Shown here: in pieces, positions 1-45,231 of the stretch
Layout of the letters: every line of letters begins with the position of its first letter
Position numbering within the stretch: the first letter of the stretch is position 1
NCBI GenBank assembly: GCA_027325485.1
Contig: DAIEFN010000004.1
Span: 1 to 45,231, forward strand
Source of the DNA: Candidatus Saccharimonadota bacterium
GTDB taxonomy: Bacteria; Patescibacteriota; Saccharimonadia; Saccharimonadales; UBA4665
DNA: 45,231 nucleotides
Reading direction: 5' to 3'
Program-made: the position numbers and the translations under genes
The notes under the pieces: model-generated
Databases searched by the model: none
The model's input: only the letters and a program-made list of their open reading frames with translations
Told to the model about the DNA's origin: nothing

Positions 1-782
1 GCGAGAGCGCAGCGGTAGCAATTAGTCTTGAAAAGATGTACGAAGCATGGGGAGAGCCAGATCAGTTTGCAAGTGAAACTAAAAATCTTGATAGGATGAT
101 GGGAGCACTTCAGTTTTATTGGGAAAATTACCCACTTAGTAGCGACAAACTGAAGCCATATACATTCAGCGGCGGGACAAAGGGAATTGAATTCAGTTTT
201 GCGGAGCCTTTAGAAGTGCTTCATCCTGTCACCGGCCACCCTATCCTTTATAGTGGTAGAAGTGATATGGTAGCTGAAGGTTATGGGGGAATCTATGTAG
301 TGGATGAAAAGACTACTAGCTCCCTTGGTGCGCAGTGGTCACGTCAGTGGGAACTTCGCAGTCAGTTCACCGGGTATGTCTGGGCACTTTCGCGTATCGG
401 TGTTAAGTCGAACGGTATCATTGTCCGTGGAGTTAGCATACTTAAAACAAAGTATGATACACTAGAAGCTCTTACCTACCGTAGCGGGGCCGATATTGCA
501 AAGTGGTATGAGCAGACAAATCGTACTGTAAGGGCTATGATTAAGGCTTGGGAAGAAGGGTATTGGGATTATAACTTTGGAGATGCTTGCACGAACTACG
601 GCGGTTGTGGGCTGAAAGAAGTATGTAAGAGTGAGGATGAAGATGAGATGATTAAAGCTCTTCTCGTAAAGAAGGTATGGGATCCACTTACGAGAACGGA
701 AAGCAAAGGGACAGGTTTCTTTACTGAAGAAGAAGCTGCACGACTGAAGCATGAATTTGGTCTTTCTTTTAGAAAGGGGTAA
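1..782 (+). CDS. Cas4-like PD-(D/E)XK exonuclease, C-terminal part
   Basis: The reading frame is open from base 3, well upstream of the first ATG at 36, so this is a gene cut by the window start. The motifs GRSD and, about 15 residues later, VDEKTT form the D...ExK active site of Cas4/AddB-type nucleases. A cysteine cluster near the C terminus (C-x5-C-x5-C) together with a CPHSC motif in the fragment at 45031-45231 could hold a 4Fe-4S cluster, as in Cas4. It ends 2 bp before the Sak4-like ATPase gene, forming an exonuclease/annealing-recombination cassette. Likely role: resection of phage DNA ends for recombination or host DNA breakdown. The family is clear; the substrate is inferred. Confidence 0.85.
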   Translation, partial: ESAAVAISLEKMYEAWGEPDQFASETKNLDRMMGALQFYWENYPLSSDKLKPYTFSGGTKGIEFSFAEPLEVLHPVTGHPILYSGRSDMVAEGYGGIYVVDEKTTSSLGAQWSRQWELRSQFTGYVWALSRIGVKSNGIIVRGVSILKTKYDTLEALTYRSGADIAKWYEQTNRTVRAMIKAWEEGYWDYNFGDACTNYGGCGLKEVCKSEDEDEMIKALLVKKVWDPLTRTESKGTGFFTEEEAARLKHEFGLSFRKG

Positions 783-784
783 AA

Positions 785-1627
785 ATGGCGATACGCGGGG
801 TTAATATACTTCTTATGGGGCCTTCCGGTACAGGGAAGACATATTCTATAGGAACTTTAGTGGATAGCGGAGTAGAAGTCTTCTATCTTAGCTTGGAGAA
901 TGGCTTGGAGAGTCTTCTAGGCTACTGGACTGATAACAATAAGCCTATTCCTTCTAACCTTCACTGGCACCATGTGGAGAATAGCAAGGCATCTTTCGCG
1001 GAACTTATCGGCGCGGCAACTAGAATCAATACAATGAATCTTGAAATGCTGGCAAAGGGAAGCGACCCCAACAAGAATCAGTATAATCGCTTTATTAAGC
1101 TTATAGAGAGCTTAAACGATTTCCCTGATGACAGAACAGGGAAAAAGTTTGGCAGTGTGGATGATTTCGGGACTGATAGAGCGATTGTAATTGACGGCCT
1201 TACAGGTATGGGGGATGCTGCACTGGAACTTGTAATTGGTGGAAAGCCCGTAAAAAGTCAAAGTGACTGGGGCATTGCGCAAGATGTGGTAGCACGGCTA
1301 CTTAAGATGCTCACAGAGCAGACAAAATGCCACTTCATTCTGATCGGGCACATTACAAGAGAGACTGATCAAGTTCTAGGTGGCGTTAAGATAATCCCTA
1401 GCGCAATTGGTAAGGCGCTAGGCCCGACTCTTAATAGGATGTTCTCGGATGTTATCCTTGCAGAACGGGAAGGTACGAAATTTACTTGGAATACTGGCGA
1501 TGGCAGGGCTGATGTTAAGAGTAGGAATCTTGGCATCAAGACAGGGCTTTCACCGAACTTCGGAGCACTTATAGAGGTCTGGAAAAAGAGAGAAGAAGCG
1601 GCAATTGGAAAGGAGGAAAAAGTTTAG
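785..1627 (+). CDS. Sak4-like RecA-fold ATPase (recombination)
   Basis: This 280-residue protein has a Walker A motif GPSGTGKT at residues 12-19 and a Walker B-like AIVIDG segment in the middle. Size and layout match the short RecA/RAD51-like phage ATPases of the Sak4/AAA_24 group, which promote single-strand annealing or strand exchange. It follows the Cas4-like exonuclease by 2 bp and precedes an SSB-like gene, the usual partners of Sak4. The start ATG follows an AAAGGGG ribosome site inside the upstream gene end. It could also be called a generic AAA ATPase, but the neighbourhood favours Sak4. Confidence 0.82.
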   Translation: MAIRGVNILLMGPSGTGKTYSIGTLVDSGVEVFYLSLENGLESLLGYWTDNNKPIPSNLHWHHVENSKASFAELIGAATRINTMNLEMLAKGSDPNKNQYNRFIKLIESLNDFPDDRTGKKFGSVDDFGTDRAIVIDGLTGMGDAALELVIGGKPVKSQSDWGIAQDVVARLLKMLTEQTKCHFILIGHITRETDQVLGGVKIIPSAIGKALGPTLNRMFSDVILAEREGTKFTWNTGDGRADVKSRNLGIKTGLSPNFGALIEVWKKREEAAIGKEEKV

Positions 1628-1665
1628 AATGTAATATACTTAACATGCGCATACACACTTAGTAT

Positions 1666-1721
1666 TTAACACTTAACACTTAACACTTAACACTTAACAC
1701 TTAACACTTGACACTTAACAC
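1666..1721 (+). repeat. 7-bp tandem repeat in the leader of the SSB-like gene
   Basis: Eight consecutive 7-bp units TTAACAC, one of them TTGACAC, fill the space between the ATPase stop and the SSB-like start. The array ends about 20 bp before the start codon and just upstream of its TAAAGGAAACC ribosome site. A leader array of this kind is prone to slippage, so copy number may vary between isolates. Confidence 0.95.
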
Positions 1722-1743
1722 TTTAAATGTAAAGGAAACCAAA

Positions 1744-2193
1744 ATGGCTTTTAATGCAGAACAGTTCATGGAACAAACTATCAAAGGCGCCAATAGCATC
1801 AAAATGCAACCTATTCCAGTTGGTGAGTATCCCGCGATCATTTCCAAAGTTCAACCCCGTCCGTGGCAATCAAAAGACGGCACGTCCAGCGGAATTTCCC
1901 TTGATGTAACTTGGGAAATTGCAGACGACAATTTGAAGGTGTCGCTCGGTCGGGATAAGATTACTGTACGTCAAGGTGTCATGCTGGACTTGAACTTGGA
2001 AACTGGCGACTTGGACATGGGCGAAGGGCGGAACGTAGGACTTGGACGCTTGCGTGAGGCAGTAGGTAAGAACAGCGGAGACTTCTCTCTGTCTTCTTTG
2101 CCGGGCTTGGCCGCCAAGGTTGTTGTTACTCATCGTCTGGACAAGGAAAAAGACGAGATTTACAGTGAAGTTAACCGAGTTCTGCCGCTGTAA
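1744..2193 (+). CDS. SSB-like OB-fold protein
   Basis: A 149-residue protein from the ATG at 1744, preceded by AAAGGAAACC. An upstream in-frame ATG at 1708 would start inside the tandem repeat and is rejected. The sequence has short beta-strand-like blocks, an acidic middle segment and no catalytic motif. It resembles the SSB-like proteins that phages carry with Sak4-type ATPases and Cas4-like nucleases. Expected role: coating single-stranded DNA during replication and annealing. Assignment rests mainly on context and general similarity. Confidence 0.65.
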   Translation: MAFNAEQFMEQTIKGANSIKMQPIPVGEYPAIISKVQPRPWQSKDGTSSGISLDVTWEIADDNLKVSLGRDKITVRQGVMLDLNLETGDLDMGEGRNVGLGRLREAVGKNSGDFSLSSLPGLAAKVVVTHRLDKEKDEIYSEVNRVLPL

Positions 2194-2205
2194 GTTGTAA
2201 ATTGG

Positions 2206-2247
2206 GTTATCCGTATATTTTACGTTTTAGTAATTTATACGGATAAC
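2206..2247 (+). repeat. 42-bp palindrome, copy A
   Basis: This is the most symmetric copy of the genome-wide palindrome. The 18-bp arms match at 16 positions around a 6-bp centre, and here the inner 4-bp blocks (CCGT and ACGG) also pair. It begins 13 bp after the SSB-like stop codon and ends about 25 bp before the pentapeptide gene start. Confidence 0.92.
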
Positions 2248-2271
2248 TATTTCAGCTAAGAAGGGGAAAGT

Positions 2272-2880
2272 ATGCAATTCAGCATCATGAATAGGTTTAC
2301 GGGTGACGTTAATTTTGTCGCTGAAATTGAGTGTGAGGATAGCGCACCCTTAAGCATCAAACGCGGCATGGCTGTGAAATGGGCTATCAGAAATAAAGTC
2401 AGCATTGTGCAAGCTGACTTGCGCAATGCCGACCTGCGTGGTATCGACTTGTGTGGTGCCAACTTGCGTGGTATCGACTTGCGCAATGCCGACCTGCGTG
2501 GTATCGACTTGTGTGGTGCCAACTTGCGTGGTGCCAACTTGCGCGGTGCCGACTTGCGTGGTGCCGACTTGCGTGGTGCAGACTTGCGCTTTGCGAACCT
2601 GCGCGGTGCCGATCTGCGCTTTGTGAACCTGCACAATGCCGACCTGCGTGGCGCCGGTTTATCGGTATTAATGACAGATATATGGACGTGTTACATTCAA
2701 CAAGATCATATCCGTATCGGATGCCAATATCACGCTGTAGCGGACTGGTTGTCATTTTCTGACGAAGAAATTAATGCAATGGATTCGCGGGCGCTGGCAT
2801 GGTGGGTGAAATGGAAGGACGCAATTATGGCCGTTCACGCCTCAATGACTTATAAATCAGCACAAGGACAAGTGAAATGA
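2272..2880 (+). CDS. Pentapeptide-repeat protein
   Basis: A 202-residue protein. Residues about 45-130 consist of around 17 A(D/N)LRG-type pentapeptides, predicted to form a right-handed quadrilateral beta-helix. The N-terminal segment (NRFTGDVNF...) and a C-terminal segment with IGCQYH and tryptophans match the general plan of pentapeptide proteins seen in many proteobacterial phages. Some relatives (Qnr, MfpA) mimic DNA and bind gyrase; nothing in the sequence proves that here. AAGGGGAAAG precedes the start. It overlaps the next gene by 4 bp (ATGA), so translation is probably coupled. The DNA contains an internal 60-bp tandem duplication. Confidence 0.88.
   Translation: MQFSIMNRFTGDVNFVAEIECEDSAPLSIKRGMAVKWAIRNKVSIVQADLRNADLRGIDLCGANLRGIDLRNADLRGIDLCGANLRGANLRGADLRGADLRGADLRFANLRGADLRFVNLHNADLRGAGLSVLMTDIWTCYIQQDHIRIGCQYHAVADWLSFSDEEINAMDSRALAWWVKWKDAIMAVHASMTYKSAQGQVK
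2416..2532 (+). repeat. 60-bp tandem duplication within the pentapeptide gene
   Basis: Bases 2416-2472 and 2476-2532 are identical over 57 positions at a 60-bp spacing, so four pentapeptides (one helix coil) appear to have been duplicated recently. Neighbouring pentapeptides have diverged more. Confidence 0.9.
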
Positions 2881-3272
2881 ATGAGCTTGATAAAAAAAGA
2901 CTAGAAAAAGCAATTGAAACTTTACGTGAAAGTGTTATTACCAAGATAAACACTGTAGACAATGTAACCCGCACCCTTAATCTTCATATAGGAATGATAG
3001 TATCAAGTGTATCTAGGAATTTTTGGGAATACACTTGGTCTGCCGATGGAAGCGGCCAGATTACAGTTACAATCCCTGTAGAAACTTTCGAAGAAGTCGA
3101 ACCGCTACTAACTGAGCTTGAGGATTATTTTGAGGAGGTGTTTATATCTAAGGAAGTGGTGACGAACTTTTCAGCCACTTATGAAATGGAAATTGCGCAG
3201 GGTGTTTTCCTTAGAATCATTGCTTTTTCTTTGAAAGCCGTAGAAGAAGTTCGTAAATTTGCCTGTCCTTAA
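2877..3272 (+). CDS. Hypothetical protein, paralogue of the 38153-38635 gene
   Basis: A 131-residue protein of unknown function, coupled to the pentapeptide gene by an ATGA overlap. Its second half resembles the minus-strand gene at 38153-38635: F-x-x-VE-x-x-L-x-(D/E)-(F/L)-ED-(Y/H)-F, then an aromatic-rich strand segment, and a shared ending (D/E)EV-x-x-F-x-CP. The two genes are therefore diverged copies in opposite arms. The N-terminal part is helical and charged. No catalytic motif is visible. Confidence 0.7.
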   Translation: MNELDKKRLEKAIETLRESVITKINTVDNVTRTLNLHIGMIVSSVSRNFWEYTWSADGSGQITVTIPVETFEEVEPLLTELEDYFEEVFISKEVVTNFSATYEMEIAQGVFLRIIAFSLKAVEEVRKFACP

Positions 3273-3287
3273 CATTAAACTATAACC

Positions 3288-3325
3288 GTGCCCATTACGC
3301 AATTTTACCTTATGGGCACTTTCTT
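3288..3325 (+). terminator. Possible terminator after the 2877 gene
   Basis: GTGCCCAT at 3288-3295 pairs with ATGGGCAC at 3312-3319, with a 16-base loop and TTTCTT following. The long loop and short T-run make termination efficiency uncertain. Confidence 0.5.
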
Positions 3326-3339
3326 AGAAAGGAAGTGTA

Positions 3340-4734
3340 ATGATAATTCCGATGGAAGAAATAGCAATCCCAAAGAATCGCCAAAGAAGAGTTTTTGATG
3401 AAGCTGCCCTTCTTGAACTTAGCACTTCCATCTCTGATAAGGGGCTTCTCCATCCCATTGTTGTCAGGCGCGATAGTGAAGGTCACTATCTACTTGTTGC
3501 CGGTGAACGGCGCTTCAGAGCTATCCGCTATCTTCATGACATAGAAAAACCTTTCAAATTCAACAATAAAGAAGTTCCTCTCGGCTCTATTCCTTTCTCT
3601 GACCTTGGAAAGATGGACCCTATCGCCGCAGAAGAAGCAGAACTGGAAGAAAACAGCATTCGGCAAGATTTGACATGGCAAGAAAAGAGTAATGCCATTG
3701 CACGTCTTCATGAACTGCGCCAGAAGCAGGCGGCAAAAGAAGGGAAAATTCAGACTGTTGGAGATACAGCCCTTGAAATTAAAGGAAAAAGGGAAGGTTC
3801 GGCTTATGAGGAAGTCCGCAACTCTCTTATCGTAGCAAAGCATCTAACTGATACTGAGGTTGCAAAGGCTGTAAGTGTTAAGGATGCATTGAAGATCCTG
3901 AAAAAGAAGGAAGAACAGCAAAAATTTGTAGAGTTAGGTATTAGCGTCGGATCAAAGGTAACCGCAGACTCTCATGAACTTATCCACGGAGACTGCCTTT
4001 CTGAGCTTGCAAATCGGCATAGCGAGTTTGACGTGATTGTAAGTGATCCCCCATACGGCATGGGAGCAGAGAGCTTTGGCGACGGTGCCGGTGTTCTCTC
4101 TTCCTTCTCCCACTCATATGAAGATTCCAAAGACTCTTGGCAAGCTCTCATGGAGCGTTTCATCCCTTTAACTTATCAAATCACAAAAACTCAAGCACAT
4201 ATGTACCTGTTTTGTGACATAGATAACTTCCACACGTTAAAAGCCCTGTGCCAAAAAGCTGGATGGTATGTATTCCGTACACCTTTCATCCTATATAAGC
4301 TGGGAACTGGCCGTATTCCACTTCCAGATAAGGGGCCGCGCCGTCAATGGGAAGGTATTCTGTATGCAATAAAGGGCGAAAAAACGGTTCGCAGTATACA
4401 AAGTGATGTATTACCCTTTGCAATGGATGTTTCTTATCCGCATGGCGCAGTCAAGCCTATCGGTGTTTATGTCGATCTTCTTAATAGAAGCTGTATGCCG
4501 GGGGATAAAGTCATCGATCCTTTCGCCGGAAGTGGGCCACTTTTGAATGCCGCGCAGCAATTGAAGCTTAATGCTACTCTTATTGAGCAGGATAAGGTTT
4601 CTTTCGGAATGATTCTTGACAGGAAAGAGAAGCTAATGCAAGTTAAAATGTCTTCACTTGTAAAATCGGAGCCACTTGAAGGTAAAGAAGCAGAAGCTTT
4701 ACTGAATAAGTTAAGCCGCGGGCTATCCTCTTAA
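3340..4734 (+). CDS. ParB-N domain / beta-class DNA methyltransferase fusion
   Basis: A 464-residue two-domain protein. Residues 1-70 form a ParB/sulfiredoxin-type domain with the GERRFRA motif, followed by a helical linker. The C-terminal half is an AdoMet-dependent DNA methyltransferase with DPPY at residues 236-239 and DPFAGSG at 393-399. The catalytic motif comes before the AdoMet motif, as in the permuted beta class of N6-adenine or N4-cytosine enzymes; DPPY favours N6-adenine. Such fusions occur in phages and may protect phage DNA from host restriction. The start follows GAAAGGAAGTG. Sequence specificity cannot be read from the sequence. Confidence 0.9.
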   Translation: MIIPMEEIAIPKNRQRRVFDEAALLELSTSISDKGLLHPIVVRRDSEGHYLLVAGERRFRAIRYLHDIEKPFKFNNKEVPLGSIPFSDLGKMDPIAAEEAELEENSIRQDLTWQEKSNAIARLHELRQKQAAKEGKIQTVGDTALEIKGKREGSAYEEVRNSLIVAKHLTDTEVAKAVSVKDALKILKKKEEQQKFVELGISVGSKVTADSHELIHGDCLSELANRHSEFDVIVSDPPYGMGAESFGDGAGVLSSFSHSYEDSKDSWQALMERFIPLTYQITKTQAHMYLFCDIDNFHTLKALCQKAGWYVFRTPFILYKLGTGRIPLPDKGPRRQWEGILYAIKGEKTVRSIQSDVLPFAMDVSYPHGAVKPIGVYVDLLNRSCMPGDKVIDPFAGSGPLLNAAQQLKLNATLIEQDKVSFGMILDRKEKLMQVKMSSLVKSEPLEGKEAEALLNKLSRGLSS

Positions 4735-4740
4735 AGTAAG

Positions 4741-4791
4741 AGATAGATAGAGATAGATAGAGATAGAGATATAGATAGATAAAGATAGATA
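4741..4791 (+). repeat. GATA-type microsatellite before the polymerase gene
   Basis: About 50 bp of GATAGA/GATA units fill the gap between the methyltransferase stop and the polymerase ribosome site (AGGAGAAAG). It is the second case of a short tandem repeat placed directly in a gene leader. Confidence 0.93.
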
Positions 4792-4801
4792 GGAGAAAGA
4801 T

Positions 4802-7288
4802 ATGGCCATCAGAGCCTACGGAAGTTTATCACCTGAAACCCAAGTTCTTGTTATTGGAGATGCTCCAAGCAGGGCCGAAGAAAATATGGGCAGTGCTTGG
4901 AGCATTGGAAGTGACATCTGTAAACATCTTGCAAAAGTAGGTCTACTTACCAATACTGTCGGAACTTATATTTTTAACAGTGAAAGTGAAATTTCTAATG
5001 ACGTCCTTTTCCCACAGAAAAAGAAAGACATAACAGAAGCGCATCAAATTGATCCTTTTCCTGTGGCCGGAGAAAAGCCCTTAACTGTCCATTCTCGCTA
5101 TCTTTCGCACAGGGAAAATTTCTTTGCCTATCTGCGATCAGCTTTAAAGGAAGCCCCGAATATTAAGTTTATTGTCCCGATGGGAAATATTGCCCTGTAT
5201 ACACTTACAGGTAAGTGGGGTATTCACGACTGGCGTGGAAGTCTTCTAACGCCGAATCTTCCAGAGATTCCACAGATAAAGGAAGGTAAAATCTGTATCC
5301 TTCCAATCCGGCCTATGACGCATCTGGAAGCACAGCCACAGTTAAGTTTAGCGTTTGCCAGTGACTTCAATAAACTTAAAGAATATCAAAATGTGACAAA
5401 TTTTATTGAAGCTTTAACTCCACGGTACAATTTCACCCTGAATCCAAGCTTTGAAGAAGCTATAAAGCTATTAGAGAATGTCCATCTTCAAGCTTCTCTC
5501 ACTAAGAAACCTATCTCCATTGATATAGAGACTAGGGGAAACTTTATAGCATCGGTAGCTTTTGCAGCTAACGAGATAGATGCTTTTTGTATCCCTTTCG
5601 CTCGCCTTGTACCATCTATTGAAGATGAACCTCTTGAAGAAACTGAGGATAGAGTATCTAATTTCTCTCTCGAGGAAGAAGTTTTACTAATCAAAAAAAT
5701 TCGAGAACTATCCGAAGATCCCAATATCCGTGTTCTAGGCCACAACTTTAACTTCGATAATACAGTATTCTTCAATACCATCTTTTTCACTTTCCCACAG
5801 ATAGAAGATACTATGACTATGTTCCATAGCATCTTCAGCGACGTGCCCAAATCCTTGGACATATTAAGTAGTATTTTCAGTCCTAAGTATGTCTACTGGA
5901 AAAATGATAGAAGTGAAGATAATTGGAGCGAAGGCGAAAGCACCTTCTGGAACTACAACTGCTTAGACGTTGTTAGAACTTATGAAGTGTATTCTGCTTT
6001 AAAATCAGTATTACAGTCTATGGGTATGACAGAAGTTTACAAATTCCAGAAAGAACTTCAAAGCCAAGTTCTGATTTTAAACTTACGTGGGATACTTTTT
6101 GATAGTTCGAAGCAAGTTCTTCTCCGGCGAGAAGTTGAAGCTACGACAGAAACTATTGCCGATAGATTAAAGTCAATCCTTCTGATTGATGGAAGTGTGA
6201 ACTTTAACAGTTCGGATCAGGTTAAGTCAATCTTCTACGAATACCTTGGACAGCGGCCTGTAAAGGTGCGTAATGGTAGTGACTTCTCTATCTCATCTGG
6301 CGATGAAGCTTTAAACGTTATAGTAGAAAGAGAGCCGATTCTAAAGGGGATTGTCGATCTGCTTAAATCTTATAGGTCATCGAAAGTTTTTGCTAATACT
6401 TTCCTTTCCTCATATACAAGTCCAGCCACAGGACGTATGCATACAACCTTTAATATCTGTGGAACTGCAACTTATAGATTTTCAAGTTCCAAGGCTCTTG
6501 ATAAAACTGGCCTAAATTTTCAGAATCTTCCGAAGGGGGATGAAGGCGACGTAGAATACCCAATGCCGAATATTCGTAGTCTTTTTCTTCCTGACGCCGG
6601 CCACTTTATATTTGATACTGATCTGGATTCTGCCGACTTGCGGATTGTGGTGGCAGAATCCGGGTGTAAGTGGATGAAAGAGCAACTAGACGCAGGAAAG
6701 AAACCTTATGTAGAGATCATGAAAAGGTATTACAATGACGATACAATGACGAAGAAAAGCCATCCAAAAGAATATACAATCTTTAAGAGTTTATGTCACG
6801 GCACAAACTACTTAGGAACTGCGCCTGGTCTGGCAAAGAGATTAAATTTAGACACCGGTGAAGTTAAGAAAATTCAGGATTGGTATTTTGATCTTAATCC
6901 AGAGATTAAAGAGTGGCAATCTTCTATTAAAAAGAAAGTTAATAAAGGTCAGCCTATCTCCAATGTTTGGGGGTATAAAAAGTATTTTTGGGGCGGGATT
7001 GTCGAGACGACATATAATGAAGCTGTGGCATGGATACCACAAAGCACGGTAGCTATCCTTATTAATAGGCTGCTAGTGGCCATTGGTAAGCATGAGAAGC
7101 GGATTCAGCTTCTAGCGCAGGTGCATGATTCACTGGTTGGGCAAGGGCTGGCGAGTGATGAAGATGCGTTGATAGAGCGGATACGTAGCCTGTCACAGAT
7201 TACGCTACCGTTCGCCAGCGGAGAGATTGTAATTCCTCTGGGTGTCCAGACGAGCCGTGAAAATTGGGGTGCTGTGGCAGCTAGGTGA
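4802..7288 (+). CDS. UDG-like domain fused to family A DNA polymerase
   Basis: An 828-residue replicative polymerase. Residues 1 to about 195 resemble family 4 uracil-DNA glycosylases (IGDAPS...EEN, later PMGN and DWRGSLL), an arrangement known from phage SPO1 polymerase. Then follows a 3'-5' exonuclease with DIET, GHNFNFDN and YNCLD, and a PolA palm. Motif A reads DLDSADLR, the O-helix K-x3-HGTNY and motif C VHDS. Relative to E. coli Pol I this replaces Glu710 by Asp, Phe762 by His and Glu883 by Ser. No 5'-3' exonuclease domain is present. It is the last gene of the plus-strand arm and is followed by a strong hairpin. Confidence 0.93.
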   Translation: MAIRAYGSLSPETQVLVIGDAPSRAEENMGSAWSIGSDICKHLAKVGLLTNTVGTYIFNSESEISNDVLFPQKKKDITEAHQIDPFPVAGEKPLTVHSRYLSHRENFFAYLRSALKEAPNIKFIVPMGNIALYTLTGKWGIHDWRGSLLTPNLPEIPQIKEGKICILPIRPMTHLEAQPQLSLAFASDFNKLKEYQNVTNFIEALTPRYNFTLNPSFEEAIKLLENVHLQASLTKKPISIDIETRGNFIASVAFAANEIDAFCIPFARLVPSIEDEPLEETEDRVSNFSLEEEVLLIKKIRELSEDPNIRVLGHNFNFDNTVFFNTIFFTFPQIEDTMTMFHSIFSDVPKSLDILSSIFSPKYVYWKNDRSEDNWSEGESTFWNYNCLDVVRTYEVYSALKSVLQSMGMTEVYKFQKELQSQVLILNLRGILFDSSKQVLLRREVEATTETIADRLKSILLIDGSVNFNSSDQVKSIFYEYLGQRPVKVRNGSDFSISSGDEALNVIVEREPILKGIVDLLKSYRSSKVFANTFLSSYTSPATGRMHTTFNICGTATYRFSSSKALDKTGLNFQNLPKGDEGDVEYPMPNIRSLFLPDAGHFIFDTDLDSADLRIVVAESGCKWMKEQLDAGKKPYVEIMKRYYNDDTMTKKSHPKEYTIFKSLCHGTNYLGTAPGLAKRLNLDTGEVKKIQDWYFDLNPEIKEWQSSIKKKVNKGQPISNVWGYKKYFWGGIVETTYNEAVAWIPQSTVAILINRLLVAIGKHEKRIQLLAQVHDSLVGQGLASDEDALIERIRSLSQITLPFASGEIVIPLGVQTSRENWGAVAAR

Positions 7289-7292
7289 CATG

Positions 7293-7323
7293 GCAATGGC
7301 GGTCATAGAGTGGCCGCCATTGC
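7293..7323. terminator. Hairpin at the convergent arm boundary
   Basis: A 13-bp stem with one wobble pair (GCAATGGCGGTCA against TGGCCGCCATTGC) and a 5-base loop lies just after the polymerase stop, followed by ATTTTAG on the plus strand. It separates the polymerase transcript from the opposing lysis transcript. The T-run is short, so it may be a weak intrinsic or a mixed-type terminator. Confidence 0.75.
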
Positions 7324-7381
7324 ATTTTAGTGCGGTGGTATGTGCTACCCTACGCTGGCAAAAACTAGATCGCCATAGCGC

Positions 7382-7423
7382 ATTATTTTAATGAATTACT
7401 ATTCTGTAATTTATCAGGATAAC
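7382..7423 (-). repeat. 42-bp palindrome, copy B
   Basis: On the minus strand it reads GTTAT-CCTG-ATAAATTAC-AGAATA-GTAATTCAT-TAAA-ATAAT. It overlaps the final codons and the stop codon of the Rz-like gene, so the last residues of that protein are encoded by the element. It is the last element of the late transcript. Confidence 0.9.
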
Positions 7424-7970
7424 CAGTCAAATCCCGTAAAGTCCCCTGACAAAGCGCAAGTTCTCTTGCTGCATTGTCAGCTTCTCCCGTCAATTCGATA
7501 AGAAATTGAGAAGTCTCTGTTGAAAGTTTGGTGCCACTGGCTTCATAGCTTCGGGTGGAATTTTGACCTGTTGAAGAATTTGCTGGCAGTTTTCCTGCAC
7601 AGGAACTTGTTTTGTCATAGGGGTCGTACAAGCGGAGAGTGTGGACAGAAGCCACAGACCTAGAATTAAGCTCAGAAAGAAGAAGACTTTGTTTTGCATC
7701 TCCATCTTTAAGTTCCTGATTGTATATACCAACCAAGTTTTGAATGTTATTACTAGCAGTAGAAGTAAGAAGTTTATTTTCTTCTGATACTTTTGCCATA
7801 GCACTTTGATAAAGTCCTTGCTCATATGTAATTCCTTTCTTGTACGCAGTTGAGATAGCTTCTTCATATTTCAAGTAAGCAAAAAAACTTCCGCCTCCGA
7901 TAAGTCCTATCACAAGTAGATAGGGTAGAAGTTTCTTTAGAAGCGGAAGTATAAACGGGATAATAAACAT
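7383..7970 (-). CDS. Rz: Inner-membrane spanin subunit (Rz-like)
   Basis: A 195-residue protein with a short N terminus, one transmembrane segment at about residues 10-32 and a periplasmic domain of mainly helical, Ser/Asn/Glu-rich sequence. That is the plan of i-spanins, which span the periplasm and fuse inner and outer membranes in the last step of lysis. A lipoprotein gene in another frame lies wholly inside it, the classic Rz/Rz1 nesting. TAAGGAG precedes the start. The 3' end is formed by palindrome copy B. Confidence 0.85.
   Translation of the reverse strand: MFIIPFILPLLKKLLPYLLVIGLIGGGSFFAYLKYEEAISTAYKKGITYEQGLYQSAMAKVSEENKLLTSTASNNIQNLVGIYNQELKDGDAKQSLLLSELNSRSVASVHTLRLYDPYDKTSSCAGKLPANSSTGQNSTRSYEASGTKLSTETSQFLIELTGEADNAARELALCQGTLRDLTGYPDKLQNSNSLK
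7490..7705 (-). CDS. Rz1: Outer-membrane spanin lipoprotein (Rz1-like), nested in Rz
   Basis: A 71-residue product from the ATG at 7705, which follows AGGAACTTAAAG; an internal start at 7699 is also possible. It has a hydrophobic signal peptide and a lipobox LSAC (Cys at about residue 26), then a short Pro- and Gln-rich mature part. It lies entirely within the Rz gene in a different frame. The longer upstream extension of this frame is not needed and lacks a good start. Confidence 0.85.
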   Translation of the reverse strand: MEMQNKVFFFLSLILGLWLLSTLSACTTPMTKQVPVQENCQQILQQVKIPPEAMKPVAPNFQQRLLNFLSN

Positions 7971-7987
7971 ACTAACTCCTTACTTAT

Positions 7988-7996
7988 ATTGTAGCA
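7988..7996 (-). promoter_or_regulatory. Possible extended -10 before the Rz gene
   Basis: On the minus strand the sequence TGCTACAAT fits an extended -10 element about 20 bp upstream of the Rz start, without a good -35. A duplicated AAGTGCTACAA motif surrounds it. Confidence 0.3.
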
Positions 7997-8017
7997 CTTT
8001 GTAGCACTTTATTCTAA

Positions 8018-8209
8018 TCAAGATTTAAGTTTAAACATGCCTCCCACTCCAGCCATAAGGGCACCAGCTCCGATTCCAAAATCTTGTGGATTCCATAATT
8101 GCCCCTTATAGATAGCATACACACTGCACCCTAGATAGACAAGTACCATAAGTATAGCACTTACCTTGCCATCATCTAAAGTTCCATTTACATTTTTAAG
8201 CATCTGCAT
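8018..8209 (-). CDS. Small holin-like membrane protein
   Basis: A 63-residue protein starting at 8209, where GGGAG precedes the ATG by 6 bases (8203 is an alternative). It overlaps the end of the endolysin gene by 14 bp. Two hydrophobic stretches (about residues 16-35 and 44-60) are joined by a short polar loop, and the C terminus is basic. Position between endolysin and spanins suggests a class II-type holin. A longer reading frame starting inside the endolysin gene has no ribosome site. Confidence 0.72.
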   Translation of the reverse strand: MQMLKNVNGTLDDGKVSAILMVLVYLGCSVYAIYKGQLWNPQDFGIGAGALMAGVGGMFKLKS

Positions 8210-8732
8210 TTGGAGCTCCCGAAGAAGAAGTTTCAGAAGAGGAAGAGGAAGAAGCATACATTTTAGCCTCTGCAAGCCTGCGACGCAGAAGGCCCATAAC
8301 TGGAACTTTATTTACGTGGTCCCAAAATTCAAACTCTCTTTGAATTACATTCAATGGGGCATTTTCATTTATAAAGCGAAGAAGTGTGCTATTTAAAAAG
8401 GCTACTTCTCCGATGTTAAAAACAAAGTCTACCAGAGCATCAAATTGCCCTTGACGTAGCGGAACTTTAACTCCCCTGTTAACAGCACTTACAGCAATTT
8501 GAAGGTCATCCCATAGGATTTGTGCGCCTTGTTCACGCGTGATGACCATTCCAGCGACAACCGGCGGCTTGGAAGCTGACGTATGCCCGTATCCAATAGT
8601 CCATACACCGCCGAGGTCTCTGTAAGCAATCCCACGGAAGCCTTCAAAGTTTTCTACAAGTGCAATTCCAGCCTGATCAATCTCTTTAAAGTGATCAATA
8701 GCACCTTCAACTATAGGTGGAGTGTAGGACAT
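8196..8732 (-). CDS. Endolysin, GH24 lysozyme (muramidase)
   Basis: A 178-residue T4/P22-type lysozyme. It has the exact catalytic spacing E-8-D-5-T in FEGFRGIAYRD...WTIGYGHT and the C-terminal GLLRRRLAE motif of the family. No signal peptide is evident, so it should depend on a holin to reach the periplasm. The tail is a serine-rich run (residues about 160-170). It overlaps the stop of the upstream lysozyme-like gene by one base (TAATG). Confidence 0.93.
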   Translation of the reverse strand: MSYTPPIVEGAIDHFKEIDQAGIALVENFEGFRGIAYRDLGGVWTIGYGHTSASKPPVVAGMVITREQGAQILWDDLQIAVSAVNRGVKVPLRQGQFDALVDFVFNIGEVAFLNSTLLRFINENAPLNVIQREFEFWDHVNKVPVMGLLRRRLAEAKMYASSSSSSETSSSGAPNADA

Positions 8733-9475
8733 TATCTATTTCCTTTTGAAAGTAATGAAGCCATCTGCAATCTGGAAAGTGCATATTTTCCAGAAAGGAT
8801 TTGATTGAGGGCTGGGCCTTGTTTACTTAATAAGGGCCCAAAAAGATTAAGAGTTTGTGGAGTATTAAGAGGCAGAAAAGAAGACTGCATTCCTGCTTCA
8901 GGAGGGGGAAGTAGACTTTTTATAGTTTTAAAGAAGTTACTATCTTCAGCAGTTCTTCGTCCTTGACCTTGACCTTGCCCTTGGCCTTGATCTGAAAGCA
9001 TATACTGAAGCTCTCTTTGTCTCCGATCTATAAGCCCCTGATGATTCCTTCCAGAGCCTTCATGCCGGAGCATAAAAGCAGCTAGACCTTCAATATCTTT
9101 AGGTGTAGCACTTTTTACACCTCTAAGCCCAGCTGCGAGCGTGCCGATTCCTGTATTAAGCCCGAAAGAAATAAGTCCCGTTTTCATCTTACTATCTAGA
9201 GAGTTCCAGATATCAAACTTACTTGCGGTTTTCCAGACCTTTTCTACGTCCTTGTGAAGAAGTTCGATAGCTTTTTCCTTTTTCTTTTCATGCGGAATGC
9301 CAGGATTGTTAAAGAAAGCAAACAATTTAGCAGAGTTTTCCTTATCATAGTTAAGTGCATGACCATATCCGACTGTAGGGGGAAGGTGCGGGCCATCTAC
9401 GTAGGCAGGTTTGAAGTTGTCATTCGCATTTTCTTGCGCTTTTAAAAACTCATAGTCTATACCTTCTATTGTCAT
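8732..9475 (-). CDS. Second lysozyme-like protein with extra C-terminal domain
   Basis: A 247-residue protein whose N-terminal 150 residues follow the GH24 plan (PTVGYGHAL, FGLNTGIG, GLIDRRQRE). The presumed catalytic spacing differs (about E-11-D-6-T), so activity is uncertain. A QGQGQGQG linker near residue 165 leads to about 75 residues of unknown type. It could be a virion-associated lysozyme that aids DNA entry, or a second lysin. It overlaps the upstream 79-residue gene by an ATGA. Confidence 0.75.
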   Translation of the reverse strand: MTIEGIDYEFLKAQENANDNFKPAYVDGPHLPPTVGYGHALNYDKENSAKLFAFFNNPGIPHEKKKEKAIELLHKDVEKVWKTASKFDIWNSLDSKMKTGLISFGLNTGIGTLAAGLRGVKSATPKDIEGLAAFMLRHEGSGRNHQGLIDRRQRELQYMLSDQGQGQGQGQGRRTAEDSNFFKTIKSLLPPPEAGMQSSFLPLNTPQTLNLFGPLLSKQGPALNQILSGKYALSRLQMASLLSKGNR

Positions 9476-9711
9476 GAGTGCCCCTTTGTCCCAAAGGTTT
9501 GTATAAAGGTGTAAATCGCTATTATACTCGCCCCAATAGATGTAAGAAGTTTAAAAACGAAAAATACTCCTTTAGAGATTTTCCACGCCCCAAGAAGATC
9601 ACTGACGGAACCATTGAGTTCTTGTACAGAACTTTGCAGTCCCTTAACAGCTTTATTAAGCTCTTCAATATCCTCTTTAATCTTTACCAGCTCCACTCTA
9701 CGCTCTTCCAT
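9472..9711 (-). CDS. Small coiled-coil membrane protein, possible holin
   Basis: A 79-residue protein. Residues 1-45 form a heptad-like charged coil (EDIEELNKAVKGLQ...), and residues about 48-70 a single hydrophobic segment. This matches XhlA-type haemolysin/holin accessory proteins. It is coupled to the lysozyme-like gene by ATGA. The ribosome site before the start is poor. Whether this or the 8018 gene is the main holin cannot be told from sequence. Confidence 0.6.
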   Translation of the reverse strand: MEERRVELVKIKEDIEELNKAVKGLQSSVQELNGSVSDLLGAWKISKGVFFVFKLLTSIGASIIAIYTFIQTFGTKGHS

Positions 9712-9722
9712 AATAGTCTATA

Positions 9723-9917
9723 TCACTTAATTGAAGGATATTTCTTTTTAACAGCTTTGCGAACTTTAGCTTTTTCCGCGCTGGTGCCATGCTTTGAAAC
9801 CATACTAAGGGCGGCACGGGCATGATTCTTATCATTGATAGGATACTTTCTCTCTTTTGGCTCCGCAAACTCTGAAGTTTTTAAGTTTTTTCTTTTAGCC
9901 GCTGTAAGTTTTCCCAT
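9723..9917 (-). CDS. Conserved small basic protein (DUF6582-like)
   Basis: A 64-residue basic protein with the pattern LTAAKRKNLKTSEFA, then YPI-x-D-x-x-HAR-x-AL and K-x-KVRKAVKKKYP. Small proteins of this pattern are common in phages and bacteria and have no proven function. It has an AGGAGGTAG ribosome site. It lies between the fibre and lysis genes. Confidence 0.75.
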   Translation of the reverse strand: MGKLTAAKRKNLKTSEFAEPKERKYPINDKNHARAALSMVSKHGTSAEKAKVRKAVKKKYPSIK

Positions 9918-9948
9918 GCTACCTCCTAAGTTAAATTTTAAATCTTAA

Positions 9949-12900
9949 CTATAACGCAAGAAAGAGAGAAGTATTTAACTTCTGACTAAGCTCTTGCGCA
10001 ATGGTTGTTGTCGGGGTTCCAAGATATGTATAGATATCCTGAAGCTGCGTCTGCTCCGTGGGAGTTAGGCCACTTCCCGTAGAGAATGGAACCACTATAG
10101 CACTGTTTATGAAGATTGTCCCTCCGCTAGTATTAAGAATTGTAATCGGAGTCCCTGCTACGTTTGTGGCATTGCCGCCAGTTACAAGAAGTGGGACTGA
10201 AGGGCTGCTAGTATTCTTAATTGTGAATGAGTTATTAAAGGTAAAGTTTGTTGGGGAACTAGCCGTTACTTCAGTTGTCTGGTCAGCGATACCTGTCGAA
10301 GTAGAAAGCCAGTAAACCATCCAAGCATAGATTTGCTGGAAAGTTGCAGAAGAGCTTGTAATGTCAAGTTCCAGTGCCGTTCCTACAATGGACATACCAG
10401 TTACCGTACTTCCACTTATCCCTATCGTATTATAGATGGTGTCTAGAACTTGATTAACAAGGTAAGTAATAGTCGCATTGGAAAAGGAAGTTCCTAGTGT
10501 TCCAATGACTTCATCTATAAACTCATACGCTGTGGTTCCCTGCACATTAGCAACTCTTATTTCAATCGTCCTGCTTGCTGTGGCTGGCGCCGAGTCAGTC
10601 CAAGTGTAGGTTGTAGCGGCTCCAATATTCACATTAGCAAGAACTGTACTGCTTGTTTGATCATATATCCAAACTTGGCTATTGGCCACCAGATTATTAA
10701 GTGTTACACTTTGCGTAGGCTGTGGAGCACTTACAGTTATAGCACCGCCAGTGTTATTAGCGGTTGTATAAGTAACGCCTGAAGCAAGCTGTACTGTAAT
10801 AGCATAAGATGTTGTATTCCTAAGATCTATCGTTCCTGTTAGAGTTGCCCCGCTAAGATTGTAAGTCCCGGCCGCGGAAGGCGTAAACTCTATGATAAGC
10901 GATGATCCTGTGAAAGTGTATGCTTGCTCCGCACTAAGCCCTAGTGTCCCGCCGCCGAAGTTTGGCTCCGTAGTAGCTTGAGAGTAGGCCCCGCCATTGG
11001 TATAAGTAAATGGATAGGTTCCAATAAAGCCACTTAAGGTTTGAGCGTTCGTCGCTATACTGCCACTTCCATTCAGCGTGACACCGCTGTTTATGGAGAA
11101 GGAAGCTGCTAGGGACAAAGAGACAGCGCCTACAGCACCTTGACCAGTGAAGGGAACTACCGAATTAAGATTTATACAGGCCTGGGCTTGGCTGTAGTCG
11201 TAGGTCTGCTGGAAAGTTGTATTTCCTGTGATAGTTACAGGACTTGAACTTGCTCCCCAAGCTATATAAATGCCAGTGTAAGCATTTGCGGCACTTTCAG
11301 TTGCAACTGTATAGGGATTAGTAACTTGTGCTGCAACTGCCTCATTAAAGATATAACCATAATGCCTAGAAAAGGTGACAAATCGGCCATAGTCAAGCCC
11401 GTCATAGTACACATTTCCAGTTGTTACAGCACTTTGTATATTGGCCTTAATACTGATTGTCCCTGCCGCACTCTGAGTGTTAGTAATACTAAGAGTGTAT
11501 AGGTTCCAATTTCCAGCATTCGCTGAAGCGCAGGTGTACGTTGCAGGTGTAAGAGCTACACCGTTAACAGTTCCGCTTAGGGTTATGGTCGGAGCAACAA
11601 AGCTAACTCCACCATTATAATATGCTGCATCGTAAAGGATCGCACCGACAAAAGTTAAGGTCTGGCCCGGCCCTATAGGGTAAGGCTCTACAGGAGAGAA
11701 GGGAACATTAGGTGCGGTTACTTGGAGCTGCGCCGAGCTTTTACTTCTGTAGGTATTTGCCGTATTAAGAAATACTGTACCATTGTAATACCAATCTTCC
11801 TGAAGAAGGGCATTGTTATTCTTGTTGACAAGGCTGACAAGGGAAGTATTTGTCATGACTGTAGCAGAGCTTAGACTGGAAAAGGTAGGAGCAGTTCCAA
11901 CTAAGCAATCTGTGGCAGTCAAATTAATCCCCGTAGCCACAGATTGTGTTCCAATAAGAGGAGTTCCCGCTGGCCGTGGGAAGGTTGAATTAATGTCAAG
12001 GCCAGAGAAAGCAGCATTAATCAAGCCCGGAGACGTAGCCTGCACAAGAAACTGATCTGAACTTCCTCCAAGTAAAATAGTCCCGGACATTTGTAGACCT
12101 TGTCCAGTACCCATCAAAGGGGCAGCTCCGGCGTCTGCTACAAGCCACCCATTAGTGAAGGAAGAAGATTGCCCTGTGTAATTATATCCGATATTGCAAG
12201 AAGCTAAGCATCCACTAAAAGAAGTATTGCCGATGTCACTGATAGCTTTTGTAGTCCCCGCAGCCGTTACTACGCTCACCATAGCACAATTTGTAAGGGG
12301 AATAGGGGAAGCAAAGCCTACGGGACTTCCTGCGCCCCCACTAAAATACACTCCCCTTGCACTAGAGGAATAGAAAGCGCTACTAGAGATTGTGAAGGGG
12401 TTAGTGTAGTAAGTAGCCCCATAGTTAGCTGTGCAGCTAAAGGTGGCTCCGTTATAGGGATATGTAATGGAGAGATTCCAGAAAGCGGCGTTACTTATAA
12501 CAACTTGCCCACTCTGCGACAGGTTTCCGCCGGTCATAAAGCAGTAACCGGGATAAGTCGTATTGAAAGCTTCCACTGTTACATTACTTGTAACATTTGC
12601 CACTGGACAGGAAAGGGCATGACTGTAAACTGTATTCGCCGTAGTTGTTATGGTATTCCCGCTTAAACTTTGAATAGTAACTACTTCCCCACCCAAAGCA
12701 TTGACAGTGGTTTGAGTATTTGCTAAAAATAAGGTATCCCCTGCCGCCCATCCAGAAGCATTAGCTACTGTAAAGGTATTCACTCCACTTGCTATGGCTG
12801 CTGTAAGTGTGGAAATTCTCTGCTTCGCTGTTCCGTAAACTTGAAAAGAAGCTCCATTATCCACGTACAAGCCGTACTTACCTGCTGCAAGTGTCGCAGA

Positions 12901-13461
12901 ATCGCCTGGAAGTATTGAGAAGGTAATACCAGTTGGCAATGGAGTCGAGGAACTTCCGGCACTTACCAAGCCCCCTACCCCTACATAAATATTACCATAC
13001 CCGGTAAGACTGGAACTAGCTGTAGTGCTTGCAGTTAAAGTCCCCCAAATCTCTACAGAATGCGTTGTAGAGTAAGTGGAAGTCATAGCTTCTGCTGTAG
13101 AAACTGTGGAGCTTTTACTCAAATTATAAGTTCCAGTTCCACCAGTACCAGTCCCAAAGCTGGTTATAGTTGTCCCTGCTGTGACACTTGTACCAGCAAT
13201 AGCCTGAGCAGGCCCTAATGGAGAGCCACTTGTAATAGAAGTTACAGTTAGAACGGAGCCGCTAATTGTACCTTGAAAGGAAGTTATTGTTGGACTTACT
13301 ACTGTACCTGTTGAGTCGTCGCCCCAAGTATAAGCAGCATCGAGTGTGACATTCACGCCTGCCGGGATAAGTACCCTATCCCCGGATACGGGAATTACGC
13401 CGCCACCCCAAGTTGCTGTCGAGCTTGCATTACCAGAAGCTATAGCTGCAATGATTGTCAT
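9949..13461 (-). CDS. Tail fibre / spike-like protein, beta-rich
   Basis: A 1170-residue Gly/Ser/Thr/Asn-rich protein. The N terminus contains a G8-like pattern (TWGGGVIPVSGDRVLIPAG), and much of the body is repetitive beta sequence suggestive of a beta-helix or beta-sandwich fibre. A module with AGTTITSFGTGTGGTGTY at about residues 90-115 interrupts the G8-like segment; it is a widespread phage insertion module. The C terminus has a short helix (TPTEQTQLQDIYTYL). It is the largest gene of the window and lies after the nozzle genes, as receptor-binding proteins usually do. Receptor and enzyme activity are unknown. Confidence 0.8.
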   Translation of the reverse strand: MTIIAAIASGNASSTATWGGGVIPVSGDRVLIPAGVNVTLDAAYTWGDDSTGTVVSPTITSFQGTISGSVLTVTSITSGSPLGPAQAIAGTSVTAGTTITSFGTGTGGTGTYNLSKSSTVSTAEAMTSTYSTTHSVEIWGTLTASTTASSSLTGYGNIYVGVGGLVSAGSSSTPLPTGITFSILPGDSATLAAGKYGLYVDNGASFQVYGTAKQRISTLTAAIASGVNTFTVANASGWAAGDTLFLANTQTTVNALGGEVVTIQSLSGNTITTTANTVYSHALSCPVANVTSNVTVEAFNTTYPGYCFMTGGNLSQSGQVVISNAAFWNLSITYPYNGATFSCTANYGATYYTNPFTISSSAFYSSSARGVYFSGGAGSPVGFASPIPLTNCAMVSVVTAAGTTKAISDIGNTSFSGCLASCNIGYNYTGQSSSFTNGWLVADAGAAPLMGTGQGLQMSGTILLGGSSDQFLVQATSPGLINAAFSGLDINSTFPRPAGTPLIGTQSVATGINLTATDCLVGTAPTFSSLSSATVMTNTSLVSLVNKNNNALLQEDWYYNGTVFLNTANTYRSKSSAQLQVTAPNVPFSPVEPYPIGPGQTLTFVGAILYDAAYYNGGVSFVAPTITLSGTVNGVALTPATYTCASANAGNWNLYTLSITNTQSAAGTISIKANIQSAVTTGNVYYDGLDYGRFVTFSRHYGYIFNEAVAAQVTNPYTVATESAANAYTGIYIAWGASSSPVTITGNTTFQQTYDYSQAQACINLNSVVPFTGQGAVGAVSLSLAASFSINSGVTLNGSGSIATNAQTLSGFIGTYPFTYTNGGAYSQATTEPNFGGGTLGLSAEQAYTFTGSSLIIEFTPSAAGTYNLSGATLTGTIDLRNTTSYAITVQLASGVTYTTANNTGGAITVSAPQPTQSVTLNNLVANSQVWIYDQTSSTVLANVNIGAATTYTWTDSAPATASRTIEIRVANVQGTTAYEFIDEVIGTLGTSFSNATITYLVNQVLDTIYNTIGISGSTVTGMSIVGTALELDITSSSATFQQIYAWMVYWLSTSTGIADQTTEVTASSPTNFTFNNSFTIKNTSSPSVPLLVTGGNATNVAGTPITILNTSGGTIFINSAIVVPFSTGSGLTPTEQTQLQDIYTYLGTPTTTIAQELSQKLNTSLFLAL

Positions 13462-13475
13462 ACTGATTCCTATGA

Positions 13476-14039
13476 TTAAGAATAGGTAAGGGAAGCGTAG
13501 TTGTTCCAGATATTAACCGGGTTCGAGTTTCCGTTTGCCCATAGAATACTTACATCCCCTACAGCCGGAGTGTCAAGTGTAATTTGCTGGATGCTCCACA
13601 CCGCGGCACTAAGAGCTGATCCCGGCGCTGCTGTTCCTTTGTATAGGACAGTAGGAGAAGCTTGAACAACCTGAATAGCAAGAGCCATATTCGCACCATC
13701 GACAAAAGTTAAGTAAGTTCCTGTGGGGTCAACCCCAATAACTTGGCCTGAAGTTCCAAGTGCATTAATATTCTGCCCATACTCTAAAAGGTTGAGTGGG
13801 ATTCCAGAAGGTAAGTCATTATGGACGAGTGGCCGGAAGGCTGCCTGACCGCCACCAGCCGTGTAAGGACTTATTAAGACAGCACTTGAAGTGCTCTCTG
13901 TCGGAAGAATAAGCTGATTCCAGAGAAGCTGCCCAGCTGCTGTTACTTGAAGAGAAAGCGCATGAAACCACCTTTGCCACAAGGGCGACGTCATATCCCT
14001 TGCAGATGGTGGCGGTGGTAAACTTGGAAGCGTCATCAA
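13476..14039 (-). CDS. Short tail/fibre adaptor-like protein
   Basis: A 187-residue protein starting at the ATG at 14039, which overlaps the nozzle stop as ATGA. The N terminus is proline-rich (LPSLPPPPSARDMTS), followed by PLWQRWFHAL and beta-rich sequence. Similar Pro-rich/Trp starts occur in small proteins between the tail nozzle and fibre genes of podoviruses. It probably joins the fibre to the tail or is a virion component; this rests on position. Confidence 0.6.
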   Translation of the reverse strand: MMTLPSLPPPPSARDMTSPLWQRWFHALSLQVTAAGQLLWNQLILPTESTSSAVLISPYTAGGGQAAFRPLVHNDLPSGIPLNLLEYGQNINALGTSGQVIGVDPTGTYLTFVDGANMALAIQVVQASPTVLYKGTAAPGSALSAAVWSIQQITLDTPAVGDVSILWANGNSNPVNIWNNYASLTYS

Positions 14040-16780
14040 TATTTCCTTTCAGGGGAGTCTATCAATAAGCTATTCAAGCGAAGAGGGGTGTTACCGTGAT
14101 AACGAAGTTGATAACTTCTTCTATTTGTAGACCCTTGTCGCACTAGGCGGCTATTATTACCGCTAATGGGGAGATATTGATAGGTGCTGAAAGATTGAAA
14201 GTCATTATCCGTATACCTAAGCATTAAGTTTTGGTTGGCTACCTTATCACCTATAAATTGAACAGCGCCTACTCGAACCCTTGAATTCGTCCCCGGAGTA
14301 AAAAGAGGAGACGTGATAACTTGAACTTCAATCGGGGCGCCATTATCATTAGTGAAGCTGTTGGCAATATTATATAACTTACCGTCAGTCAGTCCTTGCA
14401 GGGTCTGAAAGCCACCTTGACTAAGCGCATTAGCCGCGTTAAAAATCCCCTGAGTGAAGGTTTGAAGATCAATAGACCCACTGACTGCACTTAGAGGCCC
14501 GAGAGGAAGCTGGGCATTAACGAGGAAAGAGAATGAAGTCGAAGATATATAAGAGACATCAAACTGCCCGTTTACAGAAGAAGTGGAACAGTTCGATATA
14601 ACTACTGCTTCCCCATCATTGACAGTATACCCACCACTTGGATAGGTGGCAGTTACTTGGCTAAGTTGATTGGGGTAAGAAGCTGTCACACTGAGAGTGC
14701 AAGTAGTTAATGCGTTTGGTGTAAGGGTGGAAAGTAGACCCCATTCCTGGCTTCCTATTTCATATGCAAGAGTAACTCCGAGGTCTGCTAAGGTTAAAAA
14801 GTAGGTATATACTCCCTGAGAGTAAAAGGTGCCAGAATACACACTAGTCAGCGAGCTTCTTCCAAGCACTAAATCAACTTCAGGTGTGGAGACTTTCTGA
14901 ACTTGAAGATTACTAATCATAAACACACCAAGTCCTGTTCCGCAGGAAAGTTCCCCTTGCTGCCCAACAAAAAGTAAACCCTGCCCCACATTCTGCACAC
15001 TGTAAGGAGCCATACAGCCAATGTTCGAAAAAGCTGGCTGGTAGGGAAGCAGAGGACTTCCGGGCGGAGGATTGCCAGCGTCGTAAAAGAATTCTATTGA
15101 AGAACTCTTAAATGCTACGATATAGTTAAGATACCTTCCAAGGGCTACCGGAGTATCATTTATAGCGTAAGCATTTATAAAATTAAGTGCTGTCCACGTT
15201 GTCGGATCATTAAGATTACTTCCCCATATATTTGCAGAAGTATCCATAATGTAAACCGTCTCGTCAAGCTGGGCAATTCCGGGAACTGTTGGATTGCTTG
15301 GATACCCGTTGGTAATTTGTGTAAGGGTATTAGAATTAACATTAAATTCCCACATTTGCGTGGAGCTTTTAAGAAGGGCCACACCATTGGCATTGCAAGT
15401 TAAAATATCGAACTGCGGGTTAGTTACTCCAATAGCCGTAGCAGAGATACCACTGTCAAGATACCCAGAGGTGGCAACCCCGTAGGAAGTAGAAGAGACT
15501 GAATCATAAGCTTCTACGAAAAAGCCTCCCTGCCCAACCCCTAAAGAAGCCAAATTTAATATACTTGATCCTGAAAGATTGTAAGTAAACAATTGGGGAT
15601 ACCCCGTCAGGAAAGTAATTCCAGAAGGGGTAATAGTAGCCACACCCACAACTTGATCGCTCCCTCCAAGACCAATAAGTAGCAGAAGAGAGCCATAAAA
15701 AGCGCAATTGTTAAAAGAAGCATTGTAAGAATTTGACGGGATAGGCAAATTATAAAAGTTTACTACGCCAGAATCCGATACAGTGTAGAGGTAAACATTA
15801 AGCCCCGCCGCGAACACAAGATAAGTACCTGTAGGGTCCCAACTTGGCTGGCTATACCAACCCGAACTTGAGCCTGAAAAAGTATAACTATTTATGTAAG
15901 TTAGATTCCCTACAGAGTCTGTTTCATACACTCCAACTCCAAGTTGGGTATTAGAGGAAAGACTGTAGAAAATCAAAAAGTATTTCCCACTTGGAGTAAA
16001 GCAGGAATAAAGAACTGACGGGGATGTTCCAGCGCCAAGGTAGGAAACATTCCATTTAGGAGAAGAAGCTATACCTGTGGCAGTATAAGAGAATACTACT
16101 AAAGGTATTCCAGTGGAGCTAAGTGAGGGAAGATATAAAGCCACAAAAAAGGGATAAATTGGATGGGCTACTATTCCGTAGTAAATGGATTTAGATAGCC
16201 CATTTATAGTTGGAGAGTAGTTGCTTACAAAAGTCATAGTTCCAGTGGTTGGGGCAACTGTCCAAAGCTGCGCACCACCGGAACTTGAACTTGAAGCCAT
16301 TATCACGGTATTTTGAAGACCGGCAGTATAGTTTGGAAAATTGGGGTTGATAAGAGGAATTGAAAGGGTTACGTTTTGCCCCAGGGTTACAGCCCCGTTT
16401 GTGTTTACGTAGCTAAGTACTTGTGTCATACCAAAAAAGGCCAGAAAGACACTTCCACCGCAGACACTAAGTACGAATGGAGCCTCACCCCCGCCCACAG
16501 GGGTAGTTCCAAAAGGCGCTGTTACTGGAACTACTTGTCCATAGTTCTGTGGAGTTTGTTGCTGTGTAACAGTATTAAAGACTACACCGCTGGAAATTTC
16601 AAACCCATTTCCAAGTTGCCCTTGTGGGATACCTATCAGATTATAAGCGCCATACTGCGTTGTCCCTGCTCTCTTCTTTCCTCCGCTTATATTAAGCTTA
16701 AGTGAATCAGCAGATAAAGTTCCATCTCTAGTCCCAATATTAGGATTTAAACTAAGCATGACTTGAGAAGTTTGTGCCAT
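14036..16780 (-). CDS. Tail hub/nozzle beta-propeller-like protein
   Basis: A 914-residue protein with many short beta blocks. The C-terminal 70 residues (LRYTDNDFQSFSTYQYLPI..., RRSYQLRYHG) resemble the end of P22 gp10-type DNA-stabilising tail proteins. It is longer than P22 gp10, and the N-terminal two thirds look like propeller repeats. Position after the internal proteins and before the fibre fits a tail hub or nozzle that closes the tail tube. Confidence 0.7.
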   Translation of the reverse strand: MAQTSQVMLSLNPNIGTRDGTLSADSLKLNISGGKKRAGTTQYGAYNLIGIPQGQLGNGFEISSGVVFNTVTQQQTPQNYGQVVPVTAPFGTTPVGGGEAPFVLSVCGGSVFLAFFGMTQVLSYVNTNGAVTLGQNVTLSIPLINPNFPNYTAGLQNTVIMASSSSSGGAQLWTVAPTTGTMTFVSNYSPTINGLSKSIYYGIVAHPIYPFFVALYLPSLSSTGIPLVVFSYTATGIASSPKWNVSYLGAGTSPSVLYSCFTPSGKYFLIFYSLSSNTQLGVGVYETDSVGNLTYINSYTFSGSSSGWYSQPSWDPTGTYLVFAAGLNVYLYTVSDSGVVNFYNLPIPSNSYNASFNNCAFYGSLLLLIGLGGSDQVVGVATITPSGITFLTGYPQLFTYNLSGSSILNLASLGVGQGGFFVEAYDSVSSTSYGVATSGYLDSGISATAIGVTNPQFDILTCNANGVALLKSSTQMWEFNVNSNTLTQITNGYPSNPTVPGIAQLDETVYIMDTSANIWGSNLNDPTTWTALNFINAYAINDTPVALGRYLNYIVAFKSSSIEFFYDAGNPPPGSPLLPYQPAFSNIGCMAPYSVQNVGQGLLFVGQQGELSCGTGLGVFMISNLQVQKVSTPEVDLVLGRSSLTSVYSGTFYSQGVYTYFLTLADLGVTLAYEIGSQEWGLLSTLTPNALTTCTLSVTASYPNQLSQVTATYPSGGYTVNDGEAVVISNCSTSSVNGQFDVSYISSTSFSFLVNAQLPLGPLSAVSGSIDLQTFTQGIFNAANALSQGGFQTLQGLTDGKLYNIANSFTNDNGAPIEVQVITSPLFTPGTNSRVRVGAVQFIGDKVANQNLMLRYTDNDFQSFSTYQYLPISGNNSRLVRQGSTNRRSYQLRYHGNTPLRLNSLLIDSPERKY

Positions 16781-16797
16781 TATAATCCTTAGAAGTA

Positions 16798-17061
16798 TTA
16801 GTTCTGCTCATTACCCCAACCATACAGAGTATAAGTTGTCGCAGGGCCGGGACTTGGAACATTATTTGGGCGGCTAAAGGGAACAGTTTGATTGTCAGTA
16901 GCGCTAACTTGGAAGTCTTGGGGATTCCGTTTTTCTTTATGATGCTTACAAGCATAGAATCCATTCCAAGTCTTTTCTACGTCGCTGTTTTTCCTCTTCC
17001 GTCCACAGAAGTCACAATAGACATTCCATCCACCATCTTTGTAATAGTTATCTGCGCCCAT
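16798..17061 (-). CDS. Small zinc-ribbon phage protein
   Basis: An 87-residue protein with C16-x2-C19 and C38-x-H40-H41, enough to bind one zinc ion. The pattern VYCDFCG...KTWNGFYAC...NPQDF is typical of a small virion-region protein common in phages; its role is unknown. GGAGG precedes the start. It is separated from the ATP-grasp gene by palindrome copy C. Confidence 0.75.
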   Translation of the reverse strand: MGADNYYKDGGWNVYCDFCGRKRKNSDVEKTWNGFYACKHHKEKRNPQDFQVSATDNQTVPFSRPNNVPSPGPATTYTLYGWGNEQN

Positions 17062-17077
17062 TTAAGCCTCCAATAGG

Positions 17078-17119
17078 GTTATCTTTATAAATTACTATTT
17101 CGTAATTTATTAAAATAAC
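17078..17119 (+). repeat. 42-bp palindrome, copy C
   Basis: A canonical copy (GTTAT-CTTT-ATAAATTAC-TATTTC-GTAATTTAT-TAAA-ATAAC). It begins 2 bp downstream of the ATP-grasp stop codon and lies before the zinc-ribbon start on the minus-strand transcript. Confidence 0.95.
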
Positions 17120-17121
17120 TA

Positions 17122-18411
17122 TCATTTATACTTCCAATCTGTAGCATACCCGCGTTTTTGAAGTTCTGGTAGCTGCTGCTCTAACTTCCTTCCAATATCC
17201 TGCCGCACAATCGGGGAGTTTGGGATGATAAGTTTCTTGACATTTTTATAAGCTTTATCAACGGCGCCTTCAACAGTAAAATCCGTCCCGGATACTATAC
17301 AAACATAAGTTCCCGCTGTAACTATTTGGCCGTTCTCCAACTTAACTTCTGCTGGATGGAAGTTTCTCCCAACCTTCTCTGTCCCCCATATCGGGTATCC
17401 ACTTACAGATTCCTGACTAAAGCCACTGTATGGGAATGGTGGAATGGCCATAATAAAGCCAGCAGCAGTTAAATCCCCACCCCCCTTTGGATAGAAGGTA
17501 TCTTCCCCTTTTAAACTATCAAGCATCCACTCTGCCGTATTATGGTGAAGAACCTGCTGGATATTGAACAGGGGCCATCCAAAGCGGCTGGTAACCTCAA
17601 GGGGCATTGGCCCCCCGTCAGAGTCCTTAACAATTACAGCCACGTCAAGATACCCTGTATACCCCACCCTAATAGCTTCTGCCATCAATGGAAGTAGCAC
17701 TTTTTGTCCAAGAAGTGACTTCTCAAAGGGGACATATCGCATAACTGTCCCCATTTCCCCCGTATTAACTCCCCAATCTCCCGGCATAAGTTTCTTGAAT
17801 TCAAAATTTTCCAAGACCCAACTTGAGAAACCGTTTCTTCCTACCCAAGTTCCAACTGCCATCTCCACGCCCGGAACAAACTCTTGAAGCAGGAACGGAG
17901 ACTTAAGTTTACCATCCTTCTTCCACCTTCCAAGCATATAAACCATATCCTCCCAGCTTTTACTCACGTAGCTGAGAGCTTTATCAGCATCTCCCGTAGG
18001 CTTACTTACATACCGTTTCTTTGTGCTCTTTACAAAGGCTATAGCTTTATCATAATCAGAGAAGACTGTAGAATTGGCGATCTCAATCCCATTCGCTTTA
18101 AATAACTCCTGCCCAACTCCCCGTTCCAGTTCCCACTTAGCCCCTTCCAAATTCGAAGAGAAAATAGGGTAGCCCTCTTTAAAGTACCGTGTAAACCGAT
18201 GATTTCGAACATTATCGCTTATTAGAATAAGATCAGCCCATCGCATCCATGCTTCCCATGTATTGACCTTCTCAACTAAGCCATCTCCGACAGTATTTCT
18301 ACTTCCATCCTTTGCCTTACCCATATAGACTTTAACCTTATGCCCATCATAAGCAGCACGAAGTGCAAAGTCTATAAAGCACGCTGTGTCATCAATAAGA
18401 AGTATGTTCAT
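17122..18411 (-). CDS. PurD-like ATP-grasp ligase
   Basis: A 429-residue enzyme with a Rossmann-like pre-ATP-grasp start (MNILLIDDTA), a central ATP-grasp fold and a PurD-type C-terminal segment. Supporting stretches are YVSKPTGDADKA (nucleotide-binding lysine strand), LLQEFVPGVEMAVGTW and PLEVTSRFGWP (metal-binding end). PurD joins glycine to phosphoribosylamine, but the phage protein lies inside the virion block and may act on another carboxylate and amine. It overlaps the upstream internal-protein gene by ATGA, so it is co-translated with virion genes. No other purine gene is present. The fold is confident, the substrate unknown. Confidence 0.85.
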   Translation of the reverse strand: MNILLIDDTACFIDFALRAAYDGHKVKVYMGKAKDGSRNTVGDGLVEKVNTWEAWMRWADLILISDNVRNHRFTRYFKEGYPIFSSNLEGAKWELERGVGQELFKANGIEIANSTVFSDYDKAIAFVKSTKKRYVSKPTGDADKALSYVSKSWEDMVYMLGRWKKDGKLKSPFLLQEFVPGVEMAVGTWVGRNGFSSWVLENFEFKKLMPGDWGVNTGEMGTVMRYVPFEKSLLGQKVLLPLMAEAIRVGYTGYLDVAVIVKDSDGGPMPLEVTSRFGWPLFNIQQVLHHNTAEWMLDSLKGEDTFYPKGGGDLTAAGFIMAIPPFPYSGFSQESVSGYPIWGTEKVGRNFHPAEVKLENGQIVTAGTYVCIVSGTDFTVEGAVDKAYKNVKKLIIPNSPIVRQDIGRKLEQQLPELQKRGYATDWKYK

Positions 18412-20672
18412 TGATTATTCCCTTGTTTCTTCTTCCGGTAATTATTTACGGCATCCACAGCTACACCTGCGTTTCCTGCGACAAAGCCAGCTGGAACATC
18501 CTTAACAAGATGCTGTGCGAAACTCAAGCCTTGATACTCTCTGACTGCAAACAGTCTGTGAAGGATTGTATCCATAGTTTTCATATCTTTATCACTAAAG
18601 ACATTACCTCTTTCCATCGCCACTCTCATTGTATTCCATGTAGACTTTAAATCCCTAAAATTGGAGCCGCGATCATCCAATCCGGTAAAGATAATTCTCA
18701 TCAGAGCTTTTTTTGCTTCTGGTGTGCTACCCGTAGCTTTATATGTCTCACTCAAGAAATATGCAACATCTTTAGAAGACGTTTCCCTTCCGGCGAGGAA
18801 TCTAAAAGCATCATTCGGAGACTGAGTTTTAGTCAATTTCTCCAAGTGCAGCATACTGTCATGGAGAGCTTGATCAGAAGCATTAAGTTTTGCTACCTCC
18901 CCTGTGACAGCGCTTTCATTTTCCTCCGACATTTTAATGTACTTATTAAGGGTATCTAGTGCCTTTGGCTGCTCTCTAAGCCATGAAATATTCTTCTGTC
19001 TCCAAAGTTTCATCCCGGCACTATCCATCTCTTTTACACTTGCACCGGTATACCCCATTGCAAGACTACTAATAGTAGCCTTTGGGAGAAAAGTTGCAGC
19101 ATGGTTCATAGTTTCTTTGGAACGAAAAAGAGCTTTAATAGAGGCTGCCGCGCTGTCAGCACCTTGACCTTCTACACCCGCGGCAACCTTTCCAAGGCCT
19201 GACATGCCTTCGATATTCTTTGTCATGGCTTTATACTTAGAGTAAGTTCTATTAGCTGCTCCAAGTTCCTTTTTCATCCCAACGTAGGCCTTCTGGGCTG
19301 AACTTATTTGCCCATAAAGTCCCTGTTTTTGCTTATCTCCTATAGCTTTGAAGGCTTCCGGCGTTCTTTCAAAACTCTGCCCAAGTTCCCGCCGCAGGTT
19401 ATCAAGGGATTGATAGGTTAAAGTCGGATCGCTGAGCCTAGACTTTATATGTTCAAGAGAGGCATTGGCCGGGTCTGAAGCTGCCAAGCTTTTTTGCTTT
19501 TTCTTTATGGAAGCTACTAACTTGGACAGATTGGGATCAAGTATCAAAGGGGAAGTTGCAGAAAGTTTTGCCGCTTTCTGCTCTGCTGCCTTATTAACAG
19601 CACCATACTGTGCTTTAGCAGCTACCTCCATTTCCGCCATCCGAGCCTTAACTGCTTCCCTGTAAACTCCCCCAACTTGATCTACTGTATAAGGTTTACC
19701 AAAAGCTACAACATGTGATTTATTTTGAAGTCTACTTAAGCTTTGGACTTGATCAAACCTCATTCCCATATGCTGTTCAAGTTTATTTACAACTTGATCT
19801 CTATACGCCTGCGCATAGGCATTTTGCTTTTCTCGCATCTGCCGAAGGTGTTCATGAATCTGCGCATCGCTCATCATCCCGGATTTCTTAGCCCTATCCA
19901 CAAAAACTTTTTGCTCATCTGTAAACCTGTTCATGGCTTTTTTATACTGGCGGTCAGCAAAAGCTACCATAGCTCCATTAGCTTCTGCCGTCCCCATATC
20001 GGAACCGCCGCCAAGTTTCAGTAAGCCACCGCGCAACTCTTTTTCCAAGAGATTCTGCGATCTGGCCCCTACAGCATCTTTGAAGAACATAGCACCAAGA
20101 TTCTTCATTCCCTTCACGGCAATTGTTACACCCTTTGCAACGGTAGACACGGCTGTCGGACCTAGAATCAGACCAAGTTCTTCATCAGTCTTGCTATACT
20201 GCGCTCCAAAGTTTCCTGCAGCATTAGAAGCTAACCCATCCATAACACCTTCTAAAGTTGCTACAGTTCTTAGCTTTGCAGAACTCTGCATAACAAGCCC
20301 GGCAGCTTCCAGCCCCATTCCCGCGGCCCTAACTTCTGGAACGGGAATTTTAGTAAGCACATTCCCGCCCATTGTCAAAAGTTCTGGGGTTACAAAGCCC
20401 GCAATGCCGCCAGTAACCGCCGCAGTATCACTTCCCGCAGTAAGGTTGCCATTTAAGCCTCCCTTTTCTGCTTCTTTTACTAGATTCGTGTCATCTTGTG
20501 CACTACTTTTGCCTTCTTCCCAAGGTTTGCCGTCCTTCTGAAGCCCGCTGATCACTGCTCCTCCATAGTTCTTTGAAGCAGCATCTACGAACTGCTGTGG
20601 TGTGAAGGTATCCGGGATATTTGAAGCTTTAGTAGGTTTCCCATTTACTGTAAAGGTTACATCAAATGGCAT
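18408..20672 (-). CDS. Internal virion (ejection) protein, large
   Basis: A 754-residue, Ala- and Lys-rich, mostly helical protein. The start at 20672 is chosen because GGGAGAATAAG lies directly upstream; the longer frame begins inside the previous gene. There is a glycine-rich hydrophobic stretch near residues 95-160, then long amphipathic helices. Size, composition and position after smaller internal proteins fit podovirus ejection proteins that pass into the host with the DNA. No transglycosylase motif is evident. Confidence 0.65.
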   Translation of the reverse strand: MPFDVTFTVNGKPTKASNIPDTFTPQQFVDAASKNYGGAVISGLQKDGKPWEEGKSSAQDDTNLVKEAEKGGLNGNLTAGSDTAAVTGGIAGFVTPELLTMGGNVLTKIPVPEVRAAGMGLEAAGLVMQSSAKLRTVATLEGVMDGLASNAAGNFGAQYSKTDEELGLILGPTAVSTVAKGVTIAVKGMKNLGAMFFKDAVGARSQNLLEKELRGGLLKLGGGSDMGTAEANGAMVAFADRQYKKAMNRFTDEQKVFVDRAKKSGMMSDAQIHEHLRQMREKQNAYAQAYRDQVVNKLEQHMGMRFDQVQSLSRLQNKSHVVAFGKPYTVDQVGGVYREAVKARMAEMEVAAKAQYGAVNKAAEQKAAKLSATSPLILDPNLSKLVASIKKKQKSLAASDPANASLEHIKSRLSDPTLTYQSLDNLRRELGQSFERTPEAFKAIGDKQKQGLYGQISSAQKAYVGMKKELGAANRTYSKYKAMTKNIEGMSGLGKVAAGVEGQGADSAAASIKALFRSKETMNHAATFLPKATISSLAMGYTGASVKEMDSAGMKLWRQKNISWLREQPKALDTLNKYIKMSEENESAVTGEVAKLNASDQALHDSMLHLEKLTKTQSPNDAFRFLAGRETSSKDVAYFLSETYKATGSTPEAKKALMRIIFTGLDDRGSNFRDLKSTWNTMRVAMERGNVFSDKDMKTMDTILHRLFAVREYQGLSFAQHLVKDVPAGFVAGNAGVAVDAVNNYRKKKQGNNQ

Positions 20673-20673
20673 C

Positions 20674-22194
20674 TTATTCTCCCGGAGTTCCGAATTGGAT
20701 ACTTCCACTAGCCCCACTTGTAAGTTTCCCAGTGGCAGCTTTTAACCTCTTATACAGTGACATGTATGAGTTAGAATCTTTATGGTCCGACGCAGCTACC
20801 CGTAGAATTTCTTCCGAAGTAGGAAGCCCTTCCAACTCTTTAAGTTGCTGTTCAGCCATCATAGTTTCTTGCTCATTTGCGGTCGATACGGTTTGATTAA
20901 TCCGCGATCTTATAATATCTCCGACATACGCCATTTTAAGAAGGACTGTCATATTTGTATCGCCCTTCTTCGGCGTAGCAATATCTTGAAATTCATTAAT
21001 TGTCACCTGATTCGCGCCACGGCCACCAAGCAGTGTTGCAATCTTACTTATATCAAGGCCCAAACTCTTTGTAACAACGTCTGTGATTTGTGCACTTTGA
21101 GAAGCGGTGCCGCTGTTGATCATTTTAGTAAGTTGTTCAGTTACAGTATGGCCGTTAGTCTGGTTAAGAACACTAGCGACCGTACCAGTTTGCTGTCCAA
21201 GGACAGCCTTAATACCAAGCAAACCCTGCGCAGCATCCCCAAGAATTTGTTGCTGCGTAAGCTGCGCTGGGGTAAGCATAATACCCACTGGCGCTACTCC
21301 ACCATAATTAAGTGCTGCATTAGCTTCTGTATTTTTACTTAGCCATTCCAAGTGTGAAGCAGGGTAAGGTTGTCCTGTTACAGGATTAATATCCGTCGGG
21401 GCTGAAGGATTTTTTATGTGCTTCTGTACGGCAGCTTGAAGGGCAGAAATACTCTCCGGGGAAGAGGATGCATAAGAGAGATCGCCCATTTTAGCAATTT
21501 TATTCCCTTTAGCCTTATTTGCTTGCTCTCTGGCATAGATTCCGGCCTGTCTAACAGCCGTATCCAGCGTACGCAAAGCAAGTTCAATTTGCCGGTATTT
21601 TGACAGTTCTTCTTCCTTCGTCTGGCGGTTCTGAAGTGCCGCCATCTGCGCCATAACTGTGGCCTTCTTATCTGGCGACATGCCAGTAAGTTGTAGGCTT
21701 CGTGCCCAAGGAATAAAATCCGTTGGAGACTTTGGTAGAGCTTTTGGATCGCCACCATTTGCAAGATAAGACTTGACAAGCGCATTCCTTGCCCCATCCG
21801 TCGGATTGGCAAGGAAATCCGTAGCATTTTCACTTACAGCATTAGCAAGGGCAGCTTTCTTCAGTGCATTTTCTTTAAGATTTAAAAGATTATCTTGCTG
21901 CTGTTCTGACATTAGATGCGACAGGCTATCTGCAACTTTATACTGTCCAAGAGCGACAGCTTTCTGTTCCATCTTTTGAAGGTCTTGGAAATTTGCCGTC
22001 CCTGCCTGAAGCTGCCCAAGACTTTGTCTTAGAAGTTGCTGATCTTGTATATCCTGTTGAAGGGATTGATTTTGCAACTTCTGTGTAATTACTTGCTGCT
22101 GCGCACCCTGCACAGCGGCTTCATTCATATTATAAGCTTGCTCGCCTTGAATACCTTGGCCAGCCCCTATAAGTAAACCGCCTAAAAGAGACAT
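20674..22194 (-). CDS. Internal virion (ejection) protein
   Basis: A 506-residue protein starting at 22194 after AAGGAATAA. It begins with a short glycine-rich hydrophobic segment (LLGGLLIGAGQG), followed by glutamine-rich coiled-coil sequence. One base separates it from the next internal protein gene. The composition is that of ejection proteins. Function is inferred from position and composition. Confidence 0.6.
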   Translation of the reverse strand: MSLLGGLLIGAGQGIQGEQAYNMNEAAVQGAQQQVITQKLQNQSLQQDIQDQQLLRQSLGQLQAGTANFQDLQKMEQKAVALGQYKVADSLSHLMSEQQQDNLLNLKENALKKAALANAVSENATDFLANPTDGARNALVKSYLANGGDPKALPKSPTDFIPWARSLQLTGMSPDKKATVMAQMAALQNRQTKEEELSKYRQIELALRTLDTAVRQAGIYAREQANKAKGNKIAKMGDLSYASSSPESISALQAAVQKHIKNPSAPTDINPVTGQPYPASHLEWLSKNTEANAALNYGGVAPVGIMLTPAQLTQQQILGDAAQGLLGIKAVLGQQTGTVASVLNQTNGHTVTEQLTKMINSGTASQSAQITDVVTKSLGLDISKIATLLGGRGANQVTINEFQDIATPKKGDTNMTVLLKMAYVGDIIRSRINQTVSTANEQETMMAEQQLKELEGLPTSEEILRVAASDHKDSNSYMSLYKRLKAATGKLTSGASGSIQFGTPGE

Positions 22195-22205
22195 AAAATT
22201 ATTCC

Positions 22206-22613
22206 TTATACAGACAGGCCCGGCATGATTAAACCTGCTGGCCACGGTGTTAAAGTGCGAGGAGTGACAGTCGGCGCGCTAGTCCAAGGCATGGGTGCGC
22301 CCTGCACTTGCGATTGAAAAGCTTGTGGTGGCGTACTGACAGGAGTCGAACTTGGCGCTAAGGTACTAGAAGTAGGTTGCGAAGCACCTTGAAAAGTCTG
22401 TTGCATTGGCGCACTTGTCCACAGCAAAGGTTGAAGTGGCGATTGTGGAACAGCTTGCGTAGGCACTTGCATAGAGTTCTGAGGGTTGCTTGGCTGTACT
22501 GGGCTTTGTTGTACTTGGTTTTGCTGGCTAGGCCAAAGACTATTCAACAGCCCATTACCAGAGGCAGGAAAGCTTCCCTTAGGTGAATACAAATCTAGCA
22601 TAGAGTTAAACAC
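22206..22613 (-). CDS. Gln/Pro/Ser-rich virion-region protein
   Basis: A 135-residue protein with strong low complexity: Q, P, S and T form most of it, with two WTSAP motifs. It is probably disordered. It lies between two internal-protein genes with short gaps and probably encodes a small internal or assembly component. No recognised family. Confidence 0.5.
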   Translation of the reverse strand: MFNSMLDLYSPKGSFPASGNGLLNSLWPSQQNQVQQSPVQPSNPQNSMQVPTQAVPQSPLQPLLWTSAPMQQTFQGASQPTSSTLAPSSTPVSTPPQAFQSQVQGAPMPWTSAPTVTPRTLTPWPAGLIMPGLSV

Positions 22614-22629
22614 TTTAACTCCTTAATAA

Positions 22630-23358
22630 CTAGTTAGAAAAGTTAAACAGATTGTTGCCCAAAAGGTTCGGATCATTAAAACTGAACATATTAGAAGAAG
22701 AACTTACAGGGTTATAAGCGGTAGTACCAAGCGGCAAACTCGTCGTCCCCATTGGAATTGTTTGTCCGCTTGCTGCCATTCCTATAGAATCCATTACATC
22801 ATTAGAAGTTCCGGGAATAGCGCCTGACGAAGAATTTCCAGTGAGTAGTCCCTGCAAAGCATTTGCACCTGCCCCAACAACCTGACCAACTGCTTGATTA
22901 TTCGCCCCTTGCTGCCCGGCAAAGATCTGCCCCGCCGTACCAGTTTGACTACTATTCACACCACTAAGCAGGGCTAAATCGTTGAACTGGTTTTGGAACT
23001 GTTGCGAAGCCATCCCTTGCCCATACTTTGTAAGTGCCGCTGCCTCTCCACCACTTCCAAAGGTTCCATGCGCTGCTGCACTTGCATCTACCGCGCCAAT
23101 TCCTTGCTGAAGTGCAAAGTCATACCCGGCATTACCAGCGCCAATTCCTTGAGTCATGAGTTGTTGAAGCATTGGCTGGTACTGCGCCCACTGACTATTA
23201 AAGGGGTCAGCGATGTTAGCACCCTGCGAATTGCCGCCAATTGGATTGCTTGTTACTGCCCCACCAGAAGCGGCTGGGCTACTACTATTACCCCCGAAGA
23301 TACTATTTACAACCCCACCAATTAAAGGGGCTGCTAAAGGTTCAAGAAAGCCAAACAT
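22630..23358 (-). CDS. Small internal/ejection protein
   Basis: A 242-residue, Gly/Ala/Gln/Ser-rich protein. The start FLEPLAAPLIGGVVNSIFGG is a glycine-zipper-like hydrophobic segment, and the middle (GKYGQGMASQQFQNQFND-type) matches small podovirus ejection proteins that resemble P22 gp7 in position. TAAGGAG precedes the start. Confidence 0.6.
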   Translation of the reverse strand: MFGFLEPLAAPLIGGVVNSIFGGNSSSPAASGGAVTSNPIGGNSQGANIADPFNSQWAQYQPMLQQLMTQGIGAGNAGYDFALQQGIGAVDASAAAHGTFGSGGEAAALTKYGQGMASQQFQNQFNDLALLSGVNSSQTGTAGQIFAGQQGANNQAVGQVVGAGANALQGLLTGNSSSGAIPGTSNDVMDSIGMAASGQTIPMGTTSLPLGTTAYNPVSSSSNMFSFNDPNLLGNNLFNFSN

Positions 23359-23382
23359 AGAAACTCCTTACTTTTCAATCCA

Positions 23383-23892
23383 TTAAATGGAAGCAATTCC
23401 CTTTCGAAGCCTCTCAATATAGCTGTGAAGGGCGCTTTTGGATAGTTTAATTCTATCCAATTTTGGATTAACTTGACAGTTAACTAGGAGATTAAAGCGG
23501 TCTTCATTTAGCTCCCTCTTAACAAGGTACTTATAAACTATTCTCATCTTTCTAACATCAAAAATGTCCTCAAAGATTACATGGACACCCTGAAAACGGT
23601 TTAAATCCACTTCCGGCAATTTCAAATCTTCTCCAAGTGAAGCTTTAATTTCTTCTTCCGATCGGTGGATAATAAGTTTAGGCGCAGAGCTATCGTTAAT
23701 CTCTTGAAGATAGGGAAAAGCTCCAGTCTCTGCCGTCCCAACCTTAAATCCTTCCTTTTTCAAAGTATTAAACTGTTTAAAAGGAAGTTGAGATAGTGAA
23801 TCATGGTAGCAGAGGTTCTTATCATCTGTAAAGAGATTGGCTAGCCACGTTGTGCCTGATCTTGGTTGTCCGATAATATAAAAATCAAGCAT
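23383..23892 (-). CDS. Small sulfotransferase-like protein
   Basis: A 169-residue protein starting at 23892 after GGAAGGAG. Residues 4-20 contain YIIGQPRSGTTWLANL, the PAPS 5'-phosphosulfate-binding loop of sulfotransferases. PKLIIHRSEEEIKASL fits the 3'-phosphate-binding segment (Arg and Ser conserved). It is shorter than most family members (often 250 or more residues), so the substrate side may be reduced. It begins one base after the SET-domain gene stop. Known family activity is transfer of sulfate from PAPS to hydroxyl or amine groups; the target here is unknown and may be a virion or host surface component. Confidence 0.8.
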   Translation of the reverse strand: MLDFYIIGQPRSGTTWLANLFTDDKNLCYHDSLSQLPFKQFNTLKKEGFKVGTAETGAFPYLQEINDSSAPKLIIHRSEEEIKASLGEDLKLPEVDLNRFQGVHVIFEDIFDVRKMRIVYKYLVKRELNEDRFNLLVNCQVNPKLDRIKLSKSALHSYIERLRKGIASI

Positions 23893-23893
23893 C

Positions 23894-24316
23894 TTATTCT
23901 CCTTCCAACAACAAGCAAGAATAATCAATAAGAATCTCTTCTCCACTATCTATAGGACGAACTGCAATAAGATTCACCACATCGGCCCCAAAAATCTTAT
24001 GCAGCACTACATTAGCATACTTTGTACTATGGTTTATATACTTAAAGATGCTATTTAAACTTTCTTCTCGGAAGGCTACAGCAACCTTCTCACCTCGAAG
24101 GTATGACCGAAGTGTAAACAGTCCTTTTCCTTCAATACTGGAAAAAGTAACAGAAAAGTCTTCTAGACCTTCTTTAAAGAAGTCTACACCTTTCCAGCAC
24201 AGTTCTTCAACTTTCGGGTTCAGGCCCAAACTTTCACAGTAAATCTTATATTCCTCTCTAGCTTCTATCCCAAGTTCTCGCATACTGCTATCTGCTTTTG
24301 TCATATAGAATCCCAT
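23894..24316 (-). CDS. SET-domain protein (putative lysine methyltransferase)
   Basis: A 140-residue protein. Residues 58-132 carry SET-domain marks in order: EGKGLF (62-67, AdoMet-binding glycines), YINHSTKYAN (93-102, the NH-S knot) and GEEILIDY (125-132, catalytic tyrosine region). The proline usually before the second Asn of the NHxxxPN motif is missing. SET enzymes methylate protein lysines using AdoMet. The gene follows the adaptor gene by 2 bp and precedes the sulfotransferase-like gene by 1 bp, so all are co-transcribed with virion genes. The target is unknown. Confidence 0.85.
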   Translation of the reverse strand: MGFYMTKADSSMRELGIEAREEYKIYCESLGLNPKVEELCWKGVDFFKEGLEDFSVTFSSIEGKGLFTLRSYLRGEKVAVAFREESLNSIFKYINHSTKYANVVLHKIFGADVVNLIAVRPIDSGEEILIDYSCLLLEGE

Positions 24317-24318
24317 AA

Positions 24319-25023
24319 TTAACTACTCTTATATTTGGAAGGTGCAAAGAAAATGGAAGCTTCTTCTCTATTTGCTGCAAAAGCTTCCTCTTTATACAAT
24401 AAAAATTTCTGGCTTATTTCCCTTCTCATGTCTGGTGGGGTTAGATATTCTAAGGCTATCTCATCCGCAAGACCCCACTTGAGCATCTGAAAGAACTCTT
24501 GTGGAAAGTCTGGCGCATCAGTTGCAAGGTTGAAATCATAAACTTGCCGCTGGATATTTACTTTTAAGTTCCAAATAGCTTCTGCTGGCACGTCGTAGAC
24601 AGTAAGGATACCCCCACTAAGCTGTGGATCGTAGAAATACATATTCAACGAGCCAGAACTTGTAGGATTTCCCAGCCTGTCAAAGTCATATCGGCTCATG
24701 GGAGTGAGCCGGACTTGACTATTGGAATTTATATTAACTGTATAGCAGTCTAAAACCCTAAGAGGAAGGGTTGTCCCACTAAGTGTACTTAAGTTGTACT
24801 GTGCTTGCCCTACCACTACAGGGAAAGTTACAGTTTGCACACACCAAAGTGGCAACCCTTCTAAAGCTAATTTCTTAGCCACAATGTTTAATGCCTGCAT
24901 ACAGTTCGTTGTATCACTGACTGGTATTGTATCTTGTGAACTGTATGCACCAATAAGCCTAAGAGCCGCCCAGACTATATCGGAAGCGGCCATTGTGAAG
25001 GTTGTAGTTCCGCTAACAGACAT
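24319..25023 (-). CDS. Head-tail adaptor (gp4/gp11-like)
   Basis: A 234-residue protein whose start (TMAASDIVWAALRLIGAYSSQDTI) and helical plan (ALNIVAKKLALEGLPLW) match podovirus tail-tubular/DNA-stabilisation adaptors such as T7 gp11 and P22 gp4. The C-terminal segment ALEYLTPPDMRREISQKFLLYKEEA is also typical. It should form the ring joining portal to tail. It overlaps the upstream gene by one base. Confidence 0.75.
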   Translation of the reverse strand: MSVSGTTTFTMAASDIVWAALRLIGAYSSQDTIPVSDTTNCMQALNIVAKKLALEGLPLWCVQTVTFPVVVGQAQYNLSTLSGTTLPLRVLDCYTVNINSNSQVRLTPMSRYDFDRLGNPTSSGSLNMYFYDPQLSGGILTVYDVPAEAIWNLKVNIQRQVYDFNLATDAPDFPQEFFQMLKWGLADEIALEYLTPPDMRREISQKFLLYKEEAFAANREEASIFFAPSKYKSS

Positions 25024-25451
25024 CAGAAGGCTCCTAACTTAGCAAGTTCCAGTGTCAGACTAAAGGTTAGAATTGCGCCAGTGGTCCATCCAAGTGTTGA
25101 AATTCCAATCCCACCATTCAAGCCATTACTTGTTGTCAAACTTGCTGGCGGTACAAATAGGCCGTAGTTTTCAGCTTCATACTTTCCCCGCCCAGTGTAA
25201 GTATCTACATAGACCGGAGTAGTGCCGTCCCAAGAGAGGATGACAATGTTTACATCTTGCACATTGTACTGAATCTTGCGGATGGCAAGCGCTGCCGCTT
25301 TCGCAGCCCCACTACTGTCAATGCCAAAAAGATTGTTTGGAAGAATAAGCGACTGATAAGCAAGATTGCTGCTATCAAGATACCCTGAAACGTTGATAAC
25401 AGCGTTCTTACTCCCGTCGACCAAGATATTGGTTGTCAGGGAATTGGCCAT
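25023..25451 (-). CDS. Hypothetical virion-region protein
   Basis: A 142-residue beta-rich protein, starting MANSLTTNILVDGSKNAV. It lies between a jelly-roll-like protein and the adaptor, so a head or head-tail completion role is likely. It has no motif that I recognise. Gaps to both neighbours are 3 bp or less, and it is probably translationally coupled. Confidence 0.6.
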   Translation of the reverse strand: MANSLTTNILVDGSKNAVINVSGYLDSSNLAYQSLILPNNLFGIDSSGAAKAAALAIRKIQYNVQDVNIVILSWDGTTPVYVDTYTGRGKYEAENYGLFVPPASLTTSNGLNGGIGISTLGWTTGAILTFSLTLELAKLGAF

Positions 25452-25454
25452 AGC

Positions 25455-26228
25455 TTATCGCTCCCGCACCGCAACCAGAAAATCAACAAGTGCAGTTTGG
25501 GCTGCTGCGCTTGCAGTCAGAATTCCGACTGTCGGGCTAAGTGCGCCGACTGGGTATGTTACCTTTGAGGCTGCTACCAAGGCATCATATCCCAAAGAAG
25601 GATTACCGGTTGCAACTCCAAGCGGCGAAGGTGCATTGCGGGCATATCCACTCTTTCCAGTAGTCGGATTGACGTAGGCGGCCAGATTGCCAAGACTGTC
25701 TACGGCCAATCCAAGTTCTACCATCACATTATTTGTAAAGGGATTTGGCAAGGTCATCAGAGTCGTAACCGTGCTACCGACTGCTTGCTGGACTAGCAGA
25801 TTAGCCCCGCCAACTGCAAGTTCAAAGTAAATGCCACTTACGGGGGCACTAAGCGCTGCGCCCTCATTAATCCAGCCAGCATAGAAGCCAGTTGTTCCCA
25901 CACTGGCCATACTTGCAGCAACTTTGAAAAAAGCTGCTTTACCACCGGCTGGATTAAGAATCATACCACCAGCACTTTGAATTACAGTGCTGTCGGCGGC
26001 AACTGCGCCAGTTGTAAGGGTAATGGCCCCGCCATCCGTTGTACTACTTACAGTCGGAGTTACAGCACCAGTCCCGCTAAGTACCCACTTACTAGTAATG
26101 TAAGCATCGAAGTCATCTTCCACCACATGAGCATAAGTAGGATCAGGGACACCACTAAAGCCCATAGTCTGGAAGCTGGCCGCATTTGTTACTCCACCAT
26201 TCATATTAGTCGTAGTCGACTTAAACAT
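25455..26228 (-). CDS. Putative capsid decoration protein, jelly-roll-like
   Basis: A 257-residue, Gly/Ala/Thr/Val-rich beta protein. The middle (AFFKVAAS..., GFYAGWINEG..., GIYFELAVGG) resembles lectin-like beta-sandwich folds found in phage head decoration or fibre proteins. It follows the major capsid gene across palindrome copy D. AAGGAGGAAGT precedes the start, and a TATACT -10-like hexamer lies just after the palindrome on this strand. Confidence 0.6.
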   Translation of the reverse strand: MFKSTTTNMNGGVTNAASFQTMGFSGVPDPTYAHVVEDDFDAYITSKWVLSGTGAVTPTVSSTTDGGAITLTTGAVAADSTVIQSAGGMILNPAGGKAAFFKVAASMASVGTTGFYAGWINEGAALSAPVSGIYFELAVGGANLLVQQAVGSTVTTLMTLPNPFTNNVMVELGLAVDSLGNLAAYVNPTTGKSGYARNAPSPLGVATGNPSLGYDALVAASKVTYPVGALSPTVGILTASAAAQTALVDFLVAVRER

Positions 26229-26252
26229 ACTTCCTCCTTAAGAGTATAGGGG

Positions 26253-26294
26253 GTTATCTGTATAAATTACTATTTCGTAATTTATTAAAATAAC
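26253..26294 (+). repeat. 42-bp palindrome, copy D
   Basis: A canonical copy in the 78-bp gap after the major capsid gene, starting 12 bp beyond its stop on the transcript. The position suits a partial terminator or processing site that would set capsid protein in excess of downstream products. Confidence 0.95.
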
Positions 26295-26306
26295 CACCCC
26301 CTAAGA

Positions 26307-27221
26307 TTAAGCCGCATTAACGCCAAACAGACCACGGGGATTCGCCCAAGCAAATGCATAACGCTCATAGGCTGCAATCTTCAAGTTCCGAGTATCGGTA
26401 TCATTATCTTCCCAATACTCCAGAGCTTCCCGTTCCTGCCACAGCAAGCCATCTTCTGCATTAGTCTTAACAAACCAAGCACCCGTCGAGGCCAGATAAG
26501 GATTGCTCATGAAGCCCTTACGTATCATGCCACCGTTCAACGGATTAATATCGTTAGCATTGCTACCAACAACTTTAGCCGTTTTCAGAACTACTTCAGC
26601 ATTGAAGTAATTATTTGGATGGACAATCAACTTCTCTGGTTGCAGGGGTTCAATGTAGCCACGGTCATTCTTAGACAGCATCAGCAAGATCAGAAGATCT
26701 TCTACGGCATACTGCGAGAACTCACTAGCTACAGTGAAAGTATTACTCCAAGTGCCGCCACTGAAGTTTGGATGTGCCGTATTCAGCAAGCTAACGCCAT
26801 CTGCGCCAGTATAAGAACTAGAAAAAGCATTGTTATACACTGAAGCTGCATTAATGTTCTTCGTCTCTGCAAAGGCTCGACGCAGCATCCGAACTCGCTT
26901 CTCTGTCAACTGTGGGTACAGGTTGTCCTTAAGCTCCGCATGAGTTACCATGATGCCGAGAGTCCAAGCTACGTTTTGGACACGGCTCATGAAACCTTGT
27001 TGAGGAGAGTCATAAGTAACACTGTCACCTTCTGGAGTCATCTGAGCAAGGCCAAGAGTGATTTCTTGGACATACTCTTCGTAGTTCCGTTCGCTGTCAA
27101 TCTTTTGATACATTTCCGTCCAGTATTCCGGTGTGCCCTTAGCTGCGTCTCCCCACCACAGCTTGACACCCTCCATAAGGGCACGTGGAAAACTTGCGGT
27201 ACTTTGAAGTGGGCCGGCCAT
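26307..27221 (-). CDS. Major capsid protein (HK97-fold candidate)
   Basis: A 304-residue protein. Evidence: position after scaffold and decoration genes, a capsid-like composition, motifs such as NTAHPNFSGGTWSN and EPLQPEKLIVHPNN, and a typical C terminus with YERYAFAWANPRGLFG. The stretch EKRVRMLRRAFAETKNINAASVYNNAF fits an HK97 E-loop/spine region. No N-terminal protease delta domain is evident, consistent with a separate scaffold protein. GAAAGGAAATTG precedes the start. Confidence 0.85.
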   Translation of the reverse strand: MAGPLQSTASFPRALMEGVKLWWGDAAKGTPEYWTEMYQKIDSERNYEEYVQEITLGLAQMTPEGDSVTYDSPQQGFMSRVQNVAWTLGIMVTHAELKDNLYPQLTEKRVRMLRRAFAETKNINAASVYNNAFSSSYTGADGVSLLNTAHPNFSGGTWSNTFTVASEFSQYAVEDLLILLMLSKNDRGYIEPLQPEKLIVHPNNYFNAEVVLKTAKVVGSNANDINPLNGGMIRKGFMSNPYLASTGAWFVKTNAEDGLLWQEREALEYWEDNDTDTRNLKIAAYERYAFAWANPRGLFGVNAA

Positions 27222-27255
27222 TTCAATTTCCTTTCATTAAGTGTTAATACTGTTA

Positions 27256-27861
27256 TTAAGGAGCAGTGCTACCGTTGGACAGATCATGGTTATTGATCTT
27301 AACCATCCAGTGAGCATAAGTTCCAAAGACATTTCCGGGTTCTTGGACCAGACCCATAATCTTCAATGGCAGTGTGCCAGTTGTTGCGACACTTGAAGTG
27401 GTCAGAACAGTAGCCGAAAGCTGCGCTGGGGCAGTAGGATTCGCCACGGTCACATTCGCATTCAAGTTAACATCAACGGCTGTCAGAGCCGTCAAGCCAT
27501 CATCTTGAATGCTAAAGAGGACATTAGGATCATCCACCACAAAAGCATAATAGCCATTAGTCTTAGTTGCAGGAACTTGCTGGAGAGCGTAGTTCAATGG
27601 CGTAGCTGCAAGAGCGATATTTTCCAGCACATTACTGACTTGGAAGCCAATACATACTCCACGATAAGCTCCATTAACGGCAGCTTTTTGAATCGCCGGA
27701 ATACCATTAGCGTCAGCATTTGCGGCTGCGCCAACCAAGTCACCAATATTGTACTGCGAAACATCACTTGATGGGATAAAGTAAGTGTTAAACTTACCAT
27801 TCCAGTTAGCGCCATTCAAATACTTTTTAGGCCGAAGGCCATATGGAGCATTTACAGCCAT
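27256..27861 (-). CDS. Head decoration/structural protein
   Basis: A 201-residue protein starting MAVNAPYGLRPKKYLNG, a start common in phage structural (capsid cement) proteins upstream of the capsid gene. It is rich in beta strands and small residues. GAAAGGATTTC precedes the start. A small hairpin (TTAATA/TATTAA) lies between it and the capsid gene. Confidence 0.65.
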   Translation of the reverse strand: MAVNAPYGLRPKKYLNGANWNGKFNTYFIPSSDVSQYNIGDLVGAAANADANGIPAIQKAAVNGAYRGVCIGFQVSNVLENIALAATPLNYALQQVPATKTNGYYAFVVDDPNVLFSIQDDGLTALTAVDVNLNANVTVANPTAPAQLSATVLTTSSVATTGTLPLKIMGLVQEPGNVFGTYAHWMVKINNHDLSNGSTAP

Positions 27862-27894
27862 TTTGAAATCCTTTCAATTAGTCAGTGGAGACGC

Positions 27895-28347
27895 TTAAAA
27901 CCGAGTAGGCTTATAAGCGTGCATCTTGTTGTCTTTCATATACTTTTCTTCTGTACCTTCGCGCATGGCTTTAGCAACACTATCCTGCGCTTTCAAGAAT
28001 CCAGAATAAACTTCAACAGGGACTTTCATCAAGAAAGCACGAAGTGGTTTTCCATCTTCTGCATTTTCCCTGCCAACCACACGATTAACTTTATCTGAAA
28101 GAGTGCTTTCTTGGACAACAGTTCTATACTGTCTATGATTCATGCCAACTTCTTCTGGCTCTACAAAGTCCCATCCATTATACAAATGCATGTCAATGTT
28201 GCCTTCTCGGTCATTGACCCATTTAAGTTTGTACCCTGGAATTTCTTTAGGAACTGAGAGCTTAAACTGGTTATAGCCCATTACATTAGCTTCATCAGTT
28301 CGCCGGATTTCTTTCTTTTCTTCTGTTTTTTCTGCACTAGCAACCAT
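27895..28347 (-). CDS. Hypothetical head-region protein
   Basis: A 150-residue charged protein containing the segment GYKLKWVNDREGNIDMHLYNGWDFVEPEEVG and a basic C terminus. Proteins of this plan often occur between scaffold and capsid genes. It is probably a minor head or assembly protein; no enzymatic motif is seen. AAAGGGTGAATC precedes the start, and a TTGACA lies further upstream without a good -10. Confidence 0.6.
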   Translation of the reverse strand: MVASAEKTEEKKEIRRTDEANVMGYNQFKLSVPKEIPGYKLKWVNDREGNIDMHLYNGWDFVEPEEVGMNHRQYRTVVQESTLSDKVNRVVGRENAEDGKPLRAFLMKVPVEVYSGFLKAQDSVAKAMREGTEEKYMKDNKMHAYKPTRF

Positions 28348-28378
28348 GATTCACCCTTTCGTTTAAGTTGTCAACCTA

Positions 28379-29287
28379 TTATCGAGCCATACTTTTAAGG
28401 AATTCTTCCTCAGTCGTCAATCCTTGGCGAATAAACCTCTGCATCAGAGCAAGGTCTTCTTTGGACAGATCTTGACGCCGGACCGTTTTCGTACTTGAAG
28501 TTCCCCGACCAGAGCTTCCCATAGAATCTCCCCTTGGAGTTTCCATAGCCTTAAACCTCTTTGGAAAAGTAGCCTTCATATTTGAAGTCAACTTATCTAA
28601 AAATTCTCGCAGTACCGCAGTTTCACCTTTCTGCCGCATCATTATCCCCATCTCTTGGGCAAGTTGCTGCATCTGAGGATCTTTAATCCACTGATTGTCA
28701 GCTTCCCATTCAGAGAGTACGGTAGCTTCTAATGTGCCAAGCGGGCGCTGACCACTCGTTGCTTGTGGCGTCCCAGCCGGCGCAGTTCCCTTACTCTGCG
28801 AAATAGCTTCCTGTTGAGCAGCTTGCAAACCTTCAATTTGGCTTTCAATATAATCAGCCGCATCATCATCACCTTCACGAAGTGCTGATCTGTACCCACG
28901 CTTCAACTCTTTAATCTGAGCTTCATACAGTTGGCTCTTTTCCTCAAATTGCTTTTTCTGAAAAGCAGCGAAATCCTGTGCAGCCTTTTGCTGCTCCGCA
29001 AGTTGCAATTGCAAGGCGTCTATCTTCCCACGAAGGTCAGAAGCAATGCTTTCTCCACGCTTTACAAAAGTTGCAGCATCTACCCAAGTTCCTGGATCTT
29101 TGTTATAGCGTTCCTTTGGAACCCATCCTTGCGCACGTGCAAGCATTTCAATCGCACGTTCGCTTTCTTCATCCCGATCACCTTCCCCATCCCCATCCCC
29201 ATTTTTACCTTTATCGAGGCCAGTATCTTCTTCCTCAAAGTCTAAATCCAATTCCATCTGCTTGTTGTCTTCCGTATTTGTTGCCAT
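28379..29287 (-). CDS. Scaffolding protein candidate
   Basis: A 302-residue, highly charged protein. Residues 10-45 are Asp/Glu/Gly-rich, residues about 80-165 form a long coiled coil (IDALQLQLAEQQKAAQDF...), and the C-terminal 40 residues are basic with RRQDLSKEDLALMQRFIRQG. This layout and the position between portal and capsid genes fit a scaffold that leaves the prohead. The start follows AGAAAGGAAAG. Confidence 0.75.
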   Translation of the reverse strand: MATNTEDNKQMELDLDFEEEDTGLDKGKNGDGDGEGDRDEESERAIEMLARAQGWVPKERYNKDPGTWVDAATFVKRGESIASDLRGKIDALQLQLAEQQKAAQDFAAFQKKQFEEKSQLYEAQIKELKRGYRSALREGDDDAADYIESQIEGLQAAQQEAISQSKGTAPAGTPQATSGQRPLGTLEATVLSEWEADNQWIKDPQMQQLAQEMGIMMRQKGETAVLREFLDKLTSNMKATFPKRFKAMETPRGDSMGSSGRGTSSTKTVRRQDLSKEDLALMQRFIRQGLTTEEEFLKSMAR

Positions 29288-29321
29288 TTTCTTTCCTTTC
29301 TAGGCCACAGCCTGCTCACTA

Positions 29322-29759
29322 CTAATTAAATGCCACAACCGCATTGTAGTCGCGCAATTCACTTCTTACAATCCCTTTTTCTAACTCGTCTAAAATCTCT
29401 TGTGGAAACTCTACAAAAGTTAAAATATCCAAATCACGCACCAATCTATACTCTTTTCCATCAATATAGGATTTTTGAAACTTACCTACATAAGTCCCAA
29501 CAAGAACCCAATCACCAACTTCACAGAAATCGTGCTCTTGATCTGTCCAGCATCCCGGACCTATCTCAATAACCTTACAAATAACTCCACGATTTCGTTC
29601 ATTCATCGCTACGGAAGGTGCAAGCAGAAGACCACTCTCCGTCTTTGTCTCTACAGGCAAAGGTTGTAGAAGAACCATAGTGCCAATAGCGTGCAGTCCA
29701 GTCTTATTCCCCTCATTGTATCCCTTTTTAGTGCGGAAACCTTCTACATTCTTACTCAT
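29322..29759 (-). CDS. GroES-like co-chaperonin
   Basis: A 145-residue protein with a Cpn10 plan: GTMVLLQPLPVETKTESGLLL, a mobile-loop-like segment, GVICKVIEIGPG, then GDWVLVGTYVGK and DILTFVE. GroES-type phage proteins such as T4 gp31 replace host GroES on GroEL to fold the major capsid protein. Its place just upstream of the scaffold and capsid genes supports this. It overlaps the preceding 73-residue gene by 8 bp. Confidence 0.82.
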   Translation of the reverse strand: MSKNVEGFRTKKGYNEGNKTGLHAIGTMVLLQPLPVETKTESGLLLAPSVAMNERNRGVICKVIEIGPGCWTDQEHDFCEVGDWVLVGTYVGKFQKSYIDGKEYRLVRDLDILTFVEFPQEILDELEKGIVRSELRDYNAVVAFN

Positions 29760-29973
29760 ATCTCAAGTCCTCTATAAAATGAATTAACTCTTCTACTTCC
29801 TGCGCCCTGCCTTTGATAATAAGCTCATCTAAGCGCCCATGCTGATGCACGAGAGTATCTACATACTCTTGAAGATTCTCCTTAAGTAGTTTAAGGAAAA
29901 TTTTAGTCCCTTCCTGATGCGCCCAATGATTCCAAGCTTCTTTTGAAAACTCTTCAACTGTATTTTCTTCCAT
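29752..29973 (-). CDS. Small conserved protein after the portal gene
   Basis: A 73-residue acidic helical protein with WNHWAHQEGTKIFLKLLKEN. Short Trp-containing proteins of this type follow portal genes in many podoviruses, and their function is unknown. It starts 6 bp after the portal stop and overlaps the GroES-like gene. Confidence 0.6.
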   Translation of the reverse strand: MEENTVEEFSKEAWNHWAHQEGTKIFLKLLKENLQEYVDTLVHQHGRLDELIIKGRAQEVEELIHFIEDLRYE

Positions 29974-29979
29974 TACCTT

Positions 29980-32169
29980 TTACCCTCCCTGACTGGCATC
30001 TGAAATATTTCCACCTACAGAAGCTGTAGATTCCTGCTGTGCAGCTTTCAACATAAGATCAAGTCCCTTATAAAGAGCTTCGCCCCTCTGTTGACTTTCT
30101 GCGATCTGAAGTTCCAGCAATTTAAGGGCTGCTTCATCCCCATTTGACTTCGCATCGCTGAATTCTTTCGCAGCTTTTGCTTGAAGTTCAAGAATCTTAG
30201 CCTCATTAAGCCTGATTTCCTTTTGAAGTGTCGCAATTCCAAGTTGCATTTGCTGATCCTGCGCCTTACTCTGAAGCTGAAGTTGTGCTTTTTGAAGTTC
30301 AATTTCAGGATTCTTCTGTGGCGGGATAGCTCTTGGGCCATTCGGGTCTGGATAGACTTCATCAATATCCTCAATCTCCCAAGCTTCCAAATACCTACGA
30401 AGTACAGCCTGAATATTAAGTCCTGGCATCTTCCCCTGCACAAGTTGCATCAGTACACTAGCCTTTTCTCGCTTCTGTTGCGTGGAAGTAACTTCTGGAG
30501 AGGCGGCAGGCTCTAGTATCCCCCTATACCTATAATCTTCTGGGCTTATCAGTGCATCCTCACCGCTAACAAGTTCATTATATCCTGCAGTAAGTGGAAG
30601 AAAGAGCTTATTAACTTCATATAATTTCTTAAGCTCCTCTCCAAACGCTCTATACATTCTAGCATAGATACCACTGAAGATAACCATTCCCTGTTCAACA
30701 GTCATGCGAGAAGTTTCTGCTGGGGTATTCTGTCCAGGGCTTATCCCTGACATAATATCCGTCGAGCCATTTACCCTTTCAGAGTAATCAATAATAAGTT
30801 TCAAGAGTGCAAAGAGTGTCTGACTTGGCTCCCGCACCGGCAAAGGAAGAATACTATCTTTAAGTGTAGTTCCGACAGTATCTACAGGCTTCCATTCAAA
30901 GGGAGAAAAGTTATGTGTACCTCCCTTCATTTTCAATCCCCTAGCCATAAAGCCGCCAGCCGTATTTCCAAGGGTTCCATTATCAATAAGTTGATTAACA
31001 ATGGAATTTGCGCTCTCGTTCAGTGGCCCAAGCAAGTGTCCAAGACCGATACCATAAATTCCATTATCCGGGCTTGGGATAAAAGTGTACTGAGTAAAGA
31101 GAGAGCGAGGATTGAAACCAATAATATGGTTGTCGGGGGAAGTGTGTAGCTTTTCAATCTCTGTAGCAATGGCAAGAGCTTCTTCCCCATTCTTTGCTTG
31201 GATAAGGGCTTGTTCATATTGAGCTTCCTGGGCATCAAAGGTTCTATACACGTCCCCGGTGTCTGTATATCTTGCAGTAATGCGAAGTACCCAACCGCTT
31301 TCTTTAAGTACAGTTACAGAGTATGGCTCACTTAACCCATCATCGTCCAGATCAAGCCAGCAATGCTGCTCATACACTTCGAAAGGGCCATCATTTGTTG
31401 CTCCTGACCCTTCCCTAGACCCATCTTCCAAATCAAAGGTTCTAAGAGCGCCCTGGGAAGTAAAGCCTTGAATCTCCCCACCAAGTCTCGATAGTGCTGT
31501 AGCGTTTGCGGTAGAAGCATCACTCCCAAGATTCACTCTAGAGAATTCATTAAAGATTCCTCTTAACTTACCCATTACAAGTTCATTGTAAGTGTAGAAA
31601 ATCCGATGAGTTATCCGCGGGCTGCTTTCCAAATCCCTAGAAAAGTAATTAAGGATAAGATCCTTGGCCGGGATATGCTCACTTTTAATTGTCCGGCTCG
31701 TCGGATCAAAGTAAGTTTTCTTAAAAGCGCAGCCTACAATGGCAGCACTAAGCTTAGCCTGCTCGTCGAAGGTATGCCATCGGGGGATTTGGTGGGAGAG
31801 TTGAAAGTTGATATGCTGTGAAATCCTAGCGGCTACTGGGCCTTTCTTTCCCTTCGCATCCTTTCCAATGTAGGAAAACTTTGCAATTTTCTTTCCCTTC
31901 GTCATCAAACTTATACGGCTGAGAAATTGAAGTGCGCTGATCGTGACAAGTGGGAGCTTTACATTACTGGCATTATCCCACGGGATTGTTTTTGTTTCTT
32001 GAACTTGTAATGCGAGTTTGAAGGCATCGGCAGTTCTATCTTCCCATTCCATTCGGGAAGCTAAATCTTCTCTTGCCCCGTCCAGTACAAGTTTACCAAT
32101 TCTGCCTAATTCTTCCCCTTTTAAAGGGATATTCGGCATGGAAGCCATTTCTGCTATGGTTAATTTCAT
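29980..32169 (-). CDS. Portal protein
   Basis: A 729-residue protein. Marks include PWDNASNVKLPLVTISALQF near residue 60, which is typical of podovirus portals of this size, a long middle domain, then LKEL-rich helices. The C-terminal 130 residues form a Gln/Glu/Ala-rich helical barrel segment (EIELQKAQLQLQSKAQDQQMQ...). It lies directly downstream of TerL across palindrome copy E. It forms the dodecameric DNA channel of the head. Confidence 0.85.
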   Translation of the reverse strand: MKLTIAEMASMPNIPLKGEELGRIGKLVLDGAREDLASRMEWEDRTADAFKLALQVQETKTIPWDNASNVKLPLVTISALQFLSRISLMTKGKKIAKFSYIGKDAKGKKGPVAARISQHINFQLSHQIPRWHTFDEQAKLSAAIVGCAFKKTYFDPTSRTIKSEHIPAKDLILNYFSRDLESSPRITHRIFYTYNELVMGKLRGIFNEFSRVNLGSDASTANATALSRLGGEIQGFTSQGALRTFDLEDGSREGSGATNDGPFEVYEQHCWLDLDDDGLSEPYSVTVLKESGWVLRITARYTDTGDVYRTFDAQEAQYEQALIQAKNGEEALAIATEIEKLHTSPDNHIIGFNPRSLFTQYTFIPSPDNGIYGIGLGHLLGPLNESANSIVNQLIDNGTLGNTAGGFMARGLKMKGGTHNFSPFEWKPVDTVGTTLKDSILPLPVREPSQTLFALLKLIIDYSERVNGSTDIMSGISPGQNTPAETSRMTVEQGMVIFSGIYARMYRAFGEELKKLYEVNKLFLPLTAGYNELVSGEDALISPEDYRYRGILEPAASPEVTSTQQKREKASVLMQLVQGKMPGLNIQAVLRRYLEAWEIEDIDEVYPDPNGPRAIPPQKNPEIELQKAQLQLQSKAQDQQMQLGIATLQKEIRLNEAKILELQAKAAKEFSDAKSNGDEAALKLLELQIAESQQRGEALYKGLDLMLKAAQQESTASVGGNISDASQGG

Positions 32170-32187
32170 AGTTAAGCACCCTGCCTA

Positions 32188-32229
32188 GTTATGTTTATAA
32201 ATTACTATTTCGTAATTTATTAAAATATC
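32188..32229 (+). repeat. 42-bp palindrome, copy E
   Basis: Nearly canonical; the last arm reads ATATC instead of ATAAC, because the changed end forms part of the TerL stop codon (TGA on the minus strand at 32228-32230). It lies between TerL and portal. Confidence 0.93.
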
Positions 32230-33841
32230 AGTACCCAGTCACCTTACTCCGCCCCTCAAGTGCAACCTTTTTATTTCTCATTTTAATTTCAAGTAGATAC
32301 TCATCATAATCATCACCATCTAAGAAGTCAAGCTCCTCCAACTCTGGTAAGACATCCCATGCCCTAGCGCATATCGCCGCAGCATCAAACTGATCGTCTA
32401 AGACACTATCCCCAACCCCTGTAAAGTCCAAATTCTCGCCTTCAAACTCATCATACCAGCTACTTTCCTTGTCAAAGGAACACAACCCAGCCCTAAGTTT
32501 CTTTTGATAGCTCCGCCCTTTTACCTTTTTATCTTTAAGGTTCGAAATTGGTAGCACTGGAATAGCAAGATTTCTTTTCATCAATTCTTTCCTAAGAAGT
32601 GGAAGCATAGCTTTAAGAATGTGCCCATCTTCAATCACAAAAGCTTCAATATCCCATTTCTCCGCCATCTCAAAGAGCTTTTCAAAAATCTCTTCCGTAT
32701 CCCATCGCCCCTTGTCCACATCCACAAAGTAAAGTTTATTCTCTTTATCCTTGCCATTAACAACCATAGCTGTTCTGTTAGCTGTATCTGCCTTAGAAAT
32801 AGCCAAATCTACCCCAAGAATATATTTCTTATCCTTCCCATGATCTTCAGGTTGCATGGGAAGGAACCAATCTGGCCGCAGAAATCTCGTTCCTTCATTA
32901 ATTGGGCTATTAAGATACTCATTTGAGTACCCGGCGGCATCGCCTTCAGCTACATATCCATCTCTTATACTTCTTAAGGTCTCTTCCGAGAACTGCTCTG
33001 GCCATAAGATATCTCTGAAGTCATTAAATCCCCTATGAGCTTTAAAGAACAGCGTATTCCAAGTCTTATTTCGCAGAATTCTGGCCAGAAGGGTATCCTT
33101 ATTTGCAATAATTGTCCCATGATAGCGGATACGGCCTGTCCGACTAAGCGCAGGAATGACAGCGCGGAAAAACCACTTCTTAAATGCCTGCCTTCTCTCT
33201 GCTTTTTCGACTTGTTCATCATCTTCAAGGTCATCTGCGACAATAAGTCCAGGTCTGCGACCTCTCCACTTCCGTCCGCGTATTTTCTGCTGGGCACCCC
33301 TAGCAAGAACTCTAAACTGTTCACCATCAAGAAACTCTACAATGATCTCTGTCTTTGCCATTACTACGAATTTAGCAATCTGGAAATCTCTTATCAATTC
33401 CTCATTTTCACTAAGTTCAAGAGTCATATCCCCAAGTTGCTCGATGGCTAGTTCTTCACTGCTTCCAAGCAGAATAACATAGCTCTCCGCCCGAAAACAC
33501 AAGTTTGCTAGTGTCCAGGCAAAGGTAAGAGAGGAACTTTTTGCGTGCCCGCGTGGTGCGGCGATGGCACATCTACTATAAGGTGTGCAATACAGCGCCC
33601 ATGCCCTTCTATGGAAAGGTGGAATAGGCTTCGGATCATCATACCGAGCATGAAGATAGCGTAGAGTGAAAGCTTCTACTACATCTGGGGTAAGTTTGGA
33701 GATTCTTCGCTGTCTAAGCATCTCCCTAGAAATTCCCTCTTGACTATCTTCACTCTCTTCTCTCCCACCCACACCATCTCCACCAGCAATCTGCCGATTT
33801 AAAGTCTTAGATGGGCCATCACTTCCCCTTTTAATCGCCAC
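32228..33841 (-). CDS. terL: Terminase large subunit
   Basis: A 537-residue packaging motor. The ATPase part has a Walker A variant APRGHAKSS at residues 95-103 and Walker B LIVADDLED at 199-207. The nuclease part has GVDLA (Asp345), VIEDG (about 403-406) and DDQFDAAA near residue 490, the three acidic clusters of the RNase H-like fold. The start is GTG at 33841, with GAGGAAG 6 bp upstream, inside the end of the preceding gene (11-bp overlap). Confidence 0.95.
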   Translation of the reverse strand: MAIKRGSDGPSKTLNRQIAGGDGVGGREESEDSQEGISREMLRQRRISKLTPDVVEAFTLRYLHARYDDPKPIPPFHRRAWALYCTPYSRCAIAAPRGHAKSSSLTFAWTLANLCFRAESYVILLGSSEELAIEQLGDMTLELSENEELIRDFQIAKFVVMAKTEIIVEFLDGEQFRVLARGAQQKIRGRKWRGRRPGLIVADDLEDDEQVEKAERRQAFKKWFFRAVIPALSRTGRIRYHGTIIANKDTLLARILRNKTWNTLFFKAHRGFNDFRDILWPEQFSEETLRSIRDGYVAEGDAAGYSNEYLNSPINEGTRFLRPDWFLPMQPEDHGKDKKYILGVDLAISKADTANRTAMVVNGKDKENKLYFVDVDKGRWDTEEIFEKLFEMAEKWDIEAFVIEDGHILKAMLPLLRKELMKRNLAIPVLPISNLKDKKVKGRSYQKKLRAGLCSFDKESSWYDEFEGENLDFTGVGDSVLDDQFDAAAICARAWDVLPELEELDFLDGDDYDEYLLEIKMRNKKVALEGRSKVTGY

Positions 33842-34484
33842 TATCTACTTCCTCTGATCCTACGTAGGTGCTTTTAAGCTCCATAGCATCCTGTCCGCGG
33901 ACACCGAAGCGATTAATCTCTTCTAAGCTCACATCCCCTCTCTGTTTAAGTGTCTGAAGCAACTTATCTGTAACAGTTTCCTGCTCTACCGCCTTCGGAG
34001 CTAGGGAAACTCCCTGAGCTTCTTTAATATTGTCCCCAAGGGCGAGAACTTTCGTGCTAAGACTAGCAACTTCTACAAGGATAAGGGGATCAAGTTGCCC
34101 ATTAACCACCTGCACTTCAAGTTCATCTACACAAGTATACAATAAGGAAGTAAAGCGCTCTGTAGCTGAGCTTACAATCTCTGGATTCATCACACATTCA
34201 TCTTTAAGCTGCTCTTCTCTGAGAAGTTCCTGGACTTTCCTAAGTCCAAGCATCTTATAATACCAAAGTTTAGTCTGGTTGAAGTAAGAACTTACCTCTT
34301 TCGCTCCCCACTCTGGATGCTCTCGACAGGTATGCACAAAGCTTTCCGGTGAGCATAATACTCTGCCCTGTTGACAATCTTCAAATTCTGCGTTAGCCCC
34401 TCGCCCACTGCTTCCTTCCTTTGGCGGCGTGAGGCCAAGTTTCTTATAAATATCAACTTTCCCCTTCCCAGTATTTATAGCCAT
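33831..34484 (-). CDS. Small-terminase-like protein, copy 2
   Basis: A 217-residue protein directly upstream of TerL, overlapping it by 11 bp. Residues about 55-90 (HPEWGAKEVSSYFNQTKLWYYKML) look like a helix-turn-helix, followed by a long helical core. The pattern P-x-W-x-(A/T)-x-E-(V/L)-S-x-x-F-x-x-(S/T)-x-x-W also occurs in the C-terminal half of the gene just upstream. One of the two probably recognises phage DNA for packaging. Confidence 0.6.
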   Translation of the reverse strand: MAINTGKGKVDIYKKLGLTPPKEGSSGRGANAEFEDCQQGRVLCSPESFVHTCREHPEWGAKEVSSYFNQTKLWYYKMLGLRKVQELLREEQLKDECVMNPEIVSSATERFTSLLYTCVDELEVQVVNGQLDPLILVEVASLSTKVLALGDNIKEAQGVSLAPKAVEQETVTDKLLQTLKQRGDVSLEEINRFGVRGQDAMELKSTYVGSEEVDSGD

Positions 34485-34485
34485 C

Positions 34486-35937
34486 TTACTTACCCTTTAA
34501 GCTAAAAACAGGCTCAATAATATCAGTAAGATCAAGAGATACTCTCCGCTTTTCAGTAAGATTTCCATCCCTTACATCCTTATTCTCTGCTTCAATGGTA
34601 AGTTTAGCTTTATGCACGTCGCTTACAAGTTTAAGTACATTAAAGAGGTCCAGTTTCTGTGCTTCTTTGCTCTCTCCCCCTTCTCCTCCTTCTTCTTCTT
34701 TCGCTAGAAGTTCATTTACCTTATCAATAGCCAGTAGAGTTGTAGTTTCAAGCTTCTCGCTCAAGCTCTCTTTAATCCTGTCGCCTCTTTCCCCAAGTAG
34801 CAAGTCTCTACGATATGCCAGCCGATTACGGAAGCTATCACTATTCGTAAGGCTCATAATCCACTTCTCACTATACTTAAAGACTCCACTTAACTCACTA
34901 AGTGTTATATCAGGCACACTAAGAATCAAGTCTATAATATCATCATATAAGTATGGTGGTGGAACGGTATCAAGCACACTTTCCCGCTGTCTTATATACT
35001 CTTTTACTTCTTCTCTATTCATATACCTTTCTTCCTTTCCATTTTCTTTAGCACTGGTGCTGGTGCCGTCACTATCTTCTTCCCCATTCTTCTCCTTCGG
35101 GAAGGTATAGCGGACACCATTTCTATGCCCTTCTCTAAGCTCTAACTCCCTGTAGTAATCCTCACTCTTATGCCCCCTTATATTTAAGTTAGGCGTGACA
35201 ATAGTCTTTGGATAGAGCAATCCACATTCAAGAAGCTGCCGACTAGGTAAAGTCACACCTATATTCTTCTCATTAGTCTCTAAGTTGTCAAATTTCTGCT
35301 CAAATAGCAGATCAAGCTGATAGAAAGTGTCCCTAGCAACCTGACTTAGCATACTCTTAACCTGAAACCACGGCAATTCATTACTTTTCACATCCCGTCC
35401 GCTTCTTAATCCTTCAATTTCCCTAGCCTTAGTAGCCTCTCTCGCACGCAGTTCTTCCTCTGTCAAGTTAAGATCATCAGTTATGTCCTCACTTACATAG
35501 TAAGTATAGAGAGTGGGAAGGAAGATCTTATCAATATGGAAGAGAGTCTTGAAGCTTAGACTGCCAGCATCATCAAGAGGATGCTCAGAGCTATCGAAAC
35601 TTTCAGAGTGGAAGGAAGCTCTAAAGTGAGAGTTATAGATGGAGAAAGGGGAAGTCTGGGGATCAATTCCGAAGAGCGAATCCCTGCTTTCTGGAAAGGG
35701 GGCAGAAAAGCTACCAGCATACTTGATAAAGGGAGTGACTTCTGTGAAGTAAGGGTCGACAGTAAGGGGGATGACGTAGTTAGGATTGAGAAAGAGGGAG
35801 AAAGAAGAGGAAGACTCATCAAACTCTGCTATCTTATCTTTAGCTCGGGGATTAAGTAGGGAGAGGGATGGTGGCGGGAGCTTCCGGCCAAGGAGATATA
35901 GTGACTTTTTGCGTCTAAGATAGTTAGGCTCTCTCAT
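34486..35937 (-). CDS. Small-terminase-like protein with long N-terminal extension
   Basis: A 483-residue protein. Residues about 330-460 (PDITLSELSGVFKYSEKWIMSLTNSDSFRNRLAYRRD..., then helices) resemble phage small terminase subunits with an N-terminal HTH and an oligomerising core. The first 300 residues match no family I recognise, and include Ser/Phe-rich and acidic stretches. It is the first gene of the virion block. A purine-rich 10-bp tandem repeat forms its leader, and the AGAGAGAAAT before the start could serve as a ribosome site. Confidence 0.6.
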   Translation of the reverse strand: MREPNYLRRKKSLYLLGRKLPPPSLSLLNPRAKDKIAEFDESSSSFSLFLNPNYVIPLTVDPYFTEVTPFIKYAGSFSAPFPESRDSLFGIDPQTSPFSIYNSHFRASFHSESFDSSEHPLDDAGSLSFKTLFHIDKIFLPTLYTYYVSEDITDDLNLTEEELRAREATKAREIEGLRSGRDVKSNELPWFQVKSMLSQVARDTFYQLDLLFEQKFDNLETNEKNIGVTLPSRQLLECGLLYPKTIVTPNLNIRGHKSEDYYRELELREGHRNGVRYTFPKEKNGEEDSDGTSTSAKENGKEERYMNREEVKEYIRQRESVLDTVPPPYLYDDIIDLILSVPDITLSELSGVFKYSEKWIMSLTNSDSFRNRLAYRRDLLLGERGDRIKESLSEKLETTTLLAIDKVNELLAKEEEGGEGGESKEAQKLDLFNVLKLVSDVHKAKLTIEAENKDVRDGNLTEKRRVSLDLTDIIEPVFSLKGK

Positions 35938-35939
35938 AT

Positions 35940-35999
35940 TTCTCTCTTCTTCTCTCTTCTTCTCTCTTCTTCTCTCTTCTTCTCTCTTCTTCTCTCTTA
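35940..35999 (-). repeat. 10-bp tandem repeat in the leader of the late operon
   Basis: Six 10-bp units (TCTCTCTTCT on the plus strand; AGAAGAGAGA on the transcript) end 2 bp upstream of the ATG at 35937. Every unit resembles a ribosome-binding site, so copy number could change translation of the first late gene. Confidence 0.95.
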
Positions 36000-36083
36000 T
36001 AGTTACAGTTACTAGCTTATATACTACTATATGCTGTATACTACATACTGTATAGTCTCCCCCCCCCCAGCCGGGGCCGCTGA
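36000..36083. other. AT-rich leader with a C10 tract; no gene seen
   Basis: Bases 36000-36055 are rich in alternating TATAC/GTATA motifs with several -10-like hexamers for the minus strand (TATAAG, TATACA) but no matching -35. A run of ten C residues (36059-36068) follows. No reading frame is visible. The late promoter may lie here, but I cannot place it. Confidence 0.5.
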
Positions 36084-36125
36084 ATTATCTGTATAAATTA
36101 CTCTTTCGTAATTTATTAAAATAAC
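36084..36125 (+). repeat. 42-bp palindrome, copy F
   Basis: Near-canonical (first base A, centre CTCTTTC-like). Its right end lies 6 bp upstream of the -35 hexamer of a strong sigma70 promoter reading rightward. Confidence 0.93.
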
Positions 36126-36131
36126 TAGCTA

Positions 36132-36160
36132 TTGACATCTTAGAAATCTCCTGCTAAAAT
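36132..36160 (+). promoter_or_regulatory. Consensus sigma70 promoter next to palindrome F
   Basis: TTGACA at 36132-36137, a 17-bp spacer and TAAAAT at 36155-36160, with an extended -10 TG at 36152-36153. Expected start is near 36167. The nearest plus-strand gene is 2.9 kb away, so the transcript may be a non-coding RNA. Confidence 0.75.
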
Positions 36161-36200
36161 TATTGGGTGGAGTGGGCGGGATAATATGCCCATTTCTGCC

Positions 36201-36259
36201 CCCCTTAGCCGTAGTCAGCCTTCTTCCCCTTCTTCCCCTTAGCCGTAGTCAGCCTTCTT
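36201..36259 (+). repeat. 25-bp direct repeat
   Basis: The 25-bp block running from CCCCTTAGCC to AGCCTTCTT occurs at 36201-36225 and again at 36235-36259 (34-bp spacing), with TTCCCCTTC between. Confidence 0.93.
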
Positions 36260-36275
36260 AACTCTTAGAGATTGA

Positions 36276-36317
36276 GTTATCTGTATAAATTACTATTCCG
36301 TAATTTATTAAAATAAT
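36276..36317 (+). repeat. 42-bp palindrome, copy G
   Basis: A canonical copy with ATAAT instead of ATAAC at the right end. No consensus promoter follows it, unlike copies F and H. Confidence 0.93.
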
Positions 36318-36357
36318 CGGACTATAAGGTAATTTATTAAAATAATTGGGCTATAAG
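36300..36357 (+). repeat. 29-bp tandem duplication including half a palindrome
   Basis: The right arm of copy G plus the following CGGACTATAAG (36300-36328) is repeated at 36329-36357 with two mismatches, giving an isolated right half-palindrome at 36329-36346. Confidence 0.9.
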
Positions 36358-36448
36358 GTGGCTGAAAGCTTTGAAAAATTAAAAAATTTCCGAAGGTGGC
36401 GTGCATCCATTCAAATTTCCCGCTAATTTCCCCCCTCCGTCAGCTTAC

Positions 36449-36579
36449 TGTCAGCCTATTGTCAGCCTATTGTCAGCCTATTGTCAGCCTAGGCTCATTA
36501 GTGAGTACTAACTACTGTGAGTGAGTACTAACTAACTAACGGATGGCCTGATTGACCTGATTGACCTGATTGACCTGAT
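36449..36579 (+). repeat. Cluster of short tandem repeats
   Basis: Three arrays lie side by side: four 11-bp units TGTCAGCCTAT (36449-36492), two 20-bp units beginning GTGAGTACTAACTA (36501-36540) and three and a half 9-bp units CTGATTGAC (36548-36579). This is the densest repeat cluster of the window and could serve as an origin or packaging region; no gene is visible. Confidence 0.9.
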
Positions 36580-36901
36580 CGATTGCTGGCTGACCGTTGA
36601 CAGCGATGGTGCAGTATGCTAGAGGATGCCCAGCGGATGGCGCTGGATGATCGGGCAACCTTAGGTTAGTGCTCACTAACATATACGCCTAATCCTGCTC
36701 AAAACGATCACTACGCGTCTTAAATCTGATCAGGCTACTACCACATCAACGTAGCTCACAGAATATCACTGTCACCCTAGGGGTGCGCTGGCGCCGGTCG
36801 TCAGATTACTGGCCGGTTGACAGGTAGCGTGCAGATGGTCTAGATCAGCGATAGCGGGATAACGGATAATAAGGTCGAAATATCCGAAAAGGCAGACAAA
36901 A
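36580..36901. other. Non-coding stretch with operator-like palindrome
   Basis: No reading frame is supported. It contains the palindrome GTTAGTG-CT-CACTAAC at 36665-36680, a CTAGGGG segment and two related blocks, CTGACCG-TTGACAG at about 36590 and CTGGCCGG-TTGACAG at about 36810, each followed by GTGCAG and CTAGA. The base composition becomes GC-richer from here to about 37850. Confidence 0.6.
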
Positions 36902-36926
36902 TAGGGCATGGTTGCGCCATGCCCTA
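36902..36926 (-). terminator. Intrinsic terminator of the GC-rich cassette
   Basis: TAGGGCATGG and CCATGCCCTA form a perfect 10-bp stem with a 5-base loop. On the minus strand it is followed by TTTTGT. It lies 22 bp beyond the last gene of the cassette. Confidence 0.85.
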
Positions 36927-36948
36927 GCGGATTGCGGGCTGTATTATC

Positions 36949-37131
36949 CTATTGCAGGCCCATCTCCCATCGGCGGGCCGTTTCTAGCTGGCAGGCCAGC
37001 ACCCACAATTTCAGCGGCACACCACGTTTCTCGGCATATCTCCGGGATGCATACCAGCCCCAGCAACGATAGTTTTGTGCTGCCGTGATAGCGGCACGTG
37101 CTACCGGCGTCATAGTGGTCATAGTGGTCAT
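36949..37131 (-). CDS. Small basic/aromatic protein of the GC-rich cassette
   Basis: A 60-residue protein starting at 37131, MTTMTTMTPVARAA, then a stretch rich in Arg, Tyr and Trp (NYRCWGWYASRRYAEKRG). The start overlaps the stop of the 23-residue peptide gene as ATGA, so it should be read by coupling; a TTG start at 37173 gives a longer frame but lacks a ribosome site. No family recognised. A strong terminator follows. Confidence 0.6.
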   Translation of the reverse strand: MTTMTTMTPVARAAITAAQNYRCWGWYASRRYAEKRGVPLKLWVLACQLETARRWEMGLQ

Positions 37132-37199
37132 AGCAGCACCATCACGGCAATTGTGAACGTGAATGCTGCCCAAAACAGTAATGTGGGGCTAGTCCTCAT
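37128..37199 (-). CDS. 23-residue membrane peptide
   Basis: A tiny reading frame, MRTSPTLLFWAAF... ending VMVLL, consists almost entirely of one transmembrane segment. The ATG at 37199 overlaps the previous stop as ATGA after a strong GAGGAGG, and its own stop overlaps the next ATG as ATGA. The two coupled overlaps make a chance frame unlikely. It could act as a membrane toxin, superinfection-exclusion peptide or regulator; nothing shows which. Confidence 0.6.
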   Translation of the reverse strand: MRTSPTLLFWAAFTFTIAVMVLL

Positions 37200-37708
37200 G
37201 CTATTTCCTCCTCATCATCATCATGCTGCGCGAACGACGCCAGCAAATCGTCGAGTGAATTGCCGCTGGCTGTGGCAGTATCGCGCAACTCACGTTGTAG
37301 GATTATGGGCACCACAGCCTGACGGGCAGCAGGTAGCAGCACGAATGCTGTCTGCTGCTCAACGCTCCATCCGTAGTAATCGTGTCCGTAGGATTGAGCC
37401 AGTTCTGCCCAATCCGCTGCCGTCACACGGCTAATCGGGTCGCGTTTCGCCACCGTACGGTGACCCCACTCACCAGCGACTAGGGCCGCCGCCATGCTAC
37501 GGCACAGTTCGTATTTTTCGCGGATATTGACACCCTGTTTAGCGGTAGCGTTGGCGAGTTTTTCACCTAGGCCAAACAGACCCAACCTCCGTTGAATCTC
37601 CGGCGTGAGCGCATCATAATCTACTGCTACGGCCCCATACGGGCCGTAGTCTCTGGATACAACGCTGCCGTTAATAGTGGCACGTGTTTTGACTGTTGCA
37701 GATGTCAT
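37196..37708 (-). CDS. Paralogue of the 40456 protein, GC-rich cassette
   Basis: A 170-residue protein starting at 37708 with GAGGAG 6 bp upstream. The middle (GLFGLGEKLANATA..., NIREKYELCRSMAAALVAGEWGHRT) matches the plan of the 40456-41100 protein (AHGISQKLGD..., SISEARASMMQLIESMKAGEWEQRS): a G-x-x-(E/Q)KL helix, a second helix and a GEW turn. The C terminus is acidic. The role is unknown; proteins of this plan occur in many phages. GC content is higher than in neighbouring genes. Confidence 0.7.
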   Translation of the reverse strand: MTSATVKTRATINGSVVSRDYGPYGAVAVDYDALTPEIQRRLGLFGLGEKLANATAKQGVNIREKYELCRSMAAALVAGEWGHRTVAKRDPISRVTAADWAELAQSYGHDYYGWSVEQQTAFVLLPAARQAVVPIILQRELRDTATASGNSLDDLLASFAQHDDDEEEIA

Positions 37709-37759
37709 GTCTAGCTCCTCATGTAGCATCCCGAAATTGGGATACCGTTATCGTACCCC

Positions 37760-37786
37760 TGTCAACACATTTTGCATACGCAAAAT
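37760..37786 (-). promoter_or_regulatory. Operator-like palindrome beside a -35 hexamer
   Basis: ATTTTGC-ATAC-GCAAAAT (37769-37786) is a palindrome with 7-bp arms. On the minus strand a TTGACA (37760-37765) lies 3 bp downstream of it, 52 bp before the 37708 start. No convincing -10 is seen at 16-18 bp (TATCCC sits at 15 bp). Confidence 0.5.
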
Positions 37787-37826
37787 TCAGGTTACTATGA
37801 CCTGCGCTGTCTCTAATACCAATGTG

Positions 37827-37852
37827 AGTGAGCGCTCACTAACCCCCCCCCC
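37827..37852. promoter_or_regulatory. TetR-type operator-like palindrome and C10 tract
   Basis: AGTGAGCGCTCACT is a perfect 14-bp palindrome (37827-37840), resembling half-sites of TetR-family operators. Ten C residues follow (37843-37852). Related GTTAGTG/CACTAAC sites lie at 36665-36680. Confidence 0.5.
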
Positions 37853-37879
37853 ACTTTCTGGCTATTAGGAATTGCTACG

Positions 37880-37901
37880 GTGCTATCCATATGGATAGCA
37901 C
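37880..37901 (+). terminator. Perfect palindrome with T-rich tail
   Basis: GTGCTATCC and GGATAGCAC form a 9-bp stem around ATAT, with TTTGTATTTTG following on the plus strand. It may terminate plus-strand transcripts, or it may close the minus-strand operon ending at 37925. Confidence 0.55.
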
Positions 37902-37924
37902 TTTGTATTTTGTCTTCAATGTAG

Positions 37925-38098
37925 TCAGTACAGCAGGTCAAAAAAGTAATCTCCCTCTAGACCAAGTTCCTCATAAAGGACATCTTCGGGGTCTTCTCCG
38001 TCCTCATAGACCATTTCTCTACAAGCTTTTACTTCATTTTCAGCTTCATACCGCGTCAAGCCGTCCCGTTCCATGAGCACTTTAACAATCTCATTCAT
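37925..38098 (-). CDS. 57-residue acidic protein
   Basis: A short frame reading MNEIVKVLMERDGLTRYEAE..., then acidic helix and the ending LGLEGDYFFDLLY. AGGAAAGTGCT precedes the ATG at 38098. Small proteins with the pattern LMERDGLTR-x-EAE and LGLE-x-DY-x-x-DLL are common in phages of Gram-negative bacteria; function is unknown. It lies 24 bp after the hairpin that follows the 38153 gene. Confidence 0.72.
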   Translation of the reverse strand: MNEIVKVLMERDGLTRYEAENEVKACREMVYEDGEDPEDVLYEELGLEGDYFFDLLY

Positions 38099-38120
38099 AG
38101 CACTTTCCTTTCATGATGAA

Positions 38121-38140
38121 AGGCGGACAACCGTCCGCCT
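38121..38140 (-). terminator. Hairpin after the 38153 gene
   Basis: AGGCGGAC and GTCCGCCT form an 8-bp GC-rich stem with a 4-base loop, followed by TTTCATC on the minus strand. It may be a partial terminator in the leader of the 57-residue gene. Confidence 0.55.
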
Positions 38141-38152
38141 ATGTATAAAACT

Positions 38153-38635
38153 TCAGGGGCATACGAATTCGTAGACTTCATCTACAACAAGTTTTTCTTT
38201 CCGCTCGACGATACGGCTATAACATGCGCTGTCACTTTTTAAACACACCACTATTTGCAATGCAAATCTTTCTCCAATTTGCAAATTGTAGGATGTATAA
38301 AGATGCGCAGGCGCCGCCTGAGACGTAAAATTCTTACCAAAATGATCCTCAAAATCAGACAGCATATCCTCAACATCCCTGAAAGAGTTCACATAGACCA
38401 CCAAGGAGACCGCATTGGTATACAAACTCCAAAGTCCGTTTGGAAAGTGTGTCTCGCCAATGAAGAGAAAGGCCCGCATATGCTGCCGCACGGTGCAAAT
38501 TGTGTTGTTCATCTGAACTTCGCGTTCGGCATGTGCTTTTTGCATGAGTGCAAACTCTTTTTCAAATTGTTCTTGTCCGGCAATTTCCACAGCTTCCATA
38601 GTTTCCACAGCTTCCACAGCTTCCACAGCTTCCAT
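38153..38635 (-). CDS. Hypothetical protein, paralogue of the 2877 gene
   Basis: A 160-residue protein starting at 38635 after AGGAAGGA. The first 20 residues are an EAVEAV repeat encoded by 9-bp DNA repeats, then a charged helix. The region VNSFRDVEDMLSDFEDHF...  and the ending DEVYEFVCP match the 2877-3272 protein, so the two are diverged copies. This copy has a longer N terminus. No function is recognised. Confidence 0.7.
   Translation of the reverse strand: MEAVEAVEAVETMEAVEIAGQEQFEKEFALMQKAHAEREVQMNNTICTVRQHMRAFLFIGETHFPNGLWSLYTNAVSLVVYVNSFRDVEDMLSDFEDHFGKNFTSQAAPAHLYTSYNLQIGERFALQIVVCLKSDSACYSRIVERKEKLVVDEVYEFVCP
38585..38635 (-). repeat. 9-bp repeats coding for the EAV tail
   Basis: Units of the type CAGCTTCCA (plus strand) recur at 9-bp spacing at the 5' end of the gene, coding for EAV/EAV/EAV/ETM/EAV. 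In-frame unit changes would alter only the N-terminal tail length. Confidence 0.85.
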
Positions 38636-38666
38636 AATTTTTTCCTTCCTTTAAAAATGTCAATTG

Positions 38667-38729
38667 TCAATGATGAAAAATGAAAAGCCACCAGAGAACG
38701 GCGACTATAATAAAAAGAACAAAGTTCAT
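38667..38729 (-). CDS. Possible 20-residue membrane micropeptide
   Basis: MNFVLFIIVAVLWWLFIFHH is a single hydrophobic helix. It lies between a candidate promoter and the 38635 start. The upstream TTAGGGCATGAT gives only a weak ribosome site, so the call is tentative. Confidence 0.35.
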   Translation of the reverse strand: MNFVLFIIVAVLWWLFIFHH

Positions 38730-38843
38730 ATCATGCCCTAATACCAGTAGTTGTAACAGTAATCGCCGGCATACATATACATGCCCATATGTCCACATGT
38801 CCACATGCATACATATATAATGTCATCGAACGATTACAGGCCC

Positions 38844-38872
38844 ATTTTATCTCCATCTTAGATATAGCGCAA
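38844..38872 (-). promoter_or_regulatory. Candidate minus-strand promoter
   Basis: On the minus strand: TTGCGC (38867-38872), a 17-bp spacer and TAAAAT (38844-38849). It would drive the genes from 38729 leftwards and lies back to back with the plus-strand promoter across palindrome H. Confidence 0.5.
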
Positions 38873-38886
38873 CCTACTTATTGATG

Positions 38887-38928
38887 GTTATGTTTATAAA
38901 TTACATAATAGTAATTCATTAAAATAAC
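38887..38928 (+). repeat. 42-bp palindrome, copy H
   Basis: GTTAT-GTTT-ATAAATTAC-ATAATA-GTAATTCAT-TAAA-ATAAC. It is placed between two divergent promoters, with its right end 5 bp before the -35 of the plus-strand promoter, the same geometry as copy F. Confidence 0.93.
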
Positions 38929-38933
38929 CGCTA

Positions 38934-38962
38934 TTGACATCTTATTCCCATTGAATTACAAT
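38934..38962 (+). promoter_or_regulatory. Consensus sigma70 promoter for the 39045 gene
   Basis: TTGACA (38934-38939), a 17-bp spacer and TACAAT (38957-38962). Expected start is near 38969, giving a leader of about 75 bases that contains the 13-bp repeats. The bases GCTATTGACATCTTA are shared with the promoter next to palindrome F. Confidence 0.8.
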
Positions 38963-38980
38963 AGGTTGTCAAACCGGCAG

Positions 38981-39026
38981 GCGACAGGCACCAGCGACAG
39001 GCACCAGCGACAGACGCCAGCGACAG
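38981..39026 (+). repeat. 13-bp tandem repeat in the 39045 leader
   Basis: Three and a half units of GCGACAGGCACCA (third unit GCGACAGACGCCA) lie between the promoter and the start codon. Confidence 0.92.
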
Positions 39027-39044
39027 CGAATAGAAAGCTAGAGT

Positions 39045-40238
39045 ATGCGAATAAAGAAAATAAAGCCCTCAGAGAGGAACTTTAGAGCTAAACTTCGTGC
39101 GAAAGCGCGTAAAAGAGGCTATCAAGGTGCCAGTTCCACCTTAGCTTCAAGTCGCTATAACTACTTACATAGCACTTTGTATGCTAGATATAAAGTGGAA
39201 CTCCCGTGGGACTATTCCCCGCCTGAGCCTATCATCAACCTTATAGCTTACTTGAATAGTGAGCTTCGACCGGCCCCGGAGCGTACTTTTATCATGCGGA
39301 TGGGGGATAAGAAGCAGCTAGATGGCTTCCTTCTTAGCTTTTATAGGGCACTTAATTACTTAAGCAGACGATTGTACATTGAAGAAGCTCTTTGGGTCGA
39401 ACAAAGTATAAAAATAACTATACTTAATGAGTATGGGATGAATCTTCGACTGGATGCGGATGATAAAGTAGAGGTTAATGAAAGAGAATGGGATAAAGGA
39501 AATTTAAATAGCGGCATAACGGAAGATAGTTATGTCTTTTTTAAGGATGGCGTTCGCAATGCCCCAGAAGGCAGTTTATATAACTTAGATGAGATCAAAG
39601 AGACTGTAAGAGAGGTAAAAAGAGAGCTTAAGAAGGATTGGAAGCCTCATGGGACGCTTAGAAGTCGGGAATTTCAGGCTAATCCAGAGATTGTGCAGTC
39701 GGAAGCCCAAAGATCCCTCTTCAATCTCACTACTTATGCAGCAAGAAGCTATAAGATAAGATTTAGCCCGGAGAATCTCCCGCCTTCTAAAGGTCGAGAG
39801 AAGTATAATAGCTATTTTAAGCATCTTAGAGAAGTTCACTATAGAAAAGGTGCATTTCCGCCATCTTACTTCCATCTTAATGGCTGGAGAATTAGAACTA
39901 TAAAGAGTAGGATTGAAAGAGGAAAAGAGAAGACAACAACCCCATCTACTCCTTACTTAAGAACTCAATTTTACGTCCTTTTCACGCCGTTCGATGACAG
40001 TTTTGGAAGTTGTCAAGAGGTCCGGGAAACTCTGGACGAGATTTTTAGAATGAATAAGGAAAGTGGCAAGGCTACAGAGTGGGAAAAGTTAGGGGAAAAG
40101 GTACGAAATAGGAATTTAGGGCGCATACTTAAAGAGGAAGCTGACATAGAAGAAGGCGGAAAATTGACAAAAAAGATGAAGGTTAGCAATTTAGAGAAAA
40201 ACTTAGAAAGTTTAAGAAAGTTAAGAGAGAAAGGATAG
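39045..40238 (+). CDS. Orphan basic protein of unknown function
   Basis: A 397-residue protein with no family I recognise. The N-terminal 40 residues are strongly basic (RAKLRAKARKRG), the middle is mixed helix and strand with many Arg and Tyr residues, and the C-terminal 60 are charged helix. It stands alone between a consensus promoter and palindrome copy I, whose first base is the last base of its stop codon. A single gene with a strong host-type promoter at the head of the early arm suggests an early host-takeover or nucleic-acid-binding role, but this is inference. The ribosome site is weak. Confidence 0.75.
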   Translation: MRIKKIKPSERNFRAKLRAKARKRGYQGASSTLASSRYNYLHSTLYARYKVELPWDYSPPEPIINLIAYLNSELRPAPERTFIMRMGDKKQLDGFLLSFYRALNYLSRRLYIEEALWVEQSIKITILNEYGMNLRLDADDKVEVNEREWDKGNLNSGITEDSYVFFKDGVRNAPEGSLYNLDEIKETVREVKRELKKDWKPHGTLRSREFQANPEIVQSEAQRSLFNLTTYAARSYKIRFSPENLPPSKGREKYNSYFKHLREVHYRKGAFPPSYFHLNGWRIRTIKSRIERGKEKTTTPSTPYLRTQFYVLFTPFDDSFGSCQEVRETLDEIFRMNKESGKATEWEKLGEKVRNRNLGRILKEEADIEEGGKLTKKMKVSNLEKNLESLRKLREKG

Positions 40239-40279
40239 TTATTTTTATAGATTACTAAATAGTAATTTATTGAAATAAT
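40238..40279 (+). repeat. 42-bp palindrome, copy I
   Basis: GTTAT-TTTT-ATAGATTAC-TAAATA-GTAATTTAT-TGAA-ATAAT. It starts at the last base of the TAG stop of the 39045 gene. Confidence 0.9.
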
Positions 40280-40320
40280 TGAGCGAGTGGAAAAAATAGC
40301 CGGAATTAAAAATAAGTATA

Positions 40321-40349
40321 TTGCAGATGGTTCAAGCTGGTGATATTAT
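40321..40349 (+). promoter_or_regulatory. Sigma70 promoter with extended -10
   Basis: TTGCAG (40321-40326), a 17-bp spacer and TATTAT (40344-40349), with TG one base before the -10. It should drive the 40456 gene. Confidence 0.7.
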
Positions 40350-40455
40350 GGTTACTCGTTGATGATTAACTAGATGCATCAGCGTGATTATTCGGTCTGT
40401 CGGGGGGCCTATCGACTACTGAATAGTAAATTAACCCTAACCAAGGAAGAAGAAA

Positions 40456-41100
40456 ATGCCAAAGCGCCATCATGATCACGAGCAAGTTGAAGTAGAACAG
40501 AAAGCTGAAGTAGAGCAGCAAGTTGAAGTAGAGCAAGTTGAAGTAGAGCAAGTTGAAATGAAAGATGCAGTTCCTCAAGAGTCTAAGAAAACTTTGTCGA
40601 AAAAGACAACCATTGGCGATGACGAAGCTACTGTAGTTTTCAGCTTTGCACGTGGTGAGCCTATCAGCGTGAGTACGCAAGACTTCGCAGCCCTGCACAT
40701 GCACCTGATTGCCCACGGCATCAGCCAGAAGTTGGGTGATCGTTTCACTTCCGCATACAATAAAAATAAAAGCATCAGCGAAGCCCGCGCATCCATGATG
40801 CAGTTGATTGAGAGCATGAAAGCCGGAGAGTGGGAACAGCGTAGCCGTTCCGGTGACGAAGTCAAAATCAAACGGTCTACGGACGTGGCCCGAGCTTTTG
40901 CAGAGGTTAAAGGTTGGACTTTGGAGAAAGCTGAAGCACTGGTTGAACGTCTTACACCCATGCAGATTAAGGACATCTGCGCAACTACCGAAGTTGCGCC
41001 GATTCTGGCTCGTCTTGCAATGGAGCGTGCCGCGAAGCGTGCAGAAAAGGCTTCGAAGTCTCTGGCATCTATGGACTTTGGCGACCTGGCCGGCGAGTAA
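40456..41100 (+). CDS. Conserved phage protein with VEVEQ tail, paralogue of 37196
   Basis: A 214-residue protein. The first 35 residues are acidic VEVEQ-type repeats encoded by 15-bp DNA repeats. The rest has a helix with HGISQKLGD, a second helix and GEWEQRS, then a helical C terminus (KAEALVERLTPMQIKDIC). This plan is common in phage proteins of unknown role and recurs in the 37196-37708 gene. It has its own promoter and a strong terminator, so it is probably expressed at high level as a single gene. AAGGAAGAAG precedes the start. Confidence 0.75.
   Translation: MPKRHHDHEQVEVEQKAEVEQQVEVEQVEVEQVEMKDAVPQESKKTLSKKTTIGDDEATVVFSFARGEPISVSTQDFAALHMHLIAHGISQKLGDRFTSAYNKNKSISEARASMMQLIESMKAGEWEQRSRSGDEVKIKRSTDVARAFAEVKGWTLEKAEALVERLTPMQIKDICATTEVAPILARLAMERAAKRAEKASKSLASMDFGDLAGE
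40477..40560 (+). repeat. 15-bp repeats coding for the VEVEQ tail
   Basis: Imperfect units of GTTGAAGTAGAGCAA occur in frame near the gene start. Unit gain or loss would keep the frame. Confidence 0.85.
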
Positions 41101-41122
41101 CCTAGCTTAAAAGAGGTAAGGT

Positions 41123-41150
41123 GGCCACGGAATATCCGTGGCCCTTTTTT
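41123..41150 (+). terminator. Strong intrinsic terminator
   Basis: GGCCACGGA and TCCGTGGCC form a perfect 9-bp stem with a 3-base loop, followed by CTTTTTT. It closes the 40456 transcript. Confidence 0.95.
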
Positions 41151-41185
41151 GGGGCCTAATTTAGTTCAGTAAGGGAAAAGAGATC

Positions 41186-41776
41186 ATGGAAGAGATGCAT
41201 ACGACATTGAACAAACTTAACTTGGGAATACCCTTCTTTGAAGAGAAGAAGAAACTTCTAACCTACCTTGGAAAGACAGAGCTGGACGACGAACCGCTGC
41301 CTTTTACGACTATTCTTGAGAGTAATGGTCTTAATGATGCTCTTTGGTGCGCGCAAAGCGCCCCAGAGTACAGCAGGGATTGGCGCTTATTCGCTGTATG
41401 GTGCGCTCGGCAGGTTCAAGATTTGATAGAAGACACCCGGAGCCTAGAAGCTATAAACGTGGCAGAGAATTATGCCCTTGGAATCGCAACTGAAGAGGAA
41501 CTGATGGCTGCATTTTTCTTAGCTAGAAAAGCTGTAAAAGCCACATGGTCAAAATCATCTTATAGTCCTTTAAAAAGTCTTAAAGAACAGAAATTTGAAG
41601 CTGTAAGAGTCGCAGCTTGTGTAGCGGCTGCCAATCCCGGAGATGCTGCTTATTGGGCGGTGGTATCTGTAACTTGGATAGACCCTGCTATGGAAGATAG
41701 TATAATCGAGATGTTCAAACTCATGTGCCAAGGGAAAGCTCCTTGGCAAGTCCTAACTCCGGCTACTAACAATTGA
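41186..41776 (+). CDS. Conserved phage protein of unknown function
   Basis: A 196-residue helical protein with NDALWCAQSAPEYSRDWRLFAVWCARQVQ and an Ala/Trp-rich C-terminal part. This sequence type is frequent in phages of Gram-negative bacteria and has no known role. It precedes the ligase gene by 19 bp, with AAGGAAC before the ligase start. Confidence 0.7.
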   Translation: MEEMHTTLNKLNLGIPFFEEKKKLLTYLGKTELDDEPLPFTTILESNGLNDALWCAQSAPEYSRDWRLFAVWCARQVQDLIEDTRSLEAINVAENYALGIATEEELMAAFFLARKAVKATWSKSSYSPLKSLKEQKFEAVRVAACVAAANPGDAAYWAVVSVTWIDPAMEDSIIEMFKLMCQGKAPWQVLTPATNN

Positions 41777-41795
41777 AAGTTGAAAGGAACTTACG

Positions 41796-42776
41796 ATGAT
41801 CCCAAAAGATGTAGCGCACTTGCGCCCTATGAAAGCGGCAATAGCCTCTGTTGAAGCTATTGAATCCCATGTTGAAAGTGGCATGAGTTTTTGGGTAAGT
41901 CCAAAACTTGATGGTATTCGGGCATACGTAAGAAACGGTCAGGTGTTTTCAAACAGTGGGAAGCTCATCCCCAATAATGAAGTCCAGAATAAGTTTGGAA
42001 GTTTTGACTTTGAAGGGTTCGATGGGGAGCTTATTGTGGGAAATCCGACGGATAAGGACGTATACCGTAGGACAGTATCATACTGTATGTCTTTTGACGC
42101 AACAGATGGCCCCTCTCCGCAAGATATTGTCACTTTCCATGTATTTGATCTTAGACTTACGGTCCCTTTTTGGGAGAGACTTACACTTTTAAGGAACTTG
42201 GACCAAGAAGCTTTAAAGTCCGCCGGGGTATGCATAGTCCCGCATTACCACGTCTTTAAAACTTCAATCAATACAATCGTTCATCTCTCTGAAAAGTTTT
42301 TAAAGGATGGGTACGAAGGTTCCATGTGGCGTAATGGTGCGTCTTCATATAAGCACGGGCGTTCAACTCTTAGAGAAGGGGCACTTTTAAAGTTAAAGCC
42401 ATTCGTTGATGAGGAATGTAAGGTAGTTGGCTATACCTTTCTGCGAAGGAACAATAACCCGGCCTTCATAAATGAACTTGGGTTTACAGCACATTCTACC
42501 GAGAGTAAAAACTTAGAAGTTGACTATACACGAATCGGGGCGCTTGAAGTAGAATTAAGTGACGGAACTAGGGTATTTGTGGGTACGGGTTTTACAGATG
42601 AAGAACGAAAAGAGTGCGCACGAAAGAGCGCATTCCTTCCCGGACGCAGAGTTAAAATTAAACATATGCCTTATGGAGCAAAAGATAAGCCACGTCACCC
42701 AACTTTTCTAGGCTTCAGACCGGAATGGGATATGACAGATGGGACAAACGGAACTGAGAAAGGTAATGAAGCATGA
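41796..42776 (+). CDS. ATP-dependent DNA ligase
   Basis: A 326-residue enzyme. Motif I is K37LDGIR, with Lys37 the expected AMP acceptor. DGELIVG, DGYEGSMW and LLKLKPF represent the later nucleotidyltransferase motifs, and the C-terminal part (about residues 230-320) is an OB-fold. Size fits T7-like minimal phage ligases. It would seal nicks during phage replication and recombination. It overlaps the next gene by ATGA. Confidence 0.93.
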   Translation: MIPKDVAHLRPMKAAIASVEAIESHVESGMSFWVSPKLDGIRAYVRNGQVFSNSGKLIPNNEVQNKFGSFDFEGFDGELIVGNPTDKDVYRRTVSYCMSFDATDGPSPQDIVTFHVFDLRLTVPFWERLTLLRNLDQEALKSAGVCIVPHYHVFKTSINTIVHLSEKFLKDGYEGSMWRNGASSYKHGRSTLREGALLKLKPFVDEECKVVGYTFLRRNNNPAFINELGFTAHSTESKNLEVDYTRIGALEVELSDGTRVFVGTGFTDEERKECARKSAFLPGRRVKIKHMPYGAKDKPRHPTFLGFRPEWDMTDGTNGTEKGNEA

Positions 42777-43177
42777 AATCGTTAGAGGAAGTTCTAGACG
42801 AGATTGAAGAAGTCTCACTTGCAGGGAAATCAAAGAAAAAGAAGAAGCGTACTGATCCTTCTTTGCCCATAATTGACTTCCCGCGCCCCACGTTTGAATT
42901 CGTAGGGTATAAGCTGCTTGGAAGTAACTTTAAGTGCACAATCTGTGGAGGTGAAAGTAAAGCTCAATTTGAAGGATTTTTTGAAAAGAGAGTAGAGTTA
43001 AAAACAGTAACAAAGGGCATTACGTATACTAAAGTATCAAATCCATCGGTTAATGTGGAAAAGGAAGCACACGAAGAAGTTGTAATAACTTCTGAAGGAA
43101 CTTGCCTAGACTGCGCAAGGAAAAAATTTCTAACAGAGAAGGCAGGGAAAAAGCATGGCACGACCGAAGAAGCTTGA
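42773..43177 (+). CDS. Zinc-ribbon protein of unknown function
   Basis: A 134-residue protein with CTICGG near residue 47 and CLDCARKKF near residue 113, four cysteines that could bind one zinc ion. A lysine-rich segment (SKKKKKR) lies near residue 20. It is coupled to the ligase gene by an ATGA overlap and overlaps the next gene by 23 bp. It is probably nucleic-acid binding. Confidence 0.65.
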   Translation: MKSLEEVLDEIEEVSLAGKSKKKKKRTDPSLPIIDFPRPTFEFVGYKLLGSNFKCTICGGESKAQFEGFFEKRVELKTVTKGITYTKVSNPSVNVEKEAHEEVVITSEGTCLDCARKKFLTEKAGKKHGTTEEA

Positions 43178-43391
43178 TGAGAGAGTGCAAATTCACCCTT
43201 CAATTGATAAGGCTCTTTTCAAGAGAGTTGAAAGTATGTTGTATAGTGAGCTTGAAGGACGTATTCCCTATGGGGCTATATCTTCCTTTCTGGAAGAAGC
43301 CATTCGGGAATGGTTTAAGGGCGTAGATAATACAGTCCGCAGTTTTGAACTTAACGAAAATGAAAGGGAAAGTAATAATGGAACTAACTAG
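43155..43391 (+). CDS. Small ribbon-helix-helix-like protein
   Basis: A 78-residue protein starting MARPKKLDERVQIHPSIDKALFKRV, followed by EGRIPYGAISSFLEEAIREWF. A short basic strand followed by two helices suggests the ribbon-helix-helix fold of Arc/MetJ-type DNA binders. Similar small proteins are common in phages. It is one of the few candidates in this genome for recognising the 42-bp palindromes. It overlaps both neighbours. Confidence 0.65.
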   Translation: MARPKKLDERVQIHPSIDKALFKRVESMLYSELEGRIPYGAISSFLEEAIREWFKGVDNTVRSFELNENERESNNGTN

Positions 43392-44715
43392 CGATCAGGC
43401 AGCAGCACTTGAAAAGATTAAAGATTTCATAGCTACGCCGACTCCGGGGCAGTTAAGGGCTGGTCAGCGCTTCTTCCTATTAACTGGTAAGCCGGGGACT
43501 GGAAAGACAACATTGATGTCACTTGTATCAGAGAGTCTTAGCTCCTCCATGCAAAAGATGACCCGCTGGACTGCACCCACAAACAAGGCAGCCAAAGTGC
43601 TAAGCTCAAAGGTCGGGGAAGCCCGGACAATCTACAGCCTTCTTGGCCTTAAATTGGACAAGAAAGGTGAAATTAAGGTTATTAAGGAAGGACGGCAGGT
43701 TGATCTTAGCGAAGTAAAGCTAATCATTGTAGACGAAGCCAGTATGATTAACAGTAACTTACTAAAAGTTATAAGTACAACTTCGCTTAAATTTGATATC
43801 AAGATTCTATTCATTGGCGACGATGCGCAGCTTCCTCCCGTAGGGGAAGAAGTAAGTCCAGTTTGGAAATTGGATATACCGGAGATTTATAAAAGCAATT
43901 TAGATGAAGTTGTTCGACATAAAGGAAAAATCCTATCAATTAATCTTCAGGTGCGAGAGGAAGTTTTCAAGTTTCTTCCACAGATGCGGTTTACTTGCGA
44001 TCCGTATGGGGAAGAAGCTTCAATCGAAGCGCTTACTATGGATAGTGAGGAAGTTTTAAAGGTTAAGGACAAAGAATTTTATACTCTTATCTATAATGCG
44101 GCAGAACAAGGCCTATTTTTGAAGGAAAGGGCAGAAGAAAGCGCCAAAATTATAACTTGGACTAATGCGGCAGTTGCAAAGTACAATGGATACGTCCGTA
44201 CCTTCCTGTTCGGGGATATGGCAAAGGAAAATAGGTTTATCATTGGGGATAAGTTGATACTTACAAGTCCAGTTATTATCAACAATGAAACTATCTTCAG
44301 CACGGATACTGAAGTTATCCTTCATAGTTATACAGTTATCCCGCATCCAAAGTATAACAACATCCTAGTCTACGAGCTTACAGTTAGCGAAATCTCGGGA
44401 GATGAAGAGGAGGAGCCGGTCAGCCTACTTGTCCTGCATCAAGATTCAGAGGAAATCTACAACCAAAAAGTAAAAGCTCTGGCAGAATCTGCTAAGATCA
44501 ATCATAAGCTATGGGAAACTTACTGGAATTTTCAGGAAGATTTTCATAATGTGCAGCACGCATATGCAATCACTTCGCACCGAAGTCAGGGTTCAACTTA
44601 CAAAGTAGTGTTCGCAGACAGTGGAAATATCCTTATGAATAGGAACCGAAAAGAAGCATTCCAATGTCTTTTCGTTGCCCTGTCTCGGCCTACTACGAAG
44701 CTTTATATCCTGTAA
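43378..44715 (+). CDS. SF1B helicase (Dda/RecD-like)
   Basis: A 445-residue helicase starting at 43378 after GAAAGGGAAAG; the frame's earlier ATG at 43345 lies inside the previous gene. Walker A is GKPGTGKT at residues 37-44, Walker B IIVDEASM, motif III GDDAQLPPVG, and the C terminus has AITSHRSQGSTY and FVALSRPTTKLYIL (motifs V and VI). This matches Dda/RecD2-type 5'-3' helicases. Likely role: replication fork or recombination helicase. Confidence 0.92.
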   Translation: MELTSDQAAALEKIKDFIATPTPGQLRAGQRFFLLTGKPGTGKTTLMSLVSESLSSSMQKMTRWTAPTNKAAKVLSSKVGEARTIYSLLGLKLDKKGEIKVIKEGRQVDLSEVKLIIVDEASMINSNLLKVISTTSLKFDIKILFIGDDAQLPPVGEEVSPVWKLDIPEIYKSNLDEVVRHKGKILSINLQVREEVFKFLPQMRFTCDPYGEEASIEALTMDSEEVLKVKDKEFYTLIYNAAEQGLFLKERAEESAKIITWTNAAVAKYNGYVRTFLFGDMAKENRFIIGDKLILTSPVIINNETIFSTDTEVILHSYTVIPHPKYNNILVYELTVSEISGDEEEEPVSLLVLHQDSEEIYNQKVKALAESAKINHKLWETYWNFQEDFHNVQHAYAITSHRSQGSTYKVVFADSGNILMNRNRKEAFQCLFVALSRPTTKLYIL

Positions 44716-44723
44716 TAAGTAGA

Positions 44724-44752
44724 TTGACAGGGATGTAAGTGTGAGAGATAAT
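44724..44752 (+). promoter_or_regulatory. Sigma70 promoter before the recombination genes
   Basis: TTGACA (44724-44729), a 17-bp spacer and GATAAT (44747-44752), five of six bases at -10. It lies 9 bp after the helicase stop and 32 bp before the 44784 gene, and should drive the exonuclease, Sak4-like and SSB-like genes. Confidence 0.75.
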
Positions 44753-44783
44753 AGTAACTCCCGTCTGACGAGGATAGTATAGC

Positions 44784-45005
44784 ATGGAATTGAGCTTATA
44801 CAGTTTGCGTGAAAAGGCACTTAAAGGTGAGAAGCTTACCGATGACGAACTTCGAGCCGCCGTAAAGATTCTTAGAAAGGATCGCGTATTGCACTTTACA
44901 CAAAAAGTGGAGAAAGAGAGGAAAGTTGCTGCAAAGAAAAAAGAGCAGCTAGACAGGTCCAAAGAGAAGTTGATGACATTGGATTTGTGGAATTCACTAA
45001 CTTAA
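44784..45005 (+). CDS. Small coiled-coil protein
   Basis: A 73-residue Lys/Glu/Leu-rich helical protein, including LTDDELRAAVKILRKDR. Similar short frames often accompany Cas4-like exonuclease and Sak4 genes in phages. GAGGATAG precedes the start. Function is unknown. Confidence 0.65.
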   Translation: MELSLYSLREKALKGEKLTDDELRAAVKILRKDRVLHFTQKVEKERKVAAKKKEQLDRSKEKLMTLDLWNSLT

Positions 45006-45030
45006 TGTAAGTAACCTAGAAAGGTAAAAT

Positions 45031-45231
45031 ATGAAAGAGACAGAAAAGACAGAGTTTCCGGAAGTTCTGGATAACACAATTATTAGTAAGTTCCGGGAGT
45101 GCCCACACTCTTGCAACATTACATATTTCCAGCATATGAAGTCGCCATTCCCCAATGTGCATCTTCACGCTGGCGGCTGTTTTGCCAGTGCGATAGAAGC
45201 CGGGAGAATCGCTTTCTATCGTGAAGGCTTG
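45031..45231 (+). CDS. Cas4-like exonuclease, N-terminal part
   Basis: The gene starts at 45031 after AGAAAGGTAAA and is still open at the window end (67 codons). It contains FRECPHSC, which suits the N-terminal cysteine and strand of Cas4-like nucleases. Joined to the frame at base 3 of the window, with a single added base, it gives a continuous protein of the right length and order. It is therefore probably the missing front of the 1-782 gene. Confidence 0.85.
   Translation, partial: MKETEKTEFPEVLDNTIISKFRECPHSCNITYFQHMKSPFPNVHLHAGGCFASAIEAGRIAFYREGL

Follow-up and report, generated by a model that had tools for sequence, protein, structure and literature searches.

A SET-domain gene and a sulfotransferase-like gene occupy an exchangeable accessory-enzyme slot in a podovirus

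Two genes between the tail adaptor and the ejection gene

The window, by which we mean the whole 45,231-nucleotide stretch of DNA analysed here, is a podovirus contig that encodes GroES and a Mu gpT-like capsid protein and comes from a metagenomic source assembly of 0.62 Mb. A search for protein P0002 in 149 relatives of this assembly returned a single weak match, and comparison of the capsid protein with genome contigs for host assignment gave no match. The locus examined comprises the following features, listed in the direction of transcription:

24319-25023, minus strand: SU10-type tail adaptor, the upstream border of the slot (PF24175, E 9e-9)
23894-24316, minus strand: compact, stand-alone SET-domain protein of 140 aa (Pfam PF00856, E 7e-7)
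23898-23906, minus strand: Shine-Dalgarno GGAAGGAGA of the sulfotransferase-like gene, within the 3' end of the SET ORF (read from the sequence)
23383-23892, minus strand: short sulfotransferase-like P-loop protein of 169 aa (PHROG 10855, E 5e-28)
22630-23358, minus strand: gp14-type DNA-ejection or internal virion protein, the downstream border of the slot (PHROG 598 'DNA ejection', E 2e-10)

A preliminary description of this DNA had placed the SET and sulfotransferase-like genes 1 bp apart on one strand, between head-tail adaptor and internal protein genes. The coordinates of the two ORFs (24316-23894 and 23892-23383) and the family matches of both neighbours agree with this layout, and the arrangement with late genes, on the same strand and translationally close, is real. 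For the sulfotransferase-like gene, the strong Shine-Dalgarno favours the ATG at 23892 over a longer ORF with a GTG start; since this element lies inside the end of the SET ORF, the two genes are likely translated from one late message, and they would be expressed late together with the tail and ejection genes. Neither gene is a chance ORF, given the open frames, family matches, motif conservation and relatives at the same position. Among relatives, the adaptor gene is kept in the locus as far as the sequence extends, and counterparts of the ejection protein are 30-46% identical.

The SET protein scores 30.0 bits against the Pfam SET model (curated cutoff 22.4) and carries the motifs GxG..F (residues 63-67), Y93..N95-H96 and GEExxxDY (125-132). 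In alignments of slot SET proteins, GxG..F, Y.NH and E...DY are invariant in eight core sequences, and G, NH and DY in 34. Its AlphaFold2 model (pLDDT 80.8, core >90) matches EZH2, MLL1, SETD8 and vSET in the PDB at Z 10.8-12.7, with EZH2 at Z 12.7 over 87 residues, and the family profile matches MLL1 at 3e-16 and vSET (1n3j) at E 7e-12. These motifs and the predicted fold suggest that the protein is probably a catalytically competent SAM-dependent lysine methyltransferase. Similar to the phage protein, vSET of Paramecium bursaria chlorella virus PBCV-1 is a compact SET domain from a virus (3kma, matched by fold at Z 10.8), but it belongs to a eukaryotic virus and targets histone H3K27, whereas the phage SET is shorter (core of about 80 residues) and bacteria have no such histones.

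Other likenesses are found among phages. The cupin-SET proteins of PHROG 34170, represented by gp30 of Rhodoferax phage P26218 and gp49 of Pseudoalteromonas phage PH1, share with the window SET protein the linker, the SET core and the position before the ejection gene; both are annotated without function, and the genome paper of P26218 is silent on SET or cupin (PMC4657236). Unlike these proteins, the window SET has no cupin half, covering only positions 195-276 of the 296 in the PHROG 34170 profile, and is followed by the sulfotransferase-like gene. Because it aligns with the linker and SET portions of the fusions, it is a cupin-less version, and no cupin was matched among the window's own genes. 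As judged from alignment and model, the gene corresponds to a cupin-SET slot protein pared down to its linker and SET portions.

Pfam sulfotransferase models match the second protein only below their cutoffs (Sulfotransfer_1, 20.0 vs 27 bits; Sulfotransfer_3, 13.6 vs 22 bits), so its identification leans also on motifs and fold, and we label it sulfotransferase-like. It contains a 5'-PSB motif PRSGTTW (residues 10-16), C28-x-H30-D31 and a 3'-PB element R77...S85; 5'-PSB and R77 are conserved in at least 90% of an alignment of 39 sequences. From SULT and TPST enzymes, we presume that the conserved His30 and Asp31 would fall near the position of the catalytic base. The AlphaFold2 model (pLDDT 90.7) has human tyrosylprotein sulfotransferase-2 as its best VIA match (Z 10.2, 148 residues aligned, 3.3 A), and the top 23 chains are all sulfotransferases or members of the family (Z 8.7-10.2), with kinases reaching 8.6. 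Foldseek matches were weak, the best sulfotransferase having an E-value of 0.008. The fold predicted is that of a minimal PAPS-type sulfotransferase, and the protein is probably a catalytically competent, PAPS-dependent one. While TPST1/2 share the PRSGTT and R...S motifs with it, they have about 280 structured residues compared to its 169, at 14% identity; 3-O-sulfotransferases lie within 1 Z of the TPST match, and the fold therefore gives no indication of substrate. The 'hydrolase' family PHROG 10855 of Pseudomonas phages such as PaMx25 is the same family (36% identity, same motifs), although its genes there adjoin denV/zinc-finger/nrdJ or lysis genes, whereas that of the window lies in the tail/ejection position. 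For both genes, the family assignments made earlier are thus correct, by PF00856 for SET and by PHROG 10855, motifs and fold for the sulfotransferase-like protein.

An exchangeable slot for accessory enzymes

The contents of this position in other phages were compared in two surveys that were blind to the slot, with relatives gathered by capsid protein. The first covered relatives of the window's major capsid protein and the second the capsid lineage of Rhodoferax phage P26218, which is unrelated to the window's. In the first survey, 23 of 24 complete slots held an enzyme and one was empty; among 360 called genes, all 28 slot genes were enzymes as opposed to none of the other 332. Relatives carried a cupin, a cupin with a 2OG hydroxylase (aspartyl/asparaginyl-type), a fused version, a GNAT or a sulfotransferase-like gene alone. 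The 36 complete slots of the second survey contained cupin-SET, cupin, hydroxylase plus GNAT, cupin plus hydroxylase, or GNAT, as well as one DUF6445, one 115-aa gene without family and a few empty slots, with 45 enzyme genes inside the slots and none among 505 genes outside. Across both surveys, none of about 840 non-slot genes match the slot enzyme families, although divergent paralogues outside the slot may be missed because the profiles were seeded from slot members. As the loci are phylogenetically related, Fisher values (1e-41) merely describe the contrast. Taken together, the surveys show that podoviruses have an exchangeable slot for accessory enzymes, extending from the tail adaptor/nozzle genes to the gp14-type ejection gene, and that both window genes are what it holds in this phage. 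The 'short tail fiber/adhesin' label of slot cupins (PHROG 12032 and 24280) was rejected on the basis of Pfam Cupin_2 matches (one above cutoff, one below) and their location in the enzyme slot.

The same arrangement recurs widely. Cupin-SET fusions make up about 72 of the best 80 of 263 relatives in an IMG/VR SET profile scan, most of them immediately 5' of the ejection gene and often overlapping it, and a cupin-SET gene also directly precedes the ejection gene in isolates P26218 and PH1 and in metagenomic phage MW202744. Sulfotransferase-like genes occupy the slot in about 45 loci from IMG/VR, alone or with a hydroxylase in either order. Further combinations include a cupin-SET followed by a GNAT (phage zth2-2), SET, hydroxylase and cupin as three separate genes (locus L002), GNAT, sulfotransferase and hydroxylase (L214), and sulfotransferase with a SAM methyltransferase (L155). 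In BPP-1, bbp24/bbp23 are a GNAT and a cupin but adjoin the terminase gene, not the ejection gene. Relatives of the SET and sulfotransferase-like proteins are also found away from ejection genes in other phages, so these families are not tied to virion substrates.

The preliminary description had treated the SET and sulfotransferase-like genes as a pair that might be conserved. A conserved-order search among about 80 SET and 80 sulfotransferase loci from IMG/VR and in the phage collection found no second instance; each gene instead recurs singly or with cupin, 2OG-hydroxylase or GNAT partners in the same slot, which speaks against a dedicated pair.

Slot content is exchanged often. On capsid trees it changes at least 10 times in the first survey and 16 times in the second, and slot type takes 14-16 changes alike on capsid, nozzle, adaptor and ejection-protein trees; by these counts there is no co-inheritance of the slot enzyme with any of the four genes. 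Loci L017 and L021 share 94.9% identity along the 3.7 kb that ends at the slot start codon, beyond which one encodes a sulfotransferase and the other a cupin. Similarity returns in the ejection gene at only about 76-80%, and the exchange may therefore take in downstream genes. Between L242 (cupin-SET) and L234 (hydroxylase plus GNAT), similarity is equal on either side of the slot. One 47.9 kb contig (IMGVR_UViG_3300037010_001860) includes both L192 and L021, one at each end; the slot encodes a sulfotransferase in L192 and a cupin in L021, and the two are probably strain variants that were joined during assembly.

Two observations extend the catalogue of loci. In L143, a cupin-SET fusion (2827-3762) lies among siphovirus-like tail genes, judged by eye, directly before a tail-tip-like gene, and the association may thus reach beyond podoviruses. 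In L181 (7506-7982) and L162 (7500-7967), the gene of a 155-158 aa protein with no Pfam match separates the sulfotransferase-like gene from the next large gene of virion type, and may represent another slot family.

Possible roles of the slot enzymes

That at least five unrelated enzyme folds replace one another at one place, in capsid lineages with no relation to each other, strongly signals selection, which would favour small modifying enzymes during tail/ejection assembly or genome delivery. Judging from sequences and models, the slot enzymes are probably active protein modifiers. Made late alongside the tail and ejection proteins, they would act on proteins then present. Phages are known to modify virion proteins with enzymes of their own, as in mycobacteriophage glycosylation. 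The position of the slot points to the tail/ejection complex or to delivery as the target, and the complex under assembly, or else the delivery step, may be the first choice. Each chemistry might then serve as a dispensable, replaceable tuning of infectivity and not as an essential assembly step.

The ejection proteins encoded beside SET genes have no conserved lysine and are not lysine-rich, and that of the window has a single lysine; with no conserved lysine available, methylation of a fixed site in the neighbouring ejection protein was rejected. As slot content also follows none of the four virion genes, a fixed site on the virion proteins compared looks unlikely. For these two reasons we hold modification of virion proteins, whether of the tail/ejection complex or in delivery, at a probability of only about 0.4.

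That slot content is not co-inherited with virion genes, and that unrelated chemistries swap freely between near-identical phages, would fit host-directed morons. Here, the slot would be no more than a place where insertions are tolerated and late expression is good, and its products, expressed late from the virion operon, would modify host proteins or the cell surface in defence, superinfection exclusion or lysis timing. Some slots are empty, relatives of both families lie near lysis or DNA-metabolism genes elsewhere, and the window slot has a low GC content (0.379 vs 0.45), among the lowest 1% of the virion block. A generic insertion point, however, should also carry nucleases, toxins and regulators, while the slots examined hold almost only folds that modify proteins or small molecules, and one gene position is kept across unrelated capsid lineages. 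We regard host-directed morons as rather unlikely.

In T7, gene 13 (internal virion protein A) is preceded by gene 12 for the tail tube and followed by gene 14 for ejection, an order that matches the window's adaptor-SET-sulfotransferase-ejection by position. A GNAT of roseophage SIO1-type phages, pc40, has been proposed as the gp13 counterpart, with a role in morphogenesis cited (PMC6775973). The SET and sulfotransferase folds are unrelated to gp13 or pc40, and neither window protein matches PF11090, the T7 gp13 family. T7 gp13 was also tried as a sequence relative of the slot GNATs and rejected (hhalign probability 0.1, nothing by hmmsearch), and the likeness is kept as positional only; a PDB profile search with gp13 returned only two spermidine acetyltransferases at E 1.4.

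The T7 gene bears on two further explanations. In one, the virion takes up slot products along with the ejection proteins and injects them, and they would modify host proteins in the first minutes of infection. Gene 13, at the same position, is called an internal virion protein; the ejection gene immediately adjoins the slot, often with overlap, in many lineages; and exchangeability fits an arms race. Nevertheless, no sequence relation between gp13 and the slot GNATs could be detected, and delivery of such effectors by the virion appears distinctly improbable. In the other, as proposed for gp13, the enzyme folds serve as non-catalytic morphogenesis factors, chaperones for assembly of the ejection complex. 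Consistent with this, the position is that of gene 13, which Pfam describes as encoding a probable scaffold protein, some slot cupins have lost histidines that serve as metal ligands, and the L031-type GNAT has only a weak Pfam match. Against these points, the SET and 2OG-hydroxylase alignments show no variation at catalytic residues, the 5'-PSB hardly varies among the sulfotransferases, it is implausible that at least five unrelated folds should stand in for one another as a single chaperone, and empty slots occur. Non-catalytic factors thus seem very unlikely.

Modification of virion proteins can also be cast more broadly, as one podovirus slot next to the ejection genes, in many lineages, whose interchangeable enzymes modify proteins (by lysine methylation, hydroxylation, acetylation or sulfation) and would alter the injection machinery or be co-injected with it. 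The window would then hold the first version with a methyltransferase and a sulfotransferase, and gene 13 of T7 would be a degenerate occupant. We advance this broader form tentatively, as somewhat unlikely in full. No description of the exchangeable slot or of its phage SET and sulfotransferase members was found in the literature searched, with subscription papers and preprints outside its scope, and a search by term of PMC10386132 and PMC10975493 gave no mention of these enzymes. The slot brings together genes whose current labels are hypothetical, 'short tail fiber' (cupins), 'hydrolase' or auxiliary metabolic, and through it the unexplained gene 13 of T7 could be approached by experiment. 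Should a phage-encoded SET or sulfotransferase enzyme methylate or sulfate a protein of phage or host, this type of protein modification would be new to phage biology.

Other genes of the window

Elsewhere in the virion block, positions 17122-18411 (minus strand) encode a PurD/GARS-like ATP-grasp protein (PF01071, E 2e-11; TIGR00877, E 9e-25, yet far under its cutoff), a ligase in a structural operon, with counterparts 53-61% identical at that position in about eight relatives. Two adjacent genes of the phage-lysozyme family (8196-8732 and 8732-9475, minus strand; PF00959, E 2e-37 and 1e-7) include a divergent second copy. On the plus strand, 2272-2880 encodes a pentapeptide-repeat protein (PF00805, E 3e-37) and 3340-4734 a fusion of ParB with an N6/N4 DNA methylase, in a region that a DNA polymerase gene adjoins.
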